Below are positions 1 through 64,000 of a DNA stretch of 64,000 bases, piece by piece. The stretch spans positions 53,551-117,550 of the forward strand of contig JAKOVA010000123.1 of NCBI GenBank assembly GCA_029782335.1, given 5' to 3'. Within the stretch, counting starts at the first letter, position 1; each line of letters opens with the position of its first letter. The notes below the pieces were generated by a model. It was not told where the DNA came from and did not search any database. It saw only the letters and a program-made list of their open reading frames with translations. This stretch comes from Actinomycetes bacterium (lineage in GTDB: Bacteria > Actinomycetota > Acidimicrobiia > Acidimicrobiales > Microtrichaceae). Position numbers and translations under genes: made by a program.

Positions 1-624
1 GACCTCGGCGAGGACGTCGGTGGCGGCCAGCCGAGCCCGCTCGAAGGCCTGCAACAGGCGATCGCGCCCGTGGACCAGCTGATCGATCTGCTGGCGGGCC
101 AGCTCGCGACGCCGGCTCAGCTCACCGAGCACCCGCTCTCGGTACGACCGGGCCTCCTCGACCATCTCCCGGCCCTGCTGCTTGGCCATCGCCAGCTCGG
201 CCTCGGCATCGGTGGCCGCGTCCGCCCGGCGGCGGGCCGATTCCACCTCGGCCTCCTCGCGCAGCCGGTTGGCCTCCTCGCTGGCCTCACGGATCAGCCG
301 GGCGGCACCCTCCTCGGCACGCCCCTTGATCTGCTGAGCGCTGTCCCGCGCCGTGTGCAGGATGCGCGCCGCCTCCTCGCCCAGCATCCGGGTGACCGCT
401 TCCTCGTCGAGGGCCACGGCGGCCGACGTGGTGGTGTGCTGAGCGGCGCGCAGCTCGCGCTCCAGGAAGCGCTCCCGCTCCTGCAGCCGACCCAGCTCGG
501 CGGCCACCATCCGCAGCAGATCGCGGACCTCGCCCTGATCGAAGCCACGCCGCGCCGTCGGGAACGTGGCCGCGGCCACTGCACTGGGCGACGACGGATC
601 CGGGCGCGAGAACGAGATGGCCAT
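1..624 (-). CDS. DivIVA-like coiled-coil protein (3' end beyond left edge)
   Basis: Open minus frame from ATG at 624 to the window edge: MAISFSRPDPSSPSAVAAATFPTARRGFDQGEVRDLLRMVAAELGRLQERERFLERELRAA..., DivIVA-type N-terminus then a long coiled coil. Absent from the ORF track because it has no stop in the window. Confidence 0.75.
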   Translation of the reverse strand, partial: MAISFSRPDPSSPSAVAAATFPTARRGFDQGEVRDLLRMVAAELGRLQERERFLERELRAAQHTTTSAAVALDEEAVTRMLGEEAARILHTARDSAQQIKGRAEEGAARLIREASEEANRLREEAEVESARRRADAATDAEAELAMAKQQGREMVEEARSYRERVLGELSRRRELARQQIDQLVHGRDRLLQAFERARLAATDVLAEV

Positions 625-703
625 TCCGCCAAACGTTACGCAACGAGGTCGCCCAGCGGGTGGCAATCGGCCGGTGCCGGAGGCGGCCGCAGCGAGCGGT
701 GGG

Positions 704-2002
704 CTATGGCGTCGACGAGGGGGTGGCCGTGCCCACCGGCGCGGTGTCCGCCGTCGTCCCGGGCGCTCCGGAGGGCGGCCGGGACGGCGCGGGCGGGTTT
801 GGCTGCGGCCGATCGCCGCCCAGCTTGACGAGGGCGTCGATGGCCTCCTGGAGCGTAGCCACCGGGATGATCTGGACGTCGTTGCCCACCACCCGGCGAG
901 CCAGGGCGATGTCGGCCTCGCCCTGGGCGGTGGGGACCAGGAAGTACGTGCCGCCGTTCTGCAAGACCGCCGAAGCTTTCGACGACAGCCCGCCGATCGG
1001 GCCGACGTTGCCGTCGATGTCGATGGTGCCGGTCACCGCCACGGTCTTGCCACCCAGGAGGTTGCCGCGGGTCAACTGGTCGATGAGCGTCAGGGTGAAC
1101 GCCAGCCCGGCCGACGGACCGCCGATCGAGTTGGTGTCGATGTCCACCTTGATCCCGGACGGCAACTGCACCGAGGTCGTGTCCACCGGCAAGAACCCGA
1201 GGATCGCCCGGTTGGGATCGTCGCTGGCGGCCAGGGTGGCGAAGGAGCCCTGCACCGGCTTGCCGTCGCGCTGGGCGGTCACCGCCACCGTGTCCCCGGG
1301 ATGGTGCGCAGCGAGCGCGGTGCGCAGTTCGGTCAAGGTCGTCACCGGCTTGCCGTCGATCGAGGTGAGCTTGTCGCCGCGCTGCAGCACCTTGGCCAGC
1401 GGGGCCTGCTCGGCGCAGCCCCGGTCCGATTGCTTCAGGCAGACGATCTGGTCGACGAGGACATCCCCTTCGATCGCCTTGGCGTCGAACCCGGCGTAGC
1501 GCATGGCGACGTACTCGGCGGTCTCCTTGGCGGTGCGCATGCTGCGAAAGCTGCGCTGCGACTGCTGCTGGGGGGTCTCGTCACCGAACAGGTCCTCGCG
1601 GCTGTACAGGCCGCCGGCCGGGTTGTGCCGCAGCGCCATCCAGTCGAGCAGCTGCAGCGCCGGTTGGCGGACGGTGACGAACAGGATCTGACCCGTCCCG
1701 CCCGGGGTGGGCGCACCGGTGATCCGCAGCCGCGGCTCGACGGCGTCGGCGCTGGCCGGGACGATGCCGTACTCGATGTCCTCGGCGTCGCCGAGCTTGG
1801 CGCAGGCCGTCCGCTCGGCGTTCAGCGCCACGCAGTCCCGCTTGTGCAGGAACAGCTTGGTCGGCAGCATCAGGGCGACCAGCCCGGCTGCCATCGCGCC
1901 GACCACCAGGAACGCCAGCGCCGCGGCCACCCGGTTGGTGCGCGGGGCGACCGCCACCGGCAGGTTGGGCGCCGGGGGTACGATCTGCGGTTGCGTGAAC
2001 AT
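704..2002 (-). CDS. PDZ domain-containing Lon-type (S16) protease, YlbL family
   Basis: N-terminal TM segment, PDZ-like region (LAKVLQRGDKLTSIDGKPVTTLTELRTAL), S16 catalytic region GGPSAGLAFTL with downstream SSKA. Start at ATG 2002 (internal to the longer ORF). Confidence 0.85.
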   Translation of the reverse strand: MFTQPQIVPPAPNLPVAVAPRTNRVAAALAFLVVGAMAAGLVALMLPTKLFLHKRDCVALNAERTACAKLGDAEDIEYGIVPASADAVEPRLRITGAPTPGGTGQILFVTVRQPALQLLDWMALRHNPAGGLYSREDLFGDETPQQQSQRSFRSMRTAKETAEYVAMRYAGFDAKAIEGDVLVDQIVCLKQSDRGCAEQAPLAKVLQRGDKLTSIDGKPVTTLTELRTALAAHHPGDTVAVTAQRDGKPVQGSFATLAASDDPNRAILGFLPVDTTSVQLPSGIKVDIDTNSIGGPSAGLAFTLTLIDQLTRGNLLGGKTVAVTGTIDIDGNVGPIGGLSSKASAVLQNGGTYFLVPTAQGEADIALARRVVGNDVQIIPVATLQEAIDALVKLGGDRPQPNPPAPSRPPSGAPGTTADTAPVGTATPSSTP

Positions 2003-2144
2003 CGACAGTGCCACCACCAATGCGGCCCTGCTGGTCGGGTTGGCGATCGCCGTGTTGATCGCCGCAGGGTGGCGCAAGCCTGCCAGAGCATCGGGAACTT
2101 CGCACCGCGCCGAGCGCCGGCCGCGCTTCGAGACCGCCGGCCCG

Positions 2145-2336
2145 GTGGACACCGACGACGCCCCGGTCCACGAGGTGGCCACCGCCGGCTACCGGCCGCC
2201 GAGTCTGCTGCGCCGGTTGGGGGCGTTGGCGGGCACCGGCGGGATGGCCCTCATCGCCGGCGCCCTGCTGGCCACGCTGATCGGCTACGGCGCGGCCTTC
2301 ACCGTGATCCGGCTCACCGGCATGCTCAAGCGCTGA
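2145..2336 (+). CDS. small single-TM hypothetical protein
   Basis: C-terminal part of ORF 1707..2336; GTG at 2145 gives VDTDDAPVHEVATAGYRPPSLLRRLGALAGTGGMALIAGALLATLIGYGAAFTVIRLTGMLKR with one clear TM helix. Confidence 0.5.
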   Translation: MDTDDAPVHEVATAGYRPPSLLRRLGALAGTGGMALIAGALLATLIGYGAAFTVIRLTGMLKR

Positions 2337-2361
2337 CCGCCCGGACTCCGCGGGTGGCGAC

Positions 2362-2991
2362 GTGAGCGAGCAGTGGCGCGAGGTGGTGGTGGCCGGGCAC
2401 GCCGGTGACGCCGCTCCGGCCTCAGCGGCGCTGGACGACGCCGACCCCGTCACCCGTCAGGTGGCGCTGGGAGCGCTGGCCCGCTGCGGCGTGCTGCGCG
2501 CCGATCAGCTGCGAGCATCGCTCGACGACCCGGAGCCCAGCGTCCGCCGGCGGGCCGCCGAGCTGGTCGGGCGGATCGCCGTGGCGCGACCCGACGACGA
2601 GGCCGGCCGGATCGATCTCCGTGGTGCGCTGGACGACTCCGATCCAATGGTGGCGGAGATGGCCGCCTGGGCGTGCGGCGAGCAGGTGACCGTCGGTGCC
2701 GACACCCTCGACGCGCTCATCGAGCTGGCCCAGCGGGCCGGGGACGCTCTGGTGCGCGAGGCAGCGGTCGCCGCGCTCGGCGCCATCGGCCAGCAGCGAG
2801 CCCTGGCCGCGGTGCTTCACGGCACCACCGACAAGCCCGCCATCCGCCGGCGCGCCGTGCTGGCACTGGCGGCCTTCGACGGCGACGAGGCCGTGGACGC
2901 GCTGCGCCGGGCACTCGCCGATCGGGACTGGCAGGTCCGCCAGGCGGCCGAGGACGTGCTGTCGGCGATGGGCGTGGAACGGTCCGGGTGA
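2362..2991 (+). CDS. HEAT-repeat domain protein
   Basis: Repeating units such as DPVTRQVALGALARCG, EPSVRRRAAELVGRIA, LVREAAVAALGAIG, DWQVRQAAEDVLSAMG. Confidence 0.8.
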   Translation: MSEQWREVVVAGHAGDAAPASAALDDADPVTRQVALGALARCGVLRADQLRASLDDPEPSVRRRAAELVGRIAVARPDDEAGRIDLRGALDDSDPMVAEMAAWACGEQVTVGADTLDALIELAQRAGDALVREAAVAALGAIGQQRALAAVLHGTTDKPAIRRRAVLALAAFDGDEAVDALRRALADRDWQVRQAAEDVLSAMGVERSG

Positions 2992-3012
2992 GCAGTCCGG
3001 CGCGGGCGTCGC

Positions 3013-3441
3013 TCAGAGGTCGTAGCGGTACACGTTGGTTTCCCGCTGGACGAACCCGATCCGCTGGTAGAGACGATTGGCGGCCTCCCGTGACGGGCGG
3101 CTGGTCAGGCTGACCGCCTTGGCCTGGCGTGAGCGGGCCAGATCCAGCGCCGCCCGGTTCAGCGCCTCGCCCACCCCGAGGCCACGGGCCGAGTCGTCGA
3201 CGACGACGTCCTCGATCCAGGCCTTGACCCCGGTGGGAATGCGGAACATCGCCAGGGTCAGCATGCCGACGATCCGCCCGTCGGCCCGACCGACGAACAG
3301 CACGGTGTCACGGTCGTCGACGATCGCCTGCAGTTCCTCGATGGACGGCGGCGATGCCGACGACAGCTGCGGCAGCAGGCGATGGACGGCCTCGAACAGC
3401 TCGTCGCTGACCGCCTTGGCCCGCTCGATGGACACCACCAC
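3013..3441 (-). CDS. GNAT family N-acetyltransferase
   Basis: 142 aa; IEDVVVDDSARGLGVGEALNRAALDLAR acetyl-CoA binding motif. Confidence 0.8.
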   Translation of the reverse strand: MVVSIERAKAVSDELFEAVHRLLPQLSSASPPSIEELQAIVDDRDTVLFVGRADGRIVGMLTLAMFRIPTGVKAWIEDVVVDDSARGLGVGEALNRAALDLARSRQAKAVSLTSRPSREAANRLYQRIGFVQRETNVYRYDL

Positions 3442-3520
3442 CGGGCCAGGCTAGCCCCCGACCGCGACCCTGATCGGTCGACGACGTGGCCGGCCGAGGC
3501 AGGGCTAGCCTCCAGTCGCA

Positions 3521-4549
3521 ATGAGCGCTCCCGAGCCCGCGGACGTGCGCTGGCTGGCCGAGCCGGCGGTGCGCCACCCGACGCTCGTCGCCGCGTTCAC
3601 CGGATGGAACGACGCCGGGGACGCGGCGTCCAACAGCGTCCGCCAGCTGATCGAGGCGTGGGACGCCACACCGCTGGCCGAGATCGACCCGGAGGAGTTC
3701 ACCGACTTCGCCACCATCCGCCCGCACGTCCGCCTCGACGAGGCCCGCGCCCGCTCCATCGTCTGGCCGACGGTCGGCCTGTGGTCGGCCTCGCCGCCCG
3801 GCGGCGACGTGGTGCTGCTCCTCGGACCGGAGCCGGCGCTGCGCTGGCGGCGATTCTGCGAGCAGATCGTCGGCGTCTGCCAGGCGGTGGGCGTGCCGAT
3901 GATGGTGACGGTCGGCGCCCTGCTCGCCGACGTCCCCCACACCCGCCCGGTTCGGGTCATCGGCACCGCCACCGACGAGGGCCTGCTCGAGCGATTCGAC
4001 CTGCAGCGCAGCCGCTACGAGGGCCCGACCGGCATCGTCGGCGTGCTCCACGACGCCTGTGCCACGGCGGGCATCGCCAGCGCCTCGCTGTGGGCCGCGG
4101 TCCCCGGCTACGCCGCCCAGGTCCCGGCGCCGCTGGCTTCGGCAGCGTTGCTCGAGCGGGTCGGCGCGATGATCGGCAGTCCGGTGCCGGTGGCCGGCCT
4201 GCTGGCCGAGGGCCGCGGCTACACCGATCGAGTGGCCCGGTTGATCGACCAGGATCCGGACATGCGCACCTACGTCGAGCGGCTGGAGACCATGTACGAC
4301 TCCGGCGAGTTCGACGACGACGAGGACGGCGGGGACGACGACGAGCTGGACGGGGACGACCGCGACGACGCCCATCCTGACGGCTCGGGCGATCTCACCG
4401 CCCCCCGCGGCACGGGCGACGACGCCGACCACCCCGCCGGGACGCCGAGCCCGGCACCCGCCACGGCGATGGGCGACGCGGACCCGACCGGTTCCGACGA
4501 TCTCGTGGCCGAGGTCGAGCGCTTCCTGCGCGACCACGGCAGCGACTGA
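3521..4549 (+). CDS. PAC2 family protein (proteasome assembly chaperone-like), acidic C-terminal tail
   Basis: RHPTLVAAFTGWNDAGDAAS...IDPEEFTDFATIRPHVRL is typical of actinobacterial PAC2 proteins. Confidence 0.85.
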   Translation: MSAPEPADVRWLAEPAVRHPTLVAAFTGWNDAGDAASNSVRQLIEAWDATPLAEIDPEEFTDFATIRPHVRLDEARARSIVWPTVGLWSASPPGGDVVLLLGPEPALRWRRFCEQIVGVCQAVGVPMMVTVGALLADVPHTRPVRVIGTATDEGLLERFDLQRSRYEGPTGIVGVLHDACATAGIASASLWAAVPGYAAQVPAPLASAALLERVGAMIGSPVPVAGLLAEGRGYTDRVARLIDQDPDMRTYVERLETMYDSGEFDDDEDGGDDDELDGDDRDDAHPDGSGDLTAPRGTGDDADHPAGTPSPAPATAMGDADPTGSDDLVAEVERFLRDHGSD

Positions 4550-4567
4550 CGTCGCGCTGCGACACGG

Positions 4568-5284
4568 TCAGTCGGCGGCCCGCCAGACCTCGCCGCGAGG
4601 ATGGTCGAACGAGGTGGCCATGACCGTCCCGTCGATGGCGGCGAACGCCTGCGGGCCCCACCACTGCGCCCCGGCGGTGAACGGCGGGAGCTGGTCGCGG
4701 TGGAACCAACCGACGTCGGCGGTCTCCAGCGGGTGACCGTTCAGCTCGCCGCCGACCGCCTCGCAGTGGAACAGCAGCAGGTACATGGCGAAGCGGGTGA
4801 AGCCCATCCGCTGCCCGTCGATCACAGCCAGCAGCTGGCGCGGGCGGCAGTGGATGCCGGTCTCCTCCTCGACCTCCTTCACGGCCACCTCGGCGGCGGA
4901 GTAGCCGACGTCGGCCCATCCGGTCGGGTACAGCCAGATGCCGCTGTCCGGCCGCTTGACGAGAAGGATCTGCCCGTCGGCATTGCCCACCACCGCGCCG
5001 ACCGCCACCTTCGGCGTGACGTAGCCGGGCACGCCCTCCCCGATCGAGCTCATCCACTCCTGGATGAAGTGATCCTGCTCGCGACGGACCTCGAGGGCGT
5101 CGTCGGCCGCGGCCTTGATGTCGGCGGCCACCTTGAGCACCTCTTCGAAGCGCTCCTGCTCGTACAGCACCTTGGTGAAGGCCAGGCCGGTGCGGGCGAT
5201 CGCCGCCAGCGTCTCGCTCCACCGCACCAGGTCACGGGTGAAGTCGGTCGGTGACGCGGAGAACTCGGCCGGCGGTTCGCTCAC
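4568..5284 (-). CDS. NUDIX hydrolase with N-terminal extension domain
   Basis: NUDIX box-like GYSAAEVAVKEVEEETGI; GTG start at 5284 (VSEPPAEFSASPTDFTRDLVRWSETLAAIARTGLAFTK). Confidence 0.8.
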   Translation of the reverse strand: MSEPPAEFSASPTDFTRDLVRWSETLAAIARTGLAFTKVLYEQERFEEVLKVAADIKAAADDALEVRREQDHFIQEWMSSIGEGVPGYVTPKVAVGAVVGNADGQILLVKRPDSGIWLYPTGWADVGYSAAEVAVKEVEEETGIHCRPRQLLAVIDGQRMGFTRFAMYLLLFHCEAVGGELNGHPLETADVGWFHRDQLPPFTAGAQWWGPQAFAAIDGTVMATSFDHPRGEVWRAAD

Positions 5285-5371
5285 GGTGCCGACGATAGGC
5301 CAGTCCGGCCGGCGCCCGGTGAGCGAGGGTCGCGCCGGATCGACCCGCCGGCGGCCTCCTACGATGGGCCG

Positions 5372-6616
5372 GTGACCCGCCGCGTCGCTCGACTCGTGGT
5401 GGCCGCGGGGGCGGCGGCCGGACTGGCCCTGGCGGCCTGCTCGGGCGAGACACCGGCACCCAGCACGACCACGACCACCAGCTCGGTGGCGTCGGCGCCG
5501 CCCACCGTGGCCAACGATGGGGTCCTGCGCCTCGGCGTGCTCCGCCCTGGCGGGGCGTCGACCGCCGACCTGTCGGCGTCGATCACGGCCGGCGTGCAGC
5601 AGGCCGTCGACGAGATCCGCTCGGCCGGCGGGGCGATCACCGTGCAGGTTCTCGATGCCAGCGAGGGCGACGCCCCGGTGACGCGGGCTTCGCTGCGCAG
5701 CCTGATCTCCTCGCGGGTCGACGCGATCATCGGACCGATGTCCTCGAACGTCGCCCTGGCCTCGCTCGACGTGCCGGTGTCGAGCGGCATCGTCACCTGC
5801 TCTCCAACCGCTTCCGCCCTGGCGCTCGACGACTACCCCGACCGCGGGCTGTTCTTCCGCACGGTTGCATCCGACTCGCTGCAGGCCAAAGCCATCGCCC
5901 AGGTGACCAACCAGACCGGTGCCTCCGTGGCGGGCGTGCTGAACCTCGACGACGGCTACGGCCGGCCGTTCGCCGACGCCGTCGAGACCGACATCCGCGC
6001 CCTCAACGTGTCGGTGCGGCGCGCTCCGTTCCTCGACGACGACACCTCCATCAAGGACGCCGCCGGGCGGGTCGCCGCCGACCGGCCGCCCGTCGTGGCG
6101 CTGATCTCCGACGAGTCGACCGCCGACGCCGCCATCGAGGCCACCGTCAAGGCCTTCGGCGGGTCGCGGACGATCGTGGTCGGCAACGACGCCACCCGCC
6201 ACGCCCTGGCCGATCTGCCGGCCACCATCGTCGACACAACGACGGTCGTGGGCGTCGCCCCGCACGCCGCACCCGACCCTCGCTTCGCCCGGCTGATCGC
6301 CGACCGGCTCAACGGGGCGTCAGGCGACTTCGCCGAGAACGCCTACGACTGCGTCAACCTCATCGCCCTCGCCGCCACGGAAGCCCGGAGCAGCCAGCCG
6401 GCCGACATCGCCGCCCACATGGTGTCGGTCAGCTCGGCCGGCTCGTCGTGCTTCGACTACCCGACGTGCGTCCAGCTCCTCGACCAGCGGCGCAACATCG
6501 ACTACGGGGCGCTGAGCCTCGGACCGAACGGTGACGTCGACCAAGCCGTCTTCGACACCTTCGACGTGGTGCGCGGCCAGGAGGTCGACGCCCGGACCGT
6601 CAGCGTGGGGCGGTGA
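5372..6616 (+). CDS. ABC-type branched-chain amino-acid/amide substrate-binding lipoprotein-like
   Basis: Lipobox LALAAC; periplasmic-binding type I pattern (IIGPMSSNVALASLDVPVSSGIVTCSPTASA). Confidence 0.75.
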   Translation: MTRRVARLVVAAGAAAGLALAACSGETPAPSTTTTTSSVASAPPTVANDGVLRLGVLRPGGASTADLSASITAGVQQAVDEIRSAGGAITVQVLDASEGDAPVTRASLRSLISSRVDAIIGPMSSNVALASLDVPVSSGIVTCSPTASALALDDYPDRGLFFRTVASDSLQAKAIAQVTNQTGASVAGVLNLDDGYGRPFADAVETDIRALNVSVRRAPFLDDDTSIKDAAGRVAADRPPVVALISDESTADAAIEATVKAFGGSRTIVVGNDATRHALADLPATIVDTTTVVGVAPHAAPDPRFARLIADRLNGASGDFAENAYDCVNLIALAATEARSSQPADIAAHMVSVSSAGSSCFDYPTCVQLLDQRRNIDYGALSLGPNGDVDQAVFDTFDVVRGQEVDARTVSVGR

Positions 6617-7283
6617 TCCCGGCCAACTCCTCCACCGGTGTGACCATCCCGGTGTAGAACGGCCCGAACTCGGCGTAGATGCTCGAGGCCCGATCGAAGC
6701 GCATCGTGTAGACGACCTCCTTGAGATCGTCGGGCTTGACGGCGAACAGCGTCACCCCCCACTCGTAGTCGTCCAGGCCCGTGCTGCCGGTGACGTACTG
6801 GACGACCCGCCCGGCGAAGGTTCGCCCGCTGGCCCCGTGCTCGTGCATCAACTCGCTGCGCTCCTCGAACGGCAGGGTGAACCAGTTGGCGCCCTCCTGG
6901 CGACGCTTGCTCATCGGGTAGAAGCACCAGGCGTTCATCTCCACCCGCTTCGGGGGGATCGTCGGGTTGACCCGGGCTTCGATCATCTCGGCCGGCATTC
7001 CCTTGGCGTACTCGCTGACCTCGGTTAGGCTGACGTAGCTGTCGACGACCTCCAGCCCGGCGCCTTGGACGGCGCTCTGCAGGGCTCGCAGGTGACGGAA
7101 GTCCTTGCCGATCGCCATGACCGCCACGTCGGCCTTGTGGCCCAGCAGGCTGACGGTCACCACCTGGCAGTCGCCCTCCGCCCCGCGTACCGCGGCGACG
7201 AAGGCGGCGGCGTCGTAGTCGGGGGTCGGGACGCAGAACAGGTGGAGCACACCGTTGCCGGTGGCCGGGCACATCGGGGTCAT
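6600..7283 (-). CDS. hemQ: Coproheme decarboxylase HemQ / chlorite dismutase family
   Basis: 227 aa; WCFYPMSKRR, MHEHGASGRTFAGRVVQYVTGSTGLDDYEWGVTLFA, YTMRFDRASSIYAEFGPFYTG are characteristic of actinobacterial HemQ. Confidence 0.85.
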   Translation of the reverse strand: MTPMCPATGNGVLHLFCVPTPDYDAAAFVAAVRGAEGDCQVVTVSLLGHKADVAVMAIGKDFRHLRALQSAVQGAGLEVVDSYVSLTEVSEYAKGMPAEMIEARVNPTIPPKRVEMNAWCFYPMSKRRQEGANWFTLPFEERSELMHEHGASGRTFAGRVVQYVTGSTGLDDYEWGVTLFAVKPDDLKEVVYTMRFDRASSIYAEFGPFYTGMVTPVEELAGITAPR

Positions 7284-7287
7284 GAAC

Positions 7288-8094
7288 TCAGGCTAAGCGT
7301 TCGGGTGCATAGACGTTCAGGGACGTCCCCCGCCCGAACCCGGCGAGGGCCAGGCCGGCCCGTCGCGCCGTCAGGACCGCCAACTCGGTGGGCGCACTGA
7401 CCGACACCATCGTCGAGAAGCCCGCCGCCCAGGCCTTCACCACCAGCTCGAAACTGGCCCGACCGCTGACGAACAGGCCCATCCCCGAGGCCGGCAGGCT
7501 CCCGTCGAGCGCCAACCGCCCGACCACCTTGTCGACGGCATTGTGCCGGCCGACGTCTTCGCGCACCAGCACCACGGTGCCGTCCGCCGTGAAGCTGGCT
7601 GCGGCATGGACCGCACCGGTGGTGGCGAAGAGCTGCTGGTGGGGGCGAACCCGCTCGGGCATGCCGGCCAGGACGTCGATCGCCATGAGGGGTGATGCCG
7701 GCATGGCGTCCAACCGTGCCGCCACGGTGTCGATGGCCTCCGACCCGCACAGCCCGCAACTGCTCGTGGTGGTGCCGAGGCGTGGCGTCGGCGGCGGCGC
7801 GCCCGGCGCGCTCACGGTGACCACGTTGAACTCGGTGGCGCTGGCCGTGCCGGTCGCGCAATAGCGCACGCCTGACACGGCAGCGTCGCCCAGCAGTCCC
7901 TCGCTGTGGCAGAACCCGACGGCCAGCTCGAAGTCGTGCCCGGGCGTGCGCATCGTGGTCGCCACCGTCACCTCGTTGAGCTGGACGGTCAGCGGCTCCT
8001 CGACCGCCAGCTCGTCGGGCCGCCGGCGGACCTCCCCGGGGCGCGCCGTATCGAGCTTGGACACCAGCACGGTGACGCGTCGGCGGCGGGCCAT
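7288..8094 (-). CDS. fdhD: FdhD sulfurtransferase (formate dehydrogenase accessory)
   Basis: CGLCGSEAIDTV, FELAVGFCHSEGLL, VREDVGRHNAVDKVVGRL. Confidence 0.9.
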   Translation of the reverse strand: MARRRRVTVLVSKLDTARPGEVRRRPDELAVEEPLTVQLNEVTVATTMRTPGHDFELAVGFCHSEGLLGDAAVSGVRYCATGTASATEFNVVTVSAPGAPPPTPRLGTTTSSCGLCGSEAIDTVAARLDAMPASPLMAIDVLAGMPERVRPHQQLFATTGAVHAAASFTADGTVVLVREDVGRHNAVDKVVGRLALDGSLPASGMGLFVSGRASFELVVKAWAAGFSTMVSVSAPTELAVLTARRAGLALAGFGRGTSLNVYAPERLA

Positions 8095-8159
8095 CGCGCC
8101 CGACCGTATCGCCCCGACCGGTCCCCGGCCGCCGGAACGGCGCGCAATATGGTGTGCGC

Positions 8160-8948
8160 ATGACCACACCGACCACTGCAGAGAACTACGGGCGGATCGC
8201 CGCTGCCGAGGGCCTGGGCACGGCGCTGCTCATGCTCGGTGGCCCGGGGGTGATGGTCCTCGGCGGGGGTTCGCTCACCGCCATGGCGCTCGGCGGCGGC
8301 CTGACGCTGATGATCCTCGTCTACCTCCTCGGACCGGCGTCGGGCGCTCACCTCAACCCGGCGGTCACCCTCGGGTCGTGGCTGGCGCGTGGCATCAACC
8401 TGCGCTGGGCGGTCACCGCCTGGATCAGCCAGTTCATCGGGGGCATCGCCGGCGCGGCGATGATCTGGGGCATCGCCAGCGGGCGCAAGCCCTACGTTCG
8501 CGGCAACTTCGCTGCCAACGGCTTCCGCCGAGTCGCCGATGGCCAGGTGTTCTCCAGCATGGGCGCGGCCATGACCGTGGAGGTGATCTTCACCGCCCTC
8601 CTGGTGATGGTGTACCTGTTCGCCGCCAAGCGACGCTTCGCTCCCAGCATGGTGGGCGTCGTCGTCGGCGCGGCGCTGGCCCTCGGCTGGCTGGTGACCG
8701 GAGCCGTGGACGGCGGGTCGATGAATCCGGCACGCAGCCTGGCGTCGGCCATCTTCGCCGACACCACCCCGAGCGCCCTCGGCCAGGTGTGGGTGTTCAT
8801 CCTGTTCCCGCTGATCGGCGCGGTCGTCGGGGTCGTCGCCTGGCTGATCGTCGACGAGGCCCGTCTCGAGGACACCCTGCTGGCCGACGTCCCGGGTGCC
8901 GAGGCGGTCCGCGACGCCGCCGCCAGCGTCGACAACGCCATCGACTGA
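8160..8948 (+). CDS. MIP family channel / aquaporin
   Basis: Two NPA motifs: SGAHLNPAVTLG and GGSMNPARSLA; six hydrophobic helices. Confidence 0.9.
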   Translation: MTTPTTAENYGRIAAAEGLGTALLMLGGPGVMVLGGGSLTAMALGGGLTLMILVYLLGPASGAHLNPAVTLGSWLARGINLRWAVTAWISQFIGGIAGAAMIWGIASGRKPYVRGNFAANGFRRVADGQVFSSMGAAMTVEVIFTALLVMVYLFAAKRRFAPSMVGVVVGAALALGWLVTGAVDGGSMNPARSLASAIFADTTPSALGQVWVFILFPLIGAVVGVVAWLIVDEARLEDTLLADVPGAEAVRDAAASVDNAID

Positions 8949-8992
8949 ACGGTCCCATCCACCGCCGGCGGGCGACGGTGCGGGGTTGTCCG

Positions 8993-9019
8993 TTAGCACT
9001 CCATGCAATAGAGTGCTAG
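8993..9019. promoter_or_regulatory. CIRCE operator (HrcA binding site)
   Basis: TTAGCACTC-N9-GAGTGCTAG 81 nt upstream of groEL, 8/9 match in each arm to consensus TTAGCACTC-N9-GAGTGCTAA or better. Confidence 0.93.
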
Positions 9020-9039
9020 CACTCGGACATGGAGAGTGA

Positions 9040-10719
<1,680 letters not shown>

Positions 10720-10738
10720 GTCCAACCTGACGCACGCC

Positions 10739-10775
10739 ACGAGGGGGCGGCGGGCTTCGGCCCCCGCCCCCTCGT
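10739..10775 (+). terminator. GC-rich hairpin terminator after groEL
   Basis: ACGAGGGGGCGGCGGGC-TTCG-GCCCCCGCCCCCTCGT, near-perfect stem with one bulge just downstream of the groEL stop; no clear U-tract. Confidence 0.7.
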
Positions 10776-10808
10776 CGCGCCCGCGCCGGCCCCACCATCG
10801 GCGATCTT

Positions 10809-10849
10809 GTCGTGACAAGTTCGCCACGTCGTGAACTTGTCACGACAAG
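10809..10849. repeat. 41-nt direct repeat copy 1 containing palindrome arms
   Basis: GTCGTGACA-AGTTCGC-CACGTCG-TG-AACTTGTCACGACAAG; lies within a 21-bp-arm inverted repeat 10802..10853 (CGATCTTGTCGTGACAAGTTC / GAACTTGTCACGACAAGATCG). Confidence 0.85.
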
Positions 10850-11682
10850 ATCGGCGGACGGTGCCGCCACGATGGCGCCGGTGTCCTCTGTGCGGCGTGG
10901 CAGTTGGGACGGCTCCCCGCCGGCACGGGCGGCTGATGGACCAGCTGGCCGACTTGCTGGCCGACCTCGGCGGCGGTGCCGCCTGCCGATCGACCGCGGC
11001 AGCTCTGCATCAGTTTCCCGGGTACCGCCTCGAACGACCGTTCCACGTCGTGTTGGAGCGACCTCGGCGTCTCGTTCGGGTCAACCACCACCTGCACACC
11101 TCGACGGCGCTCGAGCGGGTCGACCTGTGCACCCTCGAGGGCGTCCGGGCGACCTCGCCCAGCCGAACGATCATCGACCTGGCCAGCCGCTCGACGCCCG
11201 ACCACACTCGGGCCCTGATCGCCTTCGCCACGGGAGCGGGCCTGACGAGTGTCGACCTGCTCTTCCGGCGCATTGCCGCACTCCGGTCACGCGGCCGCGC
11301 TGGCGTACGCCCGACGCTGGCCGTCCTGGCGAACATCGAGGCCGGGTCGAACCGTCCATCGTGGTTGGAGCGAGAGTTCCTCGAACTGCTCCAGAGCGCC
11401 GGCCTCCCGCGTCCGTCGACCGAGCAGGTGCTGGCCCGCCGTGGCACGCACTTGATCCGCGTCGACGCGCACTTCGACGGCACGCCGCTCGTCGTCGAGC
11501 TGCTCGGCTACGCCTTCCATCGCACGGTCATGCAGATGGAAACCGATGCCGAGCGACTCAACCGGCTGCAGATGGCCGGCTACGTCGTGCTCCAGTTCAC
11601 GTACCTGCAGGTTGCCGAGCGCCCGGACTGGGTGGTTGAGGAGGTCCGCGCCGCCCTCCACCACTTTTCGGTCGTGACATGA
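10831..11682 (+). CDS. DUF559-like (Vsr/REase-fold) protein with AbiEi-like N-terminal region
   Basis: C-terminal RPSWLEREFLELLQSAGLPRPSTEQVL...IRVDAHFDGTPLVVELLGYAFH...MQMETDAERLNRLQMAGYVVLQFTYLQV matches the actinobacterial DUF559 endonuclease-like pattern (E...D-x-H...E-L-x-G); start may be GTG 10831 or ATG 10936. Confidence 0.75.
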   Translation: MNLSRQDRRTVPPRWRRCPLCGVAVGTAPRRHGRLMDQLADLLADLGGGAACRSTAAALHQFPGYRLERPFHVVLERPRRLVRVNHHLHTSTALERVDLCTLEGVRATSPSRTIIDLASRSTPDHTRALIAFATGAGLTSVDLLFRRIAALRSRGRAGVRPTLAVLANIEAGSNRPSWLEREFLELLQSAGLPRPSTEQVLARRGTHLIRVDAHFDGTPLVVELLGYAFHRTVMQMETDAERLNRLQMAGYVVLQFTYLQVAERPDWVVEEVRAALHHFSVVT

Positions 11683-11711
11683 ATGGCACGTCGCCAACTT
11701 GTCACGACAAG
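11671..11711. repeat. 41-nt direct repeat copy 2
   Basis: GTCGTGACA-TGAATGG-CACGTCG-CC-AACTTGTCACGACAAG; conserved blocks have exactly the spacing of copy 1. Confidence 0.85.
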
Positions 11712-11783
11712 TTCGCTGTGGGCGGGTGTCAGCCAGTGCCCCGGCGGGGGGGTGGTCAGCCAGCTGCCCTGGCGGGGGGTGGG

Positions 11784-12059
11784 TCAGCCGCCGGCGACGG
11801 CGGGGATGATGCTGACGGTGCTGCCGGCGGGGACGGGCGTGTTCAGCCCATCGAGGTAACGCACGTCGTCGTCGGCGACGAAGACGTTGACGAACTTGCG
11901 CAGCGCGCCGTCCTCGTCGAGCAGGCGGTCACGAAGGCCCGGGTTGGCCGCATCGAGGTTGTCGATCACCTCGGTCAGCGTGGCCCCCTCGACCTGCAGG
12001 CTCGGCGCGCCACCGGTGAGCGGGCGCATCGTGGTGGGGATTCGAACGGTCACGGCCAT
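11784..12059 (-). CDS. MoaD/ThiS family ubiquitin-like protein
   Basis: 91 aa; MAVTVRIPTTMRPLTGG...VNVFVADDDVRYLDGLNTPVPAGSTVSIIPAVAGG with C-terminal Gly-Gly. Confidence 0.85.
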   Translation of the reverse strand: MAVTVRIPTTMRPLTGGAPSLQVEGATLTEVIDNLDAANPGLRDRLLDEDGALRKFVNVFVADDDVRYLDGLNTPVPAGSTVSIIPAVAGG

Positions 12060-12110
12060 GGGCAGAAATGCTACCGACTTGATCGGGAATTGGCCGTGGG
12101 GGTGCGCCGA

Positions 12111-13592
12111 TCAGCGGGGAGCTGTCGGGCGCCGGTCGGCCCACGGCGCGGCAGCCTCCAGCTGGGCGGCCACCCGCACCAGCAGCGGTTCGGCGGCGAA
12201 CCCGCCCACCAGTTGCACGCCGACGGGCAGGCCGCCGGCCGTCCAGTGCAGCGGCAGGCTGACGGCCGGCTGGCCGGTGCTGTTGAACTGGGCGGTGAAC
12301 AGCAGGTACTCCAGCACGTGCTCGGTCAGCTGCGGATTGGTCGGGCTGATGTAGCCGATCGGCGCCGGGGGCTTGGCCAGCACCGGGCTGACCAGCAGGT
12401 CGAAGCCCGGGCGCCCGTCCAGCGGGTGCCACCATTCGAGCATCCGTCGTGACCAGGCGTGCATGGTGGTGACGGCATCGAGGTACTGGGCGGCGGACAT
12501 CGCCGCACCGATCTCGGCGTAGAGCAGGTTGTGGGCCTCGTAATGCTCGTCGGTCACGGGGAAGCCGGCGATCGACTCGAACCACGCCTTGTCCGCCGCC
12601 GAGCAGGCCATGACGACTGCGGAGAAGGCGCCACGGAACTCGTCGGCCGTCAGCGCATCGGGCCAGGCCTCCTCGACGTGATGGCCGAGCGACTCCAGCA
12701 GCCGGCCGGCCCCCTCGGCGGCGGCCACGCACTCCGGACCCACGGCGTCGCCGAGGGACCGCCCGCTGAACACACCGATGCGCAGCCGACCCGGATCGGC
12801 GCCGACCTCGGCCGACAGCGGGCCGGCGAGTGGCGGGGCGATGTACGGGTCGCCGGGCTCGTAGCCGATCATCACATCGAGTGCCGCCGCCGTGTCCCGG
12901 ACGGTGCGGGTCACCACCCCGTCGGTGGTGCAGCCGGCCCACGACTCGCCGACGGCCGGGCCGCTGCTGATCCGGCCGCGTGACGGCTTCAACCCGACCA
13001 GCCCGCACGCCGAGGCGGGGATGCGGATCGACCCGCCGCCATCGCCGGCGTGCCCGATGGCGACGATGCCGGCGGCGACGGCTGCGGCGGACCCGCCAGA
13101 GCTTCCACCCGTGGAGTGCGCGGGATTCCACGGGTTGCGGCAGGCCCCGTAGGCCAGCGACTCGGTGCTGATGATCGTGCCCAGCTCGGGAACGTTGGTC
13201 CGCCCGATGCTGACGAATCCGGCGCGCCGCAGCCGACGGTAGAGGTAGGAGTCCTCCGGCGCCCGGTAGCCGAGCTGGCGCATCAGCCGGGTCCCGAAGT
13301 GCATCGGTTCGCCGGCCTGGGCGCACCCCAGGTCCTTGATGACCATCGGGACCCCGGCGAACGGTCCCCAGGCAGCCGGCCCGCCCGCATCGACTGCGGC
13401 GGCCTCGGCCCGGGCGGCCTCGTGGCGCGGGTGGATGATGGCGTTGAGCGTCGGGTTCCATCGCTCGGCCGCGGCGATGGCAGCGTCGACCAGCTCGGTG
13501 GCGGTGACCTCGCCTCGGCGGATCAGGTCGGCCTGGGCGACACCGTCGAGGTGGGAGAGCTCGCCGGGCGCCGTGGACTCGGGTGCGGTCAT
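12111..13592 (-). CDS. Amidase (amidase signature family)
   Basis: [14 protein letters not shown]...[53 protein letters not shown] at 13592. Confidence 0.93.
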
Positions 13593-13639
13593 CCCCGAAC
13601 TGTAGGGGCGCAGGCGGCGTCGAGTCGTAGCCTCTCGGC

Positions 13640-14626
13640 GTGCGTGTGGTCGCAGCTGCCGACAAGTTCCGCGGCTCGGCCAGCGCGGCCCAGGTGGTGG
13701 AGGCCATCGGCGCGGCCTGCTGGGAGTTGGGCCACGACTGCGTCGAGGTACCGATGGCGGACGGCGGCGAGGGGACACTGGAGGTGCTCGGGGGGCCGAC
13801 TCGCCAGTCGGTGGTCACCGGTCCCCTGGGCGATCCGGTCACGGCGGCCTGGCGGCTGAGCGGTGGGGTCGCCGTGATCGAGATGGCGGCCGCGTCCGGG
13901 CTCGAACTGGTGGGCGGGCGCTCCGGCAACGATGCCCTGGCCGCCACCACGACGGGCACCGGCGAACTGATCGACCAGGCGCTCGATGCCGGAGCACGCA
14001 CGATCATCGTCTGCCTGGGCGGGTCGGCCACCACTGACGGGGGCCTCGGCGCGGTGCGGGCGATCACCGCGCCGGCCCGGCTGCGCCGGGTGGAGCTCCT
14101 GGTGGCCTGCGACGTCGACACCGCCTTCGTCGACGCCGCCGCCGTCTTCGGCCCGCAGAAGGGGGCCAGCCCGGCCCAGGTTCGCCTGCTCACCGCCCGC
14201 CTGGAGCGCCTCGCCCAGGTCTACCGCCACGACTACGGCATCCACCTCGAGGGTGTGACCGGGGCCGGCGCGGCGGGCGGGTTGGCCGGAGGTCTCGCCG
14301 CGCTGGGCGGGCGGCTGGTGCCCGGCTTCGACCTCGTGGCCGACCGGGTCGATCTCCACGACAAGCTGGCCGGTGCCGATCTGGTCATCACCGGCGAGGG
14401 CCATCTCGACGCGCAGAGCTTCGCCGGGAAGGTGGTCGGCGGGGTGGCGGCCATGGCCGCCGACTGCGGAGTCGAGGTGGCCGCGGTGGTGGGACGATCC
14501 GATGACGAGGTGCGCGACCGGATCCGCCACGTCAGCCTGGTCGAGCGGTACGGCGAGGAGCGAGCTCTGGCCGAGCCGCTCGGCTGCATCCGCCGCGCCA
14601 CGGCGGAGCTGCTGAGCGGAGGCTGA
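13640..14626 (+). CDS. Glycerate kinase
   Basis: MRVVAAADKFRGSASAAQVVEAI...PMADGGEGTLEVL, CLGGSATTDGGLG, LVITGEGHLDAQSFAGKV. Confidence 0.9.
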   Translation: MRVVAAADKFRGSASAAQVVEAIGAACWELGHDCVEVPMADGGEGTLEVLGGPTRQSVVTGPLGDPVTAAWRLSGGVAVIEMAAASGLELVGGRSGNDALAATTTGTGELIDQALDAGARTIIVCLGGSATTDGGLGAVRAITAPARLRRVELLVACDVDTAFVDAAAVFGPQKGASPAQVRLLTARLERLAQVYRHDYGIHLEGVTGAGAAGGLAGGLAALGGRLVPGFDLVADRVDLHDKLAGADLVITGEGHLDAQSFAGKVVGGVAAMAADCGVEVAAVVGRSDDEVRDRIRHVSLVERYGEERALAEPLGCIRRATAELLSGG

Positions 14627-14635
14627 CGGAATCCG

Positions 14636-15301
14636 TCAGGTGCCGGCGGTCGCCGTGCTGCCGCCACCCGCCGTCGTGTCGGACGTGGTGCTGCTGGCCC
14701 CGGCGCACATCTTCTGCAGCGTCTTGCCGGCCTTGTCCGATCCGAGCATGACGATGACCCCGGTGCCGGCGTCGGGCTTCGGGTCGAGCGCCAGCGTGGC
14801 AGGCTGCTCCTTCGGATCGCCCTTGATGCACATGTCGCGCTTGACGGCGAGCGCCACCTTCTGGGCGGCGGTGTTGCCGGACACGTAGTAGACGACTGTG
14901 GTGGTCAGCTTGGTGGACGAGGAGATGGGCGTGCTGGTCGTGTAGCCCTTGTCCTTCAGCAGGTTGCTGGCCAGCTTGGCGACGCCGGAGGTCGGTGACG
15001 CGTTGGCCACCTGGACCGGCGAGCCCTTGATCGACGGTGTCAGCGTGCCGGCGTCGGTGCTGGGGGTGCCGCCGCTGGTGTCGGCGGTGCCTCCCGTGCC
15101 GAGATCGACGGTCGTGCTCAGCGTGGTGTTCAGCGCCGGCACCGTGTCCTGCGGCTTGGTCGTGGTGCCGTCGTCGTCGCTCAACTTCTTCAGCACCAGC
15201 AGCCCGAGGATGACGGCGACGACGGCGACTCCAATGGCGACGGTCGAGCCCATGGGCAGGCCGCTGCGGCCGGCGGGCTTCGAGGGTTGCTCGGCACTCA
15301 T
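14636..15301 (-). CDS. LytR C-terminal domain membrane protein
   Basis: N-terminal TM; VQVANASPTSGVAKLASNLLKDKGYTTS... typical LytR_C pattern. Confidence 0.75.
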   Translation of the reverse strand: MSAEQPSKPAGRSGLPMGSTVAIGVAVVAVILGLLVLKKLSDDDGTTTKPQDTVPALNTTLSTTVDLGTGGTADTSGGTPSTDAGTLTPSIKGSPVQVANASPTSGVAKLASNLLKDKGYTTSTPISSSTKLTTTVVYYVSGNTAAQKVALAVKRDMCIKGDPKEQPATLALDPKPDAGTGVIVMLGSDKAGKTLQKMCAGASSTTSDTTAGGGSTATAGT

Positions 15302-15327
15302 CGTGGTGCTCCTTTGTCCGGTATCGA

Positions 15328-15654
15328 TTAGGCGCGAGACGTCGACCCGGCCTCGGCGGACGTGCCGTCGAGGTGGGCCCGACGACGCCGTTCTCTCCCC
15401 CGCCGCAAGCGGCGGACCACGAGTGGATCGAGATCCAGCGCCGCCGGGTGGTCGATGACCCGGCTGAGTTCGAGATTGTAGTCCTCCAGCGAGCAGCCGA
15501 ACCGCGCCCGGACGGTTTCCACCTTGTCGCCGTCCTCGGTGAACCAACGGCCTTCGAAGCGCAACATGGCCACGGCGCGCTCGGAGAGTGCGGCCGGATG
15601 GTCACCGGGCAGGGCGGGTGCGGATTCGGAGACGCGATCGTCGGGGGAACTCAC
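15328..15654 (-). CDS. DUF3263 family protein
   Basis: LSERAVAMLRFEGRWFTEDGDKVETVRARFGCSLEDYNLELSRVIDHPAALDLDPLVVRRLRRGRERRRR. Confidence 0.8.
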   Translation of the reverse strand: MSSPDDRVSESAPALPGDHPAALSERAVAMLRFEGRWFTEDGDKVETVRARFGCSLEDYNLELSRVIDHPAALDLDPLVVRRLRRGRERRRRAHLDGTSAEAGSTSRA

Positions 15655-15712
15655 CGGTACAGCCTGCCCGTTACGCAGGTGTAATTACAAGTAGGGCATC
15701 CGAGCCGTTGGC

Positions 15713-16360
15713 GTGACCGACCTACGCTGGGCGGCCGTGGACCACCGCCCGTTCCTGATCGGCGTCGCCGGCGGATCGAGCTCGGGAAAGACGACGGTCA
15801 GCGAACGGCTGGCCGCGCTCGCCGGCAGCGCGGCGGTGGCACTGATCAAGCTCGACTCGTACTACGTCGACCATCCGGAACTGCCCGTCGAACAGCGGGC
15901 GATGGTGAACTACGACCACCCCGACGCCTTCGACTGGCAGTTGCTCAACGATCATGTGGCCGCGCTCACCGCCGGGGCCAGCGTGCCGGTCCCGGTGTAC
16001 GACTACGTCCACCACCGCCGCGGCGACGAGGTCCGCACCATCCACCCTGCCCGGATCATCGTCGTCGACGGCATCCTCGTGCTCGCCGAGCCGGTGCTGC
16101 GTGACCGCTTCGACCTCAAGGTGTTCGTCGATGCCGAGGCGGACATCCGCTTCATCCGCCGGCTGCGCCGGGACATGGTCGAGCGTGGTCGCAGCGCCGA
16201 CAGCATCATCGAGCAGTATCTGACGACGGTGAAACCGTGCCACGAGCAGTTCATCGAGCCGAGCAAGCGCTACGCCGACGTGATCATCCCCCACGGCGGG
16301 CGCAACGAGGCCGCGCTCGACGTCCTGCTGGCCCGGGTGCGTGAACTCGCCGACGTGTGA
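15713..16360 (+). CDS. udk: Uridine kinase
   Basis: P-loop GVAGGSSSGKTTVSERL; LDSYYVDHPELPVEQRAMVNYDHPDAFDWQLL. Confidence 0.9.
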   Translation: MTDLRWAAVDHRPFLIGVAGGSSSGKTTVSERLAALAGSAAVALIKLDSYYVDHPELPVEQRAMVNYDHPDAFDWQLLNDHVAALTAGASVPVPVYDYVHHRRGDEVRTIHPARIIVVDGILVLAEPVLRDRFDLKVFVDAEADIRFIRRLRRDMVERGRSADSIIEQYLTTVKPCHEQFIEPSKRYADVIIPHGGRNEAALDVLLARVRELADV

Positions 16361-16415
16361 TGCCCCCAGGGCTGACCCCATTGCCACGGCGACGGGTCGG
16401 GCCTACCATGCGCGG

Positions 16416-17543
16416 ATGCGACGGTTCCGTGTCGCCGCCGCCGTCGGCGCCCTGGTGTGCTCGACGATCGTGCCGGCGCTCCCCACGGCTGCTGCACCTG
16501 CTCGGCCCCAGGTGGCCGGCCCGGCGCTCCACGTCGAGCAGTTGGTCACCGGCCTGTCGATCCCGTGGGACGTGGCGCCCACGGCCGACGGTCTGCTGTA
16601 CACCGAGCGGGCCGGACGGGTCTGGTTCCGCACCACCGGCGGCGTCGCCCGGCGGATCGCCGCGTGGATGGGTGACCTGTGGGTGTCCGGTGAGACCGGG
16701 CTGATGGCCATCGCCATCGACCCGGCCTTTGCCAGCAACCGTCGGGTGTACACCTGCCAGGGGACCACGGACCGGTACAACACGGTGCAGGTGGTGGCGT
16801 GGAGGATGGACGCCGGCTACACCCGGATGATCCGGGTCAACGACCCGCTCGTCGGCGGGATCGATGGGCGATCCGGTCGTCACGGCGGGTGCCAGTTGCG
16901 CTTCGACACGGCCGGTCGCCTGCACATCGGCACGGGCGACGCGGCGTACGGCACCAACCCGCAGAACCGGTGGTCACTGGCAGGCAAGACGCTGCGGGTC
17001 AACCGGTTCACCGGCGCCGGCGTGTCCGGCAACCTCACCTACGGCGACCACCGCATCTACACCATCGGACACCGCAACGTGCAGGGTCTGGCCGTGGCCC
17101 CGGACGGGACGATGTACGAGGTCGAGCACGGCACCGATCGGGACGACGAGATCAACGTGCTGATCGCTCGGCGCAACTACGGCTGGAACCCGGTGCCCGG
17201 GTACAACGAGACCCGCCCGATGACCGACCTGGTGCGCTACCCGACGGCCGTGCGCGCCGTGTGGACGTCGGGGTACCCGACCGTGGCTACCAGCGGCGCG
17301 GCCTTCCTGGTCGGTTCGCAGTGGGGGGCGTACAACGGCGCGCTGGCCGTGGCCTGCCTGAAGGGCAGCCAGCTGCGCATCTTCCGGATCGTCAACGGAG
17401 CGGTCGTCAGCCAGTGGATCCCGGCCGAGCTCGACCACACCTACGGCCGGTTGCGCGCCGCCGAGCTCGGGCCGGACGGGGCGTTGTACGTCACCACCAG
17501 CAACGGAAGCGCCGACTCGATCCTGCGGATCACGCCGGCCTGA
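16416..17543 (+). CDS. PQQ-dependent sugar dehydrogenase-like (glucose/sorbosone dehydrogenase family)
   Basis: Signal peptide; VTGLSIPWDVAPTADGLLYTERAGRV, GHRNVQGLAVAPDGTMYEVEHGTDRDDEINVL; start MRRFRVAA at 16416. Confidence 0.88.
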   Translation: MRRFRVAAAVGALVCSTIVPALPTAAAPARPQVAGPALHVEQLVTGLSIPWDVAPTADGLLYTERAGRVWFRTTGGVARRIAAWMGDLWVSGETGLMAIAIDPAFASNRRVYTCQGTTDRYNTVQVVAWRMDAGYTRMIRVNDPLVGGIDGRSGRHGGCQLRFDTAGRLHIGTGDAAYGTNPQNRWSLAGKTLRVNRFTGAGVSGNLTYGDHRIYTIGHRNVQGLAVAPDGTMYEVEHGTDRDDEINVLIARRNYGWNPVPGYNETRPMTDLVRYPTAVRAVWTSGYPTVATSGAAFLVGSQWGAYNGALAVACLKGSQLRIFRIVNGAVVSQWIPAELDHTYGRLRAAELGPDGALYVTTSNGSADSILRITPA

Positions 17544-17555
17544 TCCGCGTGATGC

Positions 17556-18206
17556 TCAACCCGTGACGCCGAGGTAGCGCAGCACCGCGACGACCCGGCG
17601 GTTGTGGTCCAGATCCTCGATCAGGCCGAGCTTGTCGAGGATGTTGCGCACGTGGACCTCCACCGTCCGCTCCGACAGGTACAGCCGGCGGGCGATGCCG
17701 GCGTTGCTCAGCCCCTCGGCCACCAGTGCCACCACCTGGCGCTCGCGCTCGGACAGGCCGACCTCGGCGAGGGCGTCGTCCTTCGGGCGAAGCAGCTTGG
17801 CCACGACCGCTGGATCGATCACGCACTCGCCTGCCGCCACCCGTCGCACGGCGTCGACGACGGCGGCCGGATCCATGACCCGGTCCTTCAGCAGGTACCC
17901 GACCTTGCCGACCCCCGAGGCGATCAGCGGTGCCACATCCTCGGCTTCGATGAACTGCGACACGATCAACGCCGCGCACTGTCGGTGCAGCGAACGGATC
18001 TCGTCGGCCAGGCGGAGGCCCTCGTCCCGAAGTGTCGGCGGGAGCCGGACGTCCAGGATGGCGACATCCGGCTGGGCGTGCGCGACGAGCGCCCGGGCGG
18101 CGGCGTAGTCGGCGGCAACGCCGACGATCTCGAAGCCGGCCTGTTCGAGGATGGTGACCAGTCCCTGACGAGTCAGGAGCTGGTCCTCGGCCACCATCAC
18201 CCGCAC
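17556..18206 (-). CDS. LuxR/NarL-type response regulator
   Basis: REC domain ([12 protein letters not shown]...[10 protein letters not shown]...[10 protein letters not shown]) and HTH ([45 protein letters not shown]). Confidence 0.92.
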
Positions 18207-18481
18207 GGGATCACCGCCTCCACCTCTGGACCGCCGCCGAGACGGCCGCCGAGCGCGGCGATCAAGTCGGGCAGCACCCCGTCCGCCCCGGCGCGACGCT
18301 CGGCGACATCGGACGAGATGGTCAGCTGGCCGTGGGTGACGACGGCATGCAGCCGGCGCGCCCCATGGCCGACCGCCTCGGCAAGGACGGCGTAGGCGGC
18401 ACGCTCCACCTCCGGCGCCAGGCGGGTGGTGGGCAGCCCGCTCAGTTCGACGGCTGCGCATCCGAGCTGACGCTCAACCCA
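18197..18481 (-). pseudogene. Truncated histidine-kinase C-terminus (HATPase-like remnant)
   Basis: Frame downstream of TAG (18482-18484) reads ...[87 protein letters not shown], resembling the tail of NarX/DesK-type kinases; no HisKA_3 or sensor part. Confidence 0.6.
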
Positions 18482-18588
18482 CTACGTGACAACACGCACC
18501 ACCGACCGGCCACCGTCCCGAACCGATTGCGCCTGCGCCGACCGCCCCCCTCGCCACGCTACTTCGGTCGCTGGCATGCTGGGCGCGG

Positions 18589-19359
18589 GTGGAGCACCAC
18601 GACGACGTCATGAGCCAGCTACCCGAGGACGTACGCGCCTACCTCGACGAGCTGGTCCGCCGGTGTGTCGAGGTGATCGGCAACGATCTGCTCGGCGCAT
18701 GGCTCCTCGGCAGCGCCGCGCACGGCGCGTACGAGCACGGCACCAGCGACATCGACGTGATGCTCGTCACCGGGTCGAGGTGGCCGGAGGACGACCGTCG
18801 GCGGCTCGGTGGCCGCCTCGTCCATCCGGAGTTCCCGTGCCCGACCTCAGGTCTGGAGCTGGTCTGGTACGCCGCGGCGGACCTCGCACCGATCGATGAT
18901 CCCGTCTGGTACCAGCTGAACGTCAACGGTGGCCTGCAACGGGCCTCGATGATCAGCCTCGCTCCTGACGATTCACCGAACTACTGGTCCGTCCTCGATC
19001 TGGCGGCGGCCCGACAGGTGGGTGTGACGCTGTACGGCGCTGCGGCCGACGCGACCATTCCTGCCGTTCCGGCAGCGCGCCTGCACCAGGCCATTGCCGA
19101 GTCGCTGGCCTGGCACGACGCCGCCGACGCCGGCTCGCCGAACCGGGTGCTCAACCTGGCCCGGCTGATCGTCCTGCTGGAGGAGGGTCGATGGCTGTCC
19201 AAGCCGGCCGGTGCGGTGCACCTGGGACGGCAGGAGCCGAAGTTCCGACCGGCGCTCGATGAGGCCGCGCTGGCGCGCGCCGAGGGGCGGTGGATGGATC
19301 CGGCCCTCGCCGCACCGCTGAGCGAGCGCGTCGCCGGTTTGCTGGACGGCGGCCGCTGA
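18589..19359 (+). CDS. Nucleotidyltransferase (ANT/aadA-like, DUF4111-type C-terminus)
   Basis: GAWLLGSAAHGAYEHGTSDIDVMLV (GSxxxG...SDID). Confidence 0.75.
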   Translation: MEHHDDVMSQLPEDVRAYLDELVRRCVEVIGNDLLGAWLLGSAAHGAYEHGTSDIDVMLVTGSRWPEDDRRRLGGRLVHPEFPCPTSGLELVWYAAADLAPIDDPVWYQLNVNGGLQRASMISLAPDDSPNYWSVLDLAAARQVGVTLYGAAADATIPAVPAARLHQAIAESLAWHDAADAGSPNRVLNLARLIVLLEEGRWLSKPAGAVHLGRQEPKFRPALDEAALARAEGRWMDPALAAPLSERVAGLLDGGR

Positions 19360-19408
19360 CCGCCCCCGTCGGCAGCGTGCGAAGACCCACCGCTAGCCTG
19401 ACCGCCGC

Positions 19409-19484
19409 GCCGGGTTAGCTCAGTCGGTAGAGCACTTGACTTGTAATCATGTGGTCGCGAGTTCGATTCTCGCACCCGGCTCCA
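19409..19484 (+). tRNA. tRNA-Thr (anticodon TGT)
   Basis: GCCGGGT...ACCCGGC acceptor, D-loop TTAGCTCAGTCGGTAGAGC, anticodon loop CTTGTAA (TGT at 19442-19444), T-arm GCGAGTTCGATTCTCGC, encoded CCA. Confidence 0.97.
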
Positions 19485-19524
19485 ACGGGTCCCGGCCCGT
19501 GAGGGCGACGCTGGGCCATCGTCG

Positions 19525-20118
19525 TCACGCAGGCGACCAGGCGGGGTCCCGACCGAGCAGGCCGAGCAGACGATCGAGGTCGGTGCCGTCGTCCACGGCA
19601 ACGGCGTGGGCAAAGCTGGCACCCGGGGAGCGCACCGCGTCCGTGTCGGGGATGGACTGCGCCATCGGGAGGCAGGCGCGCACCGCGTCAGGGTCGGGGA
19701 GGTAGTCGACGCCAAGTGTCCTGGCGAAGTCCCACCCGTGCACGACTGAGTCGATCAGGTGCATGGTCAGGGCGACCCGGCGAGGAAACGTCCCGAAGGT
19801 GTTGATCGCCATCTCCGGCGCCGCGCCGACAACGAACGCCTTGATCACGTCGTCGACCGAGCGGCGGTAGCGCAGGACCAGGTCGTCGCTGTCGGCCAGC
19901 GAAGCCGCCGTGGTCCAGTCCGTGGCGCTGCCGCGACGAGCAGCCAGGGCGAATGCCGTGTTCTCGCTGATCTGATGACGCAACAGGTCGGCCAGGTTCC
20001 ATCCCGCGCAGGGCGTGGGGCGGCTCAGATCGGTCGCCGAACTCCCGGCGAGCACGTGGTCGACGATCGCCAGGCTCCGCCGGTCAAGAGCAATCAGGGC
20101 ATCCAACGGCTCGGCCAC
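19525..20118 (-). CDS. TIGR03086-like / mycothiol-dependent maleylpyruvate isomerase-type (DinB-like) protein
   Basis: LIALDRRSLAIVDHVLAGSSATDLSRPTPCAGWNLADLLRHQISENTAFALA...VVHGWDFARTLG; GTG at 20118. The long ORF 19525..20745 is a frameshift fusion. Confidence 0.8.
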   Translation of the reverse strand: MAEPLDALIALDRRSLAIVDHVLAGSSATDLSRPTPCAGWNLADLLRHQISENTAFALAARRGSATDWTTAASLADSDDLVLRYRRSVDDVIKAFVVGAAPEMAINTFGTFPRRVALTMHLIDSVVHGWDFARTLGVDYLPDPDAVRACLPMAQSIPDTDAVRSPGASFAHAVAVDDGTDLDRLLGLLGRDPAWSPA

Positions 20119-20158
20119 AGGTGCGAGCCTACGAGGCCGTCCTGGAGCGCCGGGCGCG

Positions 20159-20745
20159 TCACGTCTCCGCTTCGGGGCGGTGTCGTTCAGCCCACTCGGT
20201 GGCGAGCAGCGCATAGGAGAGACCGTCCAGCCAACCGCGCCGGCGGTGCAGCCCATCGCGAAGGAAGCGCCCCTCGCAGCGCATGCCGATCCGTTCGAGC
20301 AGGCGCCTGGACGGCTCGTTGTCGGCGAACAGCTCGCCGTGACGCGACGCACGCCAAGGTCACGAAAGCACAGGGCCAAGGCCTCCGCCGCCGCCTCGGT
20401 GGCCAAGCCCTGCCCGGCGACGGCGGGATCGAAGGCGTAACCGAGCTCGGCCTCGACTCCCCGCGCCCCGTCCTCCACCTCGCGCTGCGCCCACCCATCT
20501 CCGAGACGGACCATCACGTCGCTGATCACCTGACCGCGCCACTCGGCGACGAGATGATTGCCGATGTGCTCGCCGAAGTAGCGGGTAGTGAAGTACGCCA
20601 GGTCGGCACCGTCGGACGGCAACCACTCGGCCACCTCGGGCAGGCGTCGATAGGAGTGGACGGCGCCAAGATCGTCCAGCACCATCGGGCGAAGCAGCAG
20701 GCGCGCCGTGTGCCGCGGCCAGGTCAGGTCGAGCAGGCGTGCCAT
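20159..20745 (-). pseudogene. GNAT acetyltransferase interrupted by a 1-nt frameshift
   Basis: Frame 1: MARLLDLTWPRHTARLLLRPMVLDDLGAVHSYRRLPEVAEWLPS...RDLGVRRVTA; the alternative frame continues (E)LFADNEPSRRLLERIGMRCEGRFLRDGLHRRRGWLDGLSYALLATEWAERHRPEAET-stop (20159). One missing G near 20335 restores a 195-aa protein. Confidence 0.8.
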
Positions 20746-20920
20746 CAGCCGAACCTATCCAGCTCGCAGCCCCGTTCCCGTCCCGACGCCCTCAAACGTC
20801 TGTGACTGGCTGAGCGCTCAGCATGGCGACGCGCCGGATGGTCGTCGGAGTTCGTGCGACGCCGACGAGCTTCCGTGTCTGCCCGACGGCCAGCGCACCG
20901 TCCGCGCTACGGTCCCGACG

Positions 20921-22669
20921 ATGACGTTGCTTCGTGACCGGCGTTTCGCGGCTCCTCTGGTGCTGATCGCTGCAACGACGATGGTCGGGCTGCATCCGGG
21001 TCGCACCATCGCCACGCCCGCTCCGAGCGGTTCGCCGCGGGCCGGCGTCGTGTCGGTCAGTGCCTCGGACGGATCGAGAACGACCGTGCCGGTGAGCGTC
21101 GTCGAGTCGTCCGCGCCGATCTCCACGTCCTCCTCCACGTCGACCTCCACCACGCCCAGCGTCGGAGGGACTCCGGCCGGGTACGAGGTCGTCGACCGCG
21201 GCATGCGCGCCGGCGCCACACGGTTGCACTTCGAGGTCGGGCCGATCCCGGTAAAGAGCGGTCAGAACAACATCACCGTGAGCGCGCCGGGCATTCCCAA
21301 GCCGCCCGGTGACGGATTCATCACTCGTATCGCCCCCAACCTGCGACTGGCCGACGGATCGATCCCCGCCGTCGACGTCATCCACCTCCACCACGGGGTC
21401 TGGCTCAACCTCTCACGCAAGGACGCCACCCGCCCCCACCTGCCGGAACGATTCTTCGCGGCTGGTGAGGAGAAGACCATCACACAATTGCCCGTGGGCT
21501 ACGGCTACCCGGTGAAGGCCGACGACGTGTGGATCCTCAACTACATGATCCACAACCTGTGGCCCACCGAGACGGAGGTGTGGGTCACCTACGACCTCGA
21601 CTTCGTCAGCGCCTCGGCACCGGAGGCCGCAGGCATGACGCCAGCCCGGCCCGTGTGGCTGGACGTCAAGAACGGCTCCGCTTATCCGGTGTTCGACGTG
21701 CACCGCGGCGACGGGGCGAACGGGCAGTTCACGTTCCCCGATCAGGCCACCGGCACGCACAACAACTCCGAGGCGGCCGACCACCCGCTGGACACCTCGT
21801 TGAGCAACCAGTGGACGGTCGACCGAAACGGCGTACTCCTCGCCACCGGTGGCCACTTGCATCCGGGGGGCTTGCACACCGACCTGTGGCTCCAGCGGAC
21901 CGGCGCGGCGGCACTGGACGGTCACGGCAAGCCGGGCGCACCCGATGTCGCTCACCTGTTCGAGTCCACGGCCGTCTACTACGAACCGGCCGGTGCCGTC
22001 TCGTGGGACGTGGCCATGTCGACCACCCCGGAGACCTGGAGGGTGGCAGTGCAGGCCGGCGACGTCCTGTCGACCAACGCGACCTACGACTCGGCGAGAG
22101 CCTCGTGGTACGAATCGATGGGGATCATGGTGCTGTGGATGGCCGACGCCATTCACACGGGTGACCGCGCCGCCGACCCGTTCCAGACCGCCGTCGACGT
22201 GAAGGGCGAGTTGACCCACGGCCACCTCTCCGAGAACGACCACCACGGCGGCGAACCGGCGCCGAAGTACTTCGACCTGACTGCGGCCCCAAGCGGTTCG
22301 CCCACGGCTGACATCGCCATCGCCGACTTCGCCTACGCCCGCGGCGACATGCTCGTGGGCAACGCGCTGCCAACCGTCGCGGCAGGCGCGACGATCACGT
22401 TCGACAACGTCGACGCGCCGCTGGGCAACGGGATCTGGCACACCGTCACCGCGTGCCGCGCGCCCTGCAACGCCGGGACCGGGATCGCCTATCCCTTGGC
22501 CGACGCCGAGATCGACTTCGACTCCGGCCAGCTCGGCCAGAGCGGCCCGCCCACCGCTCGGCGGGTGACCTGGACCACCCCGAAGGACCTCCCGGCGGGG
22601 ACCTACACGTACTTCTGCCGGATCCATCCGTTCATGCGCGGCGGGTTCCGGGTGACCGCCCACGCCTAG
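20921..22669 (+). CDS. Secreted copper protein: His-rich N-domain plus C-terminal plastocyanin-like cupredoxin
   Basis: Signal peptide; VIHLHHGVWLNLS, GGHLHPGGLHTDLWL; C-terminal TYTYFCRIHPFMRGGFRV (C-x2-H-x2-M cupredoxin ligands). Confidence 0.75.
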   Translation: MTLLRDRRFAAPLVLIAATTMVGLHPGRTIATPAPSGSPRAGVVSVSASDGSRTTVPVSVVESSAPISTSSSTSTSTTPSVGGTPAGYEVVDRGMRAGATRLHFEVGPIPVKSGQNNITVSAPGIPKPPGDGFITRIAPNLRLADGSIPAVDVIHLHHGVWLNLSRKDATRPHLPERFFAAGEEKTITQLPVGYGYPVKADDVWILNYMIHNLWPTETEVWVTYDLDFVSASAPEAAGMTPARPVWLDVKNGSAYPVFDVHRGDGANGQFTFPDQATGTHNNSEAADHPLDTSLSNQWTVDRNGVLLATGGHLHPGGLHTDLWLQRTGAAALDGHGKPGAPDVAHLFESTAVYYEPAGAVSWDVAMSTTPETWRVAVQAGDVLSTNATYDSARASWYESMGIMVLWMADAIHTGDRAADPFQTAVDVKGELTHGHLSENDHHGGEPAPKYFDLTAAPSGSPTADIAIADFAYARGDMLVGNALPTVAAGATITFDNVDAPLGNGIWHTVTACRAPCNAGTGIAYPLADAEIDFDSGQLGQSGPPTARRVTWTTPKDLPAGTYTYFCRIHPFMRGGFRVTAHA

Positions 22670-23644
22670 ATGACCGATCGCAACCGACCACCGTGGTGGG
22701 CGCGGGCAGTGGACCACGCCTTGGAGGCCACCGTCGTCGGCAGCTTCACCGATCTCGGTGTGGCGGCCCGCAGACGCCTGCCTGGCTGGGAGGAGCCACG
22801 TGACGGCGCGCTGACCGGGAAGGTCGCCGTCGTCACCGGCGCCACGTCGGGCATCGGTCAGGCCCTGGCTCGCCAACTCGTCGAACTCGGAGCAACCGTT
22901 CACCTCGTCGGGCGCGACGCCAAGAAGCTGGACTCGACCGTCGCCGCACTCCGAAACGGTCGACCGGCCAGATCCGTCGCCGGCCACCGCGCCGATCTGG
23001 CCCGGCTCGCCGACGTCCGCCGGCTGGCCGCCACCGTCCATCATGCCGAGAGGCCGATCGACGTGCTGGCCCACGTGGCCGGCGCGCTGGTTCACGAGCG
23101 CCAGCACACCACCGACGGCATCGAGCTCACCGCGCAGGTCCACGTGGTCGCGCCGTTCCTGCTGACCACACTGGTTCTCGACTCGCTGGCGGTCGACGCC
23201 CGAGTGATCACGATGACCTCCGGCGGCATGTACACCCAGCGCCTCGACGTCAACGCTCTGTTCGACCCGCCCGAGCCGTTCAACGGGACCGTGGCCTACG
23301 CCCAGGCCAAACGGGCCCAGGTCGAGCTCAACGGCGAGTGGGCGCGCCGCTACCCCGACCGTCGGATCGGGTTCCACGTGGTCCATCCCGGTTGGGCGGA
23401 CACACCGGGCGTCCAGACCGCGTTGCCCGGCTTCGCCCGAGTCATGGGGTCACGGCTGCGCACGGCGGACGAGGGTGCCGACACCGCGGCGTGGTTGGCC
23501 TGGAGCGAAGCCGTCACGCCTCCGGGTGGGGAGCTGTGGCACGACCGGCGCCGCCGGCGAACCGTCGTGCTGCCATGGACCGCGACCGACGACGCCGACC
23601 GCAATCGGCTCTGGAACGAGGTGGCCGACCGGGCAGGTACCTGA
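22670..23644 (+). CDS. SDR family oxidoreductase (DHRS12-like)
   Basis: GKVAVVTGATSGIGQALARQL; FNGTVAYAQAKRAQVELNGEWARR; HPGWADTPGVQTALPGF. Starts directly after the preceding stop (TAG-ATG). Confidence 0.88.
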   Translation: MTDRNRPPWWARAVDHALEATVVGSFTDLGVAARRRLPGWEEPRDGALTGKVAVVTGATSGIGQALARQLVELGATVHLVGRDAKKLDSTVAALRNGRPARSVAGHRADLARLADVRRLAATVHHAERPIDVLAHVAGALVHERQHTTDGIELTAQVHVVAPFLLTTLVLDSLAVDARVITMTSGGMYTQRLDVNALFDPPEPFNGTVAYAQAKRAQVELNGEWARRYPDRRIGFHVVHPGWADTPGVQTALPGFARVMGSRLRTADEGADTAAWLAWSEAVTPPGGELWHDRRRRRTVVLPWTATDDADRNRLWNEVADRAGT

Positions 23645-23664
23645 TCCGCACGGCTCTGCCGCAG

Positions 23665-24681
23665 TCAGGTTGGCATGGTGAACGCCGCGGCCAGCAGCGC
23701 TCCCAGGTCGTCGAGCCCACCCGGCGACGGGCGTTGAGCCGGGGCGACCCGGCGCAGATCCTTGAGGCCCGAGCCGGTCAGGACCGCCACCGGACAGTCC
23801 GACGTCGCCAGCCGACCCTCGGCCACGTCTCGGCTGATCGCCGCCACGGCGAGGGCAGCGGCGGGCTCGACGAACACGCCCTCCCGGGTGGCGAGCAGTC
23901 GTTGTGCGTCCCACGCCTCCTGGTCGGTCACCGCACAACCCCAACCTCCCGACTCGCGCACGGCACCCGCGGCGAGCAGTCCGTCAGGTGGAGACGGCAA
24001 CTGCAGGCCGGAGACGGTGGTGGTGCAGGCGGCGGATACGGGTGCGTCGAGCGCGCCCGACAGGTACCCGACGATCGGGGCACAACCCGCCGGCTGGGCG
24101 CAGACCAGCTTCACCCTGCCCGGCGCTCGTCGGGCCAATCCCCGAGCCACCGCGACCAGAAGACCCCCGCCTCCGGCCGGGACGTAGGCGTGGGTGAAGG
24201 CTCCTTGATCAGCGAGCTCCTCGCCGATCGCTTCGGCGCCGGCCATTCCCTCGGGGTTGTAGCGGTAGGCGGTGATGGCCAGCTGGAGCCGGTACTCCAG
24301 CGCGAGCTGCTCGATGCGGTCCATCTCCGGCGGGCCGAGCGTCGACATCGCCAGCATGGCCGCGCCATAGGGAGCAACCGACTGGAGCTTCTCCGACGGC
24401 GCATCGGCAGCGACGCACAGGAACCCGCGCAGCCCGGCGCGGGCTCCGTATGCCGCCATCGCCGCACCTGCGTTGCCCGACGAGGTCCCGATCCAACCCC
24501 GGGCGCCGCATCGCACGGCTGCATCCATGGTCTTGGCGGCGATCCGGTCCTTGTACGAGCCGGTCGGGTTGATCCACTCCGCCTTCGCCCACATGCCTCG
24601 AAGTCCGGTGTGCGACGCAAGATCGCTCAGTTCGATGACCGGCGTGTTGCCTTCCCCCAGGCCGCTTCGCCCACCGGTCAC
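23665..24681 (-). CDS. PLP-dependent threonine synthase-like protein
   Basis: GEGNTPVIELSDLA, INPTGSYKDRIAAKTMDAA (PLP Lys), SSGNAGAAMAAYGARAG; GTG 24681 overlaps the upstream stop. Confidence 0.85.
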   Translation of the reverse strand: MTGGRSGLGEGNTPVIELSDLASHTGLRGMWAKAEWINPTGSYKDRIAAKTMDAAVRCGARGWIGTSSGNAGAAMAAYGARAGLRGFLCVAADAPSEKLQSVAPYGAAMLAMSTLGPPEMDRIEQLALEYRLQLAITAYRYNPEGMAGAEAIGEELADQGAFTHAYVPAGGGGLLVAVARGLARRAPGRVKLVCAQPAGCAPIVGYLSGALDAPVSAACTTTVSGLQLPSPPDGLLAAGAVRESGGWGCAVTDQEAWDAQRLLATREGVFVEPAAALAVAAISRDVAEGRLATSDCPVAVLTGSGLKDLRRVAPAQRPSPGGLDDLGALLAAAFTMPT

Positions 24682-25577
24682 GGATCGACGTCCCGGCGAG
24701 CCACGATGCACACCGTGTCCCCGGCCGAGACGCGTGCATCCCGGCGGGTGAGCATGACGACGCCGCCGGTGGGGGACGCGACGACATCGCCGGTCACCGC
24801 GTCGAGGTCCACGATCCGGGCGATCGTGTCGCCTTCATCGACGACATCGCCGACGCAGCGTTCGGCGACGAAGAAGCCCTCACGTGGTGCAACGATCCCG
24901 GCATCGGTGTTGCCATCGCCGCACACGCGAGTGGGTCGATGGGGAGACGGACCCGCACCGACCACCATCCCGAGGTGCTCGAGCACGCGGCGCGTGCCCT
25001 CGATGTACTGGTCCAGCTCTCCGGCGCGAATCGACCGCCCTCCGCGACCCTCGACATAGATGGCGGCGATGCCCAGCTCGGCCGCGATGCTGATCGACCG
25101 GCCGAGCGCCGGCGGCCCTCCGTGGCGCCAGGTGTACTCCGCGGCAAACGCCTCGGCACACCCACGCGACACGGCTGCGGCGCGACCGGCGTCGTGGTAG
25201 CCGCACAGGAACGGCATCTCGAACGAGGACCCTGCCGCGTGCAGGTCGATGATCACGTCACAGCCGCGGATCGCCTGCTCGGTCAGGGCGTGTGCGACCT
25301 GCTCGGTCGGACGTCCGTCGGGGCGGCCGGGAAACGATCGCGCCAGATCACCATGGTCGACCGGGCTGCACCGAGCGGCCGCCCGCCAGGCCGCTGGATG
25401 CGCCGGTCCGACGAGGCGGACCACGCCGCGCCCGAGGTCAGTCGCCAACGTTCGCGCCAGCGCGTTGACCGCCAGCACTCCCTCGTACTCGTCGCCGTGC
25501 ACCCCACCCAGGACGGCGACGGTCGGACCGGGCGACCGACCGCTCACGGTGCGCACGGAGGGCAGCTCGACACCCAC
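24678..25577 (-). CDS. Succinylglutamate desuccinylase/aspartoacylase (AstE/AspA) family deacylase
   Basis: VAVLGGVHGDEYEGVLAVNALAR, DVIIDLHAAGSSFEMP; C-terminal VASPTGGVVMLTRRDARVSAGDTV. Start uncertain (longer ORF to 25934). Confidence 0.8.
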   Translation of the reverse strand: MGVELPSVRTVSGRSPGPTVAVLGGVHGDEYEGVLAVNALARTLATDLGRGVVRLVGPAHPAAWRAAARCSPVDHGDLARSFPGRPDGRPTEQVAHALTEQAIRGCDVIIDLHAAGSSFEMPFLCGYHDAGRAAAVSRGCAEAFAAEYTWRHGGPPALGRSISIAAELGIAAIYVEGRGGRSIRAGELDQYIEGTRRVLEHLGMVVGAGPSPHRPTRVCGDGNTDAGIVAPREGFFVAERCVGDVVDEGDTIARIVDLDAVTGDVVASPTGGVVMLTRRDARVSAGDTVCIVARRDVDP

Positions 25578-25591
25578 CAGGTCACCCCGCC

Positions 25592-26446
25592 CTACGGCGA
25601 CGCGACGGTTCGGCTCCGCTGAGCGCCGAGGCCGGTGATGCCGAGCTCCATCCGATCGCCGGCGACCAGGTACCGAGGCGGTCGCAGGCCGTGACCGACG
25701 CCGGCCGGTGTCCCGGTGTTGATCAGGTCGCCAGGTTCGAGCACCATGAACTGGCTGAGGTACCAGATCAGGTGGTCGACCGGGAAGATCATGTCCGAGG
25801 TGTTGCCGGTCTGCAACCGCTGGTCGTTCACGTCCAGGAAGAGATCCAGGTCCTGTGGGTCTTCGACCTCGTCGGCCGTCACGACCCACGGCCCACACGG
25901 GTTGAACGTCGCACAGTTCTTCCCCTTGTCCCACTGGCCGCCCCGCTCCAGTTGGAACTCCCGCTCGGACACGTCGTTGGACACCGCGTAGCCGGCCACG
26001 CAGCGCATCGAATCGGCCGGACTGTCGAGATACGAGGCGACCGTTCCGATGACGACCGCCAACTCGACCTCCCAGTCGGTCTTGCGCGAGCGACGCGGGA
26101 TGTGCACGTCGTCATTCGGGCCGACCAGGGTGCTGGCGGTCTTCAGGAAGACGATCGGTTCGGCCGGGATCTCCATCTCCGACTCGATCGCATGCTGCCG
26201 GTAGTTCAACCCGATGCACACGATCTTGCCGGGACGGGTGAGCGGCGCACCGAGGCGCCAACCGGTGACGTCGAGGTCTGGCACGGCTTGCCGCTGCACC
26301 GCCTCACGCAGTCGGTCGAGCCCGCCGGATGCGAAGAAGTCGGGATGGTAGTCGTCGGTGACCGGCCGGGCGTCGAGGACCTGTCCGCCGTCGAGGACGA
26401 CCGCCGGGACCTCGCGTCCAGGATCTCCGTAACGAGCCAGCTTCAT
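25592..26446 (-). CDS. Fumarylacetoacetate hydrolase family protein
   Basis: GKIVCIGLNYRQHAIESEMEIPAEPIVFLKTASTLVGPNDDVHIP...DWEVELAVVIG; LINTGTPAGVGHGL. Confidence 0.93.
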   Translation of the reverse strand: MKLARYGDPGREVPAVVLDGGQVLDARPVTDDYHPDFFASGGLDRLREAVQRQAVPDLDVTGWRLGAPLTRPGKIVCIGLNYRQHAIESEMEIPAEPIVFLKTASTLVGPNDDVHIPRRSRKTDWEVELAVVIGTVASYLDSPADSMRCVAGYAVSNDVSEREFQLERGGQWDKGKNCATFNPCGPWVVTADEVEDPQDLDLFLDVNDQRLQTGNTSDMIFPVDHLIWYLSQFMVLEPGDLINTGTPAGVGHGLRPPRYLVAGDRMELGITGLGAQRSRTVASP

Positions 26447-27159
26447 CGGGCAGTTCCGGTTGCGCCGACGGGTTCGGCGGCGACAGGAAATGCAGCGCGC
26501 AACAACGCCCTCGTCGAGGCCAGATGGTCGCCCATCGCGTCGGCTGCGGCGTTGTGGTCTCCGGCTGCCAGGTAGTCGATGATGGTTCGGTGCTCCTCGT
26601 CCGCAGCGTCGTCACGAAAGCCGACCGACATGCGTTGGTACCGTTCGGCGTGCATCCACAGTTGCTCGATCAGCTTCAGGCGCCGGGGTGAGTTGCATCG
26701 CCGGTAGATGAGGAAGTGCACGTCGCGGTTCAGTTCCACGACCTTGCTGGTCTCGTGCCGCCGATTGGCGATCTGGATGCGTTGGACCTTGTCGCGTAGC
26801 AACTCGATGTCCCGCTCGCTACAGGGGCGTGCCCGGCGCACCGCCTCGCACTCGATCTCGATCCGCAAGTCGTACAGCTCCTCGAGATCCTCGAGTGACA
26901 GCGGCGTCACCCAGGCACCGCGGTTGTGGCGAAAGGTCACGAAGCCTTCCGACTCGAGGATGCGCATCGCCTCCCGGACCGGGATGAAACTGGTGCCACA
27001 TCGTTCCGCGATGGCGCTGGGGAGCAGCTTGGTGTCATGGCCGTAGTGGCCGTCGATGATGCCCTGACGGATGTGTTGGACGACCACGTCGACCGAGCTG
27101 TCTCCGTAGGCGCTGCTGCGTGCCGCGCCGTCGACGATCGGCTTCCTCGACCGGGGCAT
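26443..27159 (-). CDS. GntR family regulator (FadR/FCD subfamily)
   Basis: wHTH: HIRQGIIDGHYGHDTKLLPSAIAERCGTSFIPVREAMRILESEGFVTFRHNRGAWVT; helical FCD C-domain. 4-bp overlap with the downstream FAH gene. Confidence 0.93.
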   Translation of the reverse strand: MPRSRKPIVDGAARSSAYGDSSVDVVVQHIRQGIIDGHYGHDTKLLPSAIAERCGTSFIPVREAMRILESEGFVTFRHNRGAWVTPLSLEDLEELYDLRIEIECEAVRRARPCSERDIELLRDKVQRIQIANRRHETSKVVELNRDVHFLIYRRCNSPRRLKLIEQLWMHAERYQRMSVGFRDDAADEEHRTIIDYLAAGDHNAAADAMGDHLASTRALLRAAFPVAAEPVGATGTAR

Positions 27160-27164
27160 GACCA

Positions 27165-27182
27165 CGAATCATATACTATTCG
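27165..27182 (-). promoter_or_regulatory. Candidate island operator A
   Basis: Minus strand CGAATAGTATATGATTCG (CGAAT...ATTCG palindrome) between gntR and the divergent gene. Confidence 0.45.
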
Positions 27183-27219
27183 GACTGGTGGAGGATCCGA
27201 CCCCTGCTTGGCGCCGCTC

Positions 27220-28152
27220 GTGCAGGTGATCCGAGGCGGGTCGATCACCGTCGAACTCGACGAGCGTCTGGGCGGGGAGATCCGCCGGGTGACCTGTGGT
27301 TCGATCGAACTGCTGGCGGCGTACGACTGGCGCTCGCCGGTGGGAGTGTCGCGGAGTACCGGGTACGGCGACGAACGGCTGGACTGGCTGTCGGAGTATC
27401 GCGGCGGCTGGCAGCTGCTGGTTCCGAATGCGGGAGCCGCAACCGTGGTCGACGGCGTCCCGCTGCCGTTCCACGGTGAGTGGTCCAGGACGCAGGTGAG
27501 CGTGACGCAACGGGCCGTCGATCGTGTGGTCATGGAAGCCGGAACGCGTCTCCCCCTCGTCGTCCAACGGGAGGTTCGCGTCGCCCGGGAGCCCGATCGT
27601 GTGGTGGTGCGAACCTCGGTGTCGAACCAGTCCGACCGCACCGTGCCATTCGTCTGGGGAGAGCACCCGGCCTTCACGGTCGGCCATGGTGACGTCGTCG
27701 ATCTGCCGCCGTCGCAGATCCTGGATGTCGCTGGCACTCCCGTGGGCAGGTGGCCGATGGCCCGCCGAGGCAGTCTCGCTCAGGTCGACGCCACCCGGCC
27801 GGTGGAGTCCGTTCACTTCGCCGTCGAGCTGACCGGGGGATGGGCGGGCCTTCGCCGACGCTGCGGCGGCGTTGCCCTGGCCTGGCAGCTGGAGGACTTC
27901 CCGGCTGTCTGGCTGTGGCACGAGATCGGCAGCGCCGGGTTCCCCTTCTACGGCCGGACCTCGCTGGTCGCCATCGAGCCGGCTTGCTGTTGGCCCGGCG
28001 ACGGGCTGGCCGGTGCGATCAGCCGCGGCCAGGCGTTCACCGTGGCTCCTGGGCAGTCCCGCTCCACCGCGGTCGCGCTGATCCCGTTCGAGCCCTCCGA
28101 TCGGGCGCTGTGCGGGGCAACCCTCGATGGCCGGCTGGAGTTCTCCGGGTGA
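27220..28152 (+). CDS. Aldose 1-epimerase-like (galactose mutarotase fold) protein
   Basis: LVPNAGAATVVDGVPLPFHGEW, VSNQSDRTVPFVWGEHPAF, GRTSLVAIEPACCWPG. Confidence 0.75.
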   Translation: MQVIRGGSITVELDERLGGEIRRVTCGSIELLAAYDWRSPVGVSRSTGYGDERLDWLSEYRGGWQLLVPNAGAATVVDGVPLPFHGEWSRTQVSVTQRAVDRVVMEAGTRLPLVVQREVRVAREPDRVVVRTSVSNQSDRTVPFVWGEHPAFTVGHGDVVDLPPSQILDVAGTPVGRWPMARRGSLAQVDATRPVESVHFAVELTGGWAGLRRRCGGVALAWQLEDFPAVWLWHEIGSAGFPFYGRTSLVAIEPACCWPGDGLAGAISRGQAFTVAPGQSRSTAVALIPFEPSDRALCGATLDGRLEFSG

Positions 28153-29390
28153 CGCCCGACTGGTCACGGTTGCGCGGGAAGGGCGTTCCGGCCGCGCTCC
28201 CCGACGGGACCCGCTGGAACCTGTTCGACCCCGAGTCGGTGTTCCCCGTCGCCGTCCTGTTGCAGTCGGCGCTCGATGGAAACCGCGCTGCGATGTCGGA
28301 CTACTGCCGGCGGGTCGGAGTGTCGCTCGCCCCGCACGGCAAGACGACGATGTCGCCCGAGCTGTTCGCATTGCAAGTGCGCGACGGTGCCTGGGCGATC
28401 ACGGCCGCCAACGTCTACCAAGCCGACGTGATGCGGCGCAGCGGCGTCCCACGAGTGCTCATCGCCAACGAAGTCACGGCGCCCGCAGACATCAGATGGT
28501 TGGCGGACCAGGTCGACGCAGGCTTCCCGATCGTCTGCTACGTGGACTCGCTGGATGGCGTCCGACTGCTGGAGGACGGTCTCCGCCGTCGGCACACCAG
28601 CCGCACGCTGGACGTGCTCGTCGAGCTCGGCGTGACCGGTGGACGAGCCGGGGCGCGCTCCATCGAGGACGCCATGGTGGTGGGGCGCGCCGCCGCGGCC
28701 TCGCCGGCGTTGCACGTCATCGGGGCGTCCGGGTTCGAAGGGATCATCTCGGCGACCACCACCCGTACGGCCGGGCAGCATGTCGACGATTTCCTCGACG
28801 ACCTGGCGACGCTGGCCGAGAGGATCGGGGCTGAGGGCTTGGTGACGCCGGCGGACGAACTGATCGTCAGCGCCGGCGGCAGCGTGTTCTTCGATCGCGT
28901 TGCCGCCCGCCTGTCCGCGGTTCGATCGACGTTGCCGGTTCGCGTCGTCATTCGCAGCGGTTGTTACCTCAGCCACGACGACGGCGTGATCGACGAGCTC
29001 TCACCCTTGGGGCTCCACCCACGGGTTCCCGGTGACATCTTCCGCGCCGCGCTCGAGGTCTGGGCGCCCGTGCTGTCCCGTCCAGAACCGAGTCGTCTGA
29101 TCATCGGGGCCGGGAAGCGCGACGTCTCCACGGACGGCCTCCTGCCACGCATCACCAGGTGGGTGGAACGCGGGACACGCCGGATCCGCTCGCTCCCCGC
29201 TGCATGGCGAGCCGTACGGGTCGACGATCAGCACGCCTACTTCGACGTCGAACCCGATACGACCGTCTCCGTGGGCGACCTCGTCTCACTCGGGATCTCC
29301 CACCCGTGCACGACCTTCGACAAGTGGAAGGTGATCTGGGTGGTCGACGACGAGTACGAGGTCGTCGACGTGGTCACCACCGAGTTCTGA
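28149..29390 (+). CDS. D-threonine aldolase / D-serine deaminase-like (alanine racemase N-fold) PLP protein
   Basis: VSLAPHGKTTMSPELFALQ (PLP Lys); D-TA C-domain GAGKRDVSTDGLLP...DQHAYFDV...VGDLVSLGISHPCTTFDKW (H-x5-C metal site). Confidence 0.85.
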   Translation: MTPDWSRLRGKGVPAALPDGTRWNLFDPESVFPVAVLLQSALDGNRAAMSDYCRRVGVSLAPHGKTTMSPELFALQVRDGAWAITAANVYQADVMRRSGVPRVLIANEVTAPADIRWLADQVDAGFPIVCYVDSLDGVRLLEDGLRRRHTSRTLDVLVELGVTGGRAGARSIEDAMVVGRAAAASPALHVIGASGFEGIISATTTRTAGQHVDDFLDDLATLAERIGAEGLVTPADELIVSAGGSVFFDRVAARLSAVRSTLPVRVVIRSGCYLSHDDGVIDELSPLGLHPRVPGDIFRAALEVWAPVLSRPEPSRLIIGAGKRDVSTDGLLPRITRWVERGTRRIRSLPAAWRAVRVDDQHAYFDVEPDTTVSVGDLVSLGISHPCTTFDKWKVIWVVDDEYEVVDVVTTEF

Positions 29391-29391
29391 C

Positions 29392-30927
29392 TCAGCGTGG
29401 ACGTGGCGCCGAGCGGTCCGGGGACCACGTCGCCTGCGGCTCGAACGGGAACAACGGGCGCCGGCGGTGCCGGTAGGACAACGCCGACAGGTCGGCGCTG
29501 GTGCAACCGGCCGTGTTCAGCTGGATCATCTCGGCGGCAATCGGTTCGTAGGCACCACGTGGCGAGTGCACACCCTTGGCGACGATGATGTCCAGGTCCT
29601 CCGGGACCAACCCAACGCTGGTCAGCTCGGCGCGACTCGTGTTGCCCATCGGTCGCGACGTGAGCAGCACCAGGTGGCCGTCGTCGGTCTCGATCAGGGC
29701 GCGAGGCCCAGCGTCGAAGAAGCGGAAGCCGCCGTGGACCACACCAGGGTCCTCGAAGCGGCCGTCGTCGAGATGGCGCACCCGGCCGATCACCTCCACC
29801 GGGTTGCCGTGCAGGTCGTCGGTGTGGCCACCGACGTGCAGCCTCACGGTGGCACCGAGCCCCGCCAGGTTGCACCGGTCGACCGCATCCGGGTCGCACA
29901 GCGAGTGGAACAGGTTGCGCACGCCCAGACGCTGCGCCGCCGCCAGCACGTGGGTGGAGTCGGCCGGACTGCCCCCGCCGACGTTGTCGCCCACGTCGAG
30001 GAGCACCACCGGCTTCCCCGGCGACACCGTGGCGCGACGGAGCGCTTCCTCGACCGTGACTGCCTCGCCGACGAACTCGTGGCGCATCGCCCACGCGGCG
30101 ACGGCGAGCTGCCTGGCCACGTCCGCTGCCAGGTCACCGTCACCGTCAGCGACGGCGATGAACGACATCCCCATCTCCGGCACGTCAGCGTAGGGGAAGC
30201 CTTCGGCCACGCTGACGGACAGCACGCCGTCACCCCGGGCGAGTTCGGATGCCAGATCGATCAGCCGCCGCATCGGCAGGTCGTCGGTTCCCTGGCGGAG
30301 GATGTTGATGACCACCGGTGGTGTCTCCATGCGTATGACCGGCCGGATGGATCCCGCCGCCGTGGCCACTGCCAGATCGGCGACCTGCCGGGCCCGCTCG
30401 CGCGCGTCCACGTGTGGGTTAGTCAGGTAGGTGTTGAGCACATCGCAGCCCTCGACCATCCGTCGGGAGACGTTGGCGTGCATGTCCAGCGCCACCCCGA
30501 GCACCACCTCGGGGCCGACGGCGGCGCGCACCCGAGTGATGATCTCGCCGTCGGCGTCGCGGGCGTGCGCGGCGACCGCTGCGCCGTGCAACGCCAGGAG
30601 GACCACATCCCACGGGCCCTCGGACCGCAGCGCACCGATCATCCGCCCGACCAGGTGCTCGAAGGCCTCCTCGGTGATCATGCCCATCGGGTTCAGGTCG
30701 GCGTGGATCAGCGGCACGCACTCGACTCCCTCGAGTCCGGCGATCTCCAGGAAGCCGGCCAGGGTGGCGTGCGAGTTGGCGTACCGGGCAACGAGCGCGT
30801 CACCTTCGGTCACCCCACCCGCCAGGAATCGTTCGAGCGACGCCGGGACGGGCGCGAACGTGTTGGACTCGTGGTGGAACCCGAGCACGGCGACACGCCG
30901 CGTGGTCCGGTTCGCGGGCCCGTTCAC
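29392..30927 (-). CDS. M81 family metallopeptidase (MlrC-like), paralog 1
   Basis: VAVLGFHHESNTFAPVPASLERF, VVLLALHGAAVAAH, VALDMHANVSRRMVEGCDVLNTYLTNPHVD, GDNVGGGSPADSTHVLAAA. Confidence 0.88.
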   Translation of the reverse strand: MNGPANRTTRRVAVLGFHHESNTFAPVPASLERFLAGGVTEGDALVARYANSHATLAGFLEIAGLEGVECVPLIHADLNPMGMITEEAFEHLVGRMIGALRSEGPWDVVLLALHGAAVAAHARDADGEIITRVRAAVGPEVVLGVALDMHANVSRRMVEGCDVLNTYLTNPHVDARERARQVADLAVATAAGSIRPVIRMETPPVVINILRQGTDDLPMRRLIDLASELARGDGVLSVSVAEGFPYADVPEMGMSFIAVADGDGDLAADVARQLAVAAWAMRHEFVGEAVTVEEALRRATVSPGKPVVLLDVGDNVGGGSPADSTHVLAAAQRLGVRNLFHSLCDPDAVDRCNLAGLGATVRLHVGGHTDDLHGNPVEVIGRVRHLDDGRFEDPGVVHGGFRFFDAGPRALIETDDGHLVLLTSRPMGNTSRAELTSVGLVPEDLDIIVAKGVHSPRGAYEPIAAEMIQLNTAGCTSADLSALSYRHRRRPLFPFEPQATWSPDRSAPRPR

Positions 30928-32540
30928 GCCGGTCGCCGGAGCACGACGCCCGGACGCTCGCCGGTCAGCTCCCCGTCGGCGAGGACCAAGGTGCCGTTGA
31001 CCATGACGTGGGTGATGCCGTCGGGTCTGGTGGCCGGCTGCTCGAACGTCGCCCGATCACCGACGAGGTCCGGGTCGAGCAGGACAAGGTCGGCGGCCTG
31101 GCCGGCAGCGATCAGGCCACGATCGGACAGTCCGAGCCGGCGAGCCGGTTCGGAGGTCATCTTGCGGACCGCCTCCGCCAGATCGATGACGCCAAGGTCG
31201 CGGACGTAACGGCCGAGGACGCGTGGGAACGTCCCGAACGAACGGGGATGCGGTTTCGCCGGGCCCTGATCGAGCGGGATGGCGTTGCCGTCCGATCCCA
31301 CCACTGCCAAGGGGTGACGGAGGAACGCCGAGACGTCCTCGTCGGTTCGGTAGAAGAGCACGACCTGGATCTCGTTGCCGTACACCTCGCACAGCTGCAG
31401 GGTGAGCTCATCGGGTGGAACGCCGCGCCGCGATGCGGCCCGCTCCAGCGTGGTTCCGGCGAGACTGCCGTCCGGCGTGCTGGACACCACGAAGCGGTCC
31501 CACAACCAGGGGATGCCGTTGAACCACCCGGCAGACATGTCGTGCAGCGCCCGCCTGCGGATGTCTGGATCGGCGAGTCGCCGACGCATCGCTTCCGTCC
31601 CGCCGGCCTGCACCCACGCTGGGAGGTACTGCGTGAGCGAGGACGACGAAGCGTCGTACGGATAGACGTCGAAGTGGATGTCGACGCCCTCGGCCCGGGC
31701 CTGCTCGAACACGGCGAGGAGTTCCGCTCCAGTCCCCCACCGATCCGGACGATTGATGGCCAGGTGACTGAACTCGATCGCTGCGCCCGTGGCTCTGCCG
31801 ACGGCGATCGCCTCCGCAACTGCGTCGCGCTCGTCACGTCCGACGGCCCGGGAGTGCGTGGCATACAGCGCACCGTGCCGGCCGACGACCTCGACCAGGG
31901 AGACGACCTCGCCGAAATCACCGTAGGCACTGGGGACGTGGGTGAGCCCCGTACTCATGCCGAAGGCACCCTGCGCCAGCGACTCGTCGAGGTCACCGAT
32001 CATCCGATCCCGCTCCGCCGGGGTCGGCGGCCGCTCGTCGACGCCCATCGCCGCAACCCGCAAGGTGCCGTGCCCGACCAGCGAGGCCACATTCAGGCCG
32101 ATGCCCTCCGTTGCGAGTGCTCGGGCATAGCCGTCGAGGTCGGTCCACCACGGCGTCAGTGGCGCCGTTGCCCGGGCGAGGTGGTCAGCATGCAGATCGA
32201 GCCGCGACGGTTCGATCGGGAAGGCCGAGAACGAGCAATTCCCGACCACCTCCGTCGTCACGCCTTGGCGGAGCTTGCTCTCACCGGTCCCGTCGACCAG
32301 CAGTGTGAGATCGGAGTGGGTGTGAATGTCGACGAATCCTGGGCACAGCACGGCCCCGTGGGCGTCGAGCACTCGCCGCGCCTGCCGGGTTTCCTCGGCT
32401 GTCGGCCAGCCCTGACCGACCATCGTGATCACGCCATTGGACACCGCCACGTGGCCTGGAAAGCTCGGGCCGCCGGTCCCGTCGACGACGAGGGCACCGA
32501 CGACCAGCACGTCCAGTTCACCCGGCTGTCGCAGGACCAC
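30924..32540 (-). CDS. N-acyl-D-amino-acid deacylase / D-aminoacylase (amidohydrolase)
   Basis: VLCPGFVDIHTHSDLTLLVDGTGESKLRQGVTTEVVGNCSFS; HPRSFGTFPRVLGRYVRDLGVIDLAEAVRKMTSEPARRLGLSDRG. Confidence 0.9.
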   Translation of the reverse strand: MVLRQPGELDVLVVGALVVDGTGGPSFPGHVAVSNGVITMVGQGWPTAEETRQARRVLDAHGAVLCPGFVDIHTHSDLTLLVDGTGESKLRQGVTTEVVGNCSFSAFPIEPSRLDLHADHLARATAPLTPWWTDLDGYARALATEGIGLNVASLVGHGTLRVAAMGVDERPPTPAERDRMIGDLDESLAQGAFGMSTGLTHVPSAYGDFGEVVSLVEVVGRHGALYATHSRAVGRDERDAVAEAIAVGRATGAAIEFSHLAINRPDRWGTGAELLAVFEQARAEGVDIHFDVYPYDASSSSLTQYLPAWVQAGGTEAMRRRLADPDIRRRALHDMSAGWFNGIPWLWDRFVVSSTPDGSLAGTTLERAASRRGVPPDELTLQLCEVYGNEIQVVLFYRTDEDVSAFLRHPLAVVGSDGNAIPLDQGPAKPHPRSFGTFPRVLGRYVRDLGVIDLAEAVRKMTSEPARRLGLSDRGLIAAGQAADLVLLDPDLVGDRATFEQPATRPDGITHVMVNGTLVLADGELTGERPGVVLRRPA

Positions 32541-32543
32541 TGT

Positions 32544-32561
32544 CGAATTCTATAAGATCTG
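32544..32561 (+). promoter_or_regulatory. Candidate island operator B
   Basis: CGAATTCTATAAGATCTG in the divergent D-aminoacylase/RidA intergenic region. Confidence 0.4.
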
Positions 32562-32595
32562 CGCTCCAGTCGCTGCCGGGAGGGAGTCGTAGGAC

Positions 32596-33015
32596 ATGAC
32601 CGATGGCCCAGATCCGTTGCCGTTCTCGACGGCTCGAGCCAGCTGGCTGGCGATCACCACCGACGTGACCACCCACCTGCCCTTCTCCGCAGCCGTCGAG
32701 GCCAATGGGTTCGTGTTCGTCTCCGGCCAGGCGTCCGTGGACCGGACAGGGACGATCGTCACTGGCACGTTCGAGGAGGAGATGCGACGATCGCTGGACA
32801 ACGTGATCCGCGTGCTGGCGGCCGCCGGCCTGGGACTGGAACACGTCGTGCGTGTCACCAGCTACGTGCACGACCCCGCCGACGTCAGGCGGTACAACGA
32901 GCTCTACACGGAGTTCTTCTCGCCGCCGTATCCGGCGCGCACGACGATCACCAGTTGTCTCTCACCGGCGCTCAAGTTCGAGATCGATGTGATCGCGGCG
33001 CGTCCCGTCGCCTGA
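32596..33015 (+). CDS. RidA (YjgF/YER057c/UK114) family protein
   Basis: GFVFVSGQASVDRTGTIVTGTFEEEMRRSLDNVIRVLAAAGLGLEHVVRVTSYVHD. Confidence 0.9.
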   Translation: MTDGPDPLPFSTARASWLAITTDVTTHLPFSAAVEANGFVFVSGQASVDRTGTIVTGTFEEEMRRSLDNVIRVLAAAGLGLEHVVRVTSYVHDPADVRRYNELYTEFFSPPYPARTTITSCLSPALKFEIDVIAARPVA

Positions 33016-33018
33016 CGG

Positions 33019-33525
33019 TCAGGAACCGACGGTCGGGGACCGGCCGATGGGAATCGCCGGGTCGGCGAAGGCGTTGTCGTCGACCACGCACGGGGTGGAC
33101 AACTCGAGGAGCAGGGCCGGACCGACCCCGGTGAAGCTGTGCCGCTCCCCCCGATCGATCCTCAGCACCTCGCCCGGTGCCAGCTCGACCGACACGGACG
33201 GCCGCTGGACTCGGAGGCGCCCGGCGACCACGAAGAAGGTCTCGGTCTTGTCCCGGTGGTGATGGGTCGGGCACGTCTGTCCGTCGAACACGAACAGGTA
33301 CTTCCCGCAGTAACCGGCGTCGACCTCGTTGGCGATCCAACACTCGATCAACCCCGTCCGATCGAAGTCGCCCAGGCCGAAGTCGAGCACCAACGGCTCG
33401 ACGGGCGGCAGGGCAATGCCCCACTCGGCGACGTGGGCGTAGAAGCGGGCCAGAGCGCGATCTCGCACCTCACCCCGCACGGAGATGGCCAGCCCCTTGT
33501 CGAGCGCGTCCATCGCCGCACTCAC
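33019..33525 (-). CDS. Cupin, D-lyxose isomerase-like
   Basis: FGLGDFDRTGLIECWIANEVDAGYCGKYLFVFDGQTCPTHHHRDKTETFFV...ERHSFTGVGPALLLELSTPCVVDDNAFADPAIPI resembles YdaE-type isomerases. GTG 33525 overlaps the upstream stop. Confidence 0.7.
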   Translation of the reverse strand: MSAAMDALDKGLAISVRGEVRDRALARFYAHVAEWGIALPPVEPLVLDFGLGDFDRTGLIECWIANEVDAGYCGKYLFVFDGQTCPTHHHRDKTETFFVVAGRLRVQRPSVSVELAPGEVLRIDRGERHSFTGVGPALLLELSTPCVVDDNAFADPAIPIGRSPTVGS

Positions 33526-34502
33526 CCCTGACCGACCGCCGGGCGCAGGCGACCGTCGGTGGCGTGGATCATCCCGCGGATGTAGCCGTAGGCGAACAGC
33601 CGTCCCAGCATGGTGTAGCCCGGTACGCCGCCCTCCTCGCCCAGCATCTGGGGAACGTGGTCCGGGCGGATGGGGCCGACGAACCCGACCTCGCGGTAGG
33701 CACGCATGGCTTCGGCCATGTCGGTCTGGCCGTTGTCCTGCCATGTCTCGCGGAAGTCCTCCGCGGTTCCGACCACGTCTCGGAAGTGGACGTAGGCGAT
33801 GTGCGGACCAAGCCGGCGGATCGTCGCCGGTACGTCGATCCCCATCTCCGAGAACGTGCCTTGGCAGAAGGCGATCTTGTTGCTCGGCGACGGGACGAGC
33901 TCGACCAGCCGCTCGAATCCCTCGACGTCGTGCATGATGCGGTCGTTGCCCAGCAGCTCCGCCAGAGGCGGGTCATCGGGATGCATCGCCATGACGACAC
34001 CCGCCTGCTCGGCGACCGGGACGATCGCCTCCAGGAACCGCTGCAGATTGATCCACAGCTCGGGCCGCTTGGCACCTGGTTCGAGCGCCGCGGAGAAGGG
34101 CGGTCGCCCGGGAATTCGAGCGTGCTCCAGATCACGAAGACAGAAGGCCGTGGTCGTCGCTCCGCCCCGCTCGGGCGCGTCGACCGACGTACGGATCCAG
34201 TCGGTGCCGGCCATGAAGTTGTAACACAGCAATCCGATCCCGCGGTCCCCGAGGTGGCGCACGAGCGAGATCATCGCGGCGAGGTCGGTGCCGTCATCGG
34301 TGCCGAGCTTGATGCGGTCGATCGGCAGGTAGCCCTCGACGACGCCCACCTCCATGCCATAGGAACGAACCCGTGCCTGGAGCCGGTCGATCTCGGCGAG
34401 ATCCGGTCCCGGGTATCGCAGCACGATCTCCTCCACCCCGCACTGGGCGGCGAGTGTGAGGTTCTCGTCCGAGAGCGGTGTGAGCACCGACGCCAGCCTC
34501 AT
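33522..34502 (-). CDS. Mannonate dehydratase (UxuA)-like
   Basis: VVMAMHPDDPP, IAFCQGTFSEMG, YVHFRDVVGTAEDFRETWQDNGQTDM, GPIRPDHVPQM...GYTMLGRLFAYGYIRGM. Confidence 0.85.
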   Translation of the reverse strand: MRLASVLTPLSDENLTLAAQCGVEEIVLRYPGPDLAEIDRLQARVRSYGMEVGVVEGYLPIDRIKLGTDDGTDLAAMISLVRHLGDRGIGLLCYNFMAGTDWIRTSVDAPERGGATTTAFCLRDLEHARIPGRPPFSAALEPGAKRPELWINLQRFLEAIVPVAEQAGVVMAMHPDDPPLAELLGNDRIMHDVEGFERLVELVPSPSNKIAFCQGTFSEMGIDVPATIRRLGPHIAYVHFRDVVGTAEDFRETWQDNGQTDMAEAMRAYREVGFVGPIRPDHVPQMLGEEGGVPGYTMLGRLFAYGYIRGMIHATDGRLRPAVGQG

Positions 34503-34530
34503 GGAGGGATCCCTGTGGAACGTCGCCGGC

Positions 34531-35622
34531 TCAGAACACGATCAGGCCGCGGGCCTGCTCGCCTGCGGCCAGTGAGCGGAAGGCCTCGTCCGCTTCGTCG
34601 AGGTCGTAGCGCTGGGTGACCAGTTCGTCGATCTTGATCCGACCGGCCACGGCGAGCTCGACCAGTTCTGGGAACGCCACGAGCGGGTTGCTGGTGCCGT
34701 AGCGCGAGCCAACGATGCGGCGCTCCCCACCCATGAGCAGCCAGGGGTCGACCGGGAAGGTCGCGCCGGAGTCGGGCAGCCCGAGGACCACCTCGATTCC
34801 TTGCTTGGCCAAGATCGACAACCCTTGCTCCAGAGCCTTGATGTTGCCGACGGCGACGATGGTCGCATCGACACCGTGGCCGGTGAGCTTGGTGACCTCC
34901 TCCTGGATGTCCTGGCGGGTGGTGTTGATCGTGTGCGTTGCACCGAACTGGCGAGCGAGCTCCAACTTGGAGTCGAGCACGTCGACACCGATGATCGGGT
35001 AGGCCCCGGTGGCCACGGCGCCCTGGATGGCGTTCAGGCCGACTCCGCCACACCCGAAAACCGCCACGCTCTGACCGGCCCGCAGACCGGCACTGTTGAC
35101 CGCCGAGCCGAACCCGGTGGCCACGGAGCAACCGATGAGCGCTGCCGTCTCGAGGGGGAAGTCCTTGCGGATCTTCACGGCCGCGGACTCGGGGACGACG
35201 ATCGAGGAGCCGTAGGTGGCCGGACCGTAGTGGTACACGTCGGCGCCCTCGTGGTGGAACATGGTCACGTCGCCGTTCACCATGCCGATCGCCGGCGTGT
35301 TCAGGCACAGCGCCGGGTAGCCGAGGTTGCAATACCGGCAGGCGCCACACGTCGGCGCCCAGGAGATGACGACATGGTCGCCCGGCTGCAGCTGGGTGAC
35401 ACCGGCCCCGACTGCCTCGACCACGCCTGATCCCTCGTCTCCGAGGACGATCGGCATGGGGATCCCCTGATGTGATCCGTCATAGGCGTGGAGGCAGCTG
35501 TGGCACACGCCGCTCGCAACCATCTTGACGCGGACCTCACCGAACCGAGGTTCGTCGAGGTCCAGTTCGAGCATCCGCATTCGCTCGCCCGGCTGGAACA
35601 GCACCGGCGCCGTGATCAACAT
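34531..35622 (-). CDS. Zinc-dependent alcohol dehydrogenase (MDR)
   Basis: VASGVCHSCLHAYDG, VLGDEGSGVVEAVGAGV, PTCGACRYCNLGYPALC, VAVFGCGGVGLNAIQGA. Confidence 0.93.
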   Translation of the reverse strand: MLITAPVLFQPGERMRMLELDLDEPRFGEVRVKMVASGVCHSCLHAYDGSHQGIPMPIVLGDEGSGVVEAVGAGVTQLQPGDHVVISWAPTCGACRYCNLGYPALCLNTPAIGMVNGDVTMFHHEGADVYHYGPATYGSSIVVPESAAVKIRKDFPLETAALIGCSVATGFGSAVNSAGLRAGQSVAVFGCGGVGLNAIQGAVATGAYPIIGVDVLDSKLELARQFGATHTINTTRQDIQEEVTKLTGHGVDATIVAVGNIKALEQGLSILAKQGIEVVLGLPDSGATFPVDPWLLMGGERRIVGSRYGTSNPLVAFPELVELAVAGRIKIDELVTQRYDLDEADEAFRSLAAGEQARGLIVF

Positions 35623-35705
35623 GACAAGCCCCCTGAGTTGTGGTGATGGACGATGGTCTGCCGCACGATCCCCGGACACCGGCGAGGCGACAGCGTCTAC
35701 CGCCA

Positions 35706-35723
35706 CGAACTTTATAGCAGAAT
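35706..35723 (+). promoter_or_regulatory. Candidate island operator C
   Basis: CGAACTTTATAGCAGAAT in the divergent ADH/SMP-30 region. Confidence 0.4.
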
Positions 35724-35758
35724 GGGATCGCCATCCATGCCCGAGCCGCGAGGTCGTC

Positions 35759-36625
35759 ATGCCGAACGAGTTGGTCGCCGAAGTCGTCGTGGACTGCCGG
35801 TCGCAGCTGGGTGAGGGGGTGACCTGGGACGCCGCGACCGAGACCCTGTTGTGGGTCGACGTCGATGGGCGCCTCATGCACCGCCTCCAGCCCGACGGCC
35901 GACATCACCGGATCGACCTGGACCGTTCGGTCAGCGTGGTGATCCCTCATGCCCGAGGCCACCTTCTCGCCGTCGCCGGCCTGGACGTGGTCGAGATGGA
36001 CCACGACGGCCGATTCGGCCCGCTCATCGCCACGCTGCCGGCAGAGGGGGACGGCGTGGCCAACGACGGGCGATGCGACCCTCAGGGCCGCCTGTGGGTC
36101 GGAACGGTGGACCGCTCAGGCCAGAACCGGGCAGGCCTGTGGCGCGTCTGCTCCAGCGGACGCCGAGAGTGCGTGCTCGAAGGTCGAGCGCTGTCGAACG
36201 GCCTCGACTGGAGTCCTGACGGTCGGCGCTGCTACCACGCCGACTCGCTCCTTCGGCGCATCGACGAGTTGGCTCTCGAAGATGGCGGCGACGTGGTCGG
36301 CGCGAGGGAGCTCGTCAGCTTCGAGGCGATGCCCGACGGGTTGAGCGTCGACGAGGACGGATGTGTGTGGGTGGCGCTGTGGGATGGCGGCCAGGTGCAG
36401 CGCTACACCCCCGACGGCCGGCTGGACCGCACGGTCTCGGTGCCCGGAGGGTGGATCACCAACTGCGCGTTCGGCGGGCCCCAGCAACGCACCCTGTACA
36501 TCTCGACGGCACGCGTCGACCTGGATGCCGACACGCTTCGTCGCCAGCCGCACGCCGGCTCGCTGTTCGCCGTCGACGCCGGCGTGGCAGGCCGGGGCTA
36601 CACGGCGTTCGGCGATCGCCTCTGA
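35759..36625 (+). CDS. SMP-30/gluconolactonase family protein
   Basis: LGEGVTWDAATETLLWVDVDGRLMHRL, NDGRCDPQGRLWVGTVD, LSNGLDWSPDGRRCYHADS, MPDGLSVDEDGCVWVALWDGGQVQRYTPDG. Confidence 0.93.
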   Translation: MPNELVAEVVVDCRSQLGEGVTWDAATETLLWVDVDGRLMHRLQPDGRHHRIDLDRSVSVVIPHARGHLLAVAGLDVVEMDHDGRFGPLIATLPAEGDGVANDGRCDPQGRLWVGTVDRSGQNRAGLWRVCSSGRRECVLEGRALSNGLDWSPDGRRCYHADSLLRRIDELALEDGGDVVGARELVSFEAMPDGLSVDEDGCVWVALWDGGQVQRYTPDGRLDRTVSVPGGWITNCAFGGPQQRTLYISTARVDLDADTLRRQPHAGSLFAVDAGVAGRGYTAFGDRL

Positions 36626-36640
36626 GCGCGCCGAGCGCCC

Positions 36641-37618
36641 TCAGGCACAAGCGGGTGCGTCGGCGCTCCACCGGTTGAACGGCCGGTCCTCGCCGGCGGC
36701 CGCGAGCGTCTGGCGCGCCGTCACCCACGACTCCTGCCATCGGTGGTGATCGTGCAACTCCGTCGCCGGGTCTCGGCGGCTGCGGGCCACGAACCCGGGA
36801 AAAACGTCGCGTCCTGTCGGCTGGCCGATCGGGTTGTAGCGGAGATCGAAGCTGATCCGCACCTCGTCGCTGACGTTCGGCAGCGAGTTGTGCAACGTGA
36901 GCTTGTGGATGAAGAGCACATCGCCTGGCGCCATGGGCAGGGCGATGGCGCCGTCTCGCGAGGCGACACGCTCGGGCACCTGCAGGCCACCGGGGCCGGC
37001 GGGGCAGTGCACGAGGAGGCCGCGGTGGTGCGACCGGGGGACCACCTGCAAGCACCCATGTTCGACGCCGGCCCGGCGCAGCGGGAGCCACACGGTGAGG
37101 ATCTCCGTCTGGTCCGCGTTGGGCAGGACCACACCGTTGTCCTGGTGCCAGTTGGTCGCACCCATCTTCAACGCCCCGGTCTGCAAGTCGCGCGGCTCGC
37201 GGGATTCGGGCACCTTGATCCGAACGTGCTGCACCGGATTCGAGAAGATCTCCGGGCCGATGAAGCCTTCGACCAGGTCCAGCAGGTCAGGACAGCGCAG
37301 CAGGGCGAACACCGCAGGCCCATGCCACATCGGGGTGTCGTGACGGATGCCGGCTTGGGGCAGCGAGAAGTCGAAGAACTGGGCGTTGGTCTCGTTGGTC
37401 TCGGCGCAGACCTCGACGAAGCGGTCGAAGAACGGGAGGTGGTCGTGACGATCGGAGATCCGGCCAGCTGCCACCAGTTCATCGACGAGGCGGTCAAGTC
37501 GTTCGTCGTACTCGGCGAGGATCGGGGCCAGCCAGCGGTCTGGATCGATCGCCTGACGGATGAGGACGTAGCCCTCACGGCGGAAGTGTTCGAGCTGCGC
37601 TGCGGTCAGGCTCGTCAT
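36641..37618 (-). CDS. Phytanoyl-CoA dioxygenase (PhyH) family protein
   Basis: NWHQDNGVVLPNADQTEILTVWLPLRRAGVEHGCLQVVPRSHHRGLL; HNSLPNVSDEVRISFDLRYNP (Fe ligands H-x-D...H, Arg). Confidence 0.88.
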   Translation of the reverse strand: MTSLTAAQLEHFRREGYVLIRQAIDPDRWLAPILAEYDERLDRLVDELVAAGRISDRHDHLPFFDRFVEVCAETNETNAQFFDFSLPQAGIRHDTPMWHGPAVFALLRCPDLLDLVEGFIGPEIFSNPVQHVRIKVPESREPRDLQTGALKMGATNWHQDNGVVLPNADQTEILTVWLPLRRAGVEHGCLQVVPRSHHRGLLVHCPAGPGGLQVPERVASRDGAIALPMAPGDVLFIHKLTLHNSLPNVSDEVRISFDLRYNPIGQPTGRDVFPGFVARSRRDPATELHDHHRWQESWVTARQTLAAAGEDRPFNRWSADAPACA

Positions 37619-38409
37619 CCCTCGGCTCCCTCCCGTTCGAGGCTCGCCGCCCGCGCTGCGTGCAGCAGGGCGCGGGTGTAGTCGGTTGCCGGCGCACCGA
37701 GCACGACCTCCGTCGGTCCAGACTCGATGACCGCGCCGTGGCGCATGACGACGATCTCGGCGCACATCCGGCTGACCACCCCGAGGTCGTGCGACACCAT
37801 CACCAGCGTCAGACCGAGCTGTTCTCGCAGATCCATGAGCAGATTGAGGACCTGCGCCTGCACGGAGACGTCCAGCGCGCTCACCGGCTCGTCGGCGTAG
37901 AGGATCGTCGGGTTGACCGAGAGCGATCGGGCAATGCCGATGCGCTGCAACTGCCCGCCCGACAGCTGATGGGGAAAGCGCGGAAGCACGTCCGGTCCCA
38001 GACCGACGCGCTCGAGCCAGCCGGTCATCTCGGTGTCGTCCGGGCTGCGGTCCAAGAGTGCCCGTACCGGCTCGCTCAGCGATCGGCGGATGGTCATCCT
38101 CGGATCCAGCGATCGCCGCGGGTTCTGGAAGACCATCTGGTTCCGCTGGCGACGGTCGACGGCGTCGCGTCCCGACAGACCGGCGATGTCTCGTCCATCG
38201 AAGCGCACCACCCCTCGCTGATGCCGGAGCAGACCGCACATCACACGTATCAAGGTCGACTTCCCCGAACCGGACTCCCCGACGATCCCGAGTGTCGACT
38301 GGGCCTGCACCTGCACCGAGATGTCCTGCAGCGTCCATCCCTCGACACCCGCTCCCAGGCGAGCCCTCGGATAGTGGAACCACATGTTCTCGACCTCGAC
38401 CAGCGCCAT
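37615..38409 (-). CDS. Oligo/dipeptide ABC transporter ATP-binding protein (DppF-like)
   Basis: GIVGESGSGKSTLIR, FPHQLSGGQLQRIGIARSL, ILYADEPVSALDVSVQAQVLNLL. Confidence 0.92.
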   Translation of the reverse strand: MALVEVENMWFHYPRARLGAGVEGWTLQDISVQVQAQSTLGIVGESGSGKSTLIRVMCGLLRHQRGVVRFDGRDIAGLSGRDAVDRRQRNQMVFQNPRRSLDPRMTIRRSLSEPVRALLDRSPDDTEMTGWLERVGLGPDVLPRFPHQLSGGQLQRIGIARSLSVNPTILYADEPVSALDVSVQAQVLNLLMDLREQLGLTLVMVSHDLGVVSRMCAEIVVMRHGAVIESGPTEVVLGAPATDYTRALLHAARAASLEREGAEG

Positions 38410-38411
38410 CG

Positions 38412-39377
38412 TCACAGCCCCTCCACCGGGTTCCAGCAGGAGTACCGGTGACCGTCGCCGGCATCGAGCACGCCTGGCATCGCCGTGCACGCCTCGCTGG
38501 CCGCCACACAACGATTGCGGAAGCGGCATCCGCTCGGGAACGTGCCGACGGGAGGAACCGAACCCGGGATGGTGTGCAGGCGTTGACCGATGAAGGCACG
38601 GAAGTTGTCGTCCCGGGGCATGCCCGGGTTGGCAGCGAGCAGAGCGGCGGTGTACCGGTGCCGGGGTGCGGCGATGACGTCCTCGGTCCGCCCGGTCTCG
38701 ACGACCGCCCCGCCGTAGATGACGGCCACCCGATCGCACACGAATCGGATCACGCCAAGGTCGTGGCTGACGAACAGGACGCCCATCCCTCGTTGCTCGC
38801 TGAGGGAGATCAGCAGGCGGAGGATCTCCTCCTGCACGGTGACGTCGAGCGCGGTGGTCGGCTCGTCGGCGATCAGGAACTCGGGATCCGCTGCGATGGC
38901 CGCAGCGATCATCACCCGCTGCTGCTGGCCGCCGGACAGCTGATGCGGGTACCGACGCATCAGGGTCGGCGGATCGGGCAGCTGAACCTGTTCGAGGAGG
39001 GCGACCACCTTGCGGGCGACGGCGGCACGTGGCAGTTCCGAGTGGACGCGAATCGCCTCCGACACCTGCCGCCCGACGCGCATCATCGGGTTGAGCGAGC
39101 GGGCCGGATCCTGGAAGACGAATCCGATCTTCCGTCCGCGCACCTCCGACATCTGCCGATCGTTCATCGCCAGGAGTTCGCGACCATTGAAGCGAACCGA
39201 CCCTGACACCCGGGCCTCGTCCGGCAACAGCCCGGCCACTGCCTTGGCCGTCATGGTCTTGCCCGAACCGGACTCTCCGACGAGACCGAGACGGCTCCCT
39301 GGTTCGAGCGACAGGTGCTCGATGTGGACGATCTCGTGTCCCCCGATGTGCACCCGGAGATCGTCGAGCTCCAGCAT
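38412..39377 (-). CDS. Oligo/dipeptide ABC transporter ATP-binding protein (DppD-like)
   Basis: GLVGESGSGKTMTAKAVAGLLP, HQLSGGQQQRVMIAAAI, LIADEPTTALDVTVQEEIL, C-terminal GCRFRNRC...C oligopeptide-type. Confidence 0.92.
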   Translation of the reverse strand: MLELDDLRVHIGGHEIVHIEHLSLEPGSRLGLVGESGSGKTMTAKAVAGLLPDEARVSGSVRFNGRELLAMNDRQMSEVRGRKIGFVFQDPARSLNPMMRVGRQVSEAIRVHSELPRAAVARKVVALLEQVQLPDPPTLMRRYPHQLSGGQQQRVMIAAAIAADPEFLIADEPTTALDVTVQEEILRLLISLSEQRGMGVLFVSHDLGVIRFVCDRVAVIYGGAVVETGRTEDVIAAPRHRYTAALLAANPGMPRDDNFRAFIGQRLHTIPGSVPPVGTFPSGCRFRNRCVAASEACTAMPGVLDAGDGHRYSCWNPVEGL

Positions 39378-40279
39378 CAGGCCAGCCCGCTTCGTGCCTG
39401 CTGAGGGTCGAGCACGGTGCGCAGGCCGTCTCCGAGCAAGTTGAACCCGAGTGCCGTGAGCACGATGGCCAAGCCGGGGAAGAACATCAGGTACGGAGCC
39501 GCTTCCAGGAGTGATTGCGTCTCGTTCAGAAAGCGACCCCACGACGAGGTCGGAGGCTGGACACCGACCCCGAGGAACGCCAGGGCTGCCTCGATGAGAA
39601 TCGCAGCGGCGAACATCACCGAGCCCAGCACGATCAGCAGCGGGCTGATGTTCGGGAGGACGTGGCGGACCATGACGTAGGGCTTTCGCCGGCCGTACCC
39701 GTACGCCGCCTCGACGAAGTCGAGTGCGAGCACCTGGCGGGCCGGGCCGATCGTGACACGAGCGGCAACCGGGACCTGCCAGGCGATGATCGCCAGGGTC
39801 GCCGTGGTGTTCCCGGCGCCGAGCTTGGCGGCGAGAACCAGGGCGATGAGGATTCCCGGGAGGGCCAGGCCGGCATCGACCAGCCGTGTCAACGGTCCCT
39901 GCGCCACCCGATGCGAGCCGGCGATGGCCAGGCCGATGGCCGATCCGAGGACCATCGCCACCACGGTCGAGACCACGCTGACGTACAACGAGTTGCGCGC
40001 CCCGAGCATCAGCTCGGTCACGACGTCCCGCCCGGCGCGGTCCGTGCCGAGCAGGAACCCGGGCGTCCCCGGCCCGGCCAGTCGGTTGCGCAGGTTGAGG
40101 TGGTTGGGCGGGTACGGCGTCCAGACGAACGACAGCAGTGCCACGAACACGAACAGGAACACGAGGAGCCCGCCGAGGTACAGCGTGATCGGGAGCCGTC
40201 GCAGGCGCCGCCACCGCGAATCTCGGCGCACCTCAGCCGCCGCGTTCGTCGCTGACCCGCGGGGCGCCGTCTCAGGCAT
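39377..40279 (-). CDS. ABC transporter permease (DppC-like)
   Basis: NRLAGPGTPGFLLGTDRAGRDVVTELMLGARNSLYV typical DppC N-region; multi-TM. Confidence 0.9.
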   Translation of the reverse strand: MPETAPRGSATNAAAEVRRDSRWRRLRRLPITLYLGGLLVFLFVFVALLSFVWTPYPPNHLNLRNRLAGPGTPGFLLGTDRAGRDVVTELMLGARNSLYVSVVSTVVAMVLGSAIGLAIAGSHRVAQGPLTRLVDAGLALPGILIALVLAAKLGAGNTTATLAIIAWQVPVAARVTIGPARQVLALDFVEAAYGYGRRKPYVMVRHVLPNISPLLIVLGSVMFAAAILIEAALAFLGVGVQPPTSSWGRFLNETQSLLEAAPYLMFFPGLAIVLTALGFNLLGDGLRTVLDPQQARSGLA

Positions 40280-41231
40280 TGGCCGCCTCCTTGTCACGGA
40301 TCCGCGGATCGAGGAAGCCGTAGGCGATGTCGACGAGGAAGTTGAGCACGAGCACGATCAGCATGATCACCAGCGCCAGCGACTGCACGACGATGACCTC
40401 GCGGCCCAGCGTCGCCGTGACGATCAGCCGGCCGATCCCTGGGAGCACGAAGACGTTCTCGATCACCACCGCACCAGCGATGAGCTGTCCGAATTGCAGC
40501 GCAGCCACCGTGACCAGCGGGATCGACGCGTTGCGCACGCCGTGGACCAGCGCGGCGCCTCGGCGCGTTCGGCCGCGGGCCATCGCCGAACGGATGAAGT
40601 CCTCGTTCATCACGTCGATCATGGCGGTCCGCACGTAGCGGGTGAAGACGGCGGTGACCCCCAGGCTGAGCGCCATCACGGGCAGGATCATCGATCGGAT
40701 CGATCCCAGCGGATCGTCGGAGAACGGGACGTAACCGCCGGTCGGGAGCCACCCCAGACGTACGCCGAACACCAGCACCAGCAGCAGACCGGCCCAGAAC
40801 GCCGGGATGGAGATGCCGACCTGCGCAACCACGTCGACGATCCCGCCGCGAACCTTCTTGGCATTGATCGCCGAATAGGTCCCGAGCACGAGCGAGAGTG
40901 GGATCGAGATCAGCAGTCCGCCGAGGGTCAGGATCAGCGTCGGCCCCATCCGACGGACGATCTCGTGGAAGATGTCGTAGCCCATCCCGTACGACGTGCC
41001 GAGGTCACCGGTGGCAACGCCACGCAACCAATGCAGGTACTGCACCACGAGCGGACGGTCGATGCCCAGCTTCTGGCGCATGAACTGGACGTCCTTCGGA
41101 GCAGCCTCCCGACCGAGCAGGACCGTGACGACGTCCCCGCCGAGCATGTGCACGAGAACGAAGACCACGATCGAGCCGATGAGCGCGGCGAACAGCAGCG
41201 TTGCCAACGATCGGAGTGTGTGCCGGATCAT
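40272..41231 (-). CDS. ABC transporter permease (DppB-like)
   Basis: LGIDRPLVVQYLHWLRGVATGDLGTSYGMG; RTAMIDVMNEDFIRSAMARGRTRRGAALVHGVRNASIPLVT. Confidence 0.92.
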   Translation of the reverse strand: MIRHTLRSLATLLFAALIGSIVVFVLVHMLGGDVVTVLLGREAAPKDVQFMRQKLGIDRPLVVQYLHWLRGVATGDLGTSYGMGYDIFHEIVRRMGPTLILTLGGLLISIPLSLVLGTYSAINAKKVRGGIVDVVAQVGISIPAFWAGLLLVLVFGVRLGWLPTGGYVPFSDDPLGSIRSMILPVMALSLGVTAVFTRYVRTAMIDVMNEDFIRSAMARGRTRRGAALVHGVRNASIPLVTVAALQFGQLIAGAVVIENVFVLPGIGRLIVTATLGREVIVVQSLALVIMLIVLVLNFLVDIAYGFLDPRIRDKEAANA

Positions 41232-41352
41232 TCGGGCGCTTGCTCCTGGGTTCGGGGACGACGTTGACGGCCGCCCAGCGGCAGTGTGCCACCGGGCGGC
41301 CGTCGAGACAGTGGTTGGCCGGCGCCGCCGCGCCGGCCCTCACCGTGTTGGT

Positions 41353-42912
41353 TCACCCGGTCCAGTGCGCCGAGCGGACGTCGACTGCGTTGTTGATCCG
41401 GACCTCCTGGATGCCGTCGAGGTTGGCACGCATGATCTGCGGCACCTTCGGCGCCGAGATCACGGTCACCCACGCCAGGTCGGCGAAGGTCTTGACCAGA
41501 TCGGACATCGCCGCCTGGTACTTCTGCGGATCCGTGTTGCTGTCGGCGACGGCCAACTTGTCCTCGAATTCCTTGACGCACAGCGGGTGGCTCTTGCCCA
41601 GCGGTTCGCGGCCGCCCTTGCACCCGTACTGCAGGATGTTGGCGGAGTCACGGATCTCGCTCATCCCGTAGTCACCCTGCGCCCAGGTCTTGTCCAGCCA
41701 TGTCGTCAGCTCTTGGCTGCGGCTCTTCACCTTGATCCCGACGGCGCCGAGCTGCTGGGTCAGGACCTCCATGGTGAACGGATGGGACGCCACGTTGGCG
41801 AACGGGTAGTCGATCTCCAGGTTCTCGTAGCCCGCTTCCTTCAGCAGCGCCTTGGACTTCTCCGGGTCGTAGGTGTAGGGGCAGTAGTCGCTGTTGTACG
41901 GCTCGGCGTACGGCACCACCATCAGGCAGGTCGGATCGGCGTATCCGTCGTACACGGCAATCGCTTCGTCGCGGTTGATGGCGTGAGCGATGGCTTGGCG
42001 GACTCGCTGATCTTGGAACTCCTTCTTGGTCGTGTTCAGCCACAGGTACGAGACCTCGCCGGCGCTCTCGAACAGGACCTTGAACTTGGTGTCCTTGGAG
42101 AACGTGGCGACGCGCTCGATGCCCTCGGCCAGAACGGAGGTCACGAAGTCGTACTCGCCAGCGAGGAGCCCGTTCAGCGCTGCAGTCTCGTCGTCCACGA
42201 AGCGCCAGTCGATGGTCTCGAAGAAGGGCTTCGTTCCCCAGTATCCGTCGAATCGCTTGAGCGTCAGGCTCGTGTCGGGCTTGTAGTCGCTGAACACGTA
42301 CGGTCCGGTCCCGATCATCTCCTTCTTCGCATCGTGCTCCTCGAGGAACTTGTCCGGGACCACATACCCGGCCGAGTTGCCCAACTCCTTGAGGAAGGAG
42401 GCGCTCGGCTGCTTGAGAACGATCTGGACGGTCCGGGCGTCGACGGCCGTCACGCTGGCCACGTTCTGATGCGGCGCGCTCAACTTGCTGAGCGGCGACT
42501 CGGCGTTCTTCTTCATCGAGTACACCACGTCGGCCGAGTCGAGATCCGATCCGTCGTGGAACTTGGCAGTGCGGATCTTGAACGTGTAGGTCAGCCCGTC
42601 GTCGCTGATCGTCCACGACTCGGCGAGCATCGGGACGATGCTCCCGTCGGGCTTGTCCTCAACCAGCGTTTCCTGAACATTATAGAACGTCGGGACACGC
42701 AGGGCGTTGGCGCCGACCTCCCAGTAGTTCCAGCTGGCCGGCTCCTGCGGCAGCGTGGCGATGAGCGTCTTGGAGCGATCAGCCGTCGATGCTGGCCTCT
42801 GCACACGGGCAGTTGCGGTACCACCGGTCCACCCTGCAACAGCGAGTGCTGCGACGAGCGTGACACCGAGTCGCCGACGACCCCGCCTCCCGGTCTGTTG
42901 GAATAGCTTCAT
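41353..42912 (-). CDS. ABC transporter substrate-binding protein, family 5 (DppA/OppA-like)
   Basis: Signal peptide; MLAESWTISDDGLTYTFKIRTAKFHDGSDLDSADVVYSMKK; DQRVRQAIAHAINRDEAI. Confidence 0.92.
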   Translation of the reverse strand: MKLFQQTGRRGRRRLGVTLVAALAVAGWTGGTATARVQRPASTADRSKTLIATLPQEPASWNYWEVGANALRVPTFYNVQETLVEDKPDGSIVPMLAESWTISDDGLTYTFKIRTAKFHDGSDLDSADVVYSMKKNAESPLSKLSAPHQNVASVTAVDARTVQIVLKQPSASFLKELGNSAGYVVPDKFLEEHDAKKEMIGTGPYVFSDYKPDTSLTLKRFDGYWGTKPFFETIDWRFVDDETAALNGLLAGEYDFVTSVLAEGIERVATFSKDTKFKVLFESAGEVSYLWLNTTKKEFQDQRVRQAIAHAINRDEAIAVYDGYADPTCLMVVPYAEPYNSDYCPYTYDPEKSKALLKEAGYENLEIDYPFANVASHPFTMEVLTQQLGAVGIKVKSRSQELTTWLDKTWAQGDYGMSEIRDSANILQYGCKGGREPLGKSHPLCVKEFEDKLAVADSNTDPQKYQAAMSDLVKTFADLAWVTVISAPKVPQIMRANLDGIQEVRINNAVDVRSAHWTG

Positions 42913-42950
42913 GGTCCCCCCTTGAGCATTGGATTCCTAACCTTATAACA

Positions 42951-42968
42951 TTTCGTACTATAGGTTCT
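42951..42968 (-). promoter_or_regulatory. Candidate island operator D
   Basis: Minus strand AGAACCTATAGTACGAAA in the divergent SBP/SDR region; flanked by a second AT-rich block CCTTATAAC. Confidence 0.35.
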
Positions 42969-43038
42969 GCCCGAGCGCAAGGGGCCACTGCCGGCAACTG
43001 GATCGCCGCCGCGGCCACGAACAGGGAAGGAGCGAGGC

Positions 43039-43809
43039 ATGGTTGGGGGGAAGCACCTCTTCGATCTCACCGGGCACACGGCACTCGTGACCGGTGGCGG
43101 GTACGGGCTCGGCCGGGGACTGGTCCACGGGCTGGCCGCGCACGGGGCCACGGTCATCGGGCTCGCCCGAAGTGCCGACGCGTTGCGCGACACGTTCGCC
43201 TCGCTTGGATCCCCCCACCGCTACATCGTCGGTGACCTGACGACCGACGACCTCTACGAGACGCTCGACGAGATCCCCGAGCACGTGGACATCCTGGTCA
43301 ACAATGCCGGAGGTGATCCGCACTCCAAGCCGTGGGGATCACAGACACCCGACGAGTGGCGTGCCACCTATGAGATCAACGTGATCGCCGCGGCGCGGTT
43401 GTGCGACCTGTTCATCCCCAAGATGGCCGCACGGGGCTGGGGTCGAATCATCAACATCTCCTCGATCTACGGCTCGATCGGACAGAACCCGGACAACACC
43501 GGACGGAGCGCGGGCGCCGGCGCGTACACCGCCGCCAAGCACGGGCTGATCGGTCTGACCAACTACCTCGCCTGCCAGATCGGCCGGACAGGAGTGACCG
43601 TGAACACCCTGAGCCCGGGCATGATCACCTGGATGGACACCCCTGACGGCGAGCCAGAACTGTGGCAGCACTTGGCCTCGCAGACGCCGGTCGGTCGGAA
43701 CAGCCAACCGGAGGACTACGTCACATCGGTGGTCTTCCTGTCGTCGGAAGGTTCGTCGTTCGTCCACGGTGCCAACCTCATCGTGGACGGCGGCTGGAGC
43801 ACCTGGTGA
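43039..43809 (+). CDS. SDR family oxidoreductase
   Basis: HTALVTGGGYGLGRGLVHGLAAHGATVIGLARS, DILVNNAGGDP, AYTAAKHGLIGLTNYLA. Confidence 0.92.
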   Translation: MVGGKHLFDLTGHTALVTGGGYGLGRGLVHGLAAHGATVIGLARSADALRDTFASLGSPHRYIVGDLTTDDLYETLDEIPEHVDILVNNAGGDPHSKPWGSQTPDEWRATYEINVIAAARLCDLFIPKMAARGWGRIINISSIYGSIGQNPDNTGRSAGAGAYTAAKHGLIGLTNYLACQIGRTGVTVNTLSPGMITWMDTPDGEPELWQHLASQTPVGRNSQPEDYVTSVVFLSSEGSSFVHGANLIVDGGWSTW

Positions 43810-44597
43810 GCACGACGACGCCGGCCACCGGTGGGCGCCTGGCCGGTCGGGTCGCCCTGATCACGGGGGCATCGTGGGGTATCGGTGCCGCGGTGGCACG
43901 AACGTTCGCCCGTGAGGGTGCCAGCGTCGTCGTCAGCCCGTATCCGGATGCCGAGATGGAGGCGCTCGCCGACGGGGTGGTTTCATCCATCACGGACACA
44001 GGCGGTCGAGCCATCCGGGTCTCCGCCGACGTCACCTCTCGAACGCAGATCGACGCCGTCGTGGCGGAGGCGCAGCGACGATTCGGGGACATCGATGTCC
44101 TCGTGACCAATGCGGCCTGGGCCAACCGACTGCCCTGGCACCAGATCACGTCCGAGCAATGGGACCACACCCACGCGGTCAACCTGCGTGGGGCGTTCCT
44201 GTGCGCCCAGGCCTGCTACGAGGGGATGCTGCGACGCGGGCGTGGGAGCATCATCGCCGTGACCAGTGTGACCGTCGAGGTGGGCATGGCCGGCCTGCTC
44301 GACTACGTCTCGTCCAAGGCTGGTCTGATCGGATTCACGCGCGCGCTCGCCCGGGAGGTCGGCGAACACGGCATCCGTGTCAACGCGGTGATGCCAGGAG
44401 CCATCCGGACCGAGCAGGAGTTGGCGCTCGGCTTCGACGAGGACGAACTCAGGACGCTGATGGCCCAGCGCCAGTGCCTGCCCCGACGTGGCGTTGCCGA
44501 TGACCTGACCGGCGCCTTCCTGTTCCTCGCATCCGACGAGAGCAGCTTCGTGTCCGGCCAGGTCCTCAACGTCGACGGTGGCTGGATCCACTACTGA
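43806..44597 (+). CDS. SDR family oxidoreductase
   Basis: RVALITGASWGIGAAVARTFAREGASVVV, DVLVTNAAW, DYVSSKAGLIGFTRALAREV; GTG start overlaps the preceding stop. Confidence 0.92.
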   Translation: MSTTTPATGGRLAGRVALITGASWGIGAAVARTFAREGASVVVSPYPDAEMEALADGVVSSITDTGGRAIRVSADVTSRTQIDAVVAEAQRRFGDIDVLVTNAAWANRLPWHQITSEQWDHTHAVNLRGAFLCAQACYEGMLRRGRGSIIAVTSVTVEVGMAGLLDYVSSKAGLIGFTRALAREVGEHGIRVNAVMPGAIRTEQELALGFDEDELRTLMAQRQCLPRRGVADDLTGAFLFLASDESSFVSGQVLNVDGGWIHY

Positions 44598-44602
44598 ACG
44601 AC

Positions 44603-46096
44603 ATGCCCGCCACGAAGCCGGCCCTGCGCATGGCGCTGATCCACGTCATGCAGGAGACCGACACGTTCAACCCGGTGCCCACCACGCTGGCCGACTTCCA
44701 GCGGGTCGCCCTGCTCGAGGGCGACGACGTGCTGAAGCGCATCGACCCTCATGGTCCGATCGCCGGGTACCTCGCCGCTGTCGACCAGAGCGGGTTGCCC
44801 GTCGAGACGCTCCCGGTCCTGCGCGCCGATGCGCAGTCCGGAGGTCGGCTGACCCGCCCGACGCTCGAGGAGATCTCCAACCGGATCTGTGCCCGGCTCG
44901 GCCGCCTGCTGCCGGTCGACGGTCTGGTCGTGCTGCTGCACGGCGCGGCGGCGGCCGACGGCGTCGATGACGTGGAGGGGTACCTCCTGTCGAGGATTCG
45001 CACGATCGCCGGGGGCACGGTGCCACTCGCCCTGATGCTCGACCACCACGCCAACGTCACCCGGGAGATGATTCGCCGCAGCGACCTGATCGTGGCGTTT
45101 CGAACCCAACCCCATGACCCGTACGACACCGGTCTGGCCCTCACGACCTTGGCCCTCCGACTCGTCGACGGCCATCTCCGTCCCACGATCGCCTGGCGCA
45201 AGCTGCCGATGGTCACCCATCAGGAGCAGTACCTGACGTCTCGCGGACCGATGCAGGAGTGGTTCGACCGAGCACGGGAGCTCGAACGGGAAGGTCGGGC
45301 GGTGACGATCTCCCTGTTCCCGATGCAACCATGGCTCGACGTCGCCGAGGCTGGGTGGGCCGTCGTCGTCGTGACCGACGACGACCGGGGCGAGGCCGAG
45401 CACCTCGCTGATGAGTTGGCCGACCATGCCTGGCTGCTCCGGGATCGGTTCATGGAGCGCGAGAGCTGCGACATCGCCGAGGCCATCGACTTCGCCGACG
45501 ACCCGGCGCGCCAGACCGTCCTGATCAGCGACACGGGTGACTCGGTGCTCGGCGGATCACCCGGCGACAGCACGGCCATCCTGCGCGCCCTGCTGGAAAG
45601 ACCCCGGCGACACCGCGCACTGGTTCCGGTCACGGATCCCGCCGCCGCTCGTCGCCTCGGCACACACCGCGAGGGAGAACATGTCGACGTCGAGTTGGGT
45701 GGCTGGTCCACCGCCTTCTCCGCCCCCCTTCGGGTGACGGGGCGGCGCGGCGCGGCGCGCTCCGGAGTCATCGCGCTCGACGGATTGCCGCAGGGATCGG
45801 TGGACATGGGCACGGCGGTGATCCTCGACACCGACTCGGTGACGATGCTCGTCACCGAACACCCGGGGGTCGGGGGCATCCACCCAGGGATCTACCGAGC
45901 CATGGGTGTCGAACCCGCGCAGTACAAGATGATCGTCGTGAAGACGGCGTCCAACTTCCAGTACTTCCGCGGGATCACGACCACGTTCGTGCGCGCCGCG
46001 ACACCCGGACCGACGCAGTCCGATGTCCGTTCGCTGCCGTGGTCACGGATTCCCCGGCCGATGTTCCCGCTCGATCAGCTGGAGACATGGCGATGA
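44603..46096 (+). CDS. M81 family metallopeptidase (MlrC-like), paralog 2
   Basis: MALIHVMQETDTFNPVPTTLADF, VVLLHGAAAADG, LMLDHHANVTREMIRRSDLIVAFRTQPHDP, GDSVLGGSPGDSTAILRALL. Confidence 0.85.
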   Translation: MPATKPALRMALIHVMQETDTFNPVPTTLADFQRVALLEGDDVLKRIDPHGPIAGYLAAVDQSGLPVETLPVLRADAQSGGRLTRPTLEEISNRICARLGRLLPVDGLVVLLHGAAAADGVDDVEGYLLSRIRTIAGGTVPLALMLDHHANVTREMIRRSDLIVAFRTQPHDPYDTGLALTTLALRLVDGHLRPTIAWRKLPMVTHQEQYLTSRGPMQEWFDRARELEREGRAVTISLFPMQPWLDVAEAGWAVVVVTDDDRGEAEHLADELADHAWLLRDRFMERESCDIAEAIDFADDPARQTVLISDTGDSVLGGSPGDSTAILRALLERPRRHRALVPVTDPAAARRLGTHREGEHVDVELGGWSTAFSAPLRVTGRRGAARSGVIALDGLPQGSVDMGTAVILDTDSVTMLVTEHPGVGGIHPGIYRAMGVEPAQYKMIVVKTASNFQYFRGITTTFVRAATPGPTQSDVRSLPWSRIPRPMFPLDQLETWR

Positions 46097-47823
46097 ACGA
46101 CCCACACGAAACCGGCGTCTCCCTGCGCACCCGACGCTGGTACGGGGGGATGTCGCGCGACCACTACATCCACCGCAGTTGGATGAAGCGCGGTCTCCCG
46201 GACGACGCCTTCTCCGGCAAGCCGATGATCGGGATCTGCAACTCGGCGTCCGACCTGACCCCCTGCAACCAGCACCTCGACGATCTCGCCGAGCACGTCA
46301 AGCGGGGCGTGTGGGAAGCCGGCGGCGTGCCGCTCGAGTTCCCGGTGACCTCGCTCGGCGAGACCCAGATCCAGCCAACGGCAATGCTCCTCCGCAACCT
46401 GATGGCAATGGACGTCGAGGAGTCGTTGCGCGGCAATCCACTCGACGGCGTGGTGCTGCTGTCGGGCTGCGACAAGACCACGCCGGCCATGCTGATGGGC
46501 GCGGCCTCGGTCGACCTGCCGGCGATCATGCTCACCGGCGGTCCCATGCTGACCGGCCGCCACCACGGGAAGCCGTTGGGCTCCGCCACCGACATGTGGC
46601 GGATGAGCGAGGAGGTGCGTGCCGGGACGATGACGCCCGAAGCGTTCGTGGCGACCGAGTCCTCGATGACCCGCAGCGCCGGGCACTGCAACCCGATGGG
46701 CACGGCGTCGACCATGGCGACGATGGCCGAAGCGCTTGGCATGACCTTGCCGCAGAGCGCGTCGATCCCCGCTCCGGACACTCGTCGTCGTCGCCTGGCC
46801 CACCTGACGGGCAGGCGGATCGTCGAGATGGTCGGCGAGGATCTGCGACCCAGCCGGATCCTCACCATCGACGCGTTCGAGAATGCCATCCGGGTCCTCT
46901 CGGCGATCGGCGGGTCCACCAATGCCGTCATCCACCTGCTGGCCATCGCCGGACGCGTCGGCGTGCCGTTGACGCTCGATGACATCGATCGCATCGGGTC
47001 CCAGCTCCCCCTCCTCGTCGACATCGAACCGTCCGGTACTCGGCTGATGGAGGACTTCTTCGAAGCCGGCGGACTGCCGGCGTTGCTCTACGAACTGGAT
47101 CCGATCATGCGGGGTGACGCCCTGACGGTGTCCGGCGTGCCGATCCGCGCCTGCTGGGAGGAGTGCCGGACCAGTGATCCGAGCATGATCCGCCCGCTCG
47201 ACGACCCGCTGCTCCCGTCGGCGGGGATCGCCGTGCTGCGCGGCAACCTGTGTCCGAACGGTGCCGTCGTCAAGCCGTCGGCAGCCTCACCCGAGCTGTT
47301 GGTGCACACTGGTCCGGCATTCGTGTTCGGGTCGATCGAAGAGTTCAAGGAGCGGATCGACGACCCTGACCTGGAGGTCACCGCCGACAGCGTGCTGGTT
47401 CTGCGCGGATGTGGCCCGCGTGGGTACCCGGGAATGCCGGAGGTGGGCAACATGCCACTGCCGGCGAAGCTGCTTCGCCTCGGAGTGCGGGACATGGTTC
47501 GGATCAGCGACGCACGCATGAGCGGCACCGCCTTCGGCACCACGGTGCTCCACGTCGCGCCGGAGTCGGCCGCGGGTGGACCGCTCGCCGATGTCCAGAC
47601 CGGCGATCTCATCACCCTCGACGTTCCCGGCCGGAGCCTGACACTGCACGTGAGCGACGAGGAGTTGGGGAACCGTCGATCCCGGCGCCAACCAGACCCG
47701 CCAGTGGCCTGGCGCGGCTGGACACGCCTCTACATCGACCACGTGCTGCAGGCCGACCGGGGATGCGACCTCGACTTCCTCGTCGGGTGCTCCGGCGCAG
47801 ATGTGACCCGCGAGAGTCACTGA
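46093..47823 (+). CDS. IlvD/Edd family dehydratase (sugar-acid dehydratase-like)
   Basis: GKPMIGICNSASDLTPCNQHLDDLAEHVKRGVWEAGGVPLEFPV, LSGCDKTTPAMLMGAASVDLPAIML, RSAGHCNPMGTASTMATMAEALGM, GGSTNAVIHLLAIA. Confidence 0.92.
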   Translation: MNDPHETGVSLRTRRWYGGMSRDHYIHRSWMKRGLPDDAFSGKPMIGICNSASDLTPCNQHLDDLAEHVKRGVWEAGGVPLEFPVTSLGETQIQPTAMLLRNLMAMDVEESLRGNPLDGVVLLSGCDKTTPAMLMGAASVDLPAIMLTGGPMLTGRHHGKPLGSATDMWRMSEEVRAGTMTPEAFVATESSMTRSAGHCNPMGTASTMATMAEALGMTLPQSASIPAPDTRRRRLAHLTGRRIVEMVGEDLRPSRILTIDAFENAIRVLSAIGGSTNAVIHLLAIAGRVGVPLTLDDIDRIGSQLPLLVDIEPSGTRLMEDFFEAGGLPALLYELDPIMRGDALTVSGVPIRACWEECRTSDPSMIRPLDDPLLPSAGIAVLRGNLCPNGAVVKPSAASPELLVHTGPAFVFGSIEEFKERIDDPDLEVTADSVLVLRGCGPRGYPGMPEVGNMPLPAKLLRLGVRDMVRISDARMSGTAFGTTVLHVAPESAAGGPLADVQTGDLITLDVPGRSLTLHVSDEELGNRRSRRQPDPPVAWRGWTRLYIDHVLQADRGCDLDFLVGCSGADVTRESH

Positions 47824-47837
47824 CCGTACCCGCCGGT

Positions 47838-49169
47838 TCAACAGCGGGCCAGGGCCGCCTCGGTCCGCTCCAGCGTCTCATCGACCACCGCATCGTCGTG
47901 TGCGGTGGACACGAACCACAGACCGCGACTGGTCGGCCGGACGCCGACATCCTGGAGGGCGTCGAGGAAGCGGATCAGCGCCGCCTGGTCGGAGCCGTCG
48001 ACGTACTGCGCGAGCGATCGGATCGTGTCGGCCGGACCGAACCGAAGCTGGAACATCGAACCGCCGATGTGATCGACCGCCAGCCCCTTGTGGGCACCGA
48101 TCCGGCGCAGCTCGGCGACCAGCCGACCGGTCGTGCGCTCCAACGCGGGGTACGGGTCGGTCTCCACCAGGATCTTCAACGTCTCGACACCCGCGGCGAC
48201 GGACAGGACGGCTGCGTTGTAGGTGCCGGAGTGGTTGACCTCGCCCCGGCCGACCGCGGCGAGGAGCTCGCGACTGGTTCCCAGTACCGCCATGGGGTAT
48301 CCGGATGCGATGGCCTTGGCGTAGATCGTCATGTCGCCCTGGACACCCAGAAAGCCCTGCGCACCCGTGAGGCCCAGTCGGAACCCAGTGATCACCTCGT
48401 CGATCACGAGCAGCGTGCCGTGGCGCCGGCACAGCTGGCGCACGCCCTCGAGGTAACCATCCGCTGGCGCGATCACCCCGGTGTTGCACATCACCGGCTC
48501 CATGAGCACGCAGGCCACGTCCTCGGCATCGAGCACCTCGGCGACGACCTCCAAGTCGTTCCACTCGGCGATGAGCACGTCGTCCGACGCGGCAAGGGAC
48601 TGCCCGGCGCCGACCGGCGGGCGGCCATAGGGCGTGGGGAGCGGACCGGCGCCGACCAGCAGTGGATCGAGCCAGCCGTGGTAGTGCCCGGCGAACCGCA
48701 GGACGCGCCGCCGGCCGGTGATGGAACGGGCGATCCGGACGGCGAGCAGATCCATCTCCGACCCGGAGAGCCCGATCCGGATGTTCTCGATCCACGGCAC
48801 CGCGCCGACCAACTGCTCGGCGAAGGCGGCCTCGTATTCGTTCTGCCCAGCGAAGCACTGCCCCACCTCCAGCGCTCGCCGCACCGCGTCCAGGACTCGG
48901 GGATGACCGTGGCCGAGCAGCATCGGGCCCATCCCGCCGGCATAGTCGATGTACCGGTTCCCGTCGACATCCCAGAGATGCGCCCCGGCGGCGCGAGCGA
49001 AGGTCAGCGGGGCAGGGCGGCCGGCCAGGCGGACGTTGGAGTTGACACCACCGGCGACGACCTGGCATCGCCGGCGGTGCTGCTCGATGCTGGCCTCGTA
49101 CCGGTTCGGCGTGCTCGAACGGTGATTCACGGTCCATCGCTCCCTGGGCAGGTACGGATGGGTCGGCAC
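47838..49169 (-). CDS. Class III aminotransferase, glutamate-1-semialdehyde aminomutase-like
   Basis: VAGGVNSNVRLAGRPAPLTFARAAGAHLWDVDGNRYIDYAGGMGPMLLGHGHP; LVIDEVITGFRLGLTGAQGFLGVQGDMTIYAKAIASGYPMAVLG. Confidence 0.9.
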   Translation of the reverse strand: MPTHPYLPRERWTVNHRSSTPNRYEASIEQHRRRCQVVAGGVNSNVRLAGRPAPLTFARAAGAHLWDVDGNRYIDYAGGMGPMLLGHGHPRVLDAVRRALEVGQCFAGQNEYEAAFAEQLVGAVPWIENIRIGLSGSEMDLLAVRIARSITGRRRVLRFAGHYHGWLDPLLVGAGPLPTPYGRPPVGAGQSLAASDDVLIAEWNDLEVVAEVLDAEDVACVLMEPVMCNTGVIAPADGYLEGVRQLCRRHGTLLVIDEVITGFRLGLTGAQGFLGVQGDMTIYAKAIASGYPMAVLGTSRELLAAVGRGEVNHSGTYNAAVLSVAAGVETLKILVETDPYPALERTTGRLVAELRRIGAHKGLAVDHIGGSMFQLRFGPADTIRSLAQYVDGSDQAALIRFLDALQDVGVRPTSRGLWFVSTAHDDAVVDETLERTEAALARC

Positions 49170-49183
49170 GGACCCCCCAGTGG

Positions 49184-49201
49184 CGAACTCTATAATATTC
49201 G
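49184..49201 (+). promoter_or_regulatory. Candidate island operator E
   Basis: CGAACTCTATAATATTCG just upstream of the GSA-AT-like gene. Confidence 0.4.
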
Positions 49202-49238
49202 CGCCGAGCAGTCCAACGCTCCGGCGCGAGCGGCCGGG

Positions 49239-49721
49239 TCAGCCGTCGACGCTCACGTCCCCATGCTCGCCGACGTGCCTGGCGTCGGTCAGGCGGGCCT
49301 TCAACAGCGTGAACAACGAGCCGAGACGACCCGACGGACTGTCCCAGTACTCGCCACCGTCGACCTCGATGGTCATCACCGCGACATTCGGCGACTCCTT
49401 GCCGTCCTCGAAGAACGAGCCGGCGAACGGATTCCACAGGTCGTCGATCAGCGCCCGGTCGGTCGTGATCGACGCGTGGCCGCTGAGTGCCACCCAACGA
49501 TTGGCCCGGTTGTCGCTCATGGTCACCAGCGTGGGAAACGTGCCGGTGAGCTGCTGAGCCCACTGCGCGCTCCGATCCATGAGGATCTGGATGTGGCTCG
49601 CGTCGATCCGCGCCACGGTCAACGGCCGGGACGTGATGGCATCGGCCTGGCCGGTCCCGACCATCAGCGTGTCGCCGGGGGCCAACAGGTCGGCGAGCTG
49701 GCGGGAGGTGTCGTTGGTCAT
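49239..49721 (-). CDS. Pyridoxamine 5'-phosphate oxidase-fold protein (general stress 26-like)
   Basis: LADLLAPGDTLMVGTGQADAITSRPLTVARID...WVALSGHASITTDRALIDDLWNPFAGSFFEDGKESPNVAVMTIEVDGGEYWDS. Confidence 0.85.
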   Translation of the reverse strand: MTNDTSRQLADLLAPGDTLMVGTGQADAITSRPLTVARIDASHIQILMDRSAQWAQQLTGTFPTLVTMSDNRANRWVALSGHASITTDRALIDDLWNPFAGSFFEDGKESPNVAVMTIEVDGGEYWDSPSGRLGSLFTLLKARLTDARHVGEHGDVSVDG

Positions 49722-49750
49722 CGCCTGCTCCTCGTTCCCCTGCGCGCCAC

Positions 49751-49963
49751 TCAGCCGCGCTCGACCTTGAAGGCCACGTCGACCGTCACCTGCCAGCGAT
49801 CGATCGAACCGGACTCCCCGACGTTGGCACGAATGTCGGCCACCTCGATCCACGTCTGGCCACGGACGGTCTCCGCCGACGTCGACAGTGCCGTCCGCAC
49901 GGCATCCTCGATCCCACCCTCGGACTCGCCGACCAGCCGCACGACCTTGAACGTTGCACCCAT
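49751..49963 (-). CDS. Dodecin family flavoprotein
   Basis: 70 aa; KVVRLVGESEGGIEDAVRTALSTSAETVRGQTWIEVADIRANVGESGSIDRWQVTVDVAFKVE. Confidence 0.9.
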   Translation of the reverse strand: MGATFKVVRLVGESEGGIEDAVRTALSTSAETVRGQTWIEVADIRANVGESGSIDRWQVTVDVAFKVERG

Positions 49964-50064
49964 TGCTTGCGCTCCTTCGTTGAAGTTGGTGGCCGTTGTA
50001 ACACGTGCGATCGGCGGCGGGACAGGACCGGGGCAACGTTCATCCCAACGGGTGACGGACGCGA

Positions 50065-50094
50065 TCGTGGGGAGCGCCGCAGCGCTCCCCACGA
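50065..50094. terminator. Perfect 13-bp-stem hairpin (terminator/attenuator candidate)
   Basis: TCGTGGGGAGCGC-CGCA-GCGCTCCCCACGA. Confidence 0.65.
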
Positions 50095-50199
50095 CATCGG
50101 CTGATGAATCGACGTGAGCCGTTGAATGCCGGCGGGACGAGGCCGGCAGCTCACGAAGCGGAGGTTGGCGGAGATTCGCCAGACGCTCCAGCGTGCGGC

Positions 50200-50241
50200 C
50201 TAGCGGCCAACCACCTCCAGCGTCCCGAACACCGTGTGCAT
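50200..50241 (-). CDS. 13-aa mini-ORF (candidate leader peptide) with extended Shine-Dalgarno
   Basis: Minus strand GAGGAAGGAGGTGGTCCAACAAC-ATGCACACGGTGTTCGGGACGCTGGAGGTGGTTGGCCGCTAG encodes MHTVFGTLEVVGR; SD AGGAGGTGGTCC is almost fully complementary to the 16S 3' end. Confidence 0.5.
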   Translation of the reverse strand: MHTVFGTLEVVGR

Positions 50242-50460
50242 GTTGTTGGACCACCTCCTTCCTCTGGTTCGCACATCACAGCACACGCCGGTCACCAGCG
50301 AAAGCGGGTTTCCGCACCCGGCACCGCGCCGCCGATCACGTCGGGTCGGCACCGACGGCGACCTGACCTGGCGTTCCTCCCCGGCACGTGAGAGGGACGG
50401 GGCTGGGGTTCACCGGGGCACGCACGCGCCGCGAGAATCAGGAGCGAGGGGGTGGACGAC

Positions 50461-51228
50461 ATGAGCGAGGTCGACGACAGGCTGGTGATCACCGAACGGC
50501 TCGGTCACGTGCTGGTGGTGGAGATGCGTCGCGAGCACAAACGCAACGCCATCGACCGTCGCCTGGCCGACCAGCTCGACGTCGCCTTCAACACCTTGGA
50601 GGACGACGACGACCTGTGGGCCGGCGTGCTGACGGGGACGGCCACCGTGTTCAGCGCCGGCAGCGACCTGACCGGCGGCGGCGACTACTGGACCGAGCGA
50701 GGCGGCCAGTACGGGCTGATCCGCCGCCGGCGCACCAAGCCGCTCATCGCCGCGGTGGAGGGCTGGGCGCTGGGCGGGGGGTTCGAGCTCGTCCTGGCCT
50801 GCGACCTCGTCGTCGCGGCGCGCACCGCCCGCTTCGGCCTGCCCGAGGTGGCCCGCGGGCTGGTGCCCACGTGCGGAGCGCTGTTCCGTGCTCCCGAGGC
50901 ACTGCCACTCAACCTGGCTCGGCAGATGGCCCTCACCGGTGCGCCCGTGGACGCTGCCCGGCTGTACGAGGTCGGCACCATCAGCGCGCTGACCGAACCG
51001 GGTCGGGCCCGCGACGAGGCGGTGGCCCTCGCCCGGCAGATCTGCGCCAACGCCCCGCTGGCCGTGCGCGCCAGCCTCGAAGCCGTGAACAGTGCGCGGC
51101 GCGCCACGGAGGAGGCCGGCTGGGCGGCCACGCAGCAGGCCGAGGAGCGGATCGGCCGATCGGAGGATGTCGCCGAAGGTCTGCAAGCCTTCTTCGAGCG
51201 CCGCCCGCCCGTGTGGCACGGCCGGTAG
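50461..51228 (+). CDS. Enoyl-CoA hydratase/isomerase family
   Basis: VVEMRREHKRNAIDRRLADQL, GVLTGTATVFSAGSDLTGG, KPLIAAVEGWALGGGFELVLACDLVVAARTARFGLPEVARGLVP. Confidence 0.93.
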   Translation: MSEVDDRLVITERLGHVLVVEMRREHKRNAIDRRLADQLDVAFNTLEDDDDLWAGVLTGTATVFSAGSDLTGGGDYWTERGGQYGLIRRRRTKPLIAAVEGWALGGGFELVLACDLVVAARTARFGLPEVARGLVPTCGALFRAPEALPLNLARQMALTGAPVDAARLYEVGTISALTEPGRARDEAVALARQICANAPLAVRASLEAVNSARRATEEAGWAATQQAEERIGRSEDVAEGLQAFFERRPPVWHGR

Positions 51229-51252
51229 ACCGCGAACGGAGACAGTCGAACC

Positions 51253-52548
51253 ATGTGGGACTTCGAGACCGATCCCGAGTACCAGCGCGACCTCGACTGG
51301 GTCGACGCCTTCGTGCGCGAGGAGGTCGAGCCGCTGCAGTACGTGCTGCCCCACGCGCTCGATCGCACGCACCCGCTGTGGCAGGCGCTCGTCCCGCCGT
51401 TGCAACAGCAGGTCCGCGAGCGCGGCCTGTGGGCCACGCACCTCGGCCCGGAGCTGGGTGGGCCCGGCCACGGGCAGGTCAAGCTGGCCCTGCTCAACGA
51501 GATCCTCGGCCGCTCGCCGATCGCTCCCCTGGTCTTCGGCTGCCAGGCGCCCGACAGCGGCAACGCCGAGATCCTCGCCCACTACGGCACGGAGGAGCAC
51601 AAGGCCCGATACCTGCGGCCGCTGCTCGATGGGCAGATGTTCTCGTGCTTCTCGATGACCGAGCCGCAGGGCGGATCCGATCCGAAGGAGTTCACCTGCG
51701 CCGCCGAGCTGGACGGCGACGAGTGGGTGATCAACGGCGAGAAGTGGTTCTCGTCCAATGCCAAGTACGCCGACCTGATCATCGCCATGGTGGTGACCGA
51801 TCCGGAGAACCCGCCGTACCAGCGCCAGTCGATGCTGCTCGTCCCGGCCGACGCCCCCGGCTTGACCATCATCCGCAACGTCGGCCACGGCTTCACCCGC
51901 GAGCCCGGCCAGGGAACCCACGCCTACCTGCGCTACGACAACGTGCGTGTCCCGGCAGGCAACGTGCTGGGGGGTCGGGGGAACGCCTTCGTCGTCGCCC
52001 AGACCCGGCTCGGCGGGGGGCGCATCCACCACGCCATGCGCACCGTGGGCATGGCCCGCCACGCCCTCGAGCTGATGCTGGAGCGCGCCGTGTCCCGGCG
52101 CACCCAGGGCGAGCTGCTGTCACGCAAGCAGCTGGTTCAGGAGATGGTGGCCGACTCGTGGATCGATCTCGAGCAGTTCCGCCTGCTGGTCCTGCGGACG
52201 GCCTGGAAGATCGACCGCTACCACGACTACAAACGGGTGCGCGGCGACATCTCGGCGGTCAAGGCGGCCATGCCTGGCGTCCTCAACCGCATCGCCAGCC
52301 GGGCGCTGCAGGTCCATGGCTCGTTGGGCATCACCGAGGAGATGCCGTTCATGGAGATGATCGCCAACGCGCTGCACCTCGGCCTGGCCGACGGCCCGAC
52401 GGAGGTCCACAAGGTGACCCTGGCCCGCACCCTCCTGTCGCAGGCCAAGCCGGCACCCGGGTTGTTCCCCACCACGCACATCCCCGCCCAGCGCGAGGCT
52501 GCCCGGGCGAAGTACGCCGAGGTCATCGCCCGGCACGGCGGTGAGTGA
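51253..52548 (+). CDS. Acyl-CoA dehydrogenase
   Basis: CFSMTEPQGGSDPKEFTCAAELDGDEWVINGEKWFSSNA...ISAVKAAMPGVLNRIASRALQVHGSLGITEEMPF. Confidence 0.95.
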   Translation: MWDFETDPEYQRDLDWVDAFVREEVEPLQYVLPHALDRTHPLWQALVPPLQQQVRERGLWATHLGPELGGPGHGQVKLALLNEILGRSPIAPLVFGCQAPDSGNAEILAHYGTEEHKARYLRPLLDGQMFSCFSMTEPQGGSDPKEFTCAAELDGDEWVINGEKWFSSNAKYADLIIAMVVTDPENPPYQRQSMLLVPADAPGLTIIRNVGHGFTREPGQGTHAYLRYDNVRVPAGNVLGGRGNAFVVAQTRLGGGRIHHAMRTVGMARHALELMLERAVSRRTQGELLSRKQLVQEMVADSWIDLEQFRLLVLRTAWKIDRYHDYKRVRGDISAVKAAMPGVLNRIASRALQVHGSLGITEEMPFMEMIANALHLGLADGPTEVHKVTLARTLLSQAKPAPGLFPTTHIPAQREAARAKYAEVIARHGGE

Positions 52549-53563
52549 ACCGGTCCCGCCGGCGACTGCTCCGGTCCGCCCCGGCGACGAACTGGACTGG
52601 CCGGCACTGCAACACCGCCTGGCCGAGGTGCTGGGCCTCCCCGCCGAGCCGATGGTGGTCAGCCAGTTCACCGCCGGGCGGGCCAACCTGACCTATCTGG
52701 TGCAAGCCGGTGATCAGCGGTGGGTGGTCCGCCGCCCACCCCGCGGCACGCTGGCGCCGGGCTCGCACGACATGGCCCGCGAGTACCGGGTTCTCTCCCG
52801 GCTGTGGACCGCCTACCCGCGAGCGCCGCGCGCCGTCTACTTCACCGACGACGCCGAGGTGATCGGCGCCCCGTTCCTGGTGACCGAGTTCCGCAGCGGT
52901 CTGGTGGTCAGCGACACGGTCCCGTCCGTCCTGGCCGATCTCCCCGATGTCGAACGGCGCCTCGACCTGGCCCTGATCGACGCTGCCGCCGATCTGCACG
53001 TGGTCGACCCAGCCGCTGTCGACCTCGTCGATCTGGGGCGCCCGGACGGATTCGCCGCCCGCCAGGTGCGCGGCTGGGCTGACCGTTGGACGAGAGCCTC
53101 CGCCACGGCGGGCGATCCGCTGATGGACGAGGTGGCCACGATGTTGGCAGCGCGGATCCCCAACTCCCCCCGCCCGGCCATCGTCCACAACGACCTCAAG
53201 CTGGACAACTGCCAGTTCCAGCCGGACGATCCGGACACCGTCAGTTCGGTGTTCGACTGGGACATGGCCACCCTCGGCGACCCGCTGTTCGACCTCGGTC
53301 TGCTGCTGGTGTCGATGCACGCCCACCCGACCTGGACGATCACCGACGACGAGGCCGTGGCCCACTACTCCGCTCGCTCCGGCATCGACGTCACCTCCAT
53401 CGACTGGTATGTGGCGTTCGCCAACTGGCGGATGGCCGTCGTGCTCCGTCAACTGGTCAACCGGTTCCTGGCCGGTCAGTCCACCGACGCCCGCCTCGGC
53501 GCGCTCGCCGACGCGATCCCCGAGTGCGCCGAGCGGGCCCACGGCCTGCTGGCCGGGGGCTGA
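52541..53563 (+). CDS. Phosphotransferase family protein (ACAD10/11 kinase-like)
   Basis: QFTAGRANLTYLVQAGDQRWVVRRPPRGTLAPGSHDMAREYRVLSRL; AIVHNDLKLDNCQF...SSVFDWDMATLGDPLFDLG. Confidence 0.92.
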   Translation: MSEPVPPATAPVRPGDELDWPALQHRLAEVLGLPAEPMVVSQFTAGRANLTYLVQAGDQRWVVRRPPRGTLAPGSHDMAREYRVLSRLWTAYPRAPRAVYFTDDAEVIGAPFLVTEFRSGLVVSDTVPSVLADLPDVERRLDLALIDAAADLHVVDPAAVDLVDLGRPDGFAARQVRGWADRWTRASATAGDPLMDEVATMLAARIPNSPRPAIVHNDLKLDNCQFQPDDPDTVSSVFDWDMATLGDPLFDLGLLLVSMHAHPTWTITDDEAVAHYSARSGIDVTSIDWYVAFANWRMAVVLRQLVNRFLAGQSTDARLGALADAIPECAERAHGLLAGG

Positions 53564-53598
53564 CCGGAACCGGATCCGGCCCGGCCTAGGGTCTCGGC

Positions 53599-54708
53599 AT
53601 GCTCTGGATCGGGACGCGCAAGGGAATCTTCACGCTGAGGCCGGACGGCGCCCGATCGGCGTGGACCCTGGACGGGCCGCAGTTCCTCGGCCACATCGCC
53701 CACCACGTGGTGGCCGATCCGCGCGACGGTGCGAGCGTGCTGGCGGCGATGCGTGCCGGGCACCTCGGGCCGACCGTGATGCGCAGCACCGATGGCGGGC
53801 GGACCTGGGCCGAAGCTTCCCGCCCGCCGGCCTTCCGCACCGGTGAGCCGCTGGCGCGCACCCTCGGCAAGGTCTTCTGGCTGACGCCGGGCCACACCAA
53901 CCGTCCCGGCCAGTGGTTCGCCGGAGGCTCCCCCCAGGGCCTGTTCGTCACCGACGACGGTGGAGACACCTGGTCGCCGGTGGATGGGTGGAACGACCAC
54001 GAGATGTGGACCACATGGTGCGAGTGGCCCGAGCAGCAGACCCCGGACGGCTCGATGCTGCACTCCGTCAACGTCGACCCGCGCGACCCTCGGCACCTGT
54101 ACCTCGGTCTGTCGGGGGGCGGGGTGTTCGAGACCACCGACGGCGGCACCGAGTGGGCCCCGCTGAACCTCGGGGTGTACGCCCCATTCCTGCCCGATCC
54201 GGACTGCCCCTACGGGCACGACCCGCACTGCGTGCGCCTGCACCCCCGCCAACCGGACCGGCTCTACCAGCAGAACCATTGCGGCATCTATCGCATCGAC
54301 CGGCCGGAAGACCGCTGGACGCGCATCGGCGACAACATGCCGAGCGACGTCGGCGACATCGGCTTCCCGATCGAACTGCACCCGGCCGACCCGGACACGG
54401 TCTGGGTGTTCCCCATGGACGGCACCGACGTGTGGCCGCGCACCAGCCCTGACGGTCGCCCGGCGGTGTTCCGCAGCAGGGACGCCGGAGCCAGTTGGAC
54501 CCGCTGCGACGCCGGGTTGCCCGAACGCGGCTGGTTCACCGTCAAGCGCCAGGCGATGACCACCGACCAGCACGCCGAGTCGGTGGGGGTGTACGTCGGG
54601 ACCACCAGCGGTGAACTGTGGGCCAGCCTCGACGAAGGCGACCACTGGACCTGCCTGGCGGCCCACCTGCCGGAGATCTACTCCGTCGAGTGGGCCGAGC
54701 CGGCCTGA
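53599..54708 (+). CDS. BNR/sialidase-like beta-propeller repeat protein
   Basis: Asp-box motifs RSTDGGRTWAEA, VTDDGGDTWSPV, ETTDGGTEWAPL, RSRDAGASWTRC, ASLDEGDHWTCL. Confidence 0.88.
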   Translation: MLWIGTRKGIFTLRPDGARSAWTLDGPQFLGHIAHHVVADPRDGASVLAAMRAGHLGPTVMRSTDGGRTWAEASRPPAFRTGEPLARTLGKVFWLTPGHTNRPGQWFAGGSPQGLFVTDDGGDTWSPVDGWNDHEMWTTWCEWPEQQTPDGSMLHSVNVDPRDPRHLYLGLSGGGVFETTDGGTEWAPLNLGVYAPFLPDPDCPYGHDPHCVRLHPRQPDRLYQQNHCGIYRIDRPEDRWTRIGDNMPSDVGDIGFPIELHPADPDTVWVFPMDGTDVWPRTSPDGRPAVFRSRDAGASWTRCDAGLPERGWFTVKRQAMTTDQHAESVGVYVGTTSGELWASLDEGDHWTCLAAHLPEIYSVEWAEPA

Positions 54709-54724
54709 GCAGGATGAGCGCCCG

Positions 54725-54985
54725 GTGAAGGTCCACATCCCGACGCCGCTGCGCTCCTACACCGGTGGGGTCGCCGATGTCGACGCCAGCGGCGCCACCC
54801 TGGCCGACCTGCTGGCCGACCTCGATCGGCAGTTCCCCGGCATGCGCTTCCGGATGGTGGACGAGCAGGGCGCGCTGCGCACGCACATGAAGATCTTCGT
54901 CAACAAGGAATCGGTCCGAGACCTGCAGACCGAGATCGCCGCCACCGATCTCGTGGTGCTGATGCAGGCCCTGTCGGGCGGCTGA
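54725..54985 (+). CDS. MoaD/ThiS family ubiquitin-like protein
   Basis: VKVHIPTPLRSYTGGVADVDASGATLADLLADLDRQFPGMRFRMVDEQGALRTHMKIFVNKESVRDLQTEIAATDLVVLMQALSGG (C-terminal GG). Confidence 0.85.
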   Translation: MKVHIPTPLRSYTGGVADVDASGATLADLLADLDRQFPGMRFRMVDEQGALRTHMKIFVNKESVRDLQTEIAATDLVVLMQALSGG

Positions 54986-55000
54986 TCGCCCGACCGGCGC

Positions 55001-58000
55001 TCACGGTACGGCGGGGGCAGCGGGCCGACCTCCCACCAGCTCACCACGCAGGGAGACGAGCTTGGGCGAGGGCTCGCCGGCGCCCCACGCATCGGCGCGC
55101 AACGCCCGCTCGTAGCTCTCCCACTCCTGGCGGACACCGGCACGGTCTCCCCGCTGGCCATGGGCACGCATCCGCAGGGCGACGAGCTCCTCATGACCTG
55201 GCAGGGCCAGCAATCCCTGCTGGGTGGCCCAGAACACGCCGTCGATGTCGTCGACCTCCAACGCCAGGTTGGCCAGCTGGACGGCCGCCCCCGTGACCAG
55301 CAGCACCAGTGCCGAGGTGATCCCCTCCCCGTCCGGCCACAGGTAGGAGGTCCCGGCGAACGGCATGCCACGCACCTGCGCCAAGGCGTTGCGCAACGTG
55401 GCCGCAGCCTGCGCCGGCGGCATCGTCGCGGCATCACCGACCGCGGTGGCCAACACGTCGGCATCGGTGACGATGCCCGGGTGCAGCGGCAGCTGATCGG
55501 CGGCACTGCGGCCGATCCACTCCTGGCCGTCGGCCAGCGGGGCCAGCCGACCGAGCGCCCTGCGCGCCTCGCTGACCACGTTGGCGAACGTGGCATCGCG
55601 GACATCCACGTCCCACAGCGCGGCGCGGGCCTGTCCGCGACGGGCTCGGCCACGGTGCTGAGCCAGCCAGACCACGAGCTCCAACGCCTTGGAGCGGTCG
55701 AACTCCACCGGCGCCCCATCGGCGCGCTCCACCGCCACCGGGCCCAGCAAGCGCACGAGGAACGTCCACGGCGGCGTCTCCTCCGGGGACCCGGCGTCGG
55801 CACCCGCCGGCTCGATGCGCGCCGCGGCGACCACCACCGGGACCTCGACCGGCGGGTTGGTGAGCACCGGCTCACTGCCGTCGATCACCTCGGCGAGGAG
55901 CTGGACGTCGCCGGCAGCGAGACGGACCGGGACGAACTCGACACCCAGCGGGTCGAGCCGGCAACGACCCTCGCCGACCTGGCGCACCACGAACGTCACG
56001 CCGTCGACCAACCGATTCACCACCGTCGCCACGCCACAGCCCGGCCGGCTCAGGGCGCGCAGCTCGTCCAGCGCCGGCTCCTCACCGGCGACGTCCAGAC
56101 GCGCCGCGACCACGAGCGGCTCGCTGCTGCCGATGGCTGCCCGCCGGGCGCGCAGCCGGAACGTGGTGGCGTTCATCGACAGCGGTGCCAGGTGGCGGGC
56201 GTGGTCGGCGGCGAGCTGCAGGGCGTCAGCCAGCGACGGCGCCTCCTCCCGCTCGGGCACGCCGAGGGCGCCGATCTCGCCGAGCCCGACGGTGACCACC
56301 CGCACGGGCTCGGCCAGCGGCGAGAGGGCCAACGACGCAGCGATGGCTCGGACCAACTCGTCGGCCGCGACCGCCGAGTCGTCCACTGCCGGGCCGAACA
56401 CCGACGTCGAACCCTCGACCGCCAGCACCCCGATCGCCTCCACGTCCACGTACAGGTCGCCGCCGTCCGTCCGCCCGAGATGCGCCAACGCCGGACACGG
56501 CTGCGCCGATCGACGAGCGTCGTCGGCCACCGTGGTCAGCGGCACCTCCGCCGGAAGCACCCAGGACTTGTGCGCGGCATCCGACCGCCACGAGCGGGCG
56601 ATCGGCGTGGCCACGACGTCGAGCCACAGGGCGATCTCGCCGTGCCCACCGACGACGGCGGCGATCACCTGGGATTGCTGGTCGGCGAGGTCGCCGGCGG
56701 CGGCGCGCAGCGCCAGGTCGAGGCGGGCGATCCGTTCGGCCTCACTGGGTGGTGCGGCGGCGCGCAGCTCCTGCTCACCCTGGCGCACTCGCTCCGGGAC
56801 CGTTTCCAGCAGGCGTTGACCGACCTGCGCCTGACGAAGGCGGGCCCGGCGCCTGCTGGTGATCAGCGCCAGCGCGCCACCGGCGACCAGCCCGGCGCCG
56901 CCCAACCCGATCGGCAGCATGCTGGGGGCCTGACCGGCCCCATCCGGCGCGACGAACGGAACCAGCGTGTCCGGGCTGGACGTCGTGGTCGGTGTCGGCG
57001 CCGCGGTGCCGCGCACCACCGGCACGGACGGCGCCGGCAGCGTCGCCGGCGGCTCGACCGACGCCGTGGGGTGTGTGGGCGGTGGCTCGTCGGCGGCATG
57101 GGCGAGCCCGGGGCGCTCGCCGTCCGGCCACACGTGGGCAGGCGGCGGCGCCGGCACGGGCGTGAGCACTGGCGTGGCCGGGGTGGCCGGCGGGTCCCCG
57201 AACGCGACACGCTCGCCCGGGAACAGCATCCGCGGATCGTGGTGATCGAGCCGCGGGGCGTTGCGCTCGATGAGTTCCGGCACGTAGTCGAAGATCTCCC
57301 GCTCCGACACCTCGTGACCGGCCTGCTGGTCGAGGTGCTGCTCGGCGATCCGCCAGTAGCTGTCGCCGGGCACGACCAGGTGGCTCTCCCCAGACGTCTC
57401 CGCCGGCGCAGGCGACCGCGACGGCGGCGCGGGTGACAGCGAGGGCGACGGCGAGGATGGCGGTGCAGCAGCGGCGGGCAGTTGATCCCCCGGCGCCGTC
57501 GCCGCGACCGACGACGGCGGGCGGATCCCTGCCGGTAGCAGCAGGTCCCAGCCCGGTTCGACGAGGGCGGCAGTGACGAACCGGTGGCCGTCGTTCATCG
57601 TCCGGCCGAGGTTCAGCGCGGTGATCTGCGCGGCGAGCTCGTCCACCTGATCGCGCCGCGCGTAGAGCTCGGCGATCGACCACAGCGACTCGCCACGGCG
57701 AACCCGGTGGGTGGCCGGACCGGTGGCTCCCGGGTCGGCCGGGGGATCCACGGTTCGCTGGACGACCGGGCCGAGGCGCGGTTGGACCACCGCGGCGGTT
57801 GGCGCCGGCCGACCGGCTGCGGCGACCGGCGAGGCGGCGACGGGCAGGACCGACACCAGCCCGGCGGCGATCCATCTCCCCAGGGTGCCCAACCCGAGCA
57901 GCCGATGGCGTTCACCCGACGGCAGCCCGTCACGACGCTGATGGAGCACCTCCGACACGACGACCACGGCGAGCACGGCCACGCAGATCCATGCCACCGT

Positions 58001-58246
58001 CGTGGCCACGCGAACGAACAGGTCGACCAATTGATCGGTGGTCTCCAGACCTCGCCCGAGCGACCGCCACCAGCTGCGCAGCCCCTCACGGGTCCACGAC
58101 CACGGCGGGCGAGCTCCATGCAGGGGGGAGGCGGCGTGCAACCGCCAACGACTCACCGCGACCAACAGCGCCGGAACCGCCGCAAACGCGACGGCGGCGA
58201 CGAGGAGCGCCGGCCATCGCCGGCGCCGCCGCTCAGCCACCGGCAC
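55001..58246 (-). CDS. Multi-TM LysM-domain protein with C-terminal BTAD (bacterial transcriptional activator domain)
   Basis: TM helices, LysM-like HRVRRGESLWSIAELYARR and HLVVPGDSYWRIAEQHL, third TM GLGGAGLVAGGALALI, BTAD-like C-terminus; GTG at 58246 or 58240. Confidence 0.8.
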   Translation of the reverse strand: MPVAERRRRRWPALLVAAVAFAAVPALLVAVSRWRLHAASPLHGARPPWSWTREGLRSWWRSLGRGLETTDQLVDLFVRVATTVAWICVAVLAVVVVSEVLHQRRDGLPSGERHRLLGLGTLGRWIAAGLVSVLPVAASPVAAAGRPAPTAAVVQPRLGPVVQRTVDPPADPGATGPATHRVRRGESLWSIAELYARRDQVDELAAQITALNLGRTMNDGHRFVTAALVEPGWDLLLPAGIRPPSSVAATAPGDQLPAAAAPPSSPSPSLSPAPPSRSPAPAETSGESHLVVPGDSYWRIAEQHLDQQAGHEVSEREIFDYVPELIERNAPRLDHHDPRMLFPGERVAFGDPPATPATPVLTPVPAPPPAHVWPDGERPGLAHAADEPPPTHPTASVEPPATLPAPSVPVVRGTAAPTPTTTSSPDTLVPFVAPDGAGQAPSMLPIGLGGAGLVAGGALALITSRRRARLRQAQVGQRLLETVPERVRQGEQELRAAAPPSEAERIARLDLALRAAAGDLADQQSQVIAAVVGGHGEIALWLDVVATPIARSWRSDAAHKSWVLPAEVPLTTVADDARRSAQPCPALAHLGRTDGGDLYVDVEAIGVLAVEGSTSVFGPAVDDSAVAADELVRAIAASLALSPLAEPVRVVTVGLGEIGALGVPEREEAPSLADALQLAADHARHLAPLSMNATTFRLRARRAAIGSSEPLVVAARLDVAGEEPALDELRALSRPGCGVATVVNRLVDGVTFVVRQVGEGRCRLDPLGVEFVPVRLAAGDVQLLAEVIDGSEPVLTNPPVEVPVVVAAARIEPAGADAGSPEETPPWTFLVRLLGPVAVERADGAPVEFDRSKALELVVWLAQHRGRARRGQARAALWDVDVRDATFANVVSEARRALGRLAPLADGQEWIGRSAADQLPLHPGIVTDADVLATAVGDAATMPPAQAAATLRNALAQVRGMPFAGTSYLWPDGEGITSALVLLVTGAAVQLANLALEVDDIDGVFWATQQGLLALPGHEELVALRMRAHGQRGDRAGVRQEWESYERALRADAWGAGEPSPKLVSLRGELVGGRPAAPAVP

Positions 58247-58661
58247 GGTCGAACCCCATCGTCGCCGTCGCCGAAGCGGTGCCGCTCCGGGCGATCCCCC
58301 CGGTGGACACACTCACCGTCACGGTGACCGTCGCCCCGTCGATCCGCACGGCGGTGACGGTGCCGAGGTCGCCTGCACCGGCGAGCAAGCGGGCCGCTGC
58401 AGCTCGCGCTGCACGGACCGCGCCGGCCGGATCCACCACCACGCGGCCCTGGCGGGCGGCGCGGACGTCGATCTGCTGGGCGCCGGCACGCGCCGCCTGG
58501 AACGCCACCGCCGTGGCCTGGGTGCCGTCGTGCATCGACTGGTCCACGGTGCGAGACAGCCAGATGAACGCACCAGACATGAACACCACGCACAACGTCA
58601 AGGCGAACACCGTGGCCGACCCACGATCTCGCCGGGCGGTCGGCCGGACGCGATCGTTCAT
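58233..58661 (-). CDS. TadE/G-like pilus-associated membrane protein
   Basis: RRDRGSATVFALTLCVVFMSGAFIWLSRTVDQSMHDGTQATAVAFQAARAGAQQID. Confidence 0.7.
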   Translation of the reverse strand: MNDRVRPTARRDRGSATVFALTLCVVFMSGAFIWLSRTVDQSMHDGTQATAVAFQAARAGAQQIDVRAARQGRVVVDPAGAVRAARAAAARLLAGAGDLGTVTAVRIDGATVTVTVSVSTGGIARSGTASATATMGFDRAGG

Positions 58662-59080
58662 CGGCCGGCCGCCCGGTACGGGTCGATCGTCGCCGTCGCC
58701 GTGGCTCGCAGCGTGACCGGGTTGGGCGCCAGCAGGCCGAGGTCGGCGCGCCGCGGCGTGCACGTCACCGTCACCGTGACCGCCGCCCCGGGGCTCCAGT
58801 CGCCGGCGATGCTCACCGACGAGCCGCCCGCACACGTTCCGGTGGAGAGCACCGCAGCAGCGGTTCGCCGAGCCGCAGCCAACCCGGCGACCGGCGTTCG
58901 CTGGCGGGCGGCAGCCTGGGCGGCGGCCTCGCTGGCGGCGCGCACCTGCGCCCCGGCGTCGACCTTGCGGCCCAGCCAGACGACCATCAGCGCCAGACCG
59001 AGCATCGCCGGGAAGAACAGCACCAACCCGAGGACCTCGCCGTTGCCTCGATCGCGGCGAGCACTCACAACGGAACCCAT
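58658..59080 (-). CDS. TadE-like membrane protein
   Basis: RRDRGNGEVLGLVLFFPAMLGLALMVVWLGRKVDAGAQVRAASEAAAQAAARQR. Confidence 0.7.
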   Translation of the reverse strand: MGSVVSARRDRGNGEVLGLVLFFPAMLGLALMVVWLGRKVDAGAQVRAASEAAAQAAARQRTPVAGLAAARRTAAAVLSTGTCAGGSSVSIAGDWSPGAAVTVTVTCTPRRADLGLLAPNPVTLRATATATIDPYRAAGR

Positions 59081-59403
59081 CCCTCGGCGGGCACCGCGAC
59101 GCGCACGGAGACATCCGTGGAGGTGCCCTGGAGGATCCCCGGCGCCACGCCGGTGACCACGACCACCACCTCGCCGCCGGACCTGCTGACCGCCACCGAC
59201 ACGTGTTGCAAGGTGGTCGGCGCTGCAGCGACGCCCGCCCGCGCCGCCTGGTCGGAACCCATCCCGCGGCGCGCCGCGAGCAGAGCCGTCTCGCGGGCCA
59301 GCACTCGGGCCTCGGCCTTGGCGTGATTCCACAGCGCGGCCTGGAACCCCAGGAACATCAGGACGACGACGACCGGCGCCAGCAGGGCGATGGCCAGCGA
59401 CAC
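59065..59403 (-). CDS. TadE-like membrane protein
   Basis: RGSVSLAIALLAPVVVVLMFLGFQAALWNHAKAEARVLARETALLAARRG; start uncertain. Confidence 0.65.
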   Translation of the reverse strand: MSLAIALLAPVVVVLMFLGFQAALWNHAKAEARVLARETALLAARRGMGSDQAARAGVAAAPTTLQHVSVAVSRSGGEVVVVVTGVAPGILQGTSTDVSVRVAVPAEGWVPL

Positions 59404-59420
59404 CGAACCCCGGTCGGCGC

Positions 59421-59639
59421 CTACTTCACCGAGTTCGCCGCGTTGCGCACCTTGGACCAGATGATCGCCGCGATCCCGGCCACGGCCGCACCCGCCGCGA
59501 CGAACCACAGCACCTGCTCCAGCGACACCGCGCCGCGATCGGCCCGGCGGCTCACCGCACCGGGCGGTGGCCCGGCCAGCCAGCGCAGCTGGCCGTACAC
59601 CACGTGGGCGATGGCCTGCATCGTCAACATCGGATCCAT
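59421..59639 (-). CDS. Flp pilin-like small membrane protein
   Basis: 72 aa; prepilin-like RRADRG/AVSLEQVLWFVAAGAAVAGIAAIIWSKV with Glu at +5. Confidence 0.6.
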   Translation of the reverse strand: MDPMLTMQAIAHVVYGQLRWLAGPPPGAVSRRADRGAVSLEQVLWFVAAGAAVAGIAAIIWSKVRNAANSVK

Positions 59640-59690
59640 AGCGTGCTCCTTGTCTGTCGGAGAGGTCGGTGGCGGGCAACGGCGGCGGCA

Positions 59691-60557
59691 TCACTGCAAC
59701 GCCGGATAGATGACCGCAGTCATGATCAAGAGCGACATGCCCACCAAGGGGACAGTGATCCGCCCGGTTCGGACGCGTGCCTCGGCTTCTTGTTCGGCGG
59801 CCAGCGAGGCCCGCAGGGTGGCGCACTTGGCGGTGAGGCTGCGGGCCACCGGCGCGCCGGCCACGGACCCCAGTGCGGCCGAGGCGGCGATCTGGCGCAA
59901 CTCGACCAGGTCGAAGTCGTCACCCAACGCTGCCAGGGCATCGACGAGCGACCGGTTGGCCGTCTCGGCGGCGAGGATCCGTTGGCGCAGTTCGGCGAAC
60001 AACCGCCCATCGCCGGCCTGGGCCGCCTGGCGCAGCGCACCCTCGTTGCCGACGTTGCCGGCCAGCAGCATGGTGACCACGTCGAGGTACGCCGACACCT
60101 GGTAGCGCAGGTCGTGGCGCAGCCGGGTGGCATTCGAGCGCATCGACCGGTGCACCAGCAGCGGCGCGACCGCGGCCCCGACCAGCCCAGCGACCATCGG
60201 CACCACCACGTCGCGGCCGACGAGACCCGCCACCTGGGCCAGGACCACCACGAGTGCCGGGCCGAACAGCCCGGCCGCGCCGGCCCCTACCAGCAGAGCC
60301 GCGTGACTCTCCGGTGGGCGCTGGACGACGCGCAGGTCGGTCAGCACGTCGTCGGCGAAGGCCAGGCGCTGGCCGGCCATCCGGCTCACCGGACCCCATC
60401 GCCCCGCGACACGGCCGATCGGCCGAGGTGGCCGGCGGGACAGGTGGGCGATCACCCGGGCGATCGGCGGGCGCGGCTCGAGCAGGGCGCCGACGGCGAT
60501 CCACGCGCCGGCGCACAACACCACCGCGGCGAGCACCAGCCGGACCGTGGTGGTCAT
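59691..60557 (-). CDS. Type II secretion system F family protein (TadC-like)
   Basis: Multi-TM; RHDLRYQVSAYLDVVTMLLAGNVGNEGALRQAAQAGDGRLFAELRQRI, GMSLLIMTAVIYPAL. Confidence 0.85.
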   Translation of the reverse strand: MTTTVRLVLAAVVLCAGAWIAVGALLEPRPPIARVIAHLSRRPPRPIGRVAGRWGPVSRMAGQRLAFADDVLTDLRVVQRPPESHAALLVGAGAAGLFGPALVVVLAQVAGLVGRDVVVPMVAGLVGAAVAPLLVHRSMRSNATRLRHDLRYQVSAYLDVVTMLLAGNVGNEGALRQAAQAGDGRLFAELRQRILAAETANRSLVDALAALGDDFDLVELRQIAASAALGSVAGAPVARSLTAKCATLRASLAAEQEAEARVRTGRITVPLVGMSLLIMTAVIYPALQ

Positions 60558-61390
60558 CGGTCGGCTCCGACGGTCAGGAACCGACCGGGACGGGGGAACC
60601 GCGACAACGTGGCCACCCTGGCCAGCAGACCCACGTACCCGAGGAGGATGGCGCCGAGGACCACCTGACCCTCGGCGGCGCGATACGGCGCCAGATAGTC
60701 GGATCGGGCGAAGACGAACACGCCGGCGAGCAGGGCTCCCATGATCACCGAAACCATCAGCACCTGGTGGCGCATGGGTGCCCGCTCGGCTTCGACGATG
60801 CGCCGGCGGTCGGCCTGGGCGCGGGCCTGGTCGGCCAGCGCGCTGAGCACCTGCTCGGTCTGACCGCCCCGACTGACGGCGATCAGCAGGCCGGCGGCGA
60901 CCAAGTCCCCGAGCGGATCGTCGAGCTCGTCGGCGAAGGCGCGCAGCGCCCAGTCGGCCGGCTGCCCGGCCGACAGCCGGGCGAACAGCCGGCGGATGGT
61001 CGGACGGATCCCGTCCGCCGCGCTCTCGACGGTGGCGCCGATGGCGCCGATCGGCTGGCCGGCGGCCTGGAGCACGTCACGCACGTTCTCCACCCACGAA
61101 GCCAGCGCGTCGATCTGTTCGGGCGTGTCGTGCGACCTGCCGGGCGACGACAGCCGGATCATCACCAGCGCGACGCCGAGCGCGCTGACCGCGGCCGGGA
61201 CGATCCATCCGGACACGGCGAACATCAGCCCGCCGATCAACGCGCCGGCGGCCAGCGGGCGGACCTCGACCGGCGTTGCGGCGACCACCGCCGAATCACG
61301 GTGGACCCGCCGCAGACCCGACCAGGTCAGACCGATCCCGATCATCAGGGCACCACTGGCCACGGCCAACAGCAGCTGGTCGGCGTTCAC
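60554..61390 (-). CDS. Type II secretion system F family protein (TadB-like)
   Basis: IDALASWVENVRDVLQAAGQPIGAIGATVESAADGIRPTIRRLFARLSAGQPADWALRAFADELDDPLGDLVAAGLLIAV; GTG 61390 overlaps the upstream stop. Confidence 0.85.
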   Translation of the reverse strand: MNADQLLLAVASGALMIGIGLTWSGLRRVHRDSAVVAATPVEVRPLAAGALIGGLMFAVSGWIVPAAVSALGVALVMIRLSSPGRSHDTPEQIDALASWVENVRDVLQAAGQPIGAIGATVESAADGIRPTIRRLFARLSAGQPADWALRAFADELDDPLGDLVAAGLLIAVSRGGQTEQVLSALADQARAQADRRRIVEAERAPMRHQVLMVSVIMGALLAGVFVFARSDYLAPYRAAEGQVVLGAILLGYVGLLARVATLSRFPRPGRFLTVGADR

Positions 61391-62757
61391 CGCCACGCTC
61401 CGGCGAAGGCGTCGCGCGGGACGAACAACGACTCGTCGACGCCGGCGAGCCGCAGCCGGCGGAGGTGGCGCTGCTCCAGGGGAGCCAGCTGGGACAACCG
61501 ATGGGACTCGTCGAGGCCCCAGACCTCGGTCGAGCGCACCCCGCCGTCGGGACCACGCCCGCCCAGCTCGACGATCGAGGTCACCCGGCGCTGCGGCGCC
61601 TCGTCCGACGCATTGCGCACCAGGTCGATGTGCACGACGAAGTCGATCGTGTCGGCGATCAGCGACCAGACCGCGTACTCGGGCAGCTTCGTGTTCGACT
61701 TGGCGACGTAGAAGGCCAACCGGGACAACACCACCTCGACGGTGTGAGCGTGGATGGTGGCCAGCGAGCCACGCTTGCACATGCTGGCGACGTCGAGCAT
61801 CTCCAATGCCTCGTCCTCGACCAGCTCGCCGACGACCACCCGATCGGGGTTGAGCCGGCGGGTGAGCTCCACCAGGCTTCGGGCGTCGATGGCCCCCTGG
61901 CCCTCGGTGTTCGCCTGGCGGGTGAACAGCGCCGGGGCGTCGGGATGGCGGTCGTCGTCCTCCAGACGCAACTCCAGCAACCCCTTCTCGATGGTCACGA
62001 TCCGCTCCCCCGGCGGGACGGCCCCGAGCAGCTCCTTGAGCAACGTGGTCTTGCCGGCGCCGGGTCCGCCCGAGATCAACATGGTCATGCCGGCGCGGAC
62101 CAGCGCCTCGAGCTGCGGCACCAACCACACCGGGAACATCCCCCGCCCAGCCAGGCCACCGAGACCGATGCGCTGCACCGTGAAGCGGCGGATGGCAATG
62201 CGGGGATGCGTCGACACGCCGGCCCGGCTGGTCCCGCCCAGCACCATCACGACCCGCGACCCATCCGGGGCCTGCAGGGTGACCATCGGGCTCTGCTCGT
62301 CGAGACGGGCCTCGGACACGCCCATCGACAGGGTCAGCCGGCGCTGGTAGGCGGTCAGCTCATCGTCGTCGGACCACAGCCGGCCGACCGCCAGCTTGCG
62401 CCCGTCGCTGTAGGAGACGAAGGTCGCCGCGGCGGAGTTGACGTCGATCTCCTCCACCTCGGGATCGCGCATGTACGGTTCGAGCGGACCGGCTCCCAGC
62501 GTCTCGGCGTAGGCCGCGGCGCGCAGCCGTCGTTCGGTGTCGTCGTCCAGCGGGGCCTCGCCACGTTGCAGCCGCTCGTGGTTGAGGGTGGTGATCTCCT
62601 CGGCCATCCACCGGCCCATCAGCAGCTCCAGACGCGCCCGGTCGGCGCGCAGTGCGGCGTGCCGGGCTCCGAGCTGCCCTCCGGACCCATCCTGCACGGT
62701 GTCGACCAGGTGCGAGGACAGCCGCTCGGTCAGCAGGCGAAGCGCCTCGTCAGCCAT
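61387..62757 (-). CDS. CpaF/TadA-type secretion ATPase
   Basis: Walker A LISGGPGAGKTTLLKELLGAVP; DPEVEEIDVNSAAATFVSYSDGRK; RLNPDRVVVGELVEDEALEMLDVASMCKRGSLATIHAHT. Confidence 0.93.
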   Translation of the reverse strand: MADEALRLLTERLSSHLVDTVQDGSGGQLGARHAALRADRARLELLMGRWMAEEITTLNHERLQRGEAPLDDDTERRLRAAAYAETLGAGPLEPYMRDPEVEEIDVNSAAATFVSYSDGRKLAVGRLWSDDDELTAYQRRLTLSMGVSEARLDEQSPMVTLQAPDGSRVVMVLGGTSRAGVSTHPRIAIRRFTVQRIGLGGLAGRGMFPVWLVPQLEALVRAGMTMLISGGPGAGKTTLLKELLGAVPPGERIVTIEKGLLELRLEDDDRHPDAPALFTRQANTEGQGAIDARSLVELTRRLNPDRVVVGELVEDEALEMLDVASMCKRGSLATIHAHTVEVVLSRLAFYVAKSNTKLPEYAVWSLIADTIDFVVHIDLVRNASDEAPQRRVTSIVELGGRGPDGGVRSTEVWGLDESHRLSQLAPLEQRHLRRLRLAGVDESLFVPRDAFAGAWR

Positions 62758-63502
62758 GATCGACGCCGTCGAGGAGTGGGTGATGGCGGCAGGTGCGGGT
62801 CAGCTCGGTGTCCACGGCCGTGTCCAACTCGGTCATCGCTGCCCACCATGCGCTGCGTCGGAGGCGGCGGGCCGACCCCGGGCGACCGGCCATCACCGCG
62901 GCCGCCCATGGATCGTCGGTCATCGCCACGACCACGGGACCGGCGAGGAACCGGGCGACGTCGACGGGGGCGTACGGGGTGGTCCCGTGGAGGGCGACGA
63001 CGGTGGGCACGGAACGCATCGCCAGCGTCGCACACGTGTCGGCCAGCTGCTCGATGCCCAGTGCCGCCGCGCCGGCCGAACCGCGATGCTGGACGTGGCT
63101 GATCACGACCACGCCGGCTTGGGACACCGCTGGCGGCACGACCGCGCCGAGCCGGCCGACATCGGCCACGAAGAGGGTCGACATCGCCGACATCACCGGC
63201 AACATCGCCGACGCCGCCGGAACCGCGGCAGCTGCCTCGGCGGCGCGGACCGGCGCGACGAGGACGTCGACGCCACGCAAGGAGGGTTGGACACGTGTCA
63301 GGAACGAGTCCGCCCGGGCCGGATCACCGGTGGCCACGACCTCCGAGAGGCTGGGCTGGCGTGGCACGCCCAGCCACGCCGCGGCACAGCCACCGTGGGG
63401 ATCGAGCTCGACCAGCGTCGCCGGACGACGTTCGGACGCCGCGCTCGCCAGGCCGATGGCAGTGGTCGTGCACCGCATCCCGCCAACGGCCACCAGAGTC
63501 AC
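62750..63502 (-). CDS. TadZ/CpaE-like (MinD-related) protein with degenerate P-loop
   Basis: MTLVAVGGMRCTTTAIGLASAASERRPATLVELDPHGGCAAAWLG; position in the tad locus. Confidence 0.65.
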   Translation of the reverse strand: MTLVAVGGMRCTTTAIGLASAASERRPATLVELDPHGGCAAAWLGVPRQPSLSEVVATGDPARADSFLTRVQPSLRGVDVLVAPVRAAEAAAAVPAASAMLPVMSAMSTLFVADVGRLGAVVPPAVSQAGVVVISHVQHRGSAGAAALGIEQLADTCATLAMRSVPTVVALHGTTPYAPVDVARFLAGPVVVAMTDDPWAAAVMAGRPGSARRLRRSAWWAAMTELDTAVDTELTRTCRHHPLLDGVDHG

Positions 63503-64000
63503 GGGGTCGAGGCTCCTGGCGACAGGAGGACCAGGCGCACCTTCGGGGCGGCTGCCACGGTTGCCGCCGATGCCTCGGGCACCTCGACGGAGACCGAGAG
63601 CTCCCCGGTCACCGGATCGACCGTGGACGGCAGGCCGACCACTCGGCCGGTCACGGGTGGCGGCGGGGCGGCGTCGGGGGTGCCGTTCTCCACCGGGAAG
63701 ACCAGCTGGACGTTGCTCTGCTCGACCAGGCCGATCGGGATGGCGCCGGGCGGAACCACCACGGCGACGACCGCCGAACCGGCCGCCAGCAGGGCGCCGG
63801 GCTGGAGGTGCTGGCGCTGCAGCAGCGCACCGGCCACCATCCGGACGACGGCGTACTGACCGACCATCGCCGACCGCTCAGCCGCCGGAACCACCTGCAG
63901 GCTGGGGTCGACGGACAGCTCGACGGTGCGCAGATCGCCGGCGGACAGCTGGGATCCTGCGGGCACGTCGTGCACCAGCTGCAACACGGGCACCCGCTTG
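63499..64000 (-). CDS. SAF-domain protein, CpaB/RcpC-like (5' end beyond right edge)
   Basis: VLQLVHDVPAGSQLSAGDLRTVELSVDPSLQVVPAAERSAMVGQYAVVRMVAGALLQRQHL; frame stays open to the window edge. Confidence 0.75.
   Translation of the reverse strand, partial: KRVPVLQLVHDVPAGSQLSAGDLRTVELSVDPSLQVVPAAERSAMVGQYAVVRMVAGALLQRQHLQPGALLAAGSAVVAVVVPPGAIPIGLVEQSNVQLVFPVENGTPDAAPPPPVTGRVVGLPSTVDPVTGELSVSVEVPEASAATVAAAPKVRLVLLSPGASTP

What the first reader, a model, noticed from the sequence alone, without database searches (positions are those of the whole stretch)
10802..11714. DUF559 nuclease-like gene bounded by spacing-matched 41-nt palindromic direct repeats: candidate self-contained mobile cassette
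Seen directly: 10809..10849 (GTCGTGACA-N7-CACGTCG-N2-AACTTGTCACGACAAG) recurs at 11671..11711 with identical block spacing. The GTG start (10831) falls inside copy 1 and the stop (11680-11682) inside copy 2, so the ORF fits the repeats exactly. Copy 1 is embedded in a 21-bp-arm perfect inverted repeat, and the arms themselves contain CTTGTC-N2-GACAAG palindromes. DUF559 proteins are predicted Vsr/restriction-endonuclease-fold nucleases. A nuclease gene delimited by palindromic repeats could be a homing-like or REP-associated cassette, or a nuclease acting on its own flanking sites. The mobility model is inference.
Basis: partly seen in the sequence, partly recalled or inferred. Interest (0 to 1): 0.76.

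Follow-up and report, generated by a model that had tools for sequence, protein, structure and literature searches.

The report
Palindrome-bounded mobile nuclease gene family
The gene is a worn-out member of a family, spread across actinobacteria and apparently undescribed, in which a DNA-cutting protein fused to an antitoxin-type DNA-binding domain sits between two copies of its own matching palindrome, forming a 1-kb unit that has moved between genome sites and, in some genomes, has scattered lone palindromes.

Summary
The repeats are real. A 21-bp-arm perfect palindrome starts the gene and a decayed copy ends it. The 14-mer occurs nowhere else in this genome. DUF559 genes of relatives carry near-perfect palindromes at both gene ends, about 1 kb apart, with a different sequence at each locus: 38 in 34.9 kb of gene ends, 0 in 88 kb inside, 3 in 341 kb outside. 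A wider set including type strains repeats this.

The proteins are AbiEi (DNA-binding antitoxin) fused to an EDxHD/Vsr-like nuclease; the nearest nuclease structure is homing endonuclease I-Bth0305I. In one genus the palindromes are dispersed, about 20 copies per genome and extragenic. In Blastococcus the same unit sits at two different places, with clean empty sites. A palindrome segment covaries on both arms and is largely genome-specific.

Best reading: a REP/RAYT-like gene-palindrome system with an unrelated nuclease, probably recognising its own palindromes. Recognition and cutting are inferred. The window copy has lost its wHTH, so it is probably inactive. No matching open-access paper was found.

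The parts
10802..10853 (.). upstream terminal palindrome: perfect inverted repeat, 21-nt arms, 10-nt loop
   Evidence: the only palindrome with score 14 or more in the window
10806..10819 (.). CTTGTCGTGACAAG, small palindrome inside the left arm
10836..10849 (.). CTTGTCACGACAAG, small palindrome inside the right arm
10831..11682 (+). ORF: AbiEi C-terminal region plus DUF559/EDxHD nuclease; N-terminal wHTH missing. True start uncertain: homology begins about 10891; in-frame ATG at 10936
11368..11370 (+). conserved Glu (residue 180) of the nuclease core
11464..11466 (+). conserved Asp (residue 212) of the nuclease core
11497..11556 (+). conserved Glu223, His230, Asp239, Arg242
   Evidence: invariant in all aligned proteins, window included
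11671..11715 (.). downstream terminal copy of the palindrome, left half decayed; stop codon 11680-11682 lies inside it
   Evidence: 82% to copy 1; one search score 29 against a cross-locus 99th percentile of 16
11695..11712 (.). AACTTGTCACGACAAGTT, surviving right-hand palindrome of the downstream copy
10802..11715 (+). whole palindrome - AbiEi/DUF559 - palindrome unit (relic, about 0.91 kb; intact relatives 1.01-1.09 kb, one 1.4 kb)

Best explanation
The locus is a decayed member of a family of about 1-kb units found across Actinomycetota: palindrome, gene for an AbiEi (wHTH plus C-terminal domain) fused to an EDxHD/Vsr-like nuclease, same palindrome. Each gene has its own palindrome sequence at both ends. 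In some genomes lone copies of that palindrome are scattered between genes, as with REP elements and RAYT transposases. Shown: architecture, gene-specific matching ends, fold, dispersal in one genus, relocation of a whole unit with palindrome boundaries in Blastococcus, and covariation of a palindrome segment on both arms. Inferred: the AbiEi part binds the palindrome and directs the nuclease to cut or nick there, so that repair or copying spreads either the whole unit or the palindrome alone. The window copy has lost the wHTH and half of one end and is probably inactive.
For: End enrichment: 38 palindromes in 34.9 kb of gene ends, 0 in 88 kb inside, 3 in 341 kb outside. Largely new set with cultured type strains: 31 in 39 kb of ends against 4 in 324 kb (9 of the 31 re-find loci of the first set). 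Ends match within a locus: median score 36 against 9.3 +/- 2.9 between loci, 28 of 34 above the 99th percentile. Domains AbiEi_4/AbiEi_1 plus DUF559/MTES_1575; model similar to AbiEi 6y8q and to the I-Bth0305I catalytic domain 3r3p; E, D, E, H, D, R invariant, window included. Dispersed palindromes: about 21 (TTGGCGCCGGTAAGC) and about 7 (GGAGCGGTTTTTCG) in G009, reversed-pattern control 0; extragenic. Relocation: the same unit at site A in three genomes and at site B in three others, homology ending at the palindromes; site B empty with 24-35 bp in two site-A species and site A without the gene in two site-B species. Covariation: 58 double-change cells against 26 +/- 3.7 shuffled, maximum 38 in 1000. 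AbiEi antitoxins bind inverted repeats (PMC7319586).
Against: Only about a third of sampled DUF559 genes have strong palindromes (25 of 82 fully covered loci), and the trait is scattered on the tree (31 changes against 36-47 shuffled). Matched lone palindromes in genus g9 are at the same sites in related species, so no recent movement was seen there. The Blastococcus empty sites contain no copy of the palindrome, only an unrelated terminator-like hairpin, so simple homing into a pre-existing palindrome is not supported. No target-site duplication was recognised. The window genome has no lone copies.
Confidence: 0.66

Rival explanations
1. Regulatory reading: the palindromes are operators and terminators. 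The AbiEi part represses its own gene through the upstream palindrome, and the downstream copy is a terminator or second operator. The unit is not a mobile element.
For: AbiEi antitoxins autoregulate through inverted repeats (PMC7319586). One of seven ordinary AbiEi-AbiEii operons on plasmids has an operator-like inverted repeat just upstream (L369). Many units lie between convergent genes, as at thiolase-recR.
Against: None of the seven AbiEi-AbiEii operons has a matched palindrome pair. It does not explain the same sequence at the 3' end, the dispersed lone copies or the relocation with boundaries at the palindromes. No T-run follows the hairpins as in intrinsic terminators (sequence).
Confidence: 0.17
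2. Passenger reading: the palindromes are REP or MITE-like repeats moved by some other transposase, and the DUF559 gene is cargo that happened to be caught between two copies.
For: Lone palindromes exist without a neighbouring DUF559 gene. Recombination between two copies is seen at L198.
Against: The same gene family is associated with unrelated palindromes in many genera, and two palindrome families in one genus each pair with their own DUF559 gene. The palindromes shown lack the GTAG tag of RAYT REPs (definition in PMC8266576).
Confidence: 0.1
3. Vsr-like mismatch repair: the protein is a VSP-type repair nuclease like Caulobacter VsrA, and the palindromes are unrelated to its activity.
For: DUF559 protein VsrA of Caulobacter acts in a cytosine-methylation-linked manner (PMC12907096). 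The fold resembles Vsr.
Against: No methyltransferase was identified as a partner (not searched systematically). An AbiEi DNA-binding domain is fused on. The palindrome association is far beyond chance.
Confidence: 0.05
4. Local accident: in this window the repeats arose by a local duplication and hairpin formation and have nothing to do with the gene family.
For: The palindrome sequence is unique to this locus in the genome.
Against: Position, spacing and palindrome quality match the family architecture. The chance of such a palindrome is very small.
Confidence: 0.02

Closest known systems
REPtron (RAYT/TnpA-REP transposase with its REP palindromes)
   Same: a single gene bounded by its cognate palindromes; the same palindromes dispersed between genes in the genome; low-mobility, domesticated-looking behaviour
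   Different: the protein is AbiEi-EDxHD, not a Y1 HUH transposase; palindromes lack the GTAG tag and are near-perfect; copy number about 0-20 rather than hundreds
Free-standing EDxHD homing endonucleases (I-Bth0305I type)
   Same: nuclease fold and catalytic residues; selfish gene-sized unit
   Different: not in an intron, intein or conserved gene; carries an AbiEi DNA-binding domain; flanked by two complete palindromes; empty site lacks the palindrome
Type IV toxin-antitoxin AbiE (AbiEi-AbiEii)
   Same: N-terminal two thirds is AbiEi in sequence and fold
   Different: nuclease fused in place of the AbiEii partner gene; palindromes at both ends rather than an operator only
Vsr / DUF559 VsrA of Caulobacter
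   Same: PD-(D/E)XK Vsr-like catalytic domain
   Different: VsrA context is mismatch repair linked to a cytosine methyltransferase; no palindromes are mentioned in that paper

Membership tests
REPtron (RAYT + REP) | gene bounded by cognate palindromes that also occur dispersed between genes | tested here: met
   not met for the window copy itself, which has no dispersed copies
REPtron (RAYT + REP) | HUH/Y1 tyrosine transposase | tested here: not met
   domains and fold are AbiEi + EDxHD/Vsr-like
REPtron (RAYT + REP) | GTAG-type tetranucleotide next to the palindrome | tested here: not met
   not seen in the palindromes listed (inspection); definition from PMC8266576
Free-standing EDxHD homing endonuclease | EDxHD-type catalytic domain | tested here: met
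   3r3p TM 0.80 by target length, 0.68 for the window model; conserved E, D, E, H, D, R
Free-standing EDxHD homing endonuclease | insertion at the nuclease's own recognition site, which is intact in empty alleles | tested here: not met
   Blastococcus site-B empty alleles lack the palindrome; only one site tested
Free-standing EDxHD homing endonuclease | cuts a long specific DNA site | not testable with these tools
   needs purified protein
Type IV TA system AbiE | AbiEi domain | tested here: met
   PADLOC AbiEi about 1e-20 to 1e-35 for intact relatives; window only the C-terminal part, 9e-9
Type IV TA system AbiE | adjacent AbiEii nucleotidyltransferase toxin gene | tested here: not met
   none recognised among the window ORFs read around the gene, and the thiolase-recR units sit directly between thiolase and recR; contrast the seven true operons
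DNA transposon / insertion sequence | same unit in different genomic places with defined ends | tested here: met
   Blastococcus sites A and B
DNA transposon / insertion sequence | target-site duplication | tested here: inconclusive
   none recognised at the site-B junctions; flanks have diverged
Vsr mismatch-repair nuclease | T:G mismatch nicking linked to a cytosine methyltransferase | not tested

The most novel reading that the evidence does not exclude
A separate class of minimal mobile element: an antitoxin-derived DNA-binding domain joined to a homing-type nuclease that recognises its own terminal palindromes by a genome-specific, co-evolving sequence code (the covarying arm segment), moves as a unit, and spreads lone palindromes as a nuclease-driven counterpart of REP elements.
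Probability: 0.4. Interest if true: 0.9.

Novelty: new variant of a known kind. Interest (0 to 1): 0.78.

Why it matters
DUF559 genes are common in actinobacteria but rarely given a context-based function; in this order most sampled genomes carry several matches. Finding that many are paired with their own palindromes gives the family a testable function and offers a second origin for extragenic palindromes besides RAYT transposases. It would mean REP-like repeats can arise around an unrelated nuclease, so the gene-plus-palindrome design evolved more than once. The covarying, largely genome-specific palindrome segment is a ready natural experiment on how a nuclease and its site change together, and the protein could become a source of long-site-specific DNA-binding nucleases.

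Tried and rejected
Genome-wide search for the window's own 14-mer as a general DUF559 companion: rejected, it occurs at this locus only and 5 other genomes of 148 searched hold unrelated single hits. groEL-moaD empty-site comparison: abandoned because groEL is inverted relative to moaD in the window. First orientation of loci from whole-genome searches was wrong for minus-strand matches; all loci were re-oriented and recounted (supersedes; one search seemed to show flipped genes only because of this). Presence/absence of lone palindromes between g9 species: all matched sites occupied, so no evidence of recent movement; 7 of 23 sites were dropped from that query by a copying slip. Solo-versus-full comparison at L303/L299 and L317/L308: the extra 1.4 kb holds no DUF559 gene, so this is not a solo-versus-full case. 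First profile scan failed for lack of conserved stretches. Plasmid or phage carriage: essentially absent (one Tsukamurella plasmid, one weak phage contig). Literature: no paper in the open-access library links DUF559 with AbiEi, or DUF559 with flanking palindromes.

Full report
OBSERVATION. The repeats described are in the sequence. Copy 1 (10809-10853) and copy 2 (11671-11715) are 82% identical over 45 nt without gaps. Copy 1 is part of a perfect palindrome 10802-10853 with 21-nt arms and a 10-nt loop. No other palindrome of comparable quality exists in the 64 kb; about 4e-6 are expected from base composition. The 14-mer CTTGTCNNGACAAG occurs three times here and nowhere else in the 3.19-Mb assembly, which is 75% complete. 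The ORF 10831-11682 starts and stops inside the copies.

THE REPEAT SEQUENCE IS LOCAL, THE ARCHITECTURE IS NOT. That fails: only 5 other genomes among 148 searched contain the 14-mer, once each. Scanning other DUF559 loci of the same order for any palindrome gave a different result. In 90 loci (orientation corrected), near-perfect palindromes with arms of mostly 15-26 nt lie just before the gene and at its stop codon, about 1.0-1.1 kb apart. Counts are 38 in 34.9 kb of the end bins, 0 in 88 kb inside the gene, and 3 in 341 kb outside. The bins were defined on these data, but an 80-locus set fetched from named genomes repeats the pattern: 31 in 39 kb against 4 in 324 kb. Nine of those 31 re-find loci of the first set. 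The rest include type strains of Blastococcus, Geodermatophilus, Conexibacter and Hamadaea, and Frankiales, Pseudonocardiales and Jatrophihabitans assemblies. About 30% of fully covered loci have a strong palindrome and 10 of 82 have strong ones at both ends; weaker second ends are common. The palindrome at one end aligns with the opposite end of the same locus (median score 36) far better than with other loci (9.3 +/- 2.9); 28 of 34 comparisons exceed the 99th percentile, and the window scores 29.

THE PROTEIN. Intact relatives are about 300 aa: an AbiEi winged helix and AbiEi C-terminal domain followed by a DUF559/MTES_1575 nuclease. A model of the L034 protein (pLDDT 90) matches the AbiEi antitoxin 6y8q and, in the C-terminal part, the catalytic domain of homing endonuclease I-Bth0305I (3r3p, TM 0.80 by target length) and Vsr. 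Six residues (E, D, E, H, D, R) are invariant in the alignment, window included. The window protein has lost most of the winged helix: homology begins about residue 21, residues 1-28 are disordered in the model, and its element is about 910 nt rather than 1010-1090. With one palindrome half also decayed, I read it as a relic. Its nuclease residues are still in place.

DISPERSED PALINDROMES. In genus g9 of the same family, the palindrome of the thiolase-recR DUF559 gene (TTGGCGCCGGTAAGC arms) is present about 21 times in G009 and about 10 or more times in most sister genomes. A second palindrome (GGAGCGGTTTTTCG), belonging to another DUF559 gene, is present about 7 times. The reversed-pattern controls gave 0 for the first and at most 1 for the second. 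These lone copies are extragenic: the longest ORF spanning them has a median of 106 aa against 265 aa for random positions. They are old: matched sites in three sister species are all occupied. In Blastococcus there are only a few lone copies per genome, and in the window genome none. This is the pattern of REP elements with their RAYT gene, at lower copy number.

MOVEMENT OF THE UNIT. In Geodermatophilaceae the same unit (73% nucleotide identity) lies at site A in G148 (B. aggregatus), G151 and G153, and at site B in G149, G150 and G152. Homology between the two groups begins and ends at the palindromes. At site B, G148 and G151 have clean empty sites, with 24-35 bp in place of about 1.1 kb. 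At site A, G149 and G152 have no DUF559 gene. The unit therefore exists as a discrete piece gained or lost at two places. The empty sites carry no copy of the palindrome, only a terminator-like hairpin, so insertion into a pre-existing palindrome is not supported there. At thiolase-recR the unit is present in three genera of the family and absent in most others. One distant relative (G035) has a lone 22-bp-arm palindrome in that gap, and the palindromes of the occupied genera are unrelated to each other although the flanks stay 69-84% identical.

A COVARYING SEGMENT. In 25 Geodermatophilaceae palindromes a core (GAACTCGTGGCCATC) is constant, while a segment of about 5 bp further out changes on both arms together: 58 double-change cells against 26 +/- 3.7 in shuffles, maximum 38 of 1000. 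The segment is largely the same for all copies within a genome. Shuffling ignores relatedness, so this figure is not a probability. The same is seen between L034 and L068, whose inner arms differ by matched changes on both arms and at both ends. This is what one expects if one protein in the cell reads all copies.

MECHANISM. Shown: architecture, matching ends, fold, dispersal, relocation, covariation. Known: AbiEi antitoxins bind inverted repeats through their N-terminal domain (PMC7319586). Inferred: the AbiEi part binds the palindrome, the nuclease cuts or nicks there, and repair or recombination then spreads the unit or the palindrome. The rival that the palindromes are operators and terminators explains the upstream copy, but not the matching downstream copy, the scattered copies or the moved unit. 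Seven ordinary AbiEi-AbiEii operons show no palindrome pair.

KNOWN OR NEW. It works like a REPtron and uses a homing-endonuclease-type domain, but it is not a RAYT (no HUH domain; no GTAG tag was seen) and not a standard homing endonuclease (no intact site in the tested empty allele). It is not an AbiE toxin-antitoxin pair (no AbiEii gene next to the units examined). No open-access paper found links DUF559 with AbiEi or with flanking palindromes; subscription papers and preprints could not be searched. I class it as a new variant of a known kind, with a fair chance that it deserves its own class.

LIMITS. Most genomes are incomplete assemblies. Copy numbers were measured in only two groups, relocation in one. 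DUF559 genes outside Actinomycetota were not examined. Only about a third of the sampled genes have strong palindromes, and the trait is scattered on the tree (31 changes against 36-47 shuffled), so loss or decay must be frequent.

Noticed in passing
7288-12059: groEL (with an aquaporin-like gene before it) is inverted relative to fdhD and moaD compared with relatives, where moaD, groEL and fdhD run in tandem; the DUF559 unit sits at one breakpoint of this inversion.
   Followed up: partly
L026, L032, L071, L075 between upstream palindrome and start codon: A second inverted repeat of the type GCTTCCCCC...GGGGGAAGC appears to pair with the Shine-Dalgarno region and might hold down translation of the nuclease gene.
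   Followed up: no
L168:1443-1489 (locus oriented with recR on the minus strand): Lone 22-bp-arm palindrome (TTCTGTGAAGGG...) in the thiolase-recR gap of G035, where other genera carry the whole unit; its outer arms resemble those of units in other genomes.
   Followed up: partly
L198, L200, L204: In G009 several lone palindromes sit next to a different repeated hairpin (GGACCGAACCCTGCAGGTTCGGTCC), some beside sequences that look like tRNA genes.
   Followed up: no
L198:1007-3468: Two direct copies of the palindrome 2.4 kb apart in G009 flank a segment missing in G027, where a single copy remains, as expected from recombination between copies.
   Followed up: partly
L369:1414: A perfect 14-bp-arm operator-like inverted repeat just upstream of an ordinary AbiEi-AbiEii operon on a Streptomyces plasmid.
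   Followed up: no
   Followed up: no
11737-11792: A 28-bp tandem duplication rich in G directly after the unit.
   Followed up: no
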